Shown piece by piece: positions 1 through 64,000 of a stretch of 64,000 nt of DNA. The stretch lies in the NCBI RefSeq assembly GCF_014323725.1, contig NZ_JABVED010000008.1, forward strand, positions 1 to 64,000, given 5' to 3'. Every line of letters starts with the position of its first letter. The stretch's first letter is position 1. This DNA comes from Actinokineospora xionganensis (GTDB taxonomy: Bacteria; Actinomycetota; Actinomycetes; Mycobacteriales; Pseudonocardiaceae). The notes beneath the pieces were generated by a model that saw only the letters and a program-made list of their open reading frames with translations, had not been told where the DNA came from and made no database searches. Both the position numbers and the translations under genes were made by a program.

Positions 1-184
1 AAACAACACACGCACATCCGAATTAACCGCACCAAGTAAGGAGCGACAGCATCAGAGGCTGATATTGCTAACAAGTTTGTTTCTTTGGCAGGTCACCCAC
101 TCTATCACCTACTGGTGAGAGCTTGGTTCGTGACCCCCTGTGTCAGGCTCCGCTCCGGTCTGACCGGCTCGTTCCGCGCTGACT
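1..184 (-). other. Probable rRNA operon leader running off the left edge
   Basis: No credible protein gene lies between the tyrS stop and the left edge. Read on the minus strand, a strong promoter (191-219) would start transcription near 184 and read out of the window. The last visible minus-strand bases end in GTGTTGTTT, which resembles the start of the conserved rRNA leader motif seen before 16S genes in actinobacteria. tyrS lying just upstream of a 16S gene is also a familiar actinobacterial arrangement. No rRNA itself is visible, so the identity is inference. Confidence 0.45.
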
Positions 185-190
185 TGGATA

Positions 191-219
191 AAGTTACACG
201 GGGCCAAACCTGGGGTCAA
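191..219 (-). promoter_or_regulatory. Strong sigma-70-type promoter, probable rrn promoter
   Basis: On the minus strand a TTGACC -35 hexamer (214-219) is separated by exactly 17 bases from a TAACTT -10 hexamer (191-196). This is the closest match to consensus I noticed in the intergenic regions I examined. It drives transcription leftward out of the window. A near-consensus promoter behind tyrS with an untranslated leader of at least 180 bases fits an rRNA operon. Confidence 0.6.
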
Positions 220-316
220 ATCGCACCCCCAGGGACCCATCACGGGCGGAAACCGCAGGTCACCGCCCCCGTGTGGGCTCTGAAACCAACGTAACCCACC
301 CGATCTCCGGTGTGAA

Positions 317-332
317 TGTGACGGCGATCACA
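317..332. promoter_or_regulatory. Perfect CRP/GlxR-type palindrome TGTGA-N6-TCACA
   Basis: Both half-sites match the CRP-family consensus exactly (TGTGA at 317-321, TCACA at 328-332, spacer of 6). Actinobacterial Crp/GlxR proteins use this consensus. The site lies about 140 bases upstream of the likely start of the leftward promoter and about 105 bases beyond the tyrS stop, so the leftward transcript is its likeliest target. Binding is not shown by sequence alone. Confidence 0.55.
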
Positions 333-438
333 CATACTTTCTTTCGGATCGCCGGTATCTGGCCTCTGAGCTGCGGAAACACCGATGGCCGCCGACCCCA
401 GGGGGATCGACGGCCATCAGGAGACCAACTCGGACGGG

Positions 439-1722
439 CTAGACCTGCACCTCGACACCCGCGGTGTTGCGCTTGCCCCGGCGCAGGACCAGCCACTTCC
501 CGTGCAGCAGGTCTTCCTTGGACGGCGTCCACGCCTCGTCGGTGACCTTGCCGTTGTTCACGTACGCGCCGCCCTCCGTGACCGCGCGCCGCGCCGCTCC
601 CCTGCTCTCGGCGAGCCCGCAAGCAAGGAACAGGTCAATGATCGTGGGCTCGTCGGACAACCGGGCGGTTCCGGTGGGCGCCTCGGACATGGCTGCTTCC
701 AGCGTCCCCAGGTCCAGGCCGCCGAACTCGCCGCGGCCGAACAGCGCCTGGCTGGCCGCCACGACCTGGTCGGTCTGGTGTTGGCCGTGCACCAGCGTCG
801 TGAACTCCTCGGCCAGCCGCTTCTGCGCGGCCCGCAGGTGCGGACGCTCCGCGGTGTCGCGCTCCAGCGCCTCGATCTCCTCCCGGTCGAGGAAGGTGAA
901 CAGGCGCAGGTAGCGGATGACGTCGGCGTCGCCCACGTTCACGAAGTACTGGTACCAGGCGAACGGCGAGGTCATCTCCGGGTCGAGCCAGACGTTGCCA
1001 CCGCCGGTGGATTTGCCGAACTTGCGTCCCTCCGCGTCGGTGACCAGCGGGGCGGTCAGCGCGTGCACCGACTCGCCGTCGACCCGGCGGACCAGGTCGA
1101 CGCCGCCGATGATGTTGCCCCACTGGTCGGAACCGCCCAGTTGGAGCTTGCATCCGTGCGCCCGGTGCAGCTGCAGGTAGTCGTGGGACTGCAAGAGCAG
1201 GTAGCTGAATTCGGTGTACGACATGCCGTCGCCTTCGAGGCGGCGCTTGACCGTCTCGCGGGAGAGCATCACGTTGATCGAGAAGTGCTTGCCGACGTCG
1301 CGCAGGAACTCCAGGACCGACATCCCGCCGGTCCAGTCGAGGTTGTTGGCCAGGACGGCGCCCGTGCCCTCCCCGTGCGAGTCGTCGAAGTCGACGAAGC
1401 GCTCCAGCTGGCCGCGGATCCGGTCGGCCCACTCCGCCACCACGTCGGTGGTGTTCAGGGTGCGCTCACCGCTGTCACGCGGGTCGCCGATCATGCCCGT
1501 GGCCCCGCCCGCGAGGACGATCGGCCGGTGCCCGGCGCGCTGGAAGCGGCGCAGCATGAGCAGCGGGACCAGGTTTCCGGCGTGCAGGCTGGGGGCGGTC
1601 GGGTCGAATCCGCAATAGAGGGTGAGCGGCCCGGAGTCGAGATCCCGGCGCAGGGCGTCGAGGTCGGTGGACTGCGCGATCAGGCCGCGCCAGGACAGCT
1701 CGTCGAGAATGTGCTCACTCAC
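439..1722 (-). CDS. tyrS: Tyrosyl-tRNA synthetase
   Basis: Class I aminoacyl-tRNA synthetase that charges tRNA-Tyr with tyrosine in the cytoplasm. The 427-residue length is normal. The HIGH-type signature reads HAGN at about residues 47-50 and the KMSKS-type loop reads KFGKS at about 234-238. The tyrosine-pocket segment GGSDQWGN is present and a C-terminal S4-like RNA-binding region closes the protein. I chose the GTG at 1722 because a GGGAGG ribosome-binding site sits just upstream and the next residues (SEHILDEL) resemble the normal TyrS start; the open frame extends 31 codons further without support. It is divergent from the 5'-nucleotidase gene, with 160 bases between the two starts. Confidence 0.97.
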
Positions 1723-1882
1723 GGGGCCATCCTCCCGCACGTCCCCCACCTGGGCGCGAGCGGATTGCCCGGCACCGGTTGTTCGCCTGACCTTCGCCGT
1801 CCACTTAGGCAACACCTATGCACGAATAGCGATACAGGTGCAGGATGCCGAAATCCGTGTTCCACCGACTGGAGGCGACCCC

Positions 1883-3721
1883 GTGCCAGGTGCAAGACCA
1901 GTTCTCCGCTACGCCATGCCCGTCGCGCTCGCCGCGGCCGTCATGGTCGCGATCCCGCTGACCTCACCGTCCAGCGGTCCCCAGGCCGAGGCGTGGACCC
2001 CCATGTCGCCGGTCGCGGTCGACTACGCGGCGGAATCGGCCGCGGGCACCGCGCGGGGCAGGCTGTTGGGCTTCAACGACTTCCATGGCGCGCTTGAGCC
2101 GCCCGTCGGCAGCGGCGGCCTGGTGAACGGCAACCCCGCCGGTGGCGTGGAGTACCTCGCGACCTACGTGGAGCGGCTGCGCGATCAGGGCAAGGCCAAC
2201 GGTGAGAAGGTGCTGACCGTCGGCGCGGGCGACCTCGTCGGCGCGACCCCGCTGATCAGCGCCGCGTTCCACGACGAGCCGTCGATCGAGGTGCTCAGCG
2301 CACTCGGTCTGAACATCGCCTCGGTCGGCAACCACGAGTTCGACGAGGGTGTCGACGAGCTCAAGCGGCTGCAGAAAGGCGGCTGCCACCCGGTCGACGG
2401 CTGCCAGGACGGCGACGGCTTCGAGGGGGCGGACTTCCGCTACCTGTCGGCGAACGTGGTCGACAAGCAGACCCGCAAGCCGATCCTGCGCCCCTACGAG
2501 ATCAAGATGGTCCAGGGTGTCCCGGTGGCGTTCGTCGGCATGACGCTTGAGGGCACACCCGCCATCGTCAACCCGGCGGGGATCTCGACCGTGGACTTCC
2601 TCGACGAGGTGGAGACCGCGAACTCCTACGCCGACCAGCTGAGCAGGCTCGGCATCAAGTCGATGGTGCTGCTGATCCACGAGGGCGGCCAGCAGAACTC
2701 CCCGCCCACGCCGCAGGACCCGTCGAGCTGCGCGAACTTCGCGGGGCCGATCACCAACATCGTCGCCGGGCTGCGGCCGGAGTTCGGTCTGGTGGTCTCC
2801 GGGCACACGCACCGCTTCTACAGCTGCGCGCTGCCGAACTCCTCGGGCGCGAACAGCGTGGTCACCAGCGCGGGCTCCAACGGCACGCTGGTCACCGACA
2901 TCGGTGTCAAGCTGGACCGCAAGACCCGCAAGTTCACCAACATCTCCGCGCGCAACGTGATCGTGGAGAACGGCGTCAAGAACGCGGACGGCACCTGGGC
3001 GAAGGACGCGCAGGGCAACTTCGTCCGCAACCCGGACCTGGTGAACGCGGCGGCGAAGGCCATCGTGGACAAGTACCGGGCGGCTGTCGCGCCGCTGGCG
3101 AACAAGGTGGTCGGGTCGATCACCGCCGACATCACGCGAGTCGCCTCCGCGGCGGGTGAGACCGCGCTCGGCGACGTGATCGCGGACGCTCAGCTGGCGT
3201 ACACCACCTCGCAGCAGGCGCAGATCGCGCTGATGAACCCGGGCGGCATCCGCGCGGACCTCAGCTACGCGTTCTCGCCGGGCGGTGAGCAGCCGGGCCA
3301 GGTCACCTACGGCGAGGCGTTCACGGTGCAGCCGTTCAACAACCTGGTAGTGACGCAGACGCTGACGGGCGCGCAGCTCAAGGAGGTCCTCGAACAGCAG
3401 TTCACTGGGTACGCGGGCCAGACGACGACGAAGTTCCTGCAGGTGTCGGCCGGTTTCGCGTACTCCTACGACACCACGCAGACTCTCGGGTCGCGGGTGA
3501 CGCAGATGTCGCTGAACGGGGTTCCGATCGATCTGGCCGCGAGCTTCAAGGTGACATCGAACGACTTCCTCGCCAACGGTGGGGACGGGTTCACGAAGCT
3601 GTCGCTGGGCACGGGCCGGGTCTACGCACCCGGGTTCGACGTGGACGCGCTGGTCGCGCACCTGACGAACGCGGCGCCGGTGGCTCCTGGGCCGCGGGAC
3701 CGGATCACCAAGATCGCTTGA
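1883..3721 (+). CDS. Secreted bifunctional metallophosphatase/5'-nucleotidase
   Basis: Extracellular nucleotidase (UshA/NadN-like) expected to remove phosphate from nucleotides outside the cell for salvage. The 612-residue protein starts at a GTG with GGAGG seven bases upstream. It opens with a signal peptide: a short basic start, then an Ala/Val-rich core at about 10-30. The metallophosphoesterase motifs are intact: NDFH (D66, H68), GD near 117, GNHE at 149-152 and GHTH further on. The C-terminal nucleotidase domain carries the NPGGIR motif and the substrate-stacking YGEAFTVQPF segment. No lipobox cysteine is seen, so it is probably released. It is convergent with the glycosylase gene across a strong hairpin terminator. 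Confidence 0.93.
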   Translation: MPGARPVLRYAMPVALAAAVMVAIPLTSPSSGPQAEAWTPMSPVAVDYAAESAAGTARGRLLGFNDFHGALEPPVGSGGLVNGNPAGGVEYLATYVERLRDQGKANGEKVLTVGAGDLVGATPLISAAFHDEPSIEVLSALGLNIASVGNHEFDEGVDELKRLQKGGCHPVDGCQDGDGFEGADFRYLSANVVDKQTRKPILRPYEIKMVQGVPVAFVGMTLEGTPAIVNPAGISTVDFLDEVETANSYADQLSRLGIKSMVLLIHEGGQQNSPPTPQDPSSCANFAGPITNIVAGLRPEFGLVVSGHTHRFYSCALPNSSGANSVVTSAGSNGTLVTDIGVKLDRKTRKFTNISARNVIVENGVKNADGTWAKDAQGNFVRNPDLVNAAAKAIVDKYRAAVAPLANKVVGSITADITRVASAAGETALGDVIADAQLAYTTSQQAQIALMNPGGIRADLSYAFSPGGEQPGQVTYGEAFTVQPFNNLVVTQTLTGAQLKEVLEQQFTGYAGQTTTKFLQVSAGFAYSYDTTQTLGSRVTQMSLNGVPIDLAASFKVTSNDFLANGGDGFTKLSLGTGRVYAPGFDVDALVAHLTNAAPVAPGPRDRITKIA

Positions 3722-3732
3722 TAGTCGCTGTT

Positions 3733-3772
3733 CGAACGTGCCCGGCTCGGCCCACCGAGCCGGGCACGTTCG
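3733..3772. terminator. Bidirectional hairpin terminator
   Basis: A perfect 18-bp inverted repeat (arms 3733-3750 and 3755-3772) closes on a CCCA loop. It starts 11 bases after the nucleotidase stop and ends 3 bases before the stop of the convergent glycosylase gene. It has no long T-tract, as is usual for actinobacterial terminators, and probably serves both genes. Confidence 0.85.
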
Positions 3773-3775
3773 TCT

Positions 3776-5943
<2,168 letters not shown>

Positions 5944-6010
5944 CTATCGGCGCTGGGGCGGCTGTGGGGCGGTTGAGTGTCGCCTGTGGACAGTTGGGGC
6001 GGGGTGTGGA

Positions 6011-6040
6011 CAAGTCGGCGGGTTTGGGTGCGCCGACTTG
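6011..6040. terminator. Hairpin between argG and argH
   Basis: A 10-bp perfect inverted repeat (6011-6020 and 6031-6040) with a 10-base loop begins 4 bases past the argG stop in the direction of transcription. It is a plausible terminator or attenuator that would limit read-through from the argC-G operon into argH. The rest of the 5815-6010 gap shows a separated 7-bp inverted repeat (5900-5906 / 5942-5948) but no clear promoter. Confidence 0.6.
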
Positions 6041-6044
6041 CCTT

Positions 6045-7230
6045 CTAGTGCTGTGCGCGCTTGGCGGCGATCTTGCTGGGGAGGCCCCAGAGCTGGACGA
6101 AGCCCTTGGCGAGGCCCTGGTCGAAGGTGTCGCCCTCGTCGTAGGTGGCCAGGTTGAAGTCGTACAGCGAGACGTCCGACTTGCGGCCGGTGACGGTGGC
6201 GCGGCCGCCGTGCATGGTCATGCGGACGTCGCCGGAGACGTATTCCTGGGTCTCGGCGATGAAGGCGTCCAGGGCGTACTTCAGCGGGGAGAACCAGAGG
6301 CCGTCGTAGACGAGTTCGGCCCAGCGCTGGGCGACGGTCTTCTTGAAGCGGGCCAGGTCGCGCTCGACGGTGACGTTCTCGAGTTCCTGGTGCGCGGTGA
6401 TCAGCGCCATCGCGCCGGGGGCCTCGTAGACCTCGCGGCTCTTGATGCCGACCAGGCGGTCCTCGACGATGTCGATGCGGCCGATGCCCTGGGCGCCCGC
6501 GCGCCGGTTGAGCTCCTGGATGGCCTGCAGCATGGTGACGGTCTGGCCGTCGATGGCGACCGGGATGCCCTTGTCGAAGGTGATGACCACCTCGTCGGCG
6601 TCGCGCGGCTCGGCCGGGTTCGAGGTGTACTCGTAGACGTCCTCGATCGGGGAGTTCCAGATGTCCTCGAGGAAGCCGGTCTCGACGGCGCGGCCCCAGA
6701 CGTTCTGGTCGATGGAGTACGGCGACTTCTTCGACACGTCGATGGGCAGGTTGCGGTCCTCGGCCCAGGCGATGGCCTTCTCCCGAGTCCACGCGAAGTC
6801 GCGGACCGGGGCGATGACCTTCAGGTCGGGGGCGAGGGCGCCGATGCCGACCTCGAAGCGGACCTGGTCGTTGCCCTTGCCGGTGCAGCCGTGGGAGACC
6901 GTGGTGGCGCCGTGGTACTTGGCGGCCTCGACGAGGTGCTTGACGATCACCGGGCGCGAGATGGCCGAGACCAGCGGGTAGCGGTCCATGTAGAGCGCGT
7001 TGGCCTGCAGCGTGGGCAGGCAGTACTGCTCCGCGAACTCGTCGCGGGCGTCGGCGACGACCGCTTCGACGGCGCCGCACTCGAGGGCGCGCTTGCGGAT
7101 CGTGTCGAGGTCCTCGCCGCCCTGGCCGACGTCCACCGCGACCGCGACTACCTCAGCACCGGTCTCCTCGGCGATCCAGCCGATGGCCACCGACGTGTCC
7201 AGCCCACCCGAGTAGGCCAACACCACCCTG

Positions 7231-7238
<8 letters not shown>
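6045..7238 (-). CDS. argG: Argininosuccinate synthase
   Basis: Joins citrulline and aspartate with ATP to form argininosuccinate, the penultimate arginine step. The 397-residue protein starts with the PP-loop nucleotide motif AYSGGLDTS at about 8-16, and the conserved [15 protein letters not shown] segment binds substrate. The ATG at 7238 follows AGGAGAG and overlaps the last codons of argR by 8 bases, so translation is probably coupled to that of the repressor. The open frame upstream of this ATG has no support. Confidence 0.98.
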
Positions 7239-8699
<1,461 letters not shown>

Positions 8700-9890
8700 T
8701 CAGCTCTCCTGGGCGGTATCGAGGATGCCGGGAAGCGCCGAGAGGAACTCGTCGGCCTCGACGTCGGTGAGGATCAGCGGCGGGGCGAGCCGCAGCGCGT
8801 CGGGCTGGACGTTGTTCACAAGGAATCCCTTGTCCAGTGCGGCGGCGGACACGGCGGCGGAGACCGGCTTGGTCAGGCCGACGCCGAGGAGCAGGCCGCG
8901 GCCGCGCACGCCGGAGACCAGTGGGTGGTGCAGGTCCTCGATCCCGGCGGTGAGGTGCTTGCCGAGAGCGGCGACGTGGTCGAGCAGGCCGTCGGCGGCG
9001 ATGGTGCGCAGCACCGCGAGACCGGCGGCGCAGGCGACCGGGTTGCCGCCGAAGGTGGTGCCGTGGTGGCCGGGGGCGAACAGGTCGGCCACCGCGCCGA
9101 TGCCGACGCAGGCGCCGAGCGGCAGGCCGCCGCCGAGGCCCTTGGCGAGGGTGATGATGTCCGGGGTGATGCCCGCCTGCTGGAAGGCGAACCACTGGCC
9201 GAGCCTGCCGACGCCGGTCTGCACCTCGTCGAGGACGAGCAGCGCGCCCGCCTTCGCGGTGATCTCGCGGGCGGCCTGGAGGTAGCCGTCCGGGGCGACG
9301 ACAACGCCGCCCTCGCCGAGGATCGGCTCGATGAAGACCGCCGCGGTGTCACTGTCCACAGCGGACCGCAGCGCTTCGATGTCGCCGAACGGGATGTGCG
9401 TGACGCCGGCGTCGAGCGGCAAGAACGGCGTGCGCTTGGCGGGCTGGCCGGTGAGCGCGAGCGCGCCCATGGTGCGGCCGTGGAAAGCGCCCTCACACGC
9501 GATGATCTTGGTCTTGCCGGTGAGGCGGGTGAGCTTGAACGCGGCCTCGTTGGCCTCGGCGCCGGAGTTGCAGAACAGCACCTTGGCCTGGCCGGTCAGG
9601 CCCGCGACGTCGAGGATCGCGTCGGCCAATTCCACCGACCGCTGGTTGATGTAGAGGTTCGACGTGTGGCCGAGGGTGGCGATCTGGCTGGTCACGGCCT
9701 CGACGACGGCCGGGTGCGCGTGGCCGAGCGCGTTGGTCGCGATGCCGCTGAGCAGGTCGAGGTAGCGGTTGCCGTCGGCGTCCCACACGTGCGAGCCCTC
9801 GCCGCGCACGATGGTCAGCTTCGGTGTGCCGTAGTTGTCCATCAGCGCGGACTTCCACCGCGCCTGGCCATCCACATTGGATTCGATCAT
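8700..9890 (-). CDS. argD: Acetylornithine aminotransferase
   Basis: PLP-dependent class III aminotransferase that converts N-acetylglutamate semialdehyde to N-acetylornithine. In the 396-residue protein the PLP lysine is K250 in TLAKGLGGG, the cofactor aspartate is in [12 protein letters not shown], and the phosphate-binding NSGAEANE motif is at about 108-115. The ATG at 9890 makes an ATGA overlap with the argB stop; the open frame extends 44 codons upstream but those are argB in another frame. It may also act in lysine synthesis, as ArgD often does. Confidence 0.96.
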
Positions 9891-10782
9891 GACTCCCCCT
9901 CGTCCGGCAGCACCATGGTCCCCACACCGCTGGTGGTGAACACCTCGAGCAGCACCGAGTGCGCCAGCCGCCCATCGATGACGTGCGCCTTGGGCACGCC
10001 GCCGACGACCGCGCGCAGGCACGCCTCCATCTTCGGCACCATGCCGCTTTCCAGGCGTGGCAACAGTTTTTCGAGTTCGGTCGCGCGGACCTCATGCAGC
10101 AGCGACGACTTGTCCGGCCAGTCGGCGTAGAGGCCCTCGACGTCGGTCAACACGACGAGCTTCTCGGCTTCCAGCGCGATGGCGAGCGCGGCGGCGGCAG
10201 TATCGGCGTTGACGTTGTGCGGCAAGCCGTCGCGGTCGGGCGCGACGGTCGAGACGACCGGGATGCGGCCCGCGTTGACGATGTCCATCACGGCTTCGGG
10301 GTTCACATGCACGACGTCGCCGACCTGGCCGAGGTCGACCTCGACGCCGTCGACCGTCGCGGTGCGGCGCTCGGCGGTGAACAGGTGCGCGTCCTCGCCG
10401 GAGATGCCGACCGCGTACGGGCCGTGCTGGTTGATCAGGCCGACCAGCTCGCGGCTGACCTGGCCGGTGAGGACCATCCGGACGACGTCCATCGTCTCGG
10501 CGTTGGTGACCCGCAGGCCCGCCTGGAACTCGCCTTCGATGCCGAGCCTGTTGAGCATGGCGCTGATCTGCGGGCCGCCGCCGTGCACGACGACCGGGCG
10601 CAGGCCCGCGAGCCGCAGGAACACCATGTCCTCGGCGAACGCGCGCTTGAGCGATTCGTCGACCATGGCGTTGCCGCCGTACTTGATCACCACGAGCGCG
10701 CCGTGGAAGCGCTGCAGCCATGGCAACGCCTCAACCAGGACATTTGCCTTTGCTTTCGCTGTGTCAATTCCTATCGCGCTGT

Positions 10783-10786
<4 letters not shown>
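9887..10786 (-). CDS. argB: Acetylglutamate kinase
   Basis: Phosphorylates N-acetylglutamate and is usually the arginine feedback point of the pathway. The 299-residue amino-acid-kinase-fold protein has the VIKYGGNAM nucleotide motif near the start, the VVHGGGPQI substrate motif and the NVNADTAA segment. An N-terminal extension (about 20 residues, rich in Ala/Lys) precedes the kinase core, as in arginine-sensitive hexameric forms. The ATG at 10786 overlaps the argJ stop (ATGA). Confidence 0.97.
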
Positions 10787-13001
<2,215 letters not shown>

Positions 13002-13256
13002 CTCACTCAATCCGTTTCACTCGACCGTGGCGACGGCCACAGCAGGACCGTTCGGGCGAGCCCAGCGAAATCGCGCTCGACCAGGGCACGGAGTCGAAAG
13101 TTGGGAGGAGTGAGACGGTCTGCCTGCGGTGAATCAGGGTCCGAACCCGGGCCTGGTCAGCAGGCCGTGGTCGTGATGCCGCACCCGGGCGGACGGCACT
13201 GCTCGTGACGACGCGGTCCTGCGCGAGATGGTGCGGGAGTTGGTCTCAGAGCAGGC

Positions 13257-14900
13257 TCAACTGGAGGGGCGGATGCGGTTTTCGGGGTTGTCGTCGACCG
13301 GCGGGTCCAGGTGGAACCGGAGTTTGCTTCGGGCGTGACGGTCGCCTTGTCGTGCGCGGTCCGCGAGTTCGGTGAAGAGGCCCCGCTCCAGGAGGACTTC
13401 GGCCAGTCGCCACTGGCCGCGGCCGGTGCGGTCGACGAAGTCGCGCAGTTCGTCGTCCCTGCCCGCTTCGGCGAGGTGGTCGGTCCAGGCGTCCGCGGCG
13501 AAGGGGATGTCGGCCTCGGCGCGGGCGCGGAGTTCGTCTTCGCGCCCCATCGCCGACAGGAGCCAGCCGAAGCGCTGGCGGGCGTGATCGTGGTCGAGAT
13601 CGCGGAATTGGTCTATGTCCTGGCGTTTGGCCAGTCGGTCCATCCACTGGTGCAGCGCGGTGAGGTCCCCTGCCTTCGCTCGGGCGCGGAGGGTGTCGTC
13701 GTCGGGGATGGTGGCGGCGAGGAAGCTCGCGGCGTAGGTGTCCCCGGCCTCCGCACGGGCGCGCAGGGACTCGTGCCTGCCTTGGGTGTGCAGCAAGTGG
13801 TCGAGTTTGCGCGCGGCGGTGTCGTCGCCCGCGTCCGCGCGAGCGCGGAGGGCGTCCTCGTCGCGGGTGGCCAGGATCTCCGCCAGTTTGCTCGCGGCGT
13901 ATCCGTTGCCCGAGTCGGCCAGCGCGGCGAGTTCGCTTTCCTGACCCAGGCTGACGTGCAGATCCACCAGTTCGCGACGGGCCCTGGAGTCGCCCGCTTC
14001 GGCGAGGGCGCGCAGTTCTTCCGCGCGGCCGAGGACGCCGAGCAGGTCGATCACGCGGATGCGGGCGAGTTCGCCGTCGACCGCACGCAGGTCGTCCACG
14101 CGGCGCTGGTTGTAGAGGAGCGTGATCAGGCCGTCGCGGGCTTCCTCTTCGCCGGCGGCGAGGCGTTGGCGGAGTTCGGCTTCCAACCCCTGCTTCGCGA
14201 GGAGGGATGCCAGGCGTTCCCGGATGCGGCGGTAAGCGAAGCCTGGTCGCGCGCCCGCGCGGGCGATGTCGGTGGCGGCGTCGAGGTCACCGGTGTCGAC
14301 CAGGACTGTGATCAGCTGCTCGGTCGCGTACCGGTCTTCGGTGAGCGTGCGGAGTTCGGAGACCTCGGAGTCCTCGGAGTCCTCGGAGACCTCGGAGTCC
14401 TCGGAGACCTCGGAGTGTCGGACGAGGTGGTCGACCAGCAGGCGGCGGGAGCGGAAGTCGCCCGCGGTCGCGCGGGCCCGCAACTCGTCGACGAGACCGT
14501 GGTCTGCCAGGAGTTGCGGCAACGCCCCGATCGCGGGCGCGTGACCCGCGTCGGCGAGTAGGCGCACCTCGTCCACATGGTCGCGCGCGACCAGCATGCC
14601 GACAAGGGCAGGCATCGCGTGCTGAGACTCGGCGGCGAGCGCGCGAAGGTCGTCCAGCCTGCCGTGTTTCGCCAGGACCCGGGACAGCGCGCCCGCGCCT
14701 TGCGAGCCCCAGGCGCGGAGGTCCTCGGTTCGGTCGAGGAGTTCGAGGAACTTGATCCACAGCCGGGCGGACGACGGGTCACCGTCCTCCGCCCGGTCCC
14801 GGAGTTCGTCGAAGAGGCCGTGGGTGATCAGCAGGCCGGGCAGTTCGCGCTGGGCGGCCCAGTCGCCCGCGTCAGCTCGCCCGCGTATCTCGTCGATCAC
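13257..14900 (-). CDS. Helical-repeat protein (TPR/Sel1-like), function unknown
   Basis: A 547-residue soluble protein made almost entirely of about 30-residue helical repeats of the type LRARADAGD..A...L..LL...G..DEL. This is a solenoid likely to bind other proteins; no catalytic domain, signal peptide or membrane segment is seen. At residues 163-182 the repeats are broken by an acidic Ser/Glu/Asp/Val stretch encoded by a 9-bp tandem repeat. The GTG start at 14900 overlaps the stop of the O-methyltransferase gene (GTGA), so the two are co-translated. Similar repeat proteins occur as unnamed accessory proteins in actinomycetes; I cannot assign a role. Confidence 0.75.
   Translation of the reverse strand: MIDEIRGRADAGDWAAQRELPGLLITHGLFDELRDRAEDGDPSSARLWIKFLELLDRTEDLRAWGSQGAGALSRVLAKHGRLDDLRALAAESQHAMPALVGMLVARDHVDEVRLLADAGHAPAIGALPQLLADHGLVDELRARATAGDFRSRRLLVDHLVRHSEVSEDSEVSEDSEDSEVSELRTLTEDRYATEQLITVLVDTGDLDAATDIARAGARPGFAYRRIRERLASLLAKQGLEAELRQRLAAGEEEARDGLITLLYNQRRVDDLRAVDGELARIRVIDLLGVLGRAEELRALAEAGDSRARRELVDLHVSLGQESELAALADSGNGYAASKLAEILATRDEDALRARADAGDDTAARKLDHLLHTQGRHESLRARAEAGDTYAASFLAATIPDDDTLRARAKAGDLTALHQWMDRLAKRQDIDQFRDLDHDHARQRFGWLLSAMGREDELRARAEADIPFAADAWTDHLAEAGRDDELRDFVDRTGRGQWRLAEVLLERGLFTELADRARQGDRHARSKLRFHLDPPVDDNPENRIRPSS
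14356..14415. repeat. 9-bp tandem repeat inside the helical-repeat gene
   Basis: About 6.7 copies of the 9-bp unit TCGGAG(A/T)CC, with two variants (AC or TC). The unit length is a multiple of three, so copy changes keep the reading frame and add or remove Ser-Glu-Asp or Ser-Glu-Val triplets. It encodes the acidic linker at residues 163-182. Confidence 0.95.
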
Positions 14901-15544
14901 TTCTTGCGGGCGAGGGTCACGCCGTCGCGCAGGGGGAGCATGACGCTGTCGACGCGGTCGTCGGCGACGACGATGTCATTGATGCGGCGGATCGCGATAT
15001 CGGCGGGCTCTTGGGCCGAGTCATCGACGACACGGCCGGAGCGCAGGACGTTGTCGAGGGCGATGACGCCGCCGGGGCGCAGGCGCGGGACCAGCTCGGC
15101 GTAGTAATCCGGGTAGCCCTCCTTGTCGGCGTCGACGAAAGCGAAGTCGATCACCGGGTCGGTGGGCAGGGCGCGCAGGGTCTCGATGGCGGGAGCGATG
15201 CGCAGGTCGATGCGGTCGGTGAGGCCCGCGCGCTCCCAGTACTTGCGGGCGATCGACGTCCATTCCTCGCTGACGTCGCAGGCGATCAGCTTGCCGCCCT
15301 CGGCGAGGCCGCGGGCCACGCAGATCGAGGAGTAGCCGGTGAAGACGCCGACCTCGACAGCGTTCTTGGCGCCGAGGATGCGCACGAGCATGGTGAAGAA
15401 CTCGCCCTCGTCGTGCGAGATCTGCATGACGGCGGCGTCCGGGTACGCCTCGACTGTCTCGGCGGCGAGGTCCCGCAGGATGTCGTCCGCCTGCGTGGAG
15501 TGGGCCAGCAGGTAGTCGCTGATGGCGGGATTGAGAATGTCCAT
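14897..15544 (-). CDS. Class I SAM-dependent O-methyltransferase
   Basis: Member of the caffeoyl-CoA/catechol O-methyltransferase-like family, about 215 residues. The SAM-binding motif VGVFTGYSS and the metal-associated VDADKEGY motif are present. The natural substrate cannot be told from sequence. Start choice is open: ATG at 15544 or a TTG at 15556 directly after the asparaginase stop; neither has a clear ribosome-binding site. It follows the asparaginase gene and precedes the repeat protein in what looks like one transcript. Confidence 0.85.
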   Translation of the reverse strand: MDILNPAISDYLLAHSTQADDILRDLAAETVEAYPDAAVMQISHDEGEFFTMLVRILGAKNAVEVGVFTGYSSICVARGLAEGGKLIACDVSEEWTSIARKYWERAGLTDRIDLRIAPAIETLRALPTDPVIDFAFVDADKEGYPDYYAELVPRLRPGGVIALDNVLRSGRVVDDSAQEPADIAIRRINDIVVADDRVDSVMLPLRDGVTLARKK

Positions 15545-15556
15545 TCCGCTATTCAA

Positions 15557-16540
15557 CTACCGATAGAGCTCGAATGTCGCGGCGATTCGGTCGTGGTCGG
15601 CGCCGTCGGCGAGGAGCAGTTGCAGCAGGATCCGGGCCTTCGCCGGGTCGAGGAAGCCGCCGTGGATGAGGCCGCGGTCGAACAGGTCGCGCTCGGAGCC
15701 CGGGTAGCCGTAGGTGGCGCGCAGGACGGAGCCTGAGCCGGTTCGCGAAGCAAGCACCACAGGGACGCGCTGCGCGAATTCGGCGACCAGCGGGACCATC
15801 CCCGCGGGCACGTGGCCCGCGCCGAGGCCCGCGATCACGATGCCGTCGAAGGCGTCCCCGGCGCGGCGCAGGAGTTCGCCGTCGTCGCCGAGGGTCACGG
15901 TGACCAGGCCGACGCGCCGGGCGGAGATCTTGTCCGTGGCGGGCAGGACCAGGTTGATCCGCGGAGTGCCGCGCAGCCGCGGTTCGCCCTCGACGATGAG
16001 GCCGAGGGGGCCGAAACCTGGGGAGACGAACGCGCCGGTGCTGCTGGTGTGGCTCTTGCGGACGAAGCGAGCGCCGTGGACCTCGTCGGACATCACGACC
16101 AAACAGCCGAGCGCGCGCGCGTCATCGGACAGCGCGACGCGGATGGCGGCGTAGAGGTTGGCCGGACCGTCCGCGCCCGCCGAGGCGGGGGCGCGCATGG
16201 CGCCGGTGACGACGACGGGGGCCGGGCTGTCGACGGTGAGGTCGAGGAAGAGGGCGGTCTCCTCGATGGTGTCGGTGCCGTGGGTGACCACGACGCCGGT
16301 GGCGCCGTTGGCGATCTCCTCGCGGACGGCGTGGCTCAGGGCGGTGAGGTCGTCGAAGCCGAGCGACGGGCTGGGCAGGGAGCGCAGGGTGCTGGCGGTG
16401 AGGTCGACGCCGAGGTCGGCCAGGCCGGGGACTGCGGCGATGAGGTCGTCGGCGCCGAGGGCGGGGACGACACCGCCGTCGGCGCTGGGGGCCATGGCGA
16501 TGGTCCCGCCCATGGCGATGATGGCCACACGAGGCCGCAC
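15557..16540 (-). CDS. L-asparaginase (type I/II-like)
   Basis: Hydrolyses asparagine to aspartate and ammonia. The 327-residue protein has both threonine signatures: MGGTIAM near the start (nucleophile Thr) and VVTHGTDTIEETA in the middle. No signal peptide is seen, so it is probably cytoplasmic. The GTG at 16540 is preceded by GGAGGAATC, an excellent ribosome-binding site; the longer open frame upstream overlaps a duplicated piece of the flavoprotein gene. Confidence 0.93.
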   Translation of the reverse strand: MRPRVAIIAMGGTIAMAPSADGGVVPALGADDLIAAVPGLADLGVDLTASTLRSLPSPSLGFDDLTALSHAVREEIANGATGVVVTHGTDTIEETALFLDLTVDSPAPVVVTGAMRAPASAGADGPANLYAAIRVALSDDARALGCLVVMSDEVHGARFVRKSHTSSTGAFVSPGFGPLGLIVEGEPRLRGTPRINLVLPATDKISARRVGLVTVTLGDDGELLRRAGDAFDGIVIAGLGAGHVPAGMVPLVAEFAQRVPVVLASRTGSGSVLRATYGYPGSERDLFDRGLIHGGFLDPAKARILLQLLLADGADHDRIAATFELYR

Positions 16541-16560
16541 GATTCCTCCACGTATGTCGA

Positions 16561-16602
16561 ACTCACTTGCCTGACGGGGCGACTCACTTGCCTGAACGGG
16601 CG
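16561..16602. repeat. 21-bp tandem duplication at the flavoprotein gene end
   Basis: Two adjacent 21-base copies (16561-16581 and 16582-16602) differ at two positions. The second copy, in plus-strand order, contains the last codons and stop of the flavoprotein gene; the first lies just past the stop. It looks like a local slippage duplication of the gene's 3' end. Confidence 0.85.
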
Positions 16603-17105
16603 ACTCGCGGGTCGAGGAGGTCGAGGAGTGGGGTCCAGGGGTCAGCCACACCGGCGTCGGAAATATAGGCGCCCGCGCTCTGGAGGGTGTCGAGGTGGGA
16701 CTGCCAGCGGGGGTGGGCGCGCTGGGCCGGGTCGGCTTGGGGGCGGATGACCACGCGGACACCGGGGGTGCCGAGGGCTTCACCCAGTGCGGTGAGGGCC
16801 TGGTTGTCGGCGATGCCCAACGCGAGTTTGGCGAGGGAGTTGGCCGTCGCGGGGACGAAGAGGAACGCGTCCGGTGTCGGGTACGGCTTCGGTTGCGACG
16901 GGAGACGGCCGGTGCTGCGCAGTGGCAGCTCGGTCAGTGCCCGCAACCGCGGGGTCTCCCCCGCCGCGTCCATCCAGCGGGCCGCGGTCGGGGTCAGCGT
17001 GATCGCGAGCCGCCAGCCCGCCTCGGCGGCGGGCTCGGCGATCTCGACCCGCAACCGCTGGTCGACGCCGTAGCCCGCCGCCGCGACCAGGCCGAGCGTC
17101 CTCAT
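16584..17105 (-). CDS. Flavoprotein (phosphopantothenoylcysteine decarboxylase-like)
   Basis: A 173-residue protein of the flavin-dependent decarboxylase fold. The flavoprotein signature PATANSLAKLALGIADNQA is clear in the centre. It is distinct from the true CoaBC encoded at 26772-28037, so it is probably a paralogue of unknown substrate. The start ATG overlaps the rsmB stop (ATGA). It is the last gene of the def-fmt-rsmB series. Confidence 0.8.
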   Translation of the reverse strand: MRTLGLVAAAGYGVDQRLRVEIAEPAAEAGWRLAITLTPTAARWMDAAGETPRLRALTELPLRSTGRLPSQPKPYPTPDAFLFVPATANSLAKLALGIADNQALTALGEALGTPGVRVVIRPQADPAQRAHPRWQSHLDTLQSAGAYISDAGVADPWTPLLDLLDPRVARSGK

Positions 17106-18532
17106 CGTCGGAGGAGGGCGCAGAACATGGCGTCGGTGCCGTGGCGGTGCGGCCAGAGCTGCACGTACGGGCCGTCGCCGAGGTCCGGGACGTCCGGGAA
17201 GTACTCGCGCGCGTCGATGGGGGTCACACCGGTTCGACGGACCACGTCGGAGACGACGCCGATGGTCTCGGCGAGGTGCGGGGAACACACCACGTAGGCC
17301 ACGACTCCGCCGGGGCGGACCAGGTTGAGCGCGCTGGTCAGCAGAGCGCTCTGCAGGCGCGTCAGGTCCCCGACATCCGACGGCTGCCTGCGCCAGCGGG
17401 CCTCCGGCCTGCGCCGCAGGGCACCGAGACCGGTGCACGGGGCGTCGACGAGGACACGGTCGTAGGAGCCCAGTTCCAGGCCCGGGGAGCGGCCGTCGGC
17501 GACGTGGATCTTGACCGGCAGACCCGAGGTGATGCGCTCGATGAGCTTCGCGCGGTGCGGAGCCTTCTCGACGGCGTCGAGGGTTCCCGCGTTGATCGCG
17601 GCGAGGGCGCCCAGGAGCGCCGCCTTGCCGCCGGGGCCCGCGCACAGGTCGAGCCAGCGCAGGTCGGAGCCCTCGACCTCGGGCCGGGTCAGGGCGAGCG
17701 CGCACAGCTGGCTGCCCTCGTCCTGCACGCCCGCGAGCTTCTCCTTGACCGCGTCGAGGTCGCCGGGGTCGCCCGCGCCCGCGTCGAGGCGGACGCCGTA
17801 GGGCGAGTACGGCGCGACGTCGCCGCCGGTCATCGCGGCCAACTCTTCCGCGCTGACCTCGCCCGGGCGGGCGACCAAGTGCACGGCGGGGCGCTCGTCG
17901 TCGGCGCGCAGGGCGTCCGACAGCTCTTCGCCCGTGGTGCCGAGGGCGTCGGCGAAGGCGCGGGCGATCCAGCGCGGGTGGGCGTTGCGGGCGGCGAGGT
18001 TGCCGACCGGGTCCTCGCCCGCGTCGGGGGCGAGCTGGTCGAGCCAGGCGCTCTCGTCCTTCTCCGACACCTTGCGCAGCACGGCGTTGACGAAGCCCGT
18101 GGGCCGCGGACCCTGGTCCGCGCGCACCATGTCCACAGTGGACGCGACGGCGGCGTGGGCCGGGATTCGGGTGCGCAGCAGCTGGTAGGCGCCCAGTCGC
18201 AGGGAGTCGAGCAGGTACGGCTCCACTTTGGACAGCGGCCGGTCGATGCACTCGGCGAGGATGTCGTCGATGAGGCCCATGGCGCGGCAGGTGCCGTAGG
18301 TCAGTTCCGTGGCCAGCGCGGCGTCGCGGCCGGAGATGCGGCGCTCACGCAGCAGCTTGGGCAGCACGAGGTTGGCGTAGGCGTCGTCGGCGCGTACCGC
18401 GCGCAGCGTGTCGAGCGCGGCCCGGCGGGCGGGGTCGTCGGTCGGCGGACGGTCGGGCGTGTCCGGCCTGCGCGGCGGTCGCGCGCGGCCCGGTCGTGAT
18501 GGCCGATGCGCTCGTTTGCCTGGCTGCGTCAC
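17102..18532 (-). CDS. rsmB: 16S rRNA (cytosine-967 C5)-methyltransferase
   Basis: Methylates C967 of 16S rRNA. The 476-residue protein has a basic Pro/Arg-rich N-terminus, a NusB-like RNA-binding domain (about 50-200) and a C-terminal SAM methyltransferase domain. The domain carries motif [15 protein letters not shown], the PCTG motif in VDAPCTGLG, and the catalytic cysteine in YVVCSPH, where the family more often has TCS. The GTG at 18532 makes a GTGA overlap with the fmt stop. The def-fmt-rsmB order is widely conserved. Confidence 0.95.
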
Positions 18533-19452
18533 GTCAACCGCTCCCCTGCTTCGATGCGGATGCCGCGCGCCCAGTCGGTCGCCTGCATGCGTTTTTTCCC
18601 TTGTGCCTGTACTTCGCCCAGCCGCAACGGCCACGTGGCCGTCCCGACCAGGATGCGCTTGCGCTCGACGAGCAGCTCACCCGGGGCGAGTTCGCCTTCG
18701 GCCCTCGTCATCGGGCCGAGCTTGATCCGCTCGCCGCGGAACTCCGTCCACGCGCCGGGCTCGGGCGTGACCGCGCGGACGCGGCGGTCGACGGCGAGAC
18801 CCGGGAGGGTGAAGTCGACCTTCGCGTCCTCGACGGTGATCTTGTGGGCGTAGCTGACGCCGTCGGCGGGTTGCTCGCGCGCGACCAGTTTGCCGTCTTC
18901 GATGCCGTCCAGTGTGGACAGCAGCAGACCGGCGCCCGCGACCGCGAGCCGGTCTAGCAGCGCGCCGGAGGTGTCATCGGGCCGGATCGGCTCGGTGAGC
19001 ACACCGAAGACCGGACCCGCGTCGAGTTCCTTGACGATCTGGAACGTGGTGGCGCCGGTGATCTCGTCGCCGTGGTAGACCGCTGCCTGAACAGGTGCCG
19101 CGCCGCGCCACGCGGGCAGCACCGAGAAGTGCAGGTTGACCCAGCCGCGGCGGGGAATGTCCAAAGCGGACTGCGGCAGCATGGCGCCGTAGGCCACGAC
19201 CGGGCAGCAGTCCGGCTCGATCTCACGCAGCCGGGCCTGGAAAGACTTGCTCGACGCCTTGGCCGGGCTCAGCACCTCGATGCCGTGCTCATCGGCCAGC
19301 GCCGCGACAGGCGAGCGGACCAGCTTGCGACCGCGGCCCGCGGGGGCGTCCGGCCGGGTGACGACGGCGGCGACCTCATGGCGGCCGGACTCCAGCAGCG
19401 CCCGCAGCGACGGGACGGCGACCTCGGGCGTGCCCGCGAACACCAGCCGCAT
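18529..19452 (-). CDS. fmt: Methionyl-tRNA formyltransferase
   Basis: Formylates initiator Met-tRNA using 10-formyl-tetrahydrofolate. The 307-residue protein has the formyltransferase core [17 protein letters not shown] with the catalytic Asn and His, and the catalytic Asp in [12 protein letters not shown]-terminal OB-like tRNA-binding domain follows. The ATG at 19452 overlaps the def stop by one base (TGATG). Functionally paired with def, which removes the formyl group later. Confidence 0.97.
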
Positions 19453-19997
19453 CAGTGAGCACCGAACAGCGGGTGCGGGCTCTGCTTGAGCGTCGGCACC
19501 GCGCCGTCGAACCAGGGCGCGTCGCGGATCTCGCGCATCGCGAGCTTGCGAGTGGCCTCGTCGAGCCGGTCGACGAACAGCACACCGTCGAGATGGTCGG
19601 TCTCGTGCTGGATGCAGCGGGCCAGCAGGTCGGTGCCCTCGATCTCGATGGGCTCACCGTGCATGTTGAACCCGCGCGCGACCACGTTGCTGTGGCGGCG
19701 GCAGTCCCAGGAGAAGCCGGGGATCGACAGGCAGCCCTCGGGGCCTTCCTGGTAGTCCTCGCCGACCGAGGTCCACACCGGGTTGATCATGTGCCCGGCG
19801 AACCCGTCGCAGTGGTAGGTGAACACCCGCAGCCCGACCCCGAGCTGCGGCGCGGCGATCCCGGCGCCACCCTGGGACTCCATCGTGTCCCAGAGGTCCT
19901 TGACGAGGTTGTGCAGCTCTCGGTCGAAGTCGACCACCTCGGCGGCGGGCGTGCGCAGCACGGGATCCCCGAAGAGCCGGATCGGCTGAACGGTCAC
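19452..19997 (-). CDS. def: Peptide deformylase
   Basis: Removes the formyl group from nascent proteins. All three metal-site motifs are present in the 181-residue protein: GGAGIAAPQ (43-51), EGCLS with the metal-binding C89, and HETDH (131-135). The GTG at 19997 has GAAGGAG just upstream. It is divergent from the ECF sigma gene and first in the def-fmt-rsmB-flavoprotein run. Confidence 0.97.
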
Positions 19998-20131
19998 AAA
20001 GCTCCTTCGACGTGCGGGCGGTCGTCCCAGTGTATTCAGCTCCGATGCAACGCTTCACGCCGGAGCGGACACCTACCGTCGTGACTACCATCGCGCGATC
20101 AAGCTGGGGGGCGGGAGCGCTGGACATCGTT

Positions 20132-20686
20132 GTGGCCGCTGACAGCGACGCGGTCTTGTGGAGAAAGGCCGCGGACGGCGACCGATCCGCGTTCGGTCTG
20201 CTGTTCGAACGGCATGTCCAGGCGGTGTGGAACCACGCATACCGGCTCACCGGGTCATGGGCCCAGGCCGAGGACGTGACGTCGGCCGCGTTCATGACCG
20301 GCTGGTCGAGGCGGCGCGAGGTGACCTTGGTCCGGGACAGCGCACTGCCCTGGCTCTACGCGGTGGCGGGCAACCTCGCGCGCACCGAGTACCGGCGCTC
20401 GACCAGGTTCCTGCGGGCCGTGCGGAAGGTTCCGGTGGAGCACACCGCCGCCGACCACGCCGACGCCGTCGTCCAGCGGGTCGACGACGACCGGCGCACC
20501 AGGGAGGTCGCCGAAGCCGTGCGCTCGCTGCCGAAGGCGGAGCGGGAAGCGGTCGAGCTGTGTCTGTTGGGGGAAGTGTCGACCGCGGACGCGGCCGCGC
20601 TGCTCGGGGTCGCGGAGGTCAGCGTGCGATCCCGGCTGTCGCGGGCGCGGGCCCGGCTGCGCACTGTGCTGGAGGAGAGGGCATGA
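20132..20686 (+). CDS. ECF-type RNA polymerase sigma factor
   Basis: Extracytoplasmic-function sigma factor, about 184 residues. Region 2 covers the AFGLLFERHVQAVWNHAYRLTG segment and the following AEDVTSAAF part; region 4 is the C-terminal helix-turn-helix VSTADAAALLGVAEVSVRSRLSRA. The start is uncertain: GTG 20132 gives a typical length, while GTG 20081 and ATG 20045 are in frame. The stop overlaps the next gene (ATGA), which encodes a single-span membrane protein in the usual anti-sigma position. Confidence 0.85.
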   Translation: MAADSDAVLWRKAADGDRSAFGLLFERHVQAVWNHAYRLTGSWAQAEDVTSAAFMTGWSRRREVTLVRDSALPWLYAVAGNLARTEYRRSTRFLRAVRKVPVEHTAADHADAVVQRVDDDRRTREVAEAVRSLPKAEREAVELCLLGEVSTADAAALLGVAEVSVRSRLSRARARLRTVLEERA

Positions 20687-21927
20687 CCGAGGAATGGAGG
20701 CCGTACGTCGCGCCCCGGCGCGACCTGCCGGACGCGGTCCGCGACCGCATCCGGACCCACGCGCTGGGCGAGGTGAAAGCACCTGGCGGCAGGCGGCGCA
20801 CACCGTTGGCCGTGGCCGCGGGAGTGGCGCTGCTCGTCGCCGCCGGTTCTTTGGCGGTGGACTCGCTGGCCGGTGTCCAGGCACCCGCGAACGGCCTGCC
20901 TGGACCGGAGATCGACATGACCCGCGCGCAGGCCGAGTTGGACCGCTGTTGGGCCGCCGTCGTGGACGCGGGGAAGGCGATGCGGTTCCCACATCGGGCG
21001 ACCTGGCGGCCGGTGATCGGCTGGCAGGTCGAGGGCCGGTGGATCGTCGCGGCCCGGTCGGATGAGACGCCGATCATCTGCGAGACGACCACGACGTCGG
21101 TGACGGTGTCGGACCCGAAGGGCCTGGCGCCTGCCGCGTCGGGGACGGGGACGGCCGCGCTGCTGTTCACCCCTGCGGGCTCCATCGCGGGTGTGGCCGA
21201 CCCTGCTTGGTCGACGTTGCACGTCAGCTCAGACTCGCCGGGAGGTCCAGCAACGGCGGCCATCGTGAAGGATGGTTTGTGGGTAGGGATGAACCCGCTG
21301 CCGCGGGGACAGTTGCGCGTCAGCGCCAATTTCCCCGGTCAAGGCACCTCCGGGCCTGATTTCCGCGATCTTCCCGCGCCCGCGACTCCCGCGGTCTCGG
21401 TGGTCGACCGTCCACTTCCGGCAGGCGAACGAGCTTCCCACGAAGGACGCTTCCTGGGCGAATGCCTTAGTTCCGTGGAAACCCCTGTTTCCGATCCTGA
21501 CGCGTGGCAGCCGGGTGCGATGGCGTCAGTCGGTGCGGACCAGACGGTCATGGCACGGCTCGGTGAGTTGGTCGCGTACTGCACCGGCGACTTCCACCCG
21601 TCCGGGGGTGAGCGCCGGTTCTTCTTCACCTTCATCCGGGATGAGGTGATGCTCGCCCGGCCGGTCCAGTTCGTCACCGTAATCAAAGCTGAGCCCGGCG
21701 AGGGCGCATGGGCGGTCGGCGCGGTCCAGCCGGAGGTCGCTGCCATGACGATGACCGCGAAGCCCGGGGATGCCCCGGTCTCCGTGCCGATCGTCAGATC
21801 GACCTTCGCGGTGCCCATTCCCGAGGAACTGGTCCCAGACCTTCAGTCTGTGCCCTTGGGGATCAACGTGGTGCTGACCGATCGGGACGGAAAACAAATC
21901 CGCTCCGGGCAGTTGTTCCCGGGGTGA
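20683..21927 (+). CDS. Single-span membrane protein in anti-sigma position
   Basis: A 414-residue protein with a short cytoplasmic N-terminus (about 1-37), one membrane segment (about 38-60, Ala/Val/Leu-rich) and a large extracytoplasmic domain. It is translationally coupled to the ECF sigma gene (ATGA). The N-terminus has no zinc-binding HxxxCxxC motif, so it is not a classic ZAS anti-sigma factor. A sensor or anti-sigma role is inferred from position only. The outer domain has several cysteines that could pair. It is convergent with priA with only 3 bases between stops. Confidence 0.7.
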   Translation: MTEEWRPYVAPRRDLPDAVRDRIRTHALGEVKAPGGRRRTPLAVAAGVALLVAAGSLAVDSLAGVQAPANGLPGPEIDMTRAQAELDRCWAAVVDAGKAMRFPHRATWRPVIGWQVEGRWIVAARSDETPIICETTTTSVTVSDPKGLAPAASGTGTAALLFTPAGSIAGVADPAWSTLHVSSDSPGGPATAAIVKDGLWVGMNPLPRGQLRVSANFPGQGTSGPDFRDLPAPATPAVSVVDRPLPAGERASHEGRFLGECLSSVETPVSDPDAWQPGAMASVGADQTVMARLGELVAYCTGDFHPSGGERRFFFTFIRDEVMLARPVQFVTVIKAEPGEGAWAVGAVQPEVAAMTMTAKPGDAPVSVPIVRSTFAVPIPEELVPDLQSVPLGINVVLTDRDGKQIRSGQLFPG

Positions 21928-21930
21928 AGG

Positions 21931-23964
21931 TCAGATCATTTCCAGCGGATCGAGCTGGACGCGCAGGGGGTCTGGTTCCTTGCGGGCGGTGCGGATGGCT
22001 TGGGCCTTGGCCAGGGCGGTGGCAAGGGCCCGGCCTTCGACGCGGGTCACGCGGATCAGGGCGCGCTCGCGGGCCGCCTGGCCGTCGGCGTCCAACTCGC
22101 CCAGGGGGACTGGGCCGAGGACTTCGCCCGTCGGGGGCAGGGGGAGGTCGTCCAGGAATGCGGCGAGGGCGCTGGGGGTGCCGTCGACGGAGGCCATGCG
22201 GACGGCCGGGGGGAAGCCGAGTTCGGCGCGGGCGGCGAGTTCGCGGGACGCGTGCCAGACCGGGTCCCAGCGGACGAGGGCCTGGACTGTGGGGGCGGCC
22301 GAGTCGGCCATCACGACGACTCGGCCGCCTTCGCTCGCTGGTCTGACCAGGGCGGACGCGGTCATCCAGCGGCGGAGGGCCTCCTCGGTGGCGCGCAGGT
22401 CGGCGCGGTTGAGCAGGGCCCAGGCGTCGAGGAGGAGGGCGGCGCCGTAGCCGTGCTCGGCCACAGGTTCGGCGCCGGGGGTGGCGACGACCAGGGCGGG
22501 TTCGGGGCCGACGGCGGCAAGGACCTCTGGGCCGCCGGAGGTGCGAACGGGGACTCCGGCGAAGGCCCGGCCCAGCTCCTCGGCGGTGCGTTTCGCGCCG
22601 ATGACGACGGCGCGGAGTTTGCGGGAGCCGCAGGTGGGGCAGCGGTAGTTGGCGTCGGCGGCGGCGCACCAGCGGCAGGCGGGGGGTTTGTTCTCGCCCT
22701 GGCTGAGCGGGCCGGCGCAGCGGCGGCAGCGGGCAGGGGTGCGGCATTCCTGGCAAGTCAGGGCGGGGACGTAGCCGCGGCGCGGGACCTGCACGAGGAC
22801 GGGGTGGCCCGCCTTGAGTGCGGCCCGGGCGGCGTCGAACGCGACGGAGGGGACGCGGGCGGTGCGGGCGGCCGGGTCGCGGGCGAGTTGGGACTCGTGC
22901 TCCCCGATGGCGGTGACACGCGGGGCGGCGTCGCGGACGGCTTCTCGGGTGGCGACGATCTCCGGGGCCCAGCCCGAGTCGACGAGGACCTGGGCCTCGG
23001 CGGTGCGGGCGAAACCGGCGACGAGAACGCTTGCGTGCCCGAGTGCCCCGCGCTGGATCAGAACGTCGCGGACGTGTGGGTACGGGGAGCGAAGGTCGGA
23101 GTGCTGGTCGTCGCCGTCGTCCCAGACGACGAGGATGCCCGGGTTCTCGACCGGGGCGTACGCGCTCGCGCGGGTGCCGACCACGATCCGCGCGCGACCG
23201 CGCCGCAGGGAGAGCCAGGCGCGATAGCGCTTCGCGGGACCTTGGTCGGCCGACAACGCGACCACTGCGTCCGCACCCGCGAGTGCCACGCAGGCGCCGT
23301 GGACCCGGGTCACGTCACGGTGGTCCGGGACGACGAGGACCGCGCCCCGGCCTGCGGAGGCGGCGGTGGCGGCGAGTTCGGCGAGCCGGGTGGGCCAGTC
23401 CTCCCCCGGCAGGGCCTGCCAGACGGCGTGGGCCTGCCTGCCGGTGCGGACGGCGTCGAGGAAGGCGTTGCCGCGCGGGTAACGCGACCAGCCCGCCGAG
23501 TCGGGGGCGGCGGGCGGCGGGACGGGTTCGGCGGGGTCCTCGGCTTCGACCCGGCCGTGCCGCGGCGGGATGGCGAGGCGAAGGACGTCGATCATGGTGC
23601 CGCCGTACCGGTCGGCGACAGCGCGGCAGAGGCGGGCGATCTCGGGGGCCAGCACCGGTTCGGGTGAGACCACCCGGTCGAGGAACTGGAGGGTGCCGGG
23701 GTGGTCGGACTCGGCGATCCGCTCGATCAGGAACCCGTCGACGAGCTGTCCGGCGAAGCGGACCCGGATGCGGCAGCCGGGGACGGCGTCGGGGCTGAGT
23801 TTGTCGGGAACGAGGTAGTCGTAGGTGCGGTCGAGGTGCGCGAGGGGCACGTCGACGTAGACCTTGGCCACGGGGAGGTCGGCGGCGGGTTGTTGCTTGC
23901 CCTTGGGTGGGGCAGGTTTTTTGGGTGCGGCGACCTCGAACAGGGCGTCGGGGTCGGAGGGCAT
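21931..23964 (-). CDS. priA: Replication restart protein PriA, helicase motifs degenerate
   Basis: Primosomal protein N' homologue, 677 residues. The N-terminal DNA-binding domain and the zinc-binding cluster (eight cysteines in CQEC, CRRC, CRWC and CPTC pairs) are present. The helicase core is degenerate: no Walker A GxxGxGKT is visible and the DEEH position reads DDGDDQHSD. This degenerate form is known in actinobacteria, where helicase activity is doubted. It probably acts as a structural primosome or fork-recognition protein. The ATG at 23964 is clear. Confidence 0.92.
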   Translation of the reverse strand: MPSDPDALFEVAAPKKPAPPKGKQQPAADLPVAKVYVDVPLAHLDRTYDYLVPDKLSPDAVPGCRIRVRFAGQLVDGFLIERIAESDHPGTLQFLDRVVSPEPVLAPEIARLCRAVADRYGGTMIDVLRLAIPPRHGRVEAEDPAEPVPPPAAPDSAGWSRYPRGNAFLDAVRTGRQAHAVWQALPGEDWPTRLAELAATAASAGRGAVLVVPDHRDVTRVHGACVALAGADAVVALSADQGPAKRYRAWLSLRRGRARIVVGTRASAYAPVENPGILVVWDDGDDQHSDLRSPYPHVRDVLIQRGALGHASVLVAGFARTAEAQVLVDSGWAPEIVATREAVRDAAPRVTAIGEHESQLARDPAARTARVPSVAFDAARAALKAGHPVLVQVPRRGYVPALTCQECRTPARCRRCAGPLSQGENKPPACRWCAAADANYRCPTCGSRKLRAVVIGAKRTAEELGRAFAGVPVRTSGGPEVLAAVGPEPALVVATPGAEPVAEHGYGAALLLDAWALLNRADLRATEEALRRWMTASALVRPASEGGRVVVMADSAAPTVQALVRWDPVWHASRELAARAELGFPPAVRMASVDGTPSALAAFLDDLPLPPTGEVLGPVPLGELDADGQAARERALIRVTRVEGRALATALAKAQAIRTARKEPDPLRVQLDPLEMI

Positions 23965-23994
23965 GTGCGCTGGTTTACCAGAGAGGGCCGACGA

Positions 23995-24165
23995 TCACCC
24001 GGTGCGGGCCAGCAGGTGCGGCGCCCAAGAGGAGGCGGGGACGCGGAGGATTCCCCCATCCGGGTTCTTGGAATCACGCACGTGGACCTCCGTGGAATAC
24101 GACACCTCGACACAGTCCTGGGCACCACTGCCGCTGAAGCTCGACTTCCGCCACTCGCTGTACAT
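23995..24165 (-). CDS. DUF397 small protein
   Basis: A 56-residue protein with the DUF397 signature: WRKSSFSGSGAQDCVEV near the start and VRDSKNPDGGILRVPASSW near the end. It starts 5 bases after the XRE regulator stop. DUF397 proteins are typically encoded beside XRE/DUF5753 regulators in actinomycetes (the whiJ-type arrangement) and are thought to modulate them. The gene is very short but the family match is unambiguous. Confidence 0.92.
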   Translation of the reverse strand: MYSEWRKSSFSGSGAQDCVEVSYSTEVHVRDSKNPDGGILRVPASSWAPHLLARTG

Positions 24166-24170
24166 GCGTT

Positions 24171-25004
24171 TCAGCCCCGTTCATGATCGGCCGCCATCCT
24201 GGCCATGAAGTTCACCGAATCGGTGGACCCAAGCGCGACCTTCACGAGGGTGGCCGCAACCCCACGGAACGATTCTATGTCGGCCGGGTCGTCGTGGAAC
24301 CCCGCCGTGCGGTCGAGCTCGGTGTAGACGATGGGCGATGAGCGAGGGAACTGCAGCAGCGAGAAGTAGCCGGGGTTGCGGTATCCGCCGTGGCGGAACG
24401 GGATCACATGGATGGTGATGTTGGGGCGCTTGGCCAACTCGATCAGCCAGTGGATCTGCTCGACCATCGCCGCCGAGCCACCATAAGCCCGGCGCAGGGT
24501 GGCCTCATCGAGGATGGCCAGGTAGTCGGGGGCAAGCAGTTTGGCGAGCACCTGCTGCCGAGCGAGGCGGGCGGCGACCAGGGCATCGTGGCGGGGTTGG
24601 GGGAATTCGCTCGTGGCGGTGATTGCCTGCACATAGGCGGGGGTCTGCAACAGACCCGGCAGGGTTGACGGCGCGAAATTCAGGATCGAGCTGGCTTCCT
24701 CTTCGAAGTTCGCCAAGGCGGGGCGGCCACGGGTGAGCGGCACGCCGAGCCAGCCGGGGGCGTTGACCTCTTCCACCATTTCCATGATCCGCTTGCGCTC
24801 CGGGCCGGTCACGCCGTAGATCGCCAACAGGGCGGACACGTTGGCCACGCCTGCCATGCGCTTGGCGTTCTCGATGCGATTGAGGGTGGCGATGGAGGTG
24901 CCCAGGCGGGCTGCCGCCTGCCGGGTGGTGAGGCCCGCCTTCTCACGGAGGGCCGTAAGTTCCGTTGCCAGCGCTCGCATTCTGGCGGGCAGTCGTTCGC
25001 TCAT
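24171..25004 (-). CDS. XRE-family regulator with DUF5753 domain (WhiJ-like)
   Basis: A 277-residue DNA-binding protein. The N-terminal helix-turn-helix (about 10-60, including TTRQAAARLGTSIATLNRIE) is followed by a DUF5753 domain (PGLLQTPAYVQAI, then GGYRNPGYFSLLQFP). Paralogues with a DUF397 partner control development and antibiotic production in Streptomyces. The target here is unknown. The ATG at 25004 is clear, and it forms a two-gene unit with the DUF397 gene. Confidence 0.92.
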   Translation of the reverse strand: MSERLPARMRALATELTALREKAGLTTRQAAARLGTSIATLNRIENAKRMAGVANVSALLAIYGVTGPERKRIMEMVEEVNAPGWLGVPLTRGRPALANFEEEASSILNFAPSTLPGLLQTPAYVQAITATSEFPQPRHDALVAARLARQQVLAKLLAPDYLAILDEATLRRAYGGSAAMVEQIHWLIELAKRPNITIHVIPFRHGGYRNPGYFSLLQFPRSSPIVYTELDRTAGFHDDPADIESFRGVAATLVKVALGSTDSVNFMARMAADHERG

Positions 25005-25061
25005 GTGTTCATGAGATCAGCTTCCACCCACGCCGCAAGCGCCACGAATGGCTGAGGTTTC

Positions 25062-25466
25062 TCAGGGGTCGTAACGCTCATCGTGGAAGGCCGCGTACAT
25101 CGCGACCACTTCCGCCCGGTCGTGCGGCTCCGCCTCTTCGCGAATCCGGCGATTCAAACCCGCCGGGTATCCGTGCTTCACCAACCGTCGCTCCGACGCG
25201 TGCTCCATAAAGGACATCGCGAAGTACAAACCCGTGATATATGCCAGCGCCACCATCGACAACCGCAGCGACAACGGCCCGGGCACGAACATCAACAGCC
25301 ACCACGGCGCCAACAGCACCAGCGACCTTGCCAGGTGCCGGAAAACCCACGTCTGACAACTCAGGTCCCACAGCACCCAGTGCCGAAACCGGTCGGGCAG
25401 CCTGCCCCCGATGGCATACCAGAGCCACCGCAAGGGGCCAGGACGGTCTCGGACCACACCGGACAT
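25062..25466 (-). CDS. DUF5313-type membrane protein
   Basis: A 134-residue protein with the family-typical start SGVVRDRPGPLRWLWYAIGG and two membrane segments at about 45-90 (SLVLLAPWWLLMFVPG and LSMVALAYITGLYF), followed by a charged cytoplasmic tail. The function of the family is unknown. I use the ATG at 25466; a GTG at 25508 is in frame but lies inside the hairpin after metK. Confidence 0.75.
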   Translation of the reverse strand: MSGVVRDRPGPLRWLWYAIGGRLPDRFRHWVLWDLSCQTWVFRHLARSLVLLAPWWLLMFVPGPLSLRLSMVALAYITGLYFAMSFMEHASERRLVKHGYPAGLNRRIREEAEPHDRAEVVAMYAAFHDERYDP

Positions 25467-25468
25467 GC

Positions 25469-25518
25469 TAAGCGGCCGGTGTCCAGGTGGCTTGATCACC
25501 CTGAACACCGGCCGCTTA
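25469..25518. terminator. Hairpin between metK and the DUF5313 gene
   Basis: Perfect 14-bp inverted repeat (25469-25482 and 25505-25518) with a 22-base loop. It begins 8 bases past the metK stop and its second arm ends 2 bases before the ATG of the downstream gene. It is most simply the metK terminator, but its position would also hide the ribosome-binding region of the downstream gene. Confidence 0.75.
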
Positions 25519-25526
25519 AGAGAGAA

Positions 25527-26732
25527 CTAGTTACCGACGGCCTGCTTGAGGTCGTCAGCGCGGTCCGTGCGCTCCCACGGCAGGTCCAGCTCCGGGCGAC
25601 CGAAGTGGCCGTACGCCGCCGTCGGCGCGTAGATGGGCCGCAGCAGGTCCAGGTCGCGGATGATCGCGGCCGGACGGAGGTCGAAGACCTCGCGGATCGC
25701 CTGCTGGATCTTCAGCGGGTCGGCGTTCTCGGTGCCGAAGGTCTCGACGAACAGGCCCACGGGCGCGGCCTTGCCGATCGCGTACGCGACCTGCACCTCG
25801 ATACGCGAGGCAAGGCCCGCCGCGACGGCGTTCTTCGCGACCCAGCGCATCGCGTAGGCAGCCGAACGGTCGACCTTCGACGGGTCCTTGCCGGAGAACG
25901 CGCCGCCACCGTGGCGAGACATGCCGCCGTAGGTGTCGACGATGATCTTGCGGCCGGTCAGGCCCGCGTCGCCCATCGGGCCGCCGATGACGAACCGGCC
26001 GGTCGGGTTGACCAGGAGCCGCACGTTCTCGGTGTCGAGGTCGAGGTCGGCCAACTCGGGCAGCACGACCTGCTCGCGCACGTCGACGCCGAGCAGCTTC
26101 TCCAGGTCGACGCCCTCGGCGTGCTGGCTGGACACGACCACGGTGTCGAGCCGGACGGCGCGGTCGCCGTCGTACTCGATGGTGACCTGGGTCTTGCCGT
26201 CCGGACGCAGGTACGGCAGCACACCGTCCTTGCGGACCTTGGTGAGCCGCTTCGCGAGCCGGTGCGCGAGCGCGATCGGCAGCGGCATGAGCTCCGGGGT
26301 GTCCGTGCAGGCGTAGCCGAACATCAGACCCTGGTCGCCCGCGCCCTGGCGGTCGATCTCGTCCTCGGCGTGGTCCACCCGCGACTCGTACGCGGTGTCG
26401 ACACCCTGGGCGATGTCCGGGGACTGCGACCCGATGGCGATGTTCACGCCACACGAGTTGCCGTCGAAGCCCTTGGCGGAGGAGTCATACCCGATCTTGA
26501 GGATGACGTCGCGCACGATCGACGGAATGTCCGCGTACGCCTCGGTGGTCACCTCGCCGGCGACATGCACCTGGCCGGTGGTCACCAGCGTCTCGACCGC
26601 GACCCGCGAACGCGGGTCCTTGGACAGCAGAGCGTCCAGAACGGAGTCACTGATGGCGTCGCAGATCTTGTCCGGGTGGCCCTCAGTGACCGACTCCGAA
26701 GTGAACAGTCGGCGGCTACCTGTCTCACTCAC
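25527..26732 (-). CDS. metK: S-adenosylmethionine synthetase
   Basis: Makes S-adenosylmethionine from methionine and ATP. The 401-residue protein has [13 protein letters not shown] at the start, the hexapeptide-type signature [12 protein letters not shown] and the P-loop-like [16 protein letters not shown]. The GTG at 26732 has GAGGTGGGG upstream; another GTG (26744) is in frame. It follows coaBC by 39 bases that hold a small hairpin, so it is probably in the mihF-gmk-rpoZ-coaBC transcript. Confidence 0.98.
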
Positions 26733-26751
26733 GACTAACCCCACCTCATCC

Positions 26752-26768
26752 GAAGACTTAACGTCTTC
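26752..26768. other. Small hairpin between coaBC and metK
   Basis: A 6-bp inverted repeat GAAGAC/GTCTTC with a 5-base loop sits in the 39-base gap. It is too weak and lacks a T-tract for a convincing terminator; it may cause partial attenuation or be an RNA-processing site. Confidence 0.35.
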
Positions 26769-26771
26769 ACC

Positions 26772-28037
26772 TTATCCAGGCGGCGGTTCGCGCCGCGACC
26801 GGCTGATTGTGCTCACTACGGCATCCCAGACTTCGGACGCCACTTGCGCTTTTGAGCCGAAGGCGATAGCTCGCTCGGTGCCGTCCGCACTGAGCAACCA
26901 CCCTTCATTGTCCTCGGTCTCGAACGCTTTGCCTTCTCCCACCCTGTTGACCACCAGCAAGTCGCATCCCTTGCGGGCGAGCTTGGCGCGCGCGTGGTCA
27001 AGGACGTCGGACCCGTTGTCGCCGGTCTCGGCGGCGAACCCGACGATGACCTGGTTGGCGACCTGGTCGGAACCCGGTTCGCGGCGGTTCTCGACCAGCT
27101 CGGCCAGCACGTCGGCGTTGCGGGTGAGCGCGACCGCGTCCGGGTCCGCTTCGGTCTTCTTGATTTTGAACTCGGCCCGGTGCGTGGGCCGGAAGTCGGC
27201 TACCGCGGCGGCCATGACCACCACATCGGCGTCGGCGGCCGCTTTGTGAACAGCGTCGCGCAATTCGGCCGCTGTTGCGGCGTTGACGATGTCCGCGCCC
27301 GCGGGCTCGGGCAGTGCGGCGGTGTGCGCGGAGACCAACGTCACCCGCGCGCCGCGCTGCACGGCCGTGCGCGCGAGGGCGTAGCCCTGCTTTCCGGACG
27401 AGCGGTTGCCCAGGAAGCGGACCGGGTCGAGCGGCTCACGGGTGCCGCCCGCCGAGACGACGACATGCAAGCCCTCCATGTCGCGCGGGAGGGCGTCGGA
27501 GCGGGCCAGCAGGAGCCGGGCCAGGTCGACGATCTCGGCCGGGTCGGCGAGCCTGCCCTTGCCGGTGTCGGCTCCAGTGAGCCTGCCGCTGGCGGGCTCG
27601 CTCACCACAACCCCGCGCGAGCGCAGGGTGGCGACGTTGGCCCGCGTGGCCGCGTGCTCCCACATCTCGGTGTGCATGGCCGGGACCATCAGCACCGGGC
27701 AGCGCGCTGTCAGCAGGGTGTTCGTGAGCAAGTCGTCGGCCAGGCCGTGGGCGGCCTTGGCCAGCAGGTCGGCCGTCGAGGGCACGACCACCACGATGTC
27801 GGCCTCTTGACCGAGGCGGACGTGCGGCACCTCTGGCACATCGGAGAACACACCGGTGTGGGCCTTGTTGCCGGACAGGGCCTCGAAGGTCGCCGCACCG
27901 ACGAACCGCAGAGCGGCCTCGGTGGGCACCACCCGCACGTCGTGACCGGACTCGGTCAGTCGGCGCAGGACCTCACAGGCCTTGTAGGCGGCGATGCCGC
28001 CGCCTACGCCCAGGACGACCCGAGGCCGGGACGTCAC
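26772..28037 (-). CDS. coaBC: Bifunctional CoaBC (coenzyme A synthesis)
   Basis: Phosphopantothenate-cysteine ligase and phosphopantothenoylcysteine decarboxylase in one 421-residue protein. The N-terminal FMN-dependent CoaC domain ([26 protein letters not shown]) is followed by the C-terminal CoaB domain with [13 protein letters not shown] and NRSSGKQG. The GTG at 28037 makes a GTGA overlap with rpoZ. The order gmk-rpoZ-coaBC-metK is well conserved in actinobacteria. Confidence 0.97.
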
Positions 28038-28321
28038 TCGCCCTCGGTGTGCTCAAGCAGACCGGAGTGGATTTCGCGCAGCGCGATGGAAAGGGGCTTC
28101 TCGCGCGGGCCCGGCTCGACGAGCGGTCCGACGTACTCGAGAAGGCCCTCGCCCAGCTGGGCGTAGTAGTCGTTGATCTGGCGCGCGCGCTTGGCCGCGT
28201 AGATCACCAGGGCGTACTTGGAGCTGACCTTGTCGAGCAGGTCATCGATCGGCGGGTTGGTGATGCCTTCGAGGGCAGTCGACGGCTCGCCCAGTGCGCC
28301 CAGCTCGGTAGGGGTGATCAC
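28034..28321 (-). CDS. rpoZ: RNA polymerase omega subunit
   Basis: Small subunit that helps assemble RNA polymerase. The conserved omega segment [18 protein letters not shown] is present, and the protein is about 95 residues. Two starts are possible: GTG 28321, with GGAG nine bases upstream, or TTG 28327. I prefer the GTG for its spacing. It lies between gmk and coaBC in one transcript. Confidence 0.95.
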
Positions 28322-28337
28322 TCGCAACAGCTCCAGG

Positions 28338-28943
28338 TCAATCCGATGATGGCGTGAGTACCAAGGTTAGCAACTCGGTGGCGGCTTGCCGTACATCGGC
28401 ATTCACCACGACCGCGTCGAACTCCTTCTTCGCGGCGAGTTCCTCCTCCGCGATGGCGAGCCTGCGGGCGACCACGGCCTCCTCCTCGGTGCCACGGCCG
28501 GTGAGCCTGCTCACCAGCGTGTCCCAGGACGGCGGCACCAGCATGACCAGCTGGGCCTCCGGCATGGCCGCGCGCACCTGGCGCGCGCCCTGCAGCTCGA
28601 TCTCCAGCACAGCGGGCTTTCCCGAGGCCAGAGCGGCCTCGACCGGCCCGCGCGGGGTGCCGTAGTGGTTGCCCGCGAACTCCGCGTGCTCCAGCAACTC
28701 GCCCGCGGTGACCATGCGGTCGAACTCGGCGCGGGTGACGAAGTGGTAGTGCGCGCCGTCGATCTCGCCGGGGCGCGGGGCCCTGGTCGTGACCGAGACA
28801 CTGAAGTAGAGGTCGGGGTGGAGCCTGCGCAGTTCGCCGACCACGCTCGACTTGCCCACACCCGACGGACCCGACACGACAGTGAGCCGGGACCGGGTAG
28901 CGACACCCGGGCCCGGCTCACGGCCGTTCAAACTGTCATTCAC
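28338..28943 (-). CDS. gmk: Guanylate kinase
   Basis: Phosphorylates GMP to GDP. The 201-residue protein has the P-loop SGPSGVGKS, the GMP-binding [17 protein letters not shown] segment and the lid region with RLTGRGTE. A short disordered N-terminus precedes the P-loop. The GTG at 28943 overlaps the mihF stop (GTGA). Confidence 0.97.
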
Positions 28944-29257
28944 TCGCTGGGGAACTCGGCGAGCAGGGCCTTGCGCTGACGGTCTCCAAGACCGCGCAGA
29001 CGGCGGCTCGGGGCGATCTCAAGGCGCTCGATGATCTGCTGAGCACGCACCTTGCCGACGCCTGGGAGGGCCTCCAGCAGAGCGGTGACCTTCATCTTGC
29101 CGAGGATCTCGTCGTTGTCCGACTGAGTCAGCACGTCCTTGAGGGTGGTGCCACCTCGCTTCAGGCGCTCCTTGAGCTCAGCCCGGACGCGACGGGCGGC
29201 AGCCGCCTTCTCCAGCGCTGCGGCCCGCTGCTCCTCGGTCAGCTGGGGAAGGGCCAC
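28940..29257 (-). CDS. mihF: Actinobacterial integration host factor (mIHF)
   Basis: Nucleoid-associated DNA-binding protein specific to actinobacteria, required for growth in mycobacteria. The 105-residue protein matches the family along its length: [17 protein letters not shown] at the start, the helix-turn-helix [12 protein letters not shown] and the basic tail [12 protein letters not shown]. The GTG at 29257 has GGAGGAAATC in front; upstream codons are unsupported. It is the first gene of the mihF-gmk-rpoZ-coaBC-metK run. Confidence 0.96.
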
Positions 29258-29675
29258 GATTTCCTCCGTGGGGATTGGTTCTCCGGATCGGTGCCGCGAC
29301 GTTACCGAGCCCTGGCCTGCGAAGACAACGCGGGTCCCGTCTGTGCGCACGGTGACGACGTGCTAGAAGTTGATCAACGTCCACACCCGGGTGGGGCTGT
29401 GACCTGCGTCAATCGTTCCGACGGGGCCGATAAGCCGTTGGTGACGGAGCGCGATCGGCTGCCCACGCGAGGAGAAAGTGTCATTTCCACCACTTTCCGA
29501 GTTGTTCTGAACACACCCAGTCAGACCACCCGCCGCCACCTGGGCGAACAGAATCGCGATGACTTGATAGGCCGAATGGCGTAGCGGCAACGATTCGGCG
29601 TCCGATTCTCGCGGCGGCGCGCTGTCGTGATGTCGGCGAAACCACCGTGGATCGGGCCCGGGAGCCGAACGCGAC
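29258..29675. other. Intergenic region between mihF and pyrF
   Basis: About 420 bases with no credible gene on either strand. The part next to mihF should hold its promoter and leader, but I see no convincing -35/-10 pair. A degenerate CRP-like sequence at 29398-29413 matches only one half-site. Short open frames here lack a family look and ribosome-binding sites. Confidence 0.5.
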
Positions 29676-29705
29676 GACGGCGCCGTGAGGTTCCACGGCG
29701 CCGTC
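29676..29705. terminator. Hairpin terminator after pyrF
   Basis: Perfect 12-bp inverted repeat (29676-29687 and 29694-29705) with a 6-base loop, 16 bases past the pyrF stop in the direction of transcription. It marks the end of the pyrR-pyrF operon. Confidence 0.85.
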
Positions 29706-29721
29706 TTGTCTTGTGATGGGT

Positions 29722-30539
29722 TCAGCGGGCGGCTAGCTCGTCCCTGGCACGCAGCGCGGCGGTCCGCAGTGCGGTGGCGTCCGGGCCGTGTTTGAGGACG
29801 TCCCTGGAGCTCGTGGGCAGCACGTGGGCCAGTGGACCGAACACCCGGTCCAAATCCGCCGCGCCCGCGCCCTGGGCGCCCACGCCGGGGGCCAGGATGG
29901 GGCCGTTGAGCCTGGACAGGTCCAGGCCCGTCTCCCCCACCGTCGCGCCGATGACCAAGCCGACCGACCCCATGGGGTCGGCGTCCGCGTTTCGCAAAGC
30001 CGCTTCGTCAACGACCGTCTGCGCGACGAGCTTGCCGTCGCCGACGGCGCGCTGGACCGACGCGCCCTCCTTGTTCGACGTCAGCGCGAGGACGAACACG
30101 CCTCGCCCTGTCCGCTCCGCCTCGTCGATCGCCGGAGCCAGCGAGCCGAACCCCAGGAAGGGCGACAGCGTCACCGCGTCCGCGGCGAGGGGAGAACCCT
30201 CACCGAGGTACGCGGCGGCGTAGGCGGCCATCGTGGAGCCGATGTCGCCCCGCTTCACGTCGAGCAGCACGAGGGCGCCCGCGGCCTGGGACTCGGCGAT
30301 CACGCGTTCCAGGACGGCGACTCCGCGCGACCCGTAGGCCTCGAAGAAAGCCGACTGCGGCTTGAGCACCGAGATCTCCCCCGCCAGCGCCTCGACGCAG
30401 GTCAGCGCGAACCGCTCCAGGCCACTGACGTCCTGGGGCAGGCCCCACGCGTCGAGCAGGCCGGGGTGGGGGTCGATGCCGACGCACAGGCGCCCGCGCG
30501 CGGCGACCGACTCGGCCAGGCGCTTGCCGAACGGGGCCC

Positions 30540-30543
<4 letters not shown>
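29722..30543 (-). CDS. pyrF: Orotidine 5'-phosphate decarboxylase
   Basis: Last step to UMP. The 273-residue protein is the longer (type 2) form common in actinobacteria, with the catalytic segment [12 protein letters not shown]. The GTG at 30543 makes a GTGA overlap with the carB stop, so it ends the pyr operon, just before a strong terminator. pyrD and pyrE are not in the window. Confidence 0.96.
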
Positions 30544-33876
<3,333 letters not shown>

Positions 33877-33884
<8 letters not shown>

Positions 33885-35010
33885 TGTCCTTACCGCCCAT
33901 CAGGGTCACGAACTGGTCGAACAGGTCGGCGGCGTCGTGGGGACCGGCCGCCGCCTCGGGGTGGTACTGCACGGAGAACGCGGGCACGTCGAGCGCGCGC
34001 ACACCCTCCACACAGCCGTCGTTGGGGCAGTAGTGGCTGACCTCGGCGGCGCCGAACGGGGTGTCGAAGCGCTCCCCCGCCTCGCCTTCGAGGGCGAAGC
34101 CGTGGTTCTGCGAGGTGATCGCGACGCGGCCGGTGGCGACGTCGATGACCGGGATGTTGATGCCGCGGTGGCCGTACTGCATCTTGTAAGTCCCGCGGCC
34201 GAGCGCGCGTCCGAGGATCTGGTTACCGAAGCAGATGCCGAACAGCGGGATCCGCCGCTCCAGCACCGACTTGGTCAGCGCGACCGCATGGTCCTGGGTG
34301 GCCGGGTCGCCCGGGCCGTTGGACAGGAAGACGCCGTCGGCCTCGATGGCCAGGATGTCGTCGAGCGTGGCGGAGGCGGGCAGCACGTGGGTCTCGATGC
34401 CGCGCGCGGCCATCATCCGCGGGGTGTTGGACTTGATGCCCAGGTCGAGGGCGGCGACCCGGAAGCGGCGCTCACCGTCGGCCTTGACCACGTAGGTCTC
34501 TTTGGTCGTGACGTCGCGGGCGAGGTCGGCGCCCTTCATCTGCTCGATCTCGCGGACCCGGCCGACCATGTGGTCGACGTCGGCCAGGTCGGCGCCGGAG
34601 AACACTCCGGCGCGCATCGCGCCGCGCTCGCGGATGTGCCTGGTCAAAGAGCGGGTGTCGACTCCGCTGATGCCGACGACGGCCTGCTCGACCAGGACCT
34701 CGTCGAGGCTGCGGGTCGAACGCCAGTTGGAGGCGATGCGGGCGGGGTCGCGCACGACGTAGCCCGACACCCACACCTTCGTCGACTCGTCGTCCTCGTC
34801 GTTCCAGCCGGTGTTGCCGATCTGCGGGGCGGTGGCCACCACGATCTGCCGGTGGTACGACGGGTCGGTCAGGGTCTCCTGGTAGCCGCTCATCGCGGTG
34901 CAGAACACCACCTCGCCGAACGTGGTGCCGGTGGCGCCGAAGGATTCGCCGCGGAAGACCCGGCCGTCCTCCAGCACCAACGCGGCGGCAGTCCGCGTGC
35001 TCTTACTCAC
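33877..35010 (-). CDS. carA: Carbamoyl-phosphate synthase, small (glutaminase) subunit
   Basis: Class I glutamine amidotransferase that supplies ammonia to CarB. In the 377-residue protein the catalytic cysteine is near residue 260 in [11 protein letters not shown], and the His/Glu pair is near 350/352 in QYHPEA. The GTG at 35010 is set by GGAGG nine bases upstream; it overlaps the end of the preceding membrane-protein gene by 8 bases. Confidence 0.97.
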
Positions 35011-35569
35011 CGTGCGGTACCTCCATGTCGTTCTGCACAGCATCGGTCGCGTTCGTCTGTGCCAGAGTGCGTACAGCTGGCACCCAGGTGTCGTAATCGG
35101 TCTTCTCGTCGGCCCGGAAGCCGGTGTCGAACTGGCTGTCGCCGATCGCCCAGCGGATCACGAGCAGGCCGTCGCCACCCATGATCTTTCCAGCGATGCC
35201 CGCCTCGGTGCGCGCGTCGACGACCGAGTCGGCGGGGATCCACACGGGACTCGCGCCGATCCGGTCAAAGAGCACGCCCTCGGTAAGCAAGTGGGCGGTC
35301 GCGTCGGCGCGGAAGCCGACATCGCCCACGGCGACCCGGTCCTGCCAGCTCTTGTCCGTCACGGTGCTCACGTAGACGCCCGTGCTCGGCGGTAGGAGTT
35401 CCTCGGTCTCACACGAACGCACGCGCTCAAGCAAGCCCGCGGGAACCTGGGGGAAAGCGGGGAGCACTGCGGCCTGGCGGCGGCCGCGGTTGCGGTAGCC
35501 CCACAGCATCAGGCCGACGAGCAGCAGGAAGATCGCCAGGAAAAGCAGGGACAGTCCAAGCCTGCTCAT
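35003..35569 (-). CDS. Membrane-anchored PH-like protein of the pyr operon
   Basis: A 188-residue protein with one N-terminal membrane segment (about 3-25) and a C-terminal beta-rich domain that resembles bacterial PH-like domains. A homologous gene occupies the same place between pyrC and carA in mycobacteria, so its position in the pyr operon is conserved, but its role is not known. Overlaps pyrC (ATGA) and carA (8 bases), which points to co-translation. Confidence 0.8.
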
Positions 35570-36849
35570 CGGACCGCCTTCCCGTCGCGCGCGGTGACCT
35601 CGCCGCGCAGCAGCGTGGCGACCACGGTGCCCGGCAGCTCCATGCCCTCGTACGGGGTGTTGGCGGCGATGCTGGCCAGGTCGGCGCCGTGGACCGTCCA
35701 GCGGCCCGCGGGGTCGACCAGCGTCAGGTTGGCTGGCTCGCCCATCGCGATCGGGCGGCCCTGGTCGGGCAGCCCGGCGATCTCGGCGGGACGCTCGCTC
35801 ATCACCCGGGCGACACCGCGCCAGTCCAGCAGGCCCGGCTCGACCATGGTCGCCACCACGATCGGCAGCGCGGTCTGCAGACCGAGCATGCCGGGGCGGG
35901 CGGCGGACCACTCGCAGTCCTTGTCCTGGTGGGCGTGCGGGGCGTGGTCGGTGGCGACACAGTCGACCGTGCCGTCCGCGAGCGCCGCGCGCAGCGACTT
36001 GGCGTCGTTGGCGGTGCGCAGCGGCGGGTTGACCTTGTTGACCGGGTCGTAGGTGTTGAGCCGGTCGTCGTCGAGGAGCAGGTGGTGCGGGGTGACCTCG
36101 GCGCTGACCTGGGTGCCGCGGCCCTTGGCCCAGCGCAGGACCTCCGCGGTGCCCTCGGTGGAGACGTGGCAGACGTGCAGCCTGGCGCCCGCGTGCAGGG
36201 CCAGCAGGCAGTCGCGGGCGACGATCGACTCCTCGGCGACCGCGGGCCAGCCGGTGAGGCCCAGCCGCGCGGCGGTCTCACCCTCGTGGGCCTGCGCGCC
36301 GACGGTCAGCCGCGGCTCCTCGGCGTGCTGGGCGATGACCGCGCCCAGCGCCTTCGTGTATTCCAGGGCGCGGCGCATGATCAGCGGGTCGGCGACGCAG
36401 AGGCCGTCGTCGGAGAAAATCCGCACCCCGGCCTTGGCCATGGTGCCCAACTCGGCGAGCTTCTCGCCCTTGAGGCCCACGGTGACCGCTCCGACCGGGT
36501 AGACGTCGACGAGGCCGACCTCCTGGCCGCGGCGCCACACGTGCTCGACGATGACCGCGTTGTCGGCGACCGGGTCGGTGTTGGCCATGGCGAACACGGC
36601 CGTGTAGCCGCCGAGGGCGGCGGCTCGGGAACCGGTCTCAATGGTTTCGGTGTCTTCGCGACCCGGCTCACGCAAGTGGGTGTGCAGGTCGACGAACCCG
36701 GGCAGTGCGACCAGGCCGTCCGCCTCGATGACCTCGTCGCCTTCGAGGCTGCCTATTGCCGCGATGTCGGTAATGACACCGTCACTGATCAACAGGTCTA
36801 CGGGATCGCCTTCGCCATAGGGCTTGGCGCCGCGGATGACCAGGGTCAT
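35566..36849 (-). CDS. pyrC: Dihydroorotase
   Basis: Cyclizes carbamoyl aspartate to dihydroorotate. The 427-residue amidohydrolase has the zinc-site motif [10 protein letters not shown] near residue 55 and the VATDHAPH motif with the catalytic Asp. Its length and motif spacing fit the class I enzymes. The ATG overlaps the pyrB stop (ATGA). Confidence 0.97.
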
Positions 36850-37778
36850 GAACCGTCTTCCTCTCCGGCCAGCAGGTGGTACAGCACGGCCATTCGGACA
36901 TGCACCCCGTTGGCGACCTGTTCGGTGATGGCCGCGCGCGCCGAGTCGGCGACCGCCGGGGCGATCTCCATCCCGCGCAGCATCGGACCGGGGTGCAGCA
37001 CGACCGCGTGCTCGGGCAGCAACCGTGCCCGGGCTTCGCTTAGGCCATAGGTGATCGAGTACTCCTTGGCGGACGGGAAGAAGCCGCCGTGCATGCGCTC
37101 GGCCTGCACCCGCAGCATCATGACCGCGTCCAGCGTCGGCAACTCGGCGTCGAGTTCGTGGCTCACCTGGACCGGCCAGTTCTCGACACCGGCGGGCAGC
37201 AGCGTGGGCGGCGCGACGAGGACGACCTCGGCACCGAGCGCGGTGAGCAGGTGCACGTTGGATCGCGCGACCCGGCTGTGCAGAACGTCACCCACGATCG
37301 CGACGCGCCTGCCGTCGATCCCGCCGAGCCGGTCGCGCAGCGTCGCCGCGTCGAGCAGGGCCTGCGTCGGGTGCTCGTGGGTTCCGTCACCCGCGTTGAT
37401 GACGCTCGTGCCCGCCTCGGCGAGCCAGCCCGCGAGACGGTGCGCGGCGCCCGAAGCCGGGTGGCGCACGATCACGCAGTCGGCGCCCGCGGCGGCCAGC
37501 GTCAGGCCGGTGTCGCGAAGGGACTCGCCCTTGCCCACAGAGGACCCGCCGGAGGAGACGTTGACCACGTCGGCGCTCATCCACTTCCCCGCGATCTCGA
37601 ACGAGACGCGGGTGCGGGTGGAGTTCTCGTAGAACATGGTGATCACCGTGCGGCCGCGCAGCGTCGGCAGCTTGCGGACCTCGCGGCCCAGCAGGGTCTT
37701 CTTCAGACCGTCGGCGGTGTCCAGAATGGCCAGCGCGGTCGCCGGGTCGAGCCCGTCGGTGCTCAGGAGGTGTTTCAC
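36846..37778 (-). CDS. pyrB: Aspartate carbamoyltransferase, catalytic subunit
   Basis: Committed step of pyrimidine synthesis: carbamoyl phosphate plus aspartate. The 310-residue protein has STRTRVSFE and HPTQALLD, the two carbamoyl-phosphate/aspartate motifs. No pyrI regulatory subunit follows; control is left to PyrR. The GTG overlaps the pyrR stop (GTGA). Confidence 0.97.
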
Positions 37779-38365
37779 TCGGACTCCTCCGGCCTGCGCA
37801 GCAGCACGGCGTCGTGACCGTCGATCTCGGCGAGCAGGACGGCGACCTCCTCGGATCGGGCGGTGGGCACGTTCTTGCCCACGTAGTCGGCACGGATGGG
37901 GAGTTCGCGGTGGCCGCGGTCGACAAGGACGGCGAGCTGGACCGCGCGGGGGCGGCCCGCGTCGCGCAGCGCGTCGAGTGCGGCGCGGATGGTGCGGCCG
38001 GAGAACAGCACATCGTCGACCAGGATGACCAGAGCGTCATCGATCCCGCCGGGCGGCAGCGCGGTCGCGCCGAGCGGGCGGGTGGGCTTGCGGCGCAGGT
38101 CGTCGCGGTAAAGGGTCACGTCCAGCGTGCCCACCGGGACCCGCACATCGACGAATTCGGCGATCTTCGCGGCCAGCCGCTCGGCCAGCGGGCCGCCACG
38201 GGTGGGTACGCCCAGCAACACGACCGGGCTCGCCCCGGACGCGCCGAGGGCGGTCTTCTCGATGACCTGATGGGCCATTCGAGCGATGGTGCGCGCGACA
38301 TCGCCGGCCGAAAGCAGCTCGCGCTGCCCAGCCGGGTCTGCCGCGTCGCGGTCTCGCGACGCCAC
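37775..38365 (-). CDS. pyrR: Pyrimidine operon regulator PyrR / uracil phosphoribosyltransferase
   Basis: RNA-binding regulator of pyr genes with uracil phosphoribosyltransferase activity. The PRPP-binding motif is [13 protein letters not shown] (about 113-125) in a 196-residue protein. The GTG at 38365 follows AAGGAG. A PyrR-type RNA loop lies 14 to 31 bases before the start, so PyrR-UMP could cover the ribosome-binding site and repress translation of the operon, as described for mycobacteria. Confidence 0.96.
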
Positions 38366-38378
38366 AGTGGACTCCTTC

Positions 38379-38396
38379 CCCGCCTCACTGGACGGG
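38379..38396 (-). promoter_or_regulatory. PyrR-binding RNA loop overlapping the pyrR leader
   Basis: On the transcript the bases read CCCG, then UCCAGUGAGG, then CGGG. The loop fits the PyrR consensus (UCCnGnGAGG) and the flanks can form a 4-bp stem. It lies immediately upstream of the AAGGAG ribosome-binding site of pyrR, the arrangement expected for translational repression. No antiterminator/terminator pair is evident between it and pyrR. Confidence 0.7.
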
Positions 38397-38414
38397 CTTT
38401 AAAGGATGTCGATC

Positions 38415-38433
38415 AGCCCAGTTGACCTGGGCT
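38415..38433. other. Additional hairpin in the pyr leader
   Basis: Perfect 7-bp inverted repeat AGCCCAG/CTGGGCT around a 5-base loop, 19 bases upstream of the PyrR loop in transcript order. It could be a leader stem or part of an operator; it has no T-tract. Confidence 0.4.
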
Positions 38434-38525
38434 CACGTCGACCGTATCAGGCCGATTCCGGTCACTTTGCGGGTGGTCCGGGCCATGTTCCCCAGGTCTC
38501 CTGGTCCGATCAGCTTGACCTGGTG

Positions 38526-38540
38526 ACAACTCTGGGTAAC
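38526..38540 (-). promoter_or_regulatory. BldD-box-like site 1 upstream of bldD
   Basis: Read on the minus strand it is GTTACCCAGAGTTGT, which matches the BldD consensus NTNACNC(A/T)GNGTNAN at all but one fixed position. It lies just downstream of a TTGACC (38515-38520) that could be the bldD -35. Binding would block the bldD promoter, as in the known autorepression of BldD. Confidence 0.6.
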
Positions 38541-38541
38541 C

Positions 38542-38556
38542 ATTACTCAGCGTGTT
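38542..38556 (+). promoter_or_regulatory. BldD-box-like site 2 upstream of bldD
   Basis: The sequence ATTACTCAGCGTGTT matches the BldD consensus at all but one fixed position. It lies one base from site 1 and on the opposite strand, giving a paired arrangement over the likely -10/start region of bldD, about 64 bases before its ATG. Confidence 0.6.
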
Positions 38557-38619
38557 GATTTGAAGCTACCCGAGGCTGTCGCTTAGCGCCGTCGGGGCGA
38601 ACGAACGGAGAACCGCCGC

Positions 38620-39108
38620 ATGGGCGACTACGCCAAGGCGCTAGGAGCCAAGCTCCGCGCCATCCGCCAGCAGCAGGGGCTGTCGCTGCATGGCGTCGAG
38701 CAGAAGTCCGGCGGCCGCTGGAAGGCCGTCGTGGTCGGCTCCTACGAACGCGGCGATCGAGCGGTCACCGTGCAGAAGCTGGCCGAACTGGCGGACTTCT
38801 ACGGCGTGCCGGTGGTGGAACTCCTGCCTGAGGGCCGGGTGCCATCCGGCGCCGAGCCCGCCACGAAGATCGTGATCAACCTGGAGCGGCTGCAGCAGCT
38901 GCCCGCGGAGAAGGTCGGCCCACTGGCCCGATACGCGGCGACCATCCAGAGCCAGCGTGGCGACTACAACGGCAAGGTGCTCTCGATCCGCACCGAGGAC
39001 CTGCGGTCGCTGGCGATCATCTACGACATGACCCCCGGCGAGCTGACCGAGCAGCTCATCGACTGGGGCGTGCTGCCCCCGGAGGCCCGTCCGTCCAAAG
39101 AAGATTGA
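38620..39108 (+). CDS. bldD: Developmental regulator BldD
   Basis: Master repressor of actinomycete development, active as a dimer held by tetrameric cyclic-di-GMP. The 162-residue protein has an N-terminal XRE helix-turn-helix (about 8-70) and a C-terminal domain with the cyclic-di-GMP signature RGD (113-115), eight residues, then RTED (124-127), all intact. This predicts that the signal is used here. It is divergent from pyrR, preceded by two BldD-like boxes and followed by a strong terminator. Confidence 0.96.
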   Translation: MGDYAKALGAKLRAIRQQQGLSLHGVEQKSGGRWKAVVVGSYERGDRAVTVQKLAELADFYGVPVVELLPEGRVPSGAEPATKIVINLERLQQLPAEKVGPLARYAATIQSQRGDYNGKVLSIRTEDLRSLAIIYDMTPGELTEQLIDWGVLPPEARPSKED

Positions 39109-39119
39109 TTCGGGACAGT

Positions 39120-39169
39120 AAAACACCCGACAGCGCGCAGACGGGGATGCTGCGCGGTCGGGTGTTTTT
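39120..39169. terminator. Strong rho-independent terminator after bldD
   Basis: A long stem (arms about 39120-39140 and 39150-39169, with one small irregularity) ends in TTTTT on the plus strand and in TTTT on the minus strand. It sits between the convergent bldD and nusB genes and can stop both. Confidence 0.92.
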
Positions 39170-39170
39170 C

Positions 39171-39206
39171 ATTACTGCCTTTGATTACTGCCTTTGATTA
39201 CTGCCT
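39171..39206. repeat. 13-bp direct repeat, 2.8 copies, at the nusB stop
   Basis: The unit ATTACTGCCTTTG occurs at 39171-39183 and 39184-39196, with a partial third copy at 39197-39206. The last copy reaches the first two bases of the nusB stop codon complement (39205-39207). It is unusually AT-rich for this genome and looks like slippage duplication beyond the gene end. Confidence 0.9.
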
Positions 39207-39624
39207 AGCGGGAAGCGCGGAGCCGGTCGGCGATACCGCCGATGCGGCCCAGCACACCGTTGACGAACCGCGGTGAGTCGTCCGTCGAGAGCGTCTTGGC
39301 CAGTTGCACGGCCTCGTCGATCGCGACGGCGTCGGGCACGTCGTCGGCCCAGAGGATCTCGTAGAGGCCCAGCCGCAGGACCGCGAGGTCCACGGCGGGC
39401 ATCCGATCGAGCGTCCAGCCCTCGGCGTGTTCGGTGAGCAACTCATCGATGCGGGCCTGGTTGGCGCACACGCCCTCGACGAGCGTGATCGTGTAGTCGT
39501 TCACCGGGGCGACGTCCGGCGAGCCGACCCGGGTCGCCATCAGGGTGACTGGGTCGTCGCCTCGCAGGGCCGCCTCGAAGAGGAGGTCGACCGCGCGCTT
39601 GCGTGCCTTGCTTCGGGCTCCCAC
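39205..39624 (-). CDS. nusB: Transcription antitermination factor NusB
   Basis: RNA-binding factor that, with NusE, binds boxA in rRNA leaders. The 139-residue protein has the N-terminal SKARKRAVDLLFEA arginine-rich helix and the C-terminal DEAVQLAKTLSTDDSPRFVNGVLG segment, both diagnostic. The GTG at 39624 lies one base from the efp stop. efp-nusB order is conserved. Confidence 0.96.
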   Translation of the reverse strand: MGARSKARKRAVDLLFEAALRGDDPVTLMATRVGSPDVAPVNDYTITLVEGVCANQARIDELLTEHAEGWTLDRMPAVDLAVLRLGLYEILWADDVPDAVAIDEAVQLAKTLSTDDSPRFVNGVLGRIGGIADRLRASR

Positions 39625-39625
39625 G

Positions 39626-40189
39626 TCAGCTGCTGACCCGGCCGAGGTAGCGCCCGTCGCGGGTGTCGACCTTGACCTTCTCGCCCGTGGTGACGAACAG
39701 CGGCACCTGGATCTCGGCGCCGGTCTCCAGCTTGGCGGGCTTGGTGCCGCCGGTGGAACGGTCGCCCTGCAGGCCCGGGTCGGTGTGCTCGATGACGAGC
39801 TCGACCGAGACCGGGAGCTCGATGAACAGCGGCGTGCCCTCGTGCGAGGAGACGTTCGCGCTGCTGTTCTCCAGCATGTACTTCGCGGCGTCGCCGACGA
39901 CCTCGGGCGAGATCGAGATCTGCTCGAAGGTGTCGCCGTCCATGAAGACGTACTCGGAGCCGTCGTTGTACAGGTAGGTCATGTCGCGGCGGTCGACGGT
40001 GGCGGTCTCGACCTTGACGCCCGCGTTGAACGTCTTGTCGACCACCTTGCCGGTCATCACGTGCTTGAGCTTGGTCCGCACGAAGGCAGGGCCCTTACCC
40101 GGCTTGACGTGCTGGAACTCGGTGACGGTCCAGAGCTGACCCTCGAGGTTGAGCACCAGGCCGTTCTTCAGGTCGTTGGTCGAAGCCAC
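39626..40189 (-). CDS. efp: Elongation factor P
   Basis: Rescues ribosomes stalled at polyproline. The 187-residue protein has three beta-barrel domains; the tip lysine is K32 in [10 protein letters not shown]. No modifying enzyme (epmA or ymfI-type) is seen nearby; many actinobacteria use EF-P unmodified. The GTG at 40189 has AGGAG nine bases upstream. It follows pepP by 38 bases. Confidence 0.97.
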
Positions 40190-40227
40190 GAGCTAGATCT
40201 CCTGTGTTTCGCGCATGGGTGATCGTC

Positions 40228-41322
40228 CTAGACGACCATGAGCTGCTTGGTGGTCAAGGTGAGGAGCTCGGGTCGGCCATCCCGCACGACCAGCGTGTCC
40301 TCGATGCGGACACCGCCCTTGCCGGACAGGTAGACCCCCGGCTCGACCGTGACCGCCATGCCGGCGGAAAGTGTACCTTCACCGGTCTTGGCCAGGGCGG
40401 GTGCCTCGTGGATCTCGAGTCCGACGCCGTGACCGAGGCCGTGGAGGAACTCCGCGCCGCGACCCGCGTTCTCGATCACCTCGCGGGCGGCTGCGTCGAC
40501 GTCCTGTACCCGGGCTCCCGGTTTAAGAGCGGCGCGCCCGGCGGCCTGTGCGGCGGCGACCAGGTCATAGACCTCGCGCTGCCAGTCGGCGGGCCGGCCG
40601 AGCACCAGAGTGCGCGTCATGTCGGAGTGGTAGCCGTCGATCAGGGCACCGAAGTCGAGTTTGACGAAGTCGCCCTGGTGCAGGACGGCGTCGGTCGGGC
40701 GGTGGTGCGGGACCGCCGAGTTGGCGCCGGTCGCCACGATCGAGTCGAACGCGGGCTTGGTGGCGCCGTGGTCGAGCATCCGGTTCTCCAGGTCGCGGGC
40801 CACCTCACGCTCGGTGCGGCCCGCGGTGAGCCCGCCGTGTTCGATCAGGTCGGCGAGCGCCCGGTCGGCCGCGGCGCAGGCCATCCGCAGCGCCTCGACC
40901 TCGGTGTCGTCCTTGACCATGCGCAGCCGCTCGACCAGGTTCGGCGCCCGGGTGAACTTGAGCGAGGGGGCGGCCTCGGTCAGGGCGTCGAGGCCGTCGA
41001 CGGAGACGTGCTGGCTTTCGAATCCGGTGCGGCGGTAGGCGGCGTCCTTGTCCGCCTTCGCGGCGAGGGCCAGTGCGCCGGCGCGGTCGATGAGGTGCTC
41101 CAACTCGGGGACCTGCAGGCCCGCCTGCTCCACGTAGCGGCCGTCGGTGCAGAAGACCGTGCGCTCCTCGCCGTCGGCGTGCACGAGCAGCGCGCCGTTG
41201 GACCCGGTGAAACCGGTGAGGTAGCGCAGGTTGAGCAGGTCGGCGACCAGCACCGCGTCGAGTCCCTGCTCCCGCAGCAACTCCCGCAGGGTTGCGCGAC
41301 GGCGAACGTGGGCGTCAGGCAT
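40228..41322 (-). CDS. Xaa-Pro aminopeptidase/dipeptidase (M24 family)
   Basis: Cytoplasmic metallopeptidase acting on peptides with proline at position two. The 364-residue protein has an N-terminal creatinase-like domain and a C-terminal pita-bread domain. Metal ligands are visible: DFGALIDGYHSDMTRT (Asp, Asp), HGLGHGVGLEIHE (His), VEPG (Glu) and RIEDT (Glu). Its neighbours efp and nusB are conserved in order. pepP or pepQ would both fit. Confidence 0.93.
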   Translation of the reverse strand: MPDAHVRRRATLRELLREQGLDAVLVADLLNLRYLTGFTGSNGALLVHADGEERTVFCTDGRYVEQAGLQVPELEHLIDRAGALALAAKADKDAAYRRTGFESQHVSVDGLDALTEAAPSLKFTRAPNLVERLRMVKDDTEVEALRMACAAADRALADLIEHGGLTAGRTEREVARDLENRMLDHGATKPAFDSIVATGANSAVPHHRPTDAVLHQGDFVKLDFGALIDGYHSDMTRTLVLGRPADWQREVYDLVAAAQAAGRAALKPGARVQDVDAAAREVIENAGRGAEFLHGLGHGVGLEIHEAPALAKTGEGTLSAGMAVTVEPGVYLSGKGGVRIEDTLVVRDGRPELLTLTTKQLMVV

Positions 41323-41382
41323 GAAGTGAGCTTACGGCTCACCAGCCTCCCTCGTCGGGTCGTCACGTCCTACTCTGCAGTA

Positions 41383-41811
41383 ATGCAGACGTGGGTTATT
41401 CGGGGCGTGGTGTTGGCCGTCGTCCACGCGGTGGCGGCGGTCCTGGTGGCGATGCTCAAGGCGTCCGAGCCGACCGGGCGGACGTTTGTCGAGGCGCTGG
41501 TCCTGGGCGTGCTGGTGGGCGTCGCGGCGACCTGGGCGGCGGTGGACGCCTGGCGTGGCGTGGCCGACCGCGCTCGTGCGTGGGTCATCGCGGCCCTGAT
41601 CGCCGGGTGGGGCTCGGCGGTGCTCACCATCATCGGACGGGCCGTGCTGGTGGACCAGACGGGCACCAGTTCCCTGGGCTCGGCCCTGACCGGCGGCGCC
41701 GCCTTCACCGCCTTGCTGGTCCTGATACCCGCGGGCCTGGGCCTGATCGTCGGCACGAAACTCGAACGCCCCTCCCCCACAGCAGGCAAACGCCGCAAGT
41801 CCGGCACCTAA
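41383..41811 (+). CDS. Four-span membrane protein (B-4DMT type)
   Basis: A 142-residue protein with four predicted membrane segments (about 5-24, 34-55, 66-90, 105-127) and a basic C-terminal tail. It resembles the small actinobacterial transporter-like family called B-4DMT; substrate unknown. Divergent from pepP with 60 bases between starts, and its stop lies 13 bases from that of the convergent lipoprotein gene. Confidence 0.75.
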   Translation: MQTWVIRGVVLAVVHAVAAVLVAMLKASEPTGRTFVEALVLGVLVGVAATWAAVDAWRGVADRARAWVIAALIAGWGSAVLTIIGRAVLVDQTGTSSLGSALTGGAAFTALLVLIPAGLGLIVGTKLERPSPTAGKRRKSGT

Positions 41812-41824
41812 CTCCGCGAGTCGG

Positions 41825-43306
41825 TTAGGGGCCCAGGGCGGGGGCGTCGGCGTAGTCGCGCCAGCGGCGTGCGGTGATGGGGGTCGGGACCGACGAGTTC
41901 AGGGTGGCCAGCGTGGGGTCGGTGAACGGCCACAGGTGTTCGTCGAGCACGAAGGCCAGGCGGCTGTCTGCGGTGACGACCTTCGCGGCGGCGTCGAGGC
42001 GGGCGCGGACCGGCAGGGATTCGAGCGCGGGGACGCGGTGGTCCAGGACGCGGATGGCGAGCCTCTCCGCCACCGCCCGGCGCTCGACCCGCAGCAGCCC
42101 GCCCTCGACCACCACGTCGATGGTTCGCTGCGGGGACGGCATCGCGAAGCCCCGCAGCGCCCCGGGAGCGCGGGCGGGGTCGTCGCAGGCGCCCGCGTTG
42201 TTGATGTCGGCGCCGAAGTGGACCAGGTCGGTCGGGGCGTGCCCGGTGCGGGTCGCGCGAACCAGGTCGACGGGGACGCGATCACACGGGTCCTCGACCG
42301 AGCGGACGGCGTGCCCCTCCGGGTCGCGCACCAGGCCGGGGCCTTCCCGCCACGGGCCCGGGATGTGGATGGGCCGCGCGGGTGACCGGCGGAAGTCCTT
42401 GTCCCAGAAGGTGATCGTCGTGCCGTGCTCGGTCTCGTGGGCGATGGCGAACGCACCCAGGGTCGGCACCCACATCAGGTCCGCGCTGAACGCGTCGACC
42501 ACGGAACGCATCCGGGCGGCGGTACTGCTGAACTCGCGGAAACCGCCTGGGGACAGCGTTTCCACGTCGACGGTGAAGGCCGGGTCCTTGGCGCGCAGCA
42601 GGAACTGGCCCGCGCCGTTCCACCCCGCGTCGCTGCCGGTGGTGTCGGTGAACATCAGGTAGAACCAGCCGTCGACGTGCACCGCCGCGGGCTGGCCCGC
42701 GCCGTAGATGTTGTCGCGCAGCACATTGCGGGCGGCGGTGACGATCGGCCTGCCGCCGTTGCCTCGGCTCCAGACGCGACCGTCGGGGCTGGTGGCGACC
42801 CCGATCGAGTTGCCGTTGGCGTGGTCGCCCGCCGCGCCGGTGTAGTACATGTAGTAGATGCCGCGGACCTTGATCACCGATGGGTCGCAGGTGTGCATGC
42901 CGTCGAAACCCGTTGTGCTGCCGGAGAAAACCGGTGTCGCCGGGCTGCCGTCAGGTCCGACGAACCTGCTGTCCAGGGAGGTCGACTCGGCCAGGAGGAT
43001 GTCGTCGCCCGGCGGGTTGGCCACACCGAGCTGGCTGCACCACCACATGCGGTAGCGGTTGCCGTCGAGCATCAGCGTCGGACCGTAGTTGTACGGGGCG
43101 TCACCGCCGCCCGCCGCGACCACGCCCGGGCTCTGCCGCGGGCGGTCGGTGCGCAGGGTCAGCTGCGCGGGCGGCGGCTCCTCCGACGGGGTCACCGACG
43201 TCGTGGTGGGCTGGGACGGGCCTGCCTCCCCCACGGCTGCCGTGCAACCTGTGAGGAGACCGCCGATCAGCAGAATCGACGCGGCCCTTCGGCGCGGACT
43301 CGACAT
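41825..43306 (-). CDS. Secreted beta-propeller lipoprotein (glycoside-hydrolase-43-like)
   Basis: A 493-residue lipoprotein: basic start, hydrophobic core and lipobox LLTGC with the lipidated C21. A Pro/Thr/Ser-rich linker (about 28-50) leads to a five-bladed propeller-like domain with NYGPTLMLDGNRYRMWWC, CDPSVIKVRGIYYMYYTG and SIGVATSPDGRVW, the pattern of GH43/GH32-type enzymes and related carbohydrate-binding proteins. Substrate is unknown and catalytic residues cannot be fixed from one sequence. The ATG at 43306 gives the normal signal peptide. Confidence 0.75.
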   Translation of the reverse strand: MSSPRRRAASILLIGGLLTGCTAAVGEAGPSQPTTTSVTPSEEPPPAQLTLRTDRPRQSPGVVAAGGGDAPYNYGPTLMLDGNRYRMWWCSQLGVANPPGDDILLAESTSLDSRFVGPDGSPATPVFSGSTTGFDGMHTCDPSVIKVRGIYYMYYTGAAGDHANGNSIGVATSPDGRVWSRGNGGRPIVTAARNVLRDNIYGAGQPAAVHVDGWFYLMFTDTTGSDAGWNGAGQFLLRAKDPAFTVDVETLSPGGFREFSSTAARMRSVVDAFSADLMWVPTLGAFAIAHETEHGTTITFWDKDFRRSPARPIHIPGPWREGPGLVRDPEGHAVRSVEDPCDRVPVDLVRATRTGHAPTDLVHFGADINNAGACDDPARAPGALRGFAMPSPQRTIDVVVEGGLLRVERRAVAERLAIRVLDHRVPALESLPVRARLDAAAKVVTADSRLAFVLDEHLWPFTDPTLATLNSSVPTPITARRWRDYADAPALGP

Positions 43307-43389
43307 GCGGGCGTGATCGGCCTTCCGGGCGGGTGACGGGAGGGCCCAGTGTAGGGGTGCCGCGTCGCCCGGATGAGGGAATCGGACGA

Positions 43390-45435
<2,046 letters not shown>

Positions 45436-45439
<4 letters not shown>

Positions 45440-46629
45440 CAGCGGTTCCGGAGCGCTTCGAGGTAGCCCTCGACGTTGCGCTTGGTCTCGGCGAGCGAGT
45501 CGCCGCCGAACTTCTCCAGGGCCGCCTCGGCGAGGACGAGCGCGAAGACGGATTCGAGAACTACGCCCGCCCGGGGCACCGCGCACACGTCGGAACGCTG
45601 GTGAATGGCGACTGCCGGTTCCCCGGTGACGACGTCGACGGTCGACAGCGCGCGCGGCACGGTCGAAATCGGCTTCATCGCCACCCGGGCGCGCAGCGGC
45701 TCGCCGTTGGTGATGCCGCCTTCGAGCCCGCCGGCCCGGTTGGACCGCCTGGTGACGCCCGCGACGGTGCCTTCGGCCCGGTCGATCTCGTCGTGCGCCT
45801 GGCTGCCCCACCGGCGGGCGGTGGTGAAGCCGTCGCCGATCTCGACGCCCTTCATGGCCTGCACGCCCATGAGCGCGCCCGCCAGCCGCGCGTCGAGCCT
45901 GCGGTCCCAGTGCACGTGCGAGCCGAGGCCCGGGGGCAGGCCGTAGGCGATGACCTCGATGACCCCGCCGACGGTGTCGCCCGCCTTCTTGACGGCCTCC
46001 ACCTCGGCGACCATGGCCTCGGTGGCGGCCGCGTCGAACGCCCGCACGGGACTCTCGTCGATGGCCGCGAGGTCACCCGGTCCCGGGGTCGGGCCGTCCG
46101 GCGAAGCCTCGGCCCCGCCGATGGACACGACGTGGCTGATGACCTCGACGCCGAGGAGCTGGCGCAGGAAGGCCTTCGCCACCGTGCCCAGGGCGGTGCG
46201 CCCCGCGGTCTCCCGAGCGCTGGCGCGCTCCAGGACCGGGCGGGCCTCGTCGAAGCCGTACTTCTGCATGCCGGGCAGGTCGGCGTGGCCGGGTCGGGGC
46301 CTGGTCAGGGGCTCGTTGCGGCCCAGCTCGGCCAGCTCGGCCGGGTCCACTGGGTCGGCGGACATGACCTTCTCCCACTTGGGCCACTCCGCGTTGTCGA
46401 TGTGCACCGCGATCGGACCGCCCTGGGTCAGCCCGTGGCGCACCCCGCCGAGAAACTCGACCTTGTCGGTCTCGAAACCCATGCGCGGGCTACGCCCGAA
46501 CCCAAGCCTGCGGCGAGCAAGCTGCTCGCTCAGGTCCGATGTGGTGACCTCGACCCCCGCCACCATGCCTTCCAGCACGGCGACGAGCGCGGGTCCGTGT
46601 GACTCTCCGGCGGTAATCCAACGCAGCAC
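45436..46629 (-). CDS. aroC: Chorismate synthase
   Basis: FMN-dependent last step to chorismate. The 397-residue protein has all three signatures: GESHGPAL near the start, the RPGHADL segment and [16 protein letters not shown]. The GTG at 46629 starts the protein [11 protein letters not shown]. It begins the aroC-K-B-Q operon; the 620-base tract upstream is non-coding. Confidence 0.98.
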
Positions 46630-47250
46630 GGCCTGATCCTGTCATGGGACCCCGAACCCCGACCGCCCGGATGGGACGAAGGGAACAGTGACGGATCCGA
46701 CGAAACGGCTGGTGGAAGGGCTCTGGGTGATCACCTCCTGGTCGCGTTCGGGGAGCGGACACGTTGATTTCGGCGTTCGGACGTTGTCTTGACTGTCGCG
46801 GCTGGTGCTGATGTTGCGGGTGTTGGCGTTGAGCGGTGGCGGCGCTCGGCGGGTGAAATGGCTCGTTGGGCTGACAAAGGCCGGGGTGCGGACCAGCGGG
46901 TTGACGGATTGCGCGGAGGTAGTGGGGCGGCTAACTGGTGTGGGTTGACCGCTCACGGGGTGGGCGAGCCGGCGGGCTGCCGGGGCTGGTGGGGTTGGCG
47001 GGTTTACCGCTCGCGGGGGGTGCGGCGACTGGCGGGGTTGGTGGACTGGCGTGCCGGCGGTTGGCCGCTGACGGTCGGCCGCCGGTGGGCTGGTGGATGG
47101 GCGGGGTTGGCGGGATGACCGCTTGAGCCGGTTGACGGGATACCACTGGCGGTCGGCGGCGGTGGGCAGGCGGGCCGCCGGGCAGCCGGGGTCGACAGGC
47201 CGGCAGGGCAGCGACGAGGTGGCGGGTCAGTGAGGGGCGGGGCAGTGCGT
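46630..47250. other. Non-coding G-rich tract with degenerate repeats
   Basis: About 620 bases with no credible gene. The plus strand from about 46920 is very rich in G and T, with short degenerate units. The 12-mer GGGGTTGGCGGG occurs at 46991-47002 and 47103-47114, each followed within a few bases by ACCGCT; related ACCGCT or CCGCT motifs lie near 46948 and 47064. The open frames in it are Trp/Gly-rich or Pro/Ser-rich and look spurious. Its 46630-46780 end should contain the aroC promoter. Confidence 0.6.
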
Positions 47251-48000
47251 TCAGAGAACGAACAAGGCCGTGGCCGCGAGCATGCCAGGGGCGTGGGGAA
47301 TGCCGGATCGCCAACGGGTTCTGAGGGTCCGTGGGGCGGCGACGGCAAGTGCGAGGGTGATGACAGCGGCGAGCGTCAGGGCTAAGGGGAGGGCAATCAG
47401 GTCCACCGCGCCGAGGAGTGCGCCGAGGGGCACCGAGAGCTTGACGTCTCCCGCGCCCAGTGAGGGTGGGTGAACCAGGTGGATGGTTGCGTGGATCGCC
47501 AGGAAAGCCGTGGCTCCGAGGATCGCGTTCCACACAAGGGGTTTCCATGAGTGTCCCGAGGCCGCGACGGCAACGGCCGCCAAGGTCAGCGTGCAGCCGA
47601 ACACGGGATAGCCTGCCAGGGTGATCACGTCTGGCACCCGACGCTCTCGGAAGTCGACCACGGCGAGGCTGACGGCGAACCAGGCGTACAGGGCCGCGGT
47701 GGGTAGCCACCACGTCGGCAGGTCGCCGATATGCCAGCGCCAGGCGATGAGGCCCCAAAGAATCGCCGTCGGTACTTCACAGCACCCGGCGCGCGCCCTG
47801 GTGCCTCTGGGGTGACGGGCGAGAAAACGGCGGGCGACCATTCCCGCCAGGATTCCCGCGGTGGCCGACACCGAAATCAGGATCACAGGGCCTGGCGGAC
47901 CGAGGAAGTTGTTCAGCATCAACGGTGTCAGCACGAACAAAGGCAACGCGAACAGTGCGATGCGGACAGGGATCGGGCGTGTCGTGGATTTGACGAGCAT
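47251..48000 (-). CDS. Prepilin peptidase (A24 family)
   Basis: Aspartic membrane protease that cleaves type IV prepilin-like leaders. The 249-residue protein has about seven membrane segments; the two catalytic aspartates are D116 (in VVDFRERRVPD) and D185 (in GAGDVKLS). The usual four-cysteine zinc motif of the methyltransferase domain is reduced to CC near 73-74. The same gene lies in the aro cluster of mycobacteria; substrates (tad or competence pili) are not encoded here. Confidence 0.9.
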   Translation of the reverse strand: MLVKSTTRPIPVRIALFALPLFVLTPLMLNNFLGPPGPVILISVSATAGILAGMVARRFLARHPRGTRARAGCCEVPTAILWGLIAWRWHIGDLPTWWLPTAALYAWFAVSLAVVDFRERRVPDVITLAGYPVFGCTLTLAAVAVAASGHSWKPLVWNAILGATAFLAIHATIHLVHPPSLGAGDVKLSVPLGALLGAVDLIALPLALTLAAVITLALAVAAPRTLRTRWRSGIPHAPGMLAATALFVL

Positions 48001-48099
48001 GTGACCTCCGGTTTCGCTTTCAGGTTAGCGAGCGGGAGGTTGGGTGTCATTTACCCGATAGCATGGGGATGGCCGTTTGACGGGTTTGTTGATTTGTGC

Positions 48100-48453
48100 T
48101 TATCGCGGCGAAAGCGAGTCCTCGACGAGGATCATGGAAGAAGCCACCCAGCAGCGGCGACCGATCGTATTGTTGGCGATCCTGTACCAAGCGGAATTCG
48201 GTTGTGGCGCCGTGAAACAGTGCGCGGTGACACCGCGACTGCGGTATCCCAGCCCCACGATCCCGTCATCAATGCCGGGGCCGGTCCGAATGCGGACGCC
48301 GTCCTCCCGGAATTCCGCGTGAGCCGAGGGACCGACACCACCACTGCTCGAAGCCTGCGAATACGTGGTGGCACCGACAGTTCCGGCGGTGGCGAACCCC
48401 ATGACGCAAGCCATTACGGCGATCATGAGACCGCTGGGAATAAATCCAACCAT
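48100..48453 (-). CDS. Small secreted SH3-like protein
   Basis: A 117-residue protein with a signal peptide (about 1-30, hydrophobic core) and a C-terminal SH3-like domain with EDGVRIRTGPGIDDGIVGLGYRS and two cysteines that could pair. Such domains bind cell wall or peptides in secreted proteins. The ATG at 48453 follows a G-rich ribosome-binding site. No close family assigned. Confidence 0.65.
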   Translation of the reverse strand: MVGFIPSGLMIAVMACVMGFATAGTVGATTYSQASSSGGVGPSAHAEFREDGVRIRTGPGIDDGIVGLGYRSRGVTAHCFTAPQPNSAWYRIANNTIGRRCWVASSMILVEDSLSPR

Positions 48454-48535
48454 TGGTACACCCCCATGTAACGAAAACAATTCGTAATCCCACCGTGCCG
48501 ACGGTCAGCGGCATGATCAAGCGCCGGTGACCGGG

Positions 48536-49372
48536 CTACAGCAGTACGCCGCCCGTGGCCATTCGCAGCGCGTCGCGCATTTCGAGGCGGGGTGCGGGGT
48601 GTCCAGTGAAGTGCTCCACCTGCGTGAAAGCCTGGTGCAGCAGCATGTCGAGGCCGGTCGCGAGTCTGCCGCCTGCCGCTGACACCGCTTTGGCCACCGG
48701 CGTGGGCCACGGGTGGTAGATGACGTCCAAGACGCACGGCGCCTGCGCCATGGCCCGAGCCAGTGGCGCGACGGCCGAGGCGGGGGCGGTGTTGACGACA
48801 ACCGCGGCCGACCTCGCCAGGTCCGCGAGGTCCACTGTGGACCAGTCGGCCAACCGCAGTGCCAACGAAAGCCCTGCGGCGCAAGCGATCGCATCGGTAG
48901 CGCGCGCTGGATCGCGGACGACGAGAGTCACCTCTTCGACGCCGAGTTCCCTCAGACCCGCCAGGGCGGCGCGGGCCGTGCCCCCCGCGCCGAGGACGAC
49001 CGCTGTGGGGCCAGCCTCGTATCCCGCGGCACGGAGGGCTCCGGTCACACCGTCGATGTCGGTGCAGTCGGCGTGCCAGGTTCCGTCGGGGCGGTGGATC
49101 AACGTGTTCGCGGCGCCGACCGCGAGCGCACGGGCGGTGGCCGTCGTGGCGAAGGTCAACGCCGCGTGCTTTCCGGGCATGGTGACCGACAGGCCCGCCC
49201 ACTCCGGGCCCATCGACGCGACCAAGCCCGGCAGGCGGGCTTCGTCGCACTCGATTCGTTCGTAGGTCCAATCGGTCAGGCCGAGCGCCGCGTAGGCGGC
49301 GTTGTGCAGCACCGGGGAGAGCGAGTGATCGACAGGTGAGCCGAGGACGGCCGCACGTCGGTCAGTACGCAC
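48536..49372 (-). CDS. aroE: Shikimate dehydrogenase
   Basis: NADPH-dependent reduction of dehydroshikimate. The 278-residue protein has SLSPVLHN (substrate serines), SVTMPGKH with the catalytic lysine, TDIDG with the catalytic aspartate and the GAGGTARA nucleotide loop. The GTG at 49372 overlaps the mltG stop by 11 bases. It is a few genes from the aroC-K-B-Q cluster and gives four of the middle steps plus chorismate synthase in this window. Confidence 0.95.
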   Translation of the reverse strand: MRTDRRAAVLGSPVDHSLSPVLHNAAYAALGLTDWTYERIECDEARLPGLVASMGPEWAGLSVTMPGKHAALTFATTATARALAVGAANTLIHRPDGTWHADCTDIDGVTGALRAAGYEAGPTAVVLGAGGTARAALAGLRELGVEEVTLVVRDPARATDAIACAAGLSLALRLADWSTVDLADLARSAAVVVNTAPASAVAPLARAMAQAPCVLDVIYHPWPTPVAKAVSAAGGRLATGLDMLLHQAFTQVEHFTGHPAPRLEMRDALRMATGGVLL

Positions 49373-50585
49373 CGTTGGCCTTGGCCTGCTTGATGTTGTC
49401 CTCGTGTTGGGCGTAGGTGTCGCCGAAGCAGGAGGTGCCGTTCTTCTGGCACTTCACGAAGAACAGCCACGTGCCCTCGGCCGGGTTCGCCGCCGCCGCC
49501 AGGGCCGCCTTGCTGGCCGCCGCGATCGGGGTCGGGGTGAGTCCCGTGTTGAGGTAGCTGTTGTACGGCCCGGGCGTCGCGCGGTCCTCGGCCCTCGTCG
49601 TGATCGCGGGGCGGGTCAGCACGTAGTTGATCGTCGAGTCGTACTTCAGCTCCATCGCCTTGACGAGCCGGTTGTACGTGACCCTGGAGACCTTCTTGAA
49701 GTCCGCCTCGATGGCCTCGCGCTCGATCAGGGAGGCGATGACCAGGACCTGGTACGGCGTGAACCCGGTGCTCTCGGCCAGCTTCGGCATCCCGTAGCTC
49801 TGCAGCCGCGCCGACGACTCGGTGACGAGCTTCGTCCACAGCTCCTCGGCGGTCGACCCCGGCTTGACGTCGTAGACGTCCGGGGCGATCAGGCCTTCGA
49901 GCCTGCGCTTGGGCTCCGGCGCGCGGGAGGCGTCGGGGATCGCCCACTCGGGGACACCGAGGGCCTTCAGGTCACCCGTCTCGGCGACCTTGAGCAGCTC
50001 CTCGACCGGCACGCAGGTCTTCTTGCCGTCCAGCGTCGCGCACGAAGCGGCGGACAGCTGCGAGATGATGCCGGGGACGACGGTCGCGCCGTTGGCCAGG
50101 TCGTCGAGCTGGGTACCGGCCCTGATCTGCAGGTGCCCGACCTTCGAGGTGGGTGTGACGATCTTCTGGACCGCCGCCTCGCCCGAGATCTTCGTCCGCA
50201 TCACGTAGTAGCCGGGCTGGATCGACCGGACCTTCGTTTCCTTCTGCGCCGCCGCAAGGAACGCCTTGCCGCTCGCGACGATGCCGTCCTCGGCCAGCCG
50301 CCCGGCGATGGCTCCCGTGGAGTCGCCGCCCTTGACCTCGAAGATGACGTCACGCTCGCCCGCGCCGGAGAAGTCGTCGTAGCCGCCGAGGCCCGAGAGC
50401 TGGCGGAAGCCGAACCACACACCGCCGCCGATCAGCAGCGCCACGACGATACCGAACACGGCGAGCCGGTTGCGGCGCTTCTTTCGCAGTTGCTTGGCCC
50501 TGCGCGCGGCCGCCGAAGCGGCGGTGGGCCGTCGTGGTCGCTCCCGGCTGGGGCGTTCCTCGAACAAACCGAGATCGTCGGTCAT
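49362..50585 (-). CDS. mltG: Endolytic murein transglycosylase MltG
   Basis: Membrane-anchored lytic enzyme that cuts nascent glycan strands and sets their length. The 407-residue protein has a basic, disordered N-terminus, one membrane span (about 45-65) and a YceG domain with a LysM-like part. The catalytic glutamate lies in ASLIEREA. The ATG at 50585 makes an ATGA overlap with ruvX. Conserved alaS-ruvX-mltG-aroE order. Confidence 0.95.
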
Positions 50586-51069
50586 GAGTCCTCCGCGGAT
50601 CGAGCGAGTGCCGCGGACCGGGCGTCTAGCCACGACTGCAGGATCTCCACTGCCGCCGCCTGGTCCACCACCGCTCGCTGGCGTTTGCCCTTGACCCCCT
50701 GCTTGCTGAGCATGCGTGACGCGGACACCGTGGTCAGCCGCTCGTCGGCGAGCCGCACCGGGACCGGCGCGATCCGCCGCGCCAGCTCCGTGGCGTACGC
50801 GTGCGCGCTTTCGGCCGCCGCGCCGTGCCGCGAGGCCAGCGTCCTCGGCAATCCGACCACCACTTCGACCACCTCGTGCTCGGCGACGAGCTCGGTGAGC
50901 CGGTCGAGGTCCCCACCCGACCGTTCGTCCCGAGACAGCGTAACGAGCGGTGTGGCGAGGATCGGACCCGGATCGCTCACAGCGACCCCGACCCGGACGG
51001 AACCGACGTCCACGGCGAGCCTGCGGCCACGTCCTGGGTCGTCGGTTCCCGGCCGGTCGAATGCGGGAG

Positions 51070-51073
<4 letters not shown>
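50582..51073 (-). CDS. ruvX: RuvX/YqgF Holliday-junction resolvase-like nuclease
   Basis: RNase-H-fold nuclease, involved in rRNA 5' maturation or recombination. The 163-residue protein has [16 protein letters not shown] with the first catalytic aspartate, VVGLPRTL with the family motif, and [11 protein letters not shown] with the acidic pair. The GTG at 51073 makes a GTGA overlap with alaS. Confidence 0.94.
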
Positions 51074-53733
<2,660 letters not shown>

Positions 53734-53800
53734 GGTCTTGGTTCCTAGGGAATCAGTGGGTTCGACGGGCGGTCGGCGCGGCGAACGGCGAAGGCTCGGC

Positions 53801-54076
53801 TCAGCCGTTCGCCCTGCGCGCTCGCGCGGCGGGTCGGGCGCCCGGGCGGACACCGGAGCGGCGCTCGACGACGTCGGTGAGTTCCTCTTCGCGTTCGACC
53901 ATGCCCGCGCGCACGTCCGCGCCGAAGGCGCCGATGGCGCCCGCGAGCTCACGCACGGCGTCGCCGACGTTGCCCGCGATGCCCGCGGGGGTCACCGCGT
54001 GCGCGGTCTGCTTGGCCTTGCGGGACAGGGCGACACCGGTGGCGACGCCGAGGCCGAGCCAGAAGATCCGCTTCAT
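53801..54076 (-). CDS. DUF6167-type small protein
   Basis: A 91-residue protein with a short N-terminal hydrophobic segment ([15 protein letters not shown]) and an amphipathic, charged remainder. It is translationally coupled to the DUF948 gene (ATGA) and lies upstream of alaS, a place conserved in actinobacteria. Function unknown. Confidence 0.8.
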
Positions 54077-54480
54077 GCGCGGACTCCCTTGCGCTTGCGG
54101 CGGGAGTGCTTGCCCTCGATCTCACCCTTGGCACGGCGGCGGGCCTTGATCGCCTTGCTCACGCCGTAGGACACCGCGGCGAACTTGACCAGGGGACCGC
54201 CGAGCGTGGCGGTGAACACCGAGGTCAGGGCGGAGACGTTGCCGGTGACGGCCTGGGCGTTCGAGGTGATGCCGTCGACCCGCTCGAGCTGGGCGTTGAC
54301 GTGCGTCAGCGTGGTGTTCGCGCCGTTGAAGAGCGGGTCGCTGTTCTCGTGCGCCTTGCGGATCGCGATGGTGGCCTCGTCCAGCGTGCGCCCAAGCTTG
54401 AACAGCATGATGCCCAGCAGCACTACCAGCAGCACGAACGCGCCTGCGGCGATCAGCGCGGCGATCTGCCCTGCTGTCAC
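54073..54480 (-). CDS. DUF948 membrane protein
   Basis: A 135-residue protein with one N-terminal membrane span (about 5-28), a long helical middle part rich in Asn/Asp/Val typical of DUF948 and a very basic tail. The family often carries coiled-coil regions near the membrane; function unknown. The GTG at 54480 has GAGGAGG upstream. First gene of the DUF948-DUF6167-alaS run. Confidence 0.85.
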   Translation of the reverse strand: MTAGQIAALIAAGAFVLLVVLLGIMLFKLGRTLDEATIAIRKAHENSDPLFNGANTTLTHVNAQLERVDGITSNAQAVTGNVSALTSVFTATLGGPLVKFAAVSYGVSKAIKARRRAKGEIEGKHSRRKRKGVRA

Positions 54481-54535
54481 GGGCCCTCCTCGTCAACGGG
54501 GTTTTGATCGGCGTCAGGCTACCGCGCCCCGGGCT

Positions 54536-54724
54536 TCACCTCGGGACAGGCACACCACAGACGGTGATCCCGCCGCTCGGCGCACCGAAACCGAGAACAT
54601 GGGTGACGGAAACGGTAAGCGCCTTTGCGCCGGGCGGCACTTCTTTATCCAGGGTGATCACGCCACGTCGGGTCTGACCGGCCGGGACATCGGATGACCA
54701 GCCGAGCTGGACCGCTTGGTGCGC
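54536..54724 (-). pseudogene. Orphan C-terminal coding fragment after rarA
   Basis: Between the rarA stop and the DUF948 gene, an open frame of 62 codons reads like the end of a real secreted-type beta-sandwich protein: VQLGWSSDVPAGQTRRG, then VITLDKEVPPGAKALTVSV and a GGITVCGVPVPR end. It has no start codon or ribosome-binding site; its frame runs back into rarA. I infer a remnant whose 5' part was deleted. Alternative: a chance open frame, although the composition is protein-like. Confidence 0.45.
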
Positions 54725-54726
54725 GC

Positions 54727-56064
54727 TCAGTCGCCGCGGATGACTCTGCGCAGCTTGGGGACGCGGTCGGCGAGTTGGCGTTCGGCGCCGCGGGCGGTGG
54801 GTTCGTAGTAGTCGCGGCCGACTAGTTCCTCCGGCGGGTACTGCTGGGTGAGGACGCCGTCGGGGACGTCGTGGGGGTAGCGGTAGCCGGTGGCGTTGCC
54901 GAGCTTCTTGGCGCCCTGGTAGTGCCCGTCGCGCAGGTGGGCGGGGACCAGGCCCGCGCCGCCCGCGCGGACGTCGGCCATGGCGCTGTCGATGGCGTTG
55001 ATGACGGCGTTGGACTTCGGCGCCGTGGCCAGGTGCACCGTGGCCTGGGCGAGTGCCAGCCGGGCCTCCGGCATGCCGATGAGCTGCACGGCCTGGGCGG
55101 CGGCGGTGGCGGTCAACAGGGCCGTCGGGTCGGCCATGCCGATGTCCTCGCTGGCGTGCACGACGAGCCTGCGGGCGATGAAGCGCGCGTCCTCCCCCGC
55201 CTCGATCATCCGGGCCAGATAGTGCAGCGCGGCGTCCACGTCGGAGCCGCGGATGGACTTGATGAACGCGCTGATGACGTCGTAGTGCTGGTCGCCGGAG
55301 CGGTCGTAGCGCACCGCCGCCTTGTCGACGGTCGCCTCGACGGTGGCCAGGTCGATCGAGCCGTCCCGGGTGGCGACGGCCGTGTCGGCGGCGGCTTCCA
55401 GCGCGGTCAGGGCGCGGCGGGCGTCGCCGCTCGCGAGGCGGACGAGGTGGTCCTCGGCGTCGGGATCGAGGGTGACAGCGCCCGCGAGGCCGCGTTCGTC
55501 GGCGATCGCGCGGCGGATGAGGTCGCGCAGGTCGGTGTCGGTGAGCGGCTGCAGCTGCAGCACCAGGGAGCGCGACAGGAGCGGGGACACGACGGAGAAG
55601 AAGGGGTTCTCGGTGGTCGCGGCGACGAGCAGGACGATGCGGTCTTCGACGGCGCCGAGGAGGGCGTCCTGCTGGGTGCGGGAGAAGCGGTGCACCTCGT
55701 CGATGAACAGGACCGTGGACTCGCCGGAGTGGCTGAGCCTGCGTTTCGCGTCGTCGATGACCGCGCGCACCTCTTTGACGCCGGCGGACAGCGCCGACAG
55801 GGCGACGAAGCGGCGGCCGATCGCGGAGGAGACCAGGGTGGCCAGCGTCGTCTTTCCGGTGCCGGGCGGGCCGTAGAGCAGGATCGATGCCGGGGCGGCA
55901 CCTTCGACGAGCCTGCGCAGCGGGGCGCCGGGGCCGAGGAGGTGGTCTTGGCCGACCACCTCGTCGAGGGTCGCCGGGCGCATCCGCACGGCGAGGGGCG
56001 CGTTCGGGCGCCGCGCCGAGGCGGTGGGCGCGGCGAACAGATCCAGATCGAACTCCTGTTCCAC
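54727..56064 (-). CDS. rarA: Replication-associated recombination protein RarA/MgsA
   Basis: Clamp-loader-like AAA+ ATPase acting at stalled forks. The 445-residue protein has VGQDHLLG, Walker A GPPGTGKT, Walker [20 protein letters not shown] and the sensor segment [12 protein letters not shown]; the C-terminal tetramerization domain ends [11 protein letters not shown]. The GTG at 56064 gives a typical start but has no strong ribosome-binding site. Divergent from the kinase gene. Confidence 0.94.
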
Positions 56065-56108
56065 AGGTATCGACGCTACCCGTTCCGCGCGTGCGACAAT
56101 TTCCAGCC

Positions 56109-56726
56109 GTGACCCCGTCTGCGCGTGTCGTGCTGCTCGCGGGCCCTTCGGGCTCTGGGAAATCGACGTTGGCGGCCCGGGCTGGTGTCCCGGTCCTGCG
56201 TCTGGACGACTTCTACCGCGAGGGCGACGACCCACTGCTCCCCCGCGACGCGACCGGCCGGGTCGACTGGGATCTGCCCGCCGCCTGGCACGCCGCGGAC
56301 GCGCTCGACGCGATCGTTCGGCTCGCCACGACGGGGAAGATACACGCGCCGCACTACGAGCTTGGGGCGGACCGGCGGATCGGTGGCTACGACCTCGACC
56401 TCGCCGGTTCCCCGGTGTTCGTCGCGGAGGGTCTGTTCGCGGACCGGATCGTCGAGGGCTGCCGCGCCGCGGGTGTGCTCGCCGAAGCCGTGGTGCTCGC
56501 GCCGACCGGTGGACGGACGTTCGCACGACGGCTGGTGCGGGATGTGGCGGAGTCCCGGAAGGCGACGCACGTCCTGGTGCGGCGCGGGTTGCGGCTGTGG
56601 CGCGAGCACGCGGCGGTTGTTCGGCGGTGTGAGTCGGCGGGGATGCGGCGGCGGACGTCGGCTGAGGTGTTGCGGCTGTTGGAGGAGTTGTCGCGATCGG
56701 TTCAAGGCCGCACGGCGGCGAGATAG
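56109..56726 (+). CDS. P-loop kinase, uridine-kinase-like
   Basis: A 205-residue nucleotide-binding protein with Walker [10 protein letters not shown] at about 11-19 and [13 protein letters not shown], the substrate/aspartate motif of uridine kinases. The substrate may be uridine or another small molecule; this actinobacterial group is not well characterized. The GTG at 56109 is only 45 bases from the divergent rarA start. The stop overlaps the convergent WYL gene by 25 bases. Confidence 0.8.
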
Positions 56727-57646
56727 CGCTGTCCCAGCACCCGTACGTGCTCGACCAGTTCCGGGGGGCCGTCGAGCCGGAAGTCCATTCCCAGCATGCC
56801 GACGTAGATCGCGATGGTCTCCAGGGTGTCCGCGCCCGTCACCAGGACGCTGGTGTGTTCATCGACGGCTTCCACGATCCCGACGGTGGGGTTGATCCGC
56901 GCGACGACCACCGAGGCGGGGGCAAGGACCGTGATCCGGGCGTGGACTTTCCAGCCCGTCGAGGCGATCTCGCGAAGCACGAACGCGACCAGGTCGTCGT
57001 CGGGCAGCAGTCGGGGTGCGAAGCGGCGTTCGCCGGGGACCGCCGTCGTCACCGGTAGGGCGCGCCACGTGTGATCGTCGAGGTCGTAGGCGACGAGGTA
57101 CCACCGGCGCTGCCAGCTGATCAGGCGGTACGGCTCGACCTCGGTGCCGCCTATCCGCAGGGTCTTGCCGTCGCGCACGGCGGCGGCGATGGTGTCGAGG
57201 ACCGCGGCGGCGACCGGGGCGTCGGGCTCGCGCGAGCCCGTGACCGCCGGGCCGACCGCGGTGGCGTTCCGGAGAGCTTTCACCTTGCGCTGCAAGCGTT
57301 TGGGCATGATCTGGGTGAGCTTGGCCAGCGCCCGGGACGTGCTCTCCCTGATGTCGGCGATGCCCGTCGCCCCCTCCTCGGCGAGGCCGATCGCGACCGC
57401 GACCGCCACGGCTTCGTCGTCATCGAGCAGCAGCGGCGGCATGGTGGCGCCCTGGCCGAGGCGGTAGCCGCCGATGGAGCCGCGCTCAGCGTGGATGGGG
57501 TAACCGAGTTCGCGCAGTCGCGCGATGTCGTGGCGGAGCGTGCGGTCGGTGACGCCGAGGTGATCGGCCAGGTCACGGCCGGTTCGCGCCCGCTGGTCCT
57601 GCAACAGGGACAACAGGCGCAGCAGTCTGGTCGCGGTCTCCGCCAC
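56702..57646 (-). CDS. WYL-domain transcriptional regulator
   Basis: A 314-residue regulator: N-terminal helix-turn-helix (about 1-55, [20 protein letters not shown]) and a WYL-type sensor (the [17 protein letters not shown] segment) with a C-terminal WCX extension. WYL regulators respond to small ligands or nucleic acids. It is divergent from the DinB-like gene; an inverted repeat in the shared 82-base gap is a likely operator. The GTG at 57646 has GGAGG close upstream. Confidence 0.92.
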
Positions 57647-57674
57647 GGTCCTCCGTTCAATTAGGAACGAAAGC

Positions 57675-57695
57675 AGCCTAATACGGCTTTAGGCT
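57675..57695. promoter_or_regulatory. Inverted repeat between the WYL regulator and its neighbour
   Basis: Perfect 7-bp dyad AGCCTAA / TTAGGCT around a 7-base spacer, in the 82-base gap between divergent genes. It is AT-richer than its surroundings and central to both promoters, as expected for an operator of the WYL regulator. Confidence 0.5.
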
Positions 57696-57728
57696 TCAGG
57701 TACAGCCCGAACAGCGAGAGGAACGACC

Positions 57729-58331
57729 ATGACGAACACCGCCCCGCGACTCACCTGGCGCCAGACCCTTGCCGAGTCCCACCGGATCCTCGAAGCCGCC
57801 GTCGCGGGCGTCGGCGACGACCAGTGGACGCTGCCGACTCCGTGTTCGCAGTGGACGGTCACGCAGGTCGTGCAGCACGCGGCGGGCGACCAGCTGGCTT
57901 ACGCGTCCACCCTCGGTTTCGGCAGCGGGCCGGACTTCGACCCGTTCGCCCCGTCCGGGTCGGTCGACGGCAGCCCGGTCGCCCTGGTCCGGGACGCCGT
58001 GGAGCGCACGGCCGAGGCCTGGGCGCGAACCGACTCGGACACCGCGCCGACGCCCCTCCCCCACGGCGAGTTGCCGATCGCGGTGGCGGCGGGCGCGTGC
58101 GCGATGGACGCGGCGGTGCACGCGTGGGACATCGCCGTCGCGACGGGCAGGCCGTCGCCGCTGAGCGAGCCGTTGTGCGTCGAGTTGCTTGAGGTGGCGC
58201 ACGCGATCGTCGAGCCGCTGAGGCAGTGGGGCGCGTTCGCCGCCGCCGGCGCGACCGAGGCAGGCGACAGCGCGGAGACCCGGCTGCTTCGCTACCTCGG
58301 CCGCGAGGTCACGGTCGCAGCAGGGGCTTGA
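57729..58331 (+). CDS. DinB-like TIGR03086-family protein
   Basis: A 200-residue protein of the DinB/mycothiol-dependent maleylpyruvate-isomerase-like fold. The family motif PTPCSQWTVTQVVQHAAGD is at about 36-54, with a metal-binding histidine, and HAWDIAVATG contributes another ligand. Such proteins often use mycothiol. Probably controlled by the divergent WYL regulator. The ATG at 57729 has AGAGGAAC upstream. Its 3' end overlaps the convergent dehydrogenase gene by 23 bases. Confidence 0.85.
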   Translation: MTNTAPRLTWRQTLAESHRILEAAVAGVGDDQWTLPTPCSQWTVTQVVQHAAGDQLAYASTLGFGSGPDFDPFAPSGSVDGSPVALVRDAVERTAEAWARTDSDTAPTPLPHGELPIAVAAGACAMDAAVHAWDIAVATGRPSPLSEPLCVELLEVAHAIVEPLRQWGAFAAAGATEAGDSAETRLLRYLGREVTVAAGA

Positions 58332-59358
58332 TCACCTCTCGGGCGTCCATCGCGGTGTACGCCTCGGCGACCCGGTCCAGCGAGTACTCCGCGTCGAAGA
58401 CCAACCCGGGGTTGATCTTCCCGTCGAGCACGTCCGCGAGCAGTTCGCTGATATATCCCCGAACCGGCGCCACACCGCCGGCGACAGCGATGTTGTTGCC
58501 GAACATCTGACCGACGGGAAGCTCCGGGCCGCCCGCGGGGACGCCGACGTAGCCCACGCGGCCCCCGGGGCGGACCGAGTCGAGCGCCTGCCGCATGGAT
58601 TCCTTGGTGCCCACGCATTCCAGGACGGCGTCCGCGCCGATGCCGCCGAGCAGCTCGATCACCTTCGCGGCGCCCTCGTCGCCGCGCTCGGTGACGACGT
58701 CGTTGGCGCCGAACTCCTTCGCCACCCGCTGGCGGGCGCCATGGCGGGACATGACGATGATCCGTTGCGCGCCCAGGCGGTTGGCGGCGAGGACCGCGCA
58801 CAGGCCGACCGCGCCGTCGCCGACGACGGCCACCGTGTCGCCCGGCCCGACCCCGGCGGCGATCGCGGCGTGGTGGCCGGTGCCCATGACGTCGGACAGG
58901 CTCAGCATGCTCGTCAGGAGGCTCTCGTCGGGCACGCCTGCGGTGGCGACGAGCGTGCCGTCGGCGAACGGGGAGACGACGTACTGCGCCTGCGCGCCAT
59001 CGATCGGGTCGCCCGCCTTGTCGGTGCTTCCCCAATAACCGCCGCGCAGGCAGGAGGTGTAGACGCCGTTGCGGCAGTGCACGCAGTCGCCGTCGCTGAC
59101 CGCGAAGGGAGCGATCACGAAGTCGCCCGCCTTGACCGTTCGGACCTCGGAGCCGACTTCCTCGACGATCCCGACGTACTCGTGGCCGATGCGGCGCGGC
59201 CTCTCGGTCGGCGAGACCCCGCGGTAGCCCCACAGGTCCGAGCCGCAGACGCACGCCGCGACGACGCGGACGATCGCGTCGGTCGGGTTGCGCAAGGCGG
59301 GTTCGGCCACGTCCTCGAGCCGGATGTCACCAGGACCATGCAGGACCGTCGCACGCAT
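58309..59358 (-). CDS. Zinc-dependent alcohol dehydrogenase
   Basis: Medium-chain dehydrogenase of 349 residues. Catalytic-zinc ligands lie in ACVCGSD (Cys) and GHEYVG (His/Glu); the NAD(P) loop is GDGAVGL. The structural-zinc motif reads DGDCVHCRNGVYTSC, so the first of the usual four cysteines is an aspartate. The substrate is unknown. It follows the aminotransferase gene by 12 bases and probably shares its transcript. Confidence 0.9.
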   Translation of the reverse strand: MRATVLHGPGDIRLEDVAEPALRNPTDAIVRVVAACVCGSDLWGYRGVSPTERPRRIGHEYVGIVEEVGSEVRTVKAGDFVIAPFAVSDGDCVHCRNGVYTSCLRGGYWGSTDKAGDPIDGAQAQYVVSPFADGTLVATAGVPDESLLTSMLSLSDVMGTGHHAAIAAGVGPGDTVAVVGDGAVGLCAVLAANRLGAQRIIVMSRHGARQRVAKEFGANDVVTERGDEGAAKVIELLGGIGADAVLECVGTKESMRQALDSVRPGGRVGYVGVPAGGPELPVGQMFGNNIAVAGGVAPVRGYISELLADVLDGKINPGLVFDAEYSLDRVAEAYTAMDAREVIKPLLRP

Positions 59359-59370
59359 CTATCCGAACTC

Positions 59371-60468
59371 CTATCGGCCGAGGACCCGGCGCAGCGCGCC
59401 GAGGACGAGTTCCACCCGGTCGAGCCGGGCGTTGTGGCCCATCAAGCCGATGCGCCACACACTGGTGGCGAACGCGCCCGCACCCGCGCCTATTTCCAGG
59501 TTGTATTCCGAGAGCAGGATGTGCCGGATCTTGGCGGAGTCGACGCCGTCCGGGACGCGCACGGTCGTCAGCTCCGGAAGCCGGTGGCCTTCGGCGGCGA
59601 ACAGCTCCAAGCCGAGCTCGCCGAGTCCTTCCCGCAGCCGCTCCCCCGCGACCCGGTGCCGCTCGAAGACCGCCTCCAAGCCTTCCTCCAGCACCCGCCC
59701 GAGCGCGGCGTGCAGCGACGCGATCATGGCCACCGGCGCGGTGTGATGATAAGTCCGTCCGCCGTTGCTTCCGTCGACGTAAGCGCCGATCAGGTTCAAG
59801 TCCAAATACCAGGTAGGCGGCTTCGGCAGGCGCCGCTCCCACGCGCGCTCGGACACCGTGAACGGCGCCAGACCCGGCGCGACGCCGAGGCACTTCTGGG
59901 TGCCGGAGTAGGCGACGTCCACACCCCAGTGGTCGATGCTGACCGGGATACCGGCCAGCGAGGTCACGCAGTCGGCGACCACGAGCGCACCCGGGTCGCG
60001 CGTGTGCACCGCGACGGCGAGGGTGCCGATGTCGCTGCGCACGCCGGTCGAGGTCTCCGCGTGCACCGCGGCGACCATCGTGGGCGCGGGATGCGCGGCG
60101 AGGACCCGCTCGACGTCGACGGGCTGTCCCCATTCGTGATCGACCCGCACGACCTCGCCGCCGTAGCGACCGGCGACGTCGACCATCCGCTCACCGAAGA
60201 GCCCGTTCACCGCCACCACAACCACGTCGCCGGGCCGGACGAAGTTCGCGAACGCGGCCTCCATGCCGATCGAGCCGGTGCCCGACAGGGGCAGGGTGCG
60301 GGCGTTCTGGGTGCCCCACACGACCCGCAAGCGCGCGCATGTCTCGTCGAGCACGCGCAGGAACGCCGGGTCGAGGTGCCCGAGCAGCGGCGCGCCGAGC
60401 GCGGCGGTCGCCTCCGGGTACGGGTTCGACGGTCCGGGTCCGAGCAGTACACGGTCAACCAGTGCCAT
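59371..60468 (-). CDS. Class V aminotransferase (serine-pyruvate / alanine-glyoxylate type)
   Basis: PLP enzyme of 365 residues. K192 in YSGTQKCLGVAPG is the cofactor lysine; the LLGPGPSNPYPE start and the SGTGSIGMEAAFAN segment fit alanine-glyoxylate or serine-pyruvate aminotransferases. It may act in photorespiration-like glycine/serine metabolism. It starts nine bases after the SGNH hydrolase stop (60478), so the three genes may form one unit. Confidence 0.92.
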   Translation of the reverse strand: MALVDRVLLGPGPSNPYPEATAALGAPLLGHLDPAFLRVLDETCARLRVVWGTQNARTLPLSGTGSIGMEAAFANFVRPGDVVVVAVNGLFGERMVDVAGRYGGEVVRVDHEWGQPVDVERVLAAHPAPTMVAAVHAETSTGVRSDIGTLAVAVHTRDPGALVVADCVTSLAGIPVSIDHWGVDVAYSGTQKCLGVAPGLAPFTVSERAWERRLPKPPTWYLDLNLIGAYVDGSNGGRTYHHTAPVAMIASLHAALGRVLEEGLEAVFERHRVAGERLREGLGELGLELFAAEGHRLPELTTVRVPDGVDSAKIRHILLSEYNLEIGAGAGAFATSVWRIGLMGHNARLDRVELVLGALRRVLGR

Positions 60469-60477
60469 GCCTGCACC

Positions 60478-61290
60478 TTACGGACGCGCCGGGGCCTCCG
60501 CCGGTACGGGCTCGGCGCGGCCCAGCAGGGAGCGCACCATGATCCCGGTGGCGTAGGGCACGAGGTCGCGGCCGCGCCGCCACAGCCACGGGATGCCCTT
60601 GATGATCAGCCACGCGAAGTGTTCGACCTTGTTGGCGGGCCTGCCGCCCTCGCAGACCAGGCTGACCGGGTTCGGCACGGCGCAACCCGCGGTTTCCAGC
60701 AGGTCGCCGAAACCGGCGGCGAGCATGCGGTGGCCCAACTCGGAGGGGTGCAGCCGGTCGACCGCCCAGACATCGGGGCCGTACGCGCCGGGCATGCGGT
60801 CAAGGTCCAGGCAGGGGGCGCCGGTCTCGGCGACGACGTCGTCGATCACCTCGTTGAGGCGGTCGATGCGGTCCTTGAGGGCGCGGCGCAGCGAACCGGG
60901 AAGACGGAACACACGGCTGTGGTCGTGGTAGCGGGCGAGCAGGACCATCGCGCCCTGACCGTTGAGCGCGGTCACCACGCGGATGAGGTGTGCGCGCATC
61001 TGTTCTGGGTCGAAGTCCGACCGGAGGGTGTCGTTCATCCCGGCGATCACGATGGCCGTGTCCGGCCTTGCTTTGAGCGCGGCCGGGAGTTGCCGGTCGT
61101 GGACGCACGCTATGCGCGCGCCGGTGAAGGAGAAGTTGTCGACTTGGGCGCCTAGGGCCTTGCCCAGGAGGGGGCCGACACCGCGCCAGCCGCCTCTGGG
61201 GAGAGGGTCGCCTACGCCGAAGGTCGTCGAGTCACCGAGAACGGCGAGCCTGTTCGCCGTCCAAGCCGTGGAAATCGCCACCGCTGTCAC
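60478..61290 (-). CDS. SGNH/GDSL-family hydrolase
   Basis: An esterase-like hydrolase of about 270 residues. The nucleophile block LGDSTTFGVGD is near the start, the block III region is GMNDTLR and the catalytic Asp/His block is DRLHPSELGH. No signal peptide is seen from the chosen start. Start uncertain: GTG 61290 (used) or GTG 61383; neither has a clear ribosome-binding site. Confidence 0.82.
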   Translation of the reverse strand: MTAVAISTAWTANRLAVLGDSTTFGVGDPLPRGGWRGVGPLLGKALGAQVDNFSFTGARIACVHDRQLPAALKARPDTAIVIAGMNDTLRSDFDPEQMRAHLIRVVTALNGQGAMVLLARYHDHSRVFRLPGSLRRALKDRIDRLNEVIDDVVAETGAPCLDLDRMPGAYGPDVWAVDRLHPSELGHRMLAAGFGDLLETAGCAVPNPVSLVCEGGRPANKVEHFAWLIIKGIPWLWRRGRDLVPYATGIMVRSLLGRAEPVPAEAPARP

Positions 61291-61383
61291 GAGGTCAACA
61301 ATCGGGGGTGCTCGCGCACGGGCGGTGAGGTTGGGGTGTCCGTGGAGGGGCGTGTCAGCGAAGTCTCGGTGCTTCGTGCTCAC

Positions 61384-61553
61384 GCTGCCCGGAACTGTTG
61401 TGCGGGGTGCCTAATGAGATCTGTCTAGGTGGTTCGCCTTGATTCGGGGACGCCGGAGAGGGACCTGCTCGGGTAAAGCGGGCAGGGTGAGGAAACTGCC
61501 CCGCACCGCGAAGTTCAGGTTGGTGGGCGCTTGAATGTCGTGGGACCGCTCGC
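61384..61553. repeat. Candidate dispersed intergenic repeat
   Basis: The gap downstream of the phosphotransferase gene holds a block with GCGCTTGAATGTCGTGGGAC and a following stretch. On the minus strand it looks coding (NLNFAVRGSFLTLPALP) but has no start. I recall similar GCTTGAATGT blocks in intergenic DNA of Pseudonocardiaceae, so it may be a dispersed repeat; this is memory-based inference. Confidence 0.3.
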
Positions 61554-62768
61554 CTAACGGAACGCTGGGTAGAGGTCCAAGGTTCCGTCGCCGAACCGTG
61601 TCCTCATCGCCACCGCCACGGTTTCGGCGTGGTCTGCGATGGCGGTTGCGCCTGCTCGTTTGGCTGCCTTTGCCAGGTCTGCCCAGCGGGCCACCAAAAC
61701 CTCGCTCTGGTGTGGGGTGTCCACCGCTCCGCCGGACCCGAGTTGGTCGATGTCCGGAACGGTCAGGTACTGCCACGTCGTCAACCAGACCCAGAAGACC
61801 TGGGCGTCCAGCAGCCTGGGGAGCAACACCTCGTCGTCGTCCAGGTCCGGCCACATGACTCGGACCTCCGCCCGCCAGGCGGCCAGCATGGCGTCGGTCA
61901 TGCCGGGGGGCAGCGCGTAGGCGCACCAGCAGGACGGGAACGGGACCGTCAGGTAGGCGGCGTCGAACATCATGTTTCGGACGCAACCGCCCTCGAAGTC
62001 GAGGAAACGGACGCCGCGGTTGGTGATCAGGTTGTTGTCGGGGCAGGAGTCCGACGGGCTGAACGCTCGGTGCCTGCTGTTGTCCAGCAGCGCGACGGTG
62101 CCCTGGGCGAACTCGGCGGCGGCGGGGGTTGTCTCGACGCCGAACTCCGCGGCGAGCAAAGCGGGTAGGGCTGCCACGGCGGTGGGGCCGTGTTCGGCCA
62201 GGGGGTCCTTGGCGCTCGGAGGGCTCTGCCTGCGCAGCAGGGCGTCGAAGTCGGCTTCACGACCCGCTGTCGTGGCGTGCAGGCGGCCCAGTGAGCGGGC
62301 CCAGGACAGCAGCGCGCCCTCGGCGGCGCGCGCGTCGGTGCCGTGCAACTTGCCCGCGAGGGTCGGGGCGCGGCCCAGATCTTCCATGACCAGCAGGCGG
62401 CTGTCGCCGTCGTGGGCGAACAGCTCCGGGCACATGCGGTCTTCGGCGGTCAGCGCGGTGAAGAGCTGGTAGCTCACGGCCTCGCGGATCCAGCTGTCGC
62501 GCGGCGTGGTGCCCGGCGGCTGGACGTAGCGCTTGACGGCGAGGGTTCGCGGGAGGGAGAAGGGGCTCGACGCCACCTTCACGCGTAAGACGATGGAGCG
62601 TTCGCTGCCGCCGAGGTCCTCTGGCTCGCCGAGCTGGATCCGGGCCCCGAACCGCTTGGTGAGCACTGACTCCGCTGCGACGACGGTCGCCAGTACCTCC
62701 GCCTGCTGGTCCGGTGACGTCACGGTGTCGTTTGTCTCCGGTGGGTCGGCGGCGATCTCCACACTCAT
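61554..62768 (-). CDS. Aminoglycoside-phosphotransferase-like kinase-fold protein
   Basis: A 404-residue protein with a kinase-like fold: beta-lysine in LAVKRY, and the second catalytic region FLDFEGG (DFG-like Asp). The Brenner-type loop reads SPSDSCPDNN, with Asp and Asn conserved but the usual His replaced, so activity is uncertain. Substrate unknown. The ATG at 62768 is adjacent to AGAGGAG; a GTG at 62762 has better spacing and may be the true start. Confidence 0.75.
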   Translation of the reverse strand: MSVEIAADPPETNDTVTSPDQQAEVLATVVAAESVLTKRFGARIQLGEPEDLGGSERSIVLRVKVASSPFSLPRTLAVKRYVQPPGTTPRDSWIREAVSYQLFTALTAEDRMCPELFAHDGDSRLLVMEDLGRAPTLAGKLHGTDARAAEGALLSWARSLGRLHATTAGREADFDALLRRQSPPSAKDPLAEHGPTAVAALPALLAAEFGVETTPAAAEFAQGTVALLDNSRHRAFSPSDSCPDNNLITNRGVRFLDFEGGCVRNMMFDAAYLTVPFPSCWCAYALPPGMTDAMLAAWRAEVRVMWPDLDDDEVLLPRLLDAQVFWVWLTTWQYLTVPDIDQLGSGGAVDTPHQSEVLVARWADLAKAAKRAGATAIADHAETVAVAMRTRFGDGTLDLYPAFR

Positions 62769-62934
62769 CTCCTCTGACCCTACTCCCGATCGTAGGTCCC
62801 CAAGACCGGGCCTTGGGTGTCCCCGAGGACCGTAGTGGTACGCGACGATCCAGAGGGAGGGGGCGGTCGAGAAATCACGGCGCGAAGCCAGAACGGGTGT
62901 CGTGCTCCCAGAGCGTGAGACCTAGGTTTAAAAC

Positions 62935-63876
62935 TCAGCCAGGCGATAGCGGGCGTGCCGCGTCGTCGGCGAATCGCCTGCTCCGGCGCACCATGAGCAC
63001 CGCCGAGGCGGCCAGCACGATGCCCAGCAGGTTGATCGTCAGCTGACCGGCCGAGTCGAGCACCTTCTGCCATTCGCCGAGGATCGCCGCGACCGCGATG
63101 TAGCCCGCGGCGGGGACGGTGGTGACCGAGATGAACACGCCGACCAGGGCCGCGGACTTCGCCGACGTCATCGACAGCATGCCCGCGGCGCCCGCCAGCA
63201 CGGCCACGATCAGCGACCACGGCCCGACCTTGTAGACGAAGTCGACCTGGTGGTCGCCCACGATGACGCTCGCGTCGAACAGCCCGGCCGTCCACCCCAG
63301 CCACGTGCCGGCCGCGGTGACCGCGATGGCCACCACGAAGCCCAGTCCCAGCGCCAGGCTCGCGCGCCGCACGAGGTCCCACCGCCCGCGGACCAGTCCG
63401 ACAGCGATCGCGGCGAGCGGCCCGAACTCCGGTCCGACCACCATCGCGCCGACGATCGTGATCGGCGAGTCGGTGATCACGCCAACGGCGGCGAGCAGAC
63501 ACGCGATGATGAGAAAGGCCAGGTAGGTGACGTTGAGACGGGACTCCTCGCCGGTGCGGGCGACCAGTTCCTCCCACACCACCGCGTCCGCCGCCTCGCC
63601 GGGCGAGGCGTGCTCGGCGAGGTCGGCGGCGTCGGACATCACGGTGTCGATCACGTCGAGGGTGATTCCCCCGGTGTGGTCGACGCCCAGCGCGCAGAAC
63701 ACGGCCAGGATCTCGTCCGCCGCCTCGCGGGCGATGTCGGCCTCGATGACATCACCCGCGGGCTGGATCGCGGCGCCCGGGAACAGCACGACATGGGTCG
63801 CGCCGACGTGCTCTTGCAGCACGTCGAGCGCGGCCTTGCTGGTCTCGGGCGGACAGACCGCCCGAAGATGGAGCAC
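62935..63876 (-). CDS. DUF389 membrane protein
   Basis: A 313-residue protein with an N-terminal soluble domain (about 1-115) and about six membrane spans in the C-terminal part, including the DUF389 signature DSPITIVGAMVVGPEFGPLAA. Function unknown. The GTG at 63876 directly abuts the aspS stop (TAAGTG), so it is probably co-transcribed with aspS. Confidence 0.88.
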   Translation of the reverse strand: MLHLRAVCPPETSKAALDVLQEHVGATHVVLFPGAAIQPAGDVIEADIAREAADEILAVFCALGVDHTGGITLDVIDTVMSDAADLAEHASPGEAADAVVWEELVARTGEESRLNVTYLAFLIIACLLAAVGVITDSPITIVGAMVVGPEFGPLAAIAVGLVRGRWDLVRRASLALGLGFVVAIAVTAAGTWLGWTAGLFDASVIVGDHQVDFVYKVGPWSLIVAVLAGAAGMLSMTSAKSAALVGVFISVTTVPAAGYIAVAAILGEWQKVLDSAGQLTINLLGIVLAASAVLMVRRSRRFADDAARPLSPG

Positions 63877-64000
63877 TTACGCCTCTTCGGGCTTGCCTGC
63901 CTGAAGAGTCTCCGCCTTCGCGGGCTTGTCCACGATTTTGAAGTCGACGCCCGCCTCCTTGCGCTGCTCCGGGGTGATCGGCGCGGGCGCGGCCGTCAGC
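63877..64000 (-). CDS. aspS: Aspartyl-tRNA synthetase, C-terminal end (partial)
   Basis: Only the last 40 codons are in the window; the 5' part lies beyond the right edge. The C-terminus LTAAPAPITPEQRKEAGVDFK is typical of actinobacterial AspS (class IIb synthetase for tRNA-Asp), followed by a short charged tail. The identity rests on this end only. Confidence 0.75.
   Translation of the reverse strand, partial: LTAAPAPITPEQRKEAGVDFKIVDKPAKAETLQAGKPEEA

Follow-up and report, generated by a model that had tools for sequence, protein, structure and literature searches.

The bldD promoter of Actinokineospora xionganensis includes two close matches to the binding site of BldD itself, which raises the question of whether the gene is shut off by its own product. 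The matches lie in a stretch of 64,000 nucleotides, the whole of which is called the window here. Work by Elliot (1998, 1999 and 2001) and den Hengst (2010) is said to have dealt with bldD autoregulation in S. coelicolor. S. coelicolor BldD is described as repressing its own gene (PMC5650626; PMC4255298), and c-di-GMP as driving BldD onto its boxes (PMC4151990). We conclude, with a probability of about 0.86, that the two boxes in the window constitute a c-di-GMP-activated operator for autorepression of bldD, which would occlude the -10 element and the transcription start and in which the downstream box would be the primary site.

BldD and c-di-GMP signaling

The bldD gene (38620..39108, plus strand) encodes a protein of 162 amino acids that has an N-terminal helix-turn-helix domain and a C-terminal c-di-GMP-binding domain with the signature RGD-x8-RxxD. 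In a profile search, the protein matched PF21179 with 131.5 bits, and PF13560 and PF01381 also exceeded their cut-offs. The combination of a helix-turn-helix with the BldD C-terminal domain is that of BldD, and there are PDB matches to solved BldD domains. These domain matches, together with the identity of 61 of 69 residues to the solved S. coelicolor DNA-binding domain, bear out the identification of the gene as bldD in an earlier note on this DNA. The same note described the c-di-GMP signature as intact, and residues 113-127 indeed read RGDYNGKVLSIRTED, which is RGD-x8-RxxD. An RGD/RXD-x8-RxxD signature is present in all 121 BldD proteins compared, including that of the window.

The protein is 100% identical over 162 residues in six named Actinokineospora records among the best 80 of 543 relatives, and in the 15 other genomes of the genus that were searched. 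Within its own genome (6.8 Mb in 70 contigs), BldD is the only match to itself at E 0.001. Sixteen GGDEF matches over the cut-off occur in this genome, one of them with an internal stop, so c-di-GMP signaling is likely in this organism.

The region 3' of bldD (39115-39178) contains a hairpin with T-runs on both strands and weak Rfam matches to mir-30 below the gathering score. It is probably a two-way terminator shared with the convergent gene, and the hairpin is followed by a short direct repeat, ATTACTGCCTTTG.

Two BldD boxes in the bldD upstream region

The published definition of the BldD box is TNAC-N5-GTNA (PMC4151990), and the bldD promoter contains two such boxes, with one mismatch each. 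The 15-mers at 38526-38540 (GTTACCCAGAGTTGT on the minus strand) and 38542-38556 (ATTACTCAGCGTGTT on the plus strand) are separated by one base, as the earlier note had described. Their 13-bp cores, at 38527-38539 (minus strand; CAACTCTGGGTAA as read on the plus strand) and 38543-38555 (plus strand; TTACTCAGCGTGT), have a gap of three bases and are 16 bp apart, start to start. Each core differs from TNACNCWGNGTNA at exactly one position, namely C for T at 38527 in the upstream box and T for A at 38555 in the downstream box. Because the BldD box is a pseudo-palindrome, the placement of the two on opposite strands carries little meaning.

A lone match to the box is uninformative, since one-mismatch sites occur 6 times in the 64-kb window against 5.07 expected (standard deviation 2.12), and perfect boxes occur at 9 places in the genome against 8 for a reversed control pattern. 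On the same count, perfect boxes elsewhere were rejected as proof of a BldD regulon. The pair is another matter. Among 20,000 dinucleotide shuffles of the 254-base region between pyrR and bldD, 674 had at least one one-mismatch site, 14 had at least two, and a single shuffle had a pair of sites 12-20 bp apart. The pair in the intergenic region is thus beyond chance. Searched genome-wide at the window's spacing and with the center N-C-N-G-N, the two-box pattern has two occurrences when up to two mismatches are allowed, one of them being bldD, and 7 when up to three are allowed, versus 6 for the control. Sequence matching by itself makes a modest case, and the argument is carried by comparison with relatives.

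Two further features of these sequences were noted. One perfect box in the same genome (L008:1501-1513) lies about 340 bases upstream of an open reading frame with a WhiB-family match, which is below the cut-off (60 residues were tested). In addition, the inverted repeat CTGGGTAACCATTACTCAG looks like a terminator, but was rejected as one because it consists of the inner half-sites of the boxes and is upstream of the predicted start site.

Conservation of the promoter and boxes in the family

A family-level set of 121 bldD upstream regions was assembled from the window's copy, the best 80 of 543 relatives, 15 loci from the genus and 25 further loci, and it comprises 106 distinct 200-bp upstream sequences. 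Because it is built on the best 80 of 543, the set favors close relatives. One of the 25 further loci (L144) belongs to another family and was left out of the upstream-box count. The records L026 and L062, titled Rhodococcus rhodnii and Nocardia sp., have bldD regions that resemble those of Kibdelosporangium and Lentzea, and are possibly mislabelled or mixed assemblies.

The family form of the downstream box, ATTACTCTGNGTRT, is found with at most one mismatch in 119 of the 121 upstream regions (120 from the family-level group and one from the other family). A profile was made from these 119, which yielded 83 distinct 70-mers; L071 and L144, with two mismatches to the anchor motif, were dropped. 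Nine bases are invariant in all 83 (A38542, T38543, T38544, A38545, C38546, C38548, G38552, T38553 and T38555), and the apparent conservation of the downstream box is raised by the anchoring of the profile on that box. T38555 is the base that counts as the mismatch, so the off-consensus base is itself fixed in the family.

Upstream of the boxes, the predicted -35 hexamer TTGACC (38515..38520, plus strand) has each of its bases kept in 93-100% of the 83 distinct 70-mers. TTGACC precedes the downstream box by 28 bases in all 13 distinct sequences from the genus and in 61 of the 68 distinct others; in 5 of the 68 the distance is 29 bases, and in 2 of the 68 TTGACC was not found. The window has the same distance of 28 bases as its relatives. 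The earlier placement of the boxes over the bldD promoter region is supported.

In every one of the 13 distinct genus sequences, the upstream box is present at the 16-bp spacing with a single mismatch. In the 68 distinct others, it has one mismatch in 39, two in 10, three in 1, four in 17 and five in 1, as scored by the published TNAC-N5-GTNA; a strict center, CWG, gave a narrower distribution, with the genus and a few others. Mean mismatch counts at the remaining spacings between 10 and 23 range from 3.0 to 6.0. Within the upstream box, the average is 1.32 bits at the key positions versus 0.53 elsewhere; without the stretch shared with the -10, these values are 1.18 and 0.46 bits. The upstream box thus appears to be a real but looser feature.

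These observations bear on whether BldD occupies both boxes. Perhaps the downstream box alone is the operator, with BldD leaving the upstream match, a remnant or a piece of promoter spacer, unoccupied. The degradation of the upstream box in part of the family, in the sequences with four or five mismatches, fits this proposal, as does the lack of a good upstream counterpart in many of the other families with a downstream box; in 37 of 65 sequences from other families, the best pair has two or more mismatches (see below). However, the one-mismatch upstream box in every distinct genus sequence and in 39 of the 68 others, with its conservation concentrated on key positions, and the presence, in 5 of the 22 other families, of pairs whose mismatches total no more than one, make a downstream box that acts alone the less probable arrangement.

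Location of the -10 element and the GGTGAC block

The -10 element of the window can be placed by homology. At the distance at which other families have TANNNT, the window has AACCAT (38538..38543, plus strand), which is weak and would leave a 17-bp spacer. The A2 (38539) and T6 (38543) of TANNNT are present there in 83 of 83 family-level sequences, and T1 is absent in the window and in all 83. The window consequently lacks a canonical TANNNT at 38538-38543, and a sigma-70 scan of promoters found none. The start predicted by homology is at about 38550, so the downstream box would extend from about -7 to +6, and the upstream box is inside the predicted -35/-10 spacer.

A candidate for a different -10 is located at 38544..38549 (plus strand), which is TACTCA in the window and TACTCT, a TANNNT sequence, in most of the family. 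This call is our reading of the base counts. It would pair with GGTGAC (38522-38527) as the -35, with a 16-bp spacer and a start at about 38556. The promoter might have moved in this family, with BldD still positioned over the -10. Such a move is in keeping with the lack of T1 of the homologous -10 throughout the family and with the T at 38549, which gives TANNNT in 80 of 83 sequences, and it would explain why GGTGAC, as the -35, is conserved. However, TTGACC is better conserved and nearer to the -35 consensus than is GGTGAC, the window itself has TACTCA, and other families use the homologous register; we therefore regard a moved promoter as possible but doubtful. The downstream box would overlie the -10 under either call.

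GGTGAC directly follows the -35 and is kept across the family-level set at 80-94% per base. Together with the -35, it forms CTTGACCTGGTGAC (38514..38527, plus strand), a second strongly conserved block that extends beyond the -35 and has a single exact copy in the genome. A regulon of this sequence was considered and rejected, because 56 and 46 matches with up to two mismatches on the two strands compare with 42 and 38 for the control. GGTGAC matches neither the MtrA repeat nor the standard BldD box; it may be bound by another factor or act as a second -35.

Comparison across the class and order

To the family-level comparison were added 70 further loci from the class and order, of which 65 were usable; L177, L182, L186 and L192, in which no N-terminus was found, and L145, which equals the window, were left out. 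The 65 comprise 29 best-scoring loci (a match was obtained in 124 of 246 genomes) and 36 loci chosen by hand, and 18 of them come from one family, so they are not independent.

We defined a promoter-box register as TTGAC, N17-18, TANNNT and a box with at most one key-position mismatch that starts on the last T of TANNNT. Forty-six of the 65 upstream regions from other families show this register, with an exact TTGAC at the homologous distance. Even a looser rule was passed by 0.06% of 3250 shuffles. By a hand tally of family codes, the 46 cases represent 10 of the 22 families sampled, and the register is missing in 19 of 65 sequences; 12 of the 22 families include no sampled member that has it. 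The window's own family, in which T1 is absent, does not pass the strict register that these 46 sequences pass.

The best pair of boxes is free of mismatches at the 16 key positions in 23 of 65 sequences and has one mismatch in 5 of 65. All 28 of these pairs are spaced 15 bp start to start, and none of 1300 shuffles produced a pair with at most one mismatch. They derive from five of the 22 families, and three of them (L196, L197 and L211) occur without the promoter register. The best pairs in the remaining 37 of 65 sequences contain between two and five mismatches, a level that shuffles attain as well. One family has perfect pairs and the -10/box register in 18 of 18 members. It is called Streptomyces-type here, because the 16 members that were compared have all 69 DNA-binding-domain residues as in S. 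coelicolor.

The well-conserved bases might reflect the promoter alone, that is, a -35, -10 and start site with which BldD is uninvolved, and the best conserved of them do overlap promoter elements. This explanation is very improbable, however, since G38552, T38553 and T38555 are invariant in 83 of 83 sequences, yet lie outside the -35 and either -10, and since the half-sites of the boxes recur at the same register in families whose -10 sequences differ.

MtrA as a possible alternative regulator

It is also conceivable that the conserved promoter serves another regulator, of which MtrA is the foremost candidate, and that GGTGAC is the site of such a factor. At the S. coelicolor bldD promoter, MtrA protects -28 to -4, overlapping the BldD sites, and it represses bldD (PMC5650626). 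Repression of bldD by MtrA in S. avermitilis and S. coelicolor is also cited in PMC13189361, according to which MtrA does not bind at bldD in S. venezuelae. Of three family relatives that were scanned, two have a two-mismatch match to the MtrA repeat within the last 200 bases. In the core promoter of the window, however, [GT]T[GA]ACC-N5 (or N4)-GT[GT]AC was not found over the -10, and the best match has three mismatches, compared with one in two Streptomyces-type relatives scanned. Given those three mismatches, an MtrA site was rejected as the source of the conservation. Moreover, MtrA would add to BldD binding and not replace BldD. A different regulator as the main user of this promoter is accordingly judged unlikely. 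A two-mismatch match to the MtrA repeat is present near 38422, in the pyrR leader region.

The divergent pyrR gene

The gene divergent from bldD (37775..38365, minus strand) encodes a phosphoribosyltransferase domain, and the name pyrR rests on this domain, on its position and on a PyrR-type leader. A PyrR-binding RNA leader is predicted at 38308..38409 (minus strand) from a match to RF00515 of 39.8 bits, which is below the gathering score of 54. The ribosome-binding site of pyrR is within a stem, and the fold of 38366-38435 has a z-score of -3.36. This PyrR-binding hairpin with a ribosome-binding site in its stem gives pyrR its own known kind of control. Just upstream of the leader is a second hairpin (GAGCCCAGGTCAACTGGGCT).

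The earlier note had proposed that the boxes might also affect pyrR. The two genes do share an intergenic region of 254 bases, but the likely pyrR -10, TACGGT (38441..38446, minus strand), which is within a block well kept in the genus alignment, has its closest box 81 bp upstream. Within the 254 bases, no one-mismatch BldD box was found beyond the pair. This distance and the lack of an additional box speak against the proposal, and the presence of pyrR's own RNA leader does so as well, such that repression of pyrR by the boxes seems highly improbable.

Probable autorepression of bldD

Because the downstream box is on the -10 under either promoter call, repression by occlusion is the natural sign of regulation. 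The first step of the proposed mechanism would be dimerization of BldD by c-di-GMP via the RGD-x8-RxxD motif. A dimer on the downstream box, which would start at the final base of the -10 and reach about +6, would then exclude RNA polymerase from the -10 and start site, and the upstream box, between the -35 and the -10 and roughly 1.5 helical turns away, would host a second dimer that adds occupancy. With centers 16 bp apart, the two dimers would sit on nearly opposite faces of the DNA. When c-di-GMP or BldD drops, the dimer would be released, and transcription of bldD would resume. In Actinokineospora, a developmental regulator that is already known thus very probably shuts itself off in the expected way.

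The layout common to many relatives argues for autorepression, and this part of the earlier prediction is supported, as is the location of the boxes on the promoter. The suggested effect on pyrR found no support, and neither did the description of repression as tight, because each box retains an outer base that departs from the consensus in all 13 distinct sequences of the genus. In the Streptomyces-type relatives sampled, 18 of 18 have two boxes without a key-position mismatch. Since the deviation is itself conserved in the genus, it suggests that the bldD operator in Actinokineospora is moderated. The prediction also treated the two sites as equals, and the conservation points instead to the downstream box as the core operator.

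A broader reading of the comparison is tentative, and in our estimate somewhat more apt to be wrong than right. It holds that much of the Actinomycetes has a fused promoter-operator, in which one T is shared by the -10 and the box, and that the box in the spacer is adjustable: perfect at 15 bp in Streptomyces-type bacteria, shifted to a 16-bp spacing with a slight weakening in Actinokineospora and its relatives, and dropped elsewhere. The promoter of the window's family, with its loss of T1 of the -10, would have drifted under a fixed operator, and GGTGAC would be the moved promoter or a third input. A literature search that lacked the main BldD papers met no description of the shared T or of the difference between 15- and 16-bp spacing, which is weak evidence of novelty.

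Comparison with known systems

As in S. coelicolor bldD, where autorepression is described, the BldD sites of the window are predicted to lie over the -10 region, and autorepression is predicted as well. The S. coelicolor boxes have no key-position mismatch, are 15 bp apart and accompany a -10 of TAACCT with an 18-bp spacer, whereas the window has one mismatch per box, a distance of 16 bp, AACCAT and a 17-bp spacer. In a Streptomyces diguanylate-cyclase promoter, a second box raises BldD binding (PMC7374567). That gene, ssfg_02181 of S. ghanaensis, has a main box and an affinity-raising auxiliary box, and the upstream box of the window is a candidate auxiliary box of this kind. Unlike the target here, which is bldD, ssfg_02181 encodes a diguanylate cyclase (PMC7374567).

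For S. erythraea bldD, AGCGC-n10-TCGCC has been put forward as a putative BldD site, and a PhoP footprint has been described (PMC6880422). The bldD regions of eight Saccharopolyspora and one Halosaccharopolyspora in our set have TTGACCT(G/A)GTGA and ATTACTCTCCGTAT, as in the layout of the window. In these nine (L072-L078, L080 and L081), the bldD box is TTACTCTCCGTAT. Exact copies of AGCGC-n10-TCGCC number 0 in the nine upstream regions, a set that S. erythraea itself is outside of, and visual inspection of L072 shows a copy with one mismatch on the downstream side of the conserved box. These sequences suggest a candidate BldD operator in Saccharopolyspora other than the one proposed in print (PMC6880422). 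Separately, a conserved block in the 5' untranslated region of the window's bldD (38587-38610; CGCCGTCGGGGCGAACGAACGGAG) resembles, by eye, the reverse complement of the published PhoP footprint of S. erythraea bldD.

Implications

Autorepression by BldD has long been known, and the Actinokineospora operator is an ordinary, well-supported instance that adds a few comparative details and leaves existing knowledge of how BldD works unchanged. This instance locates the loop by which a developmental master regulator controls itself in a genus other than Streptomyces, and it distinguishes the conserved part of the operator, which is the downstream box on the predicted -10, from the adjustable part, which is the upstream box. 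A moderated operator would perhaps allow BldD to accumulate enough to act on its other targets.
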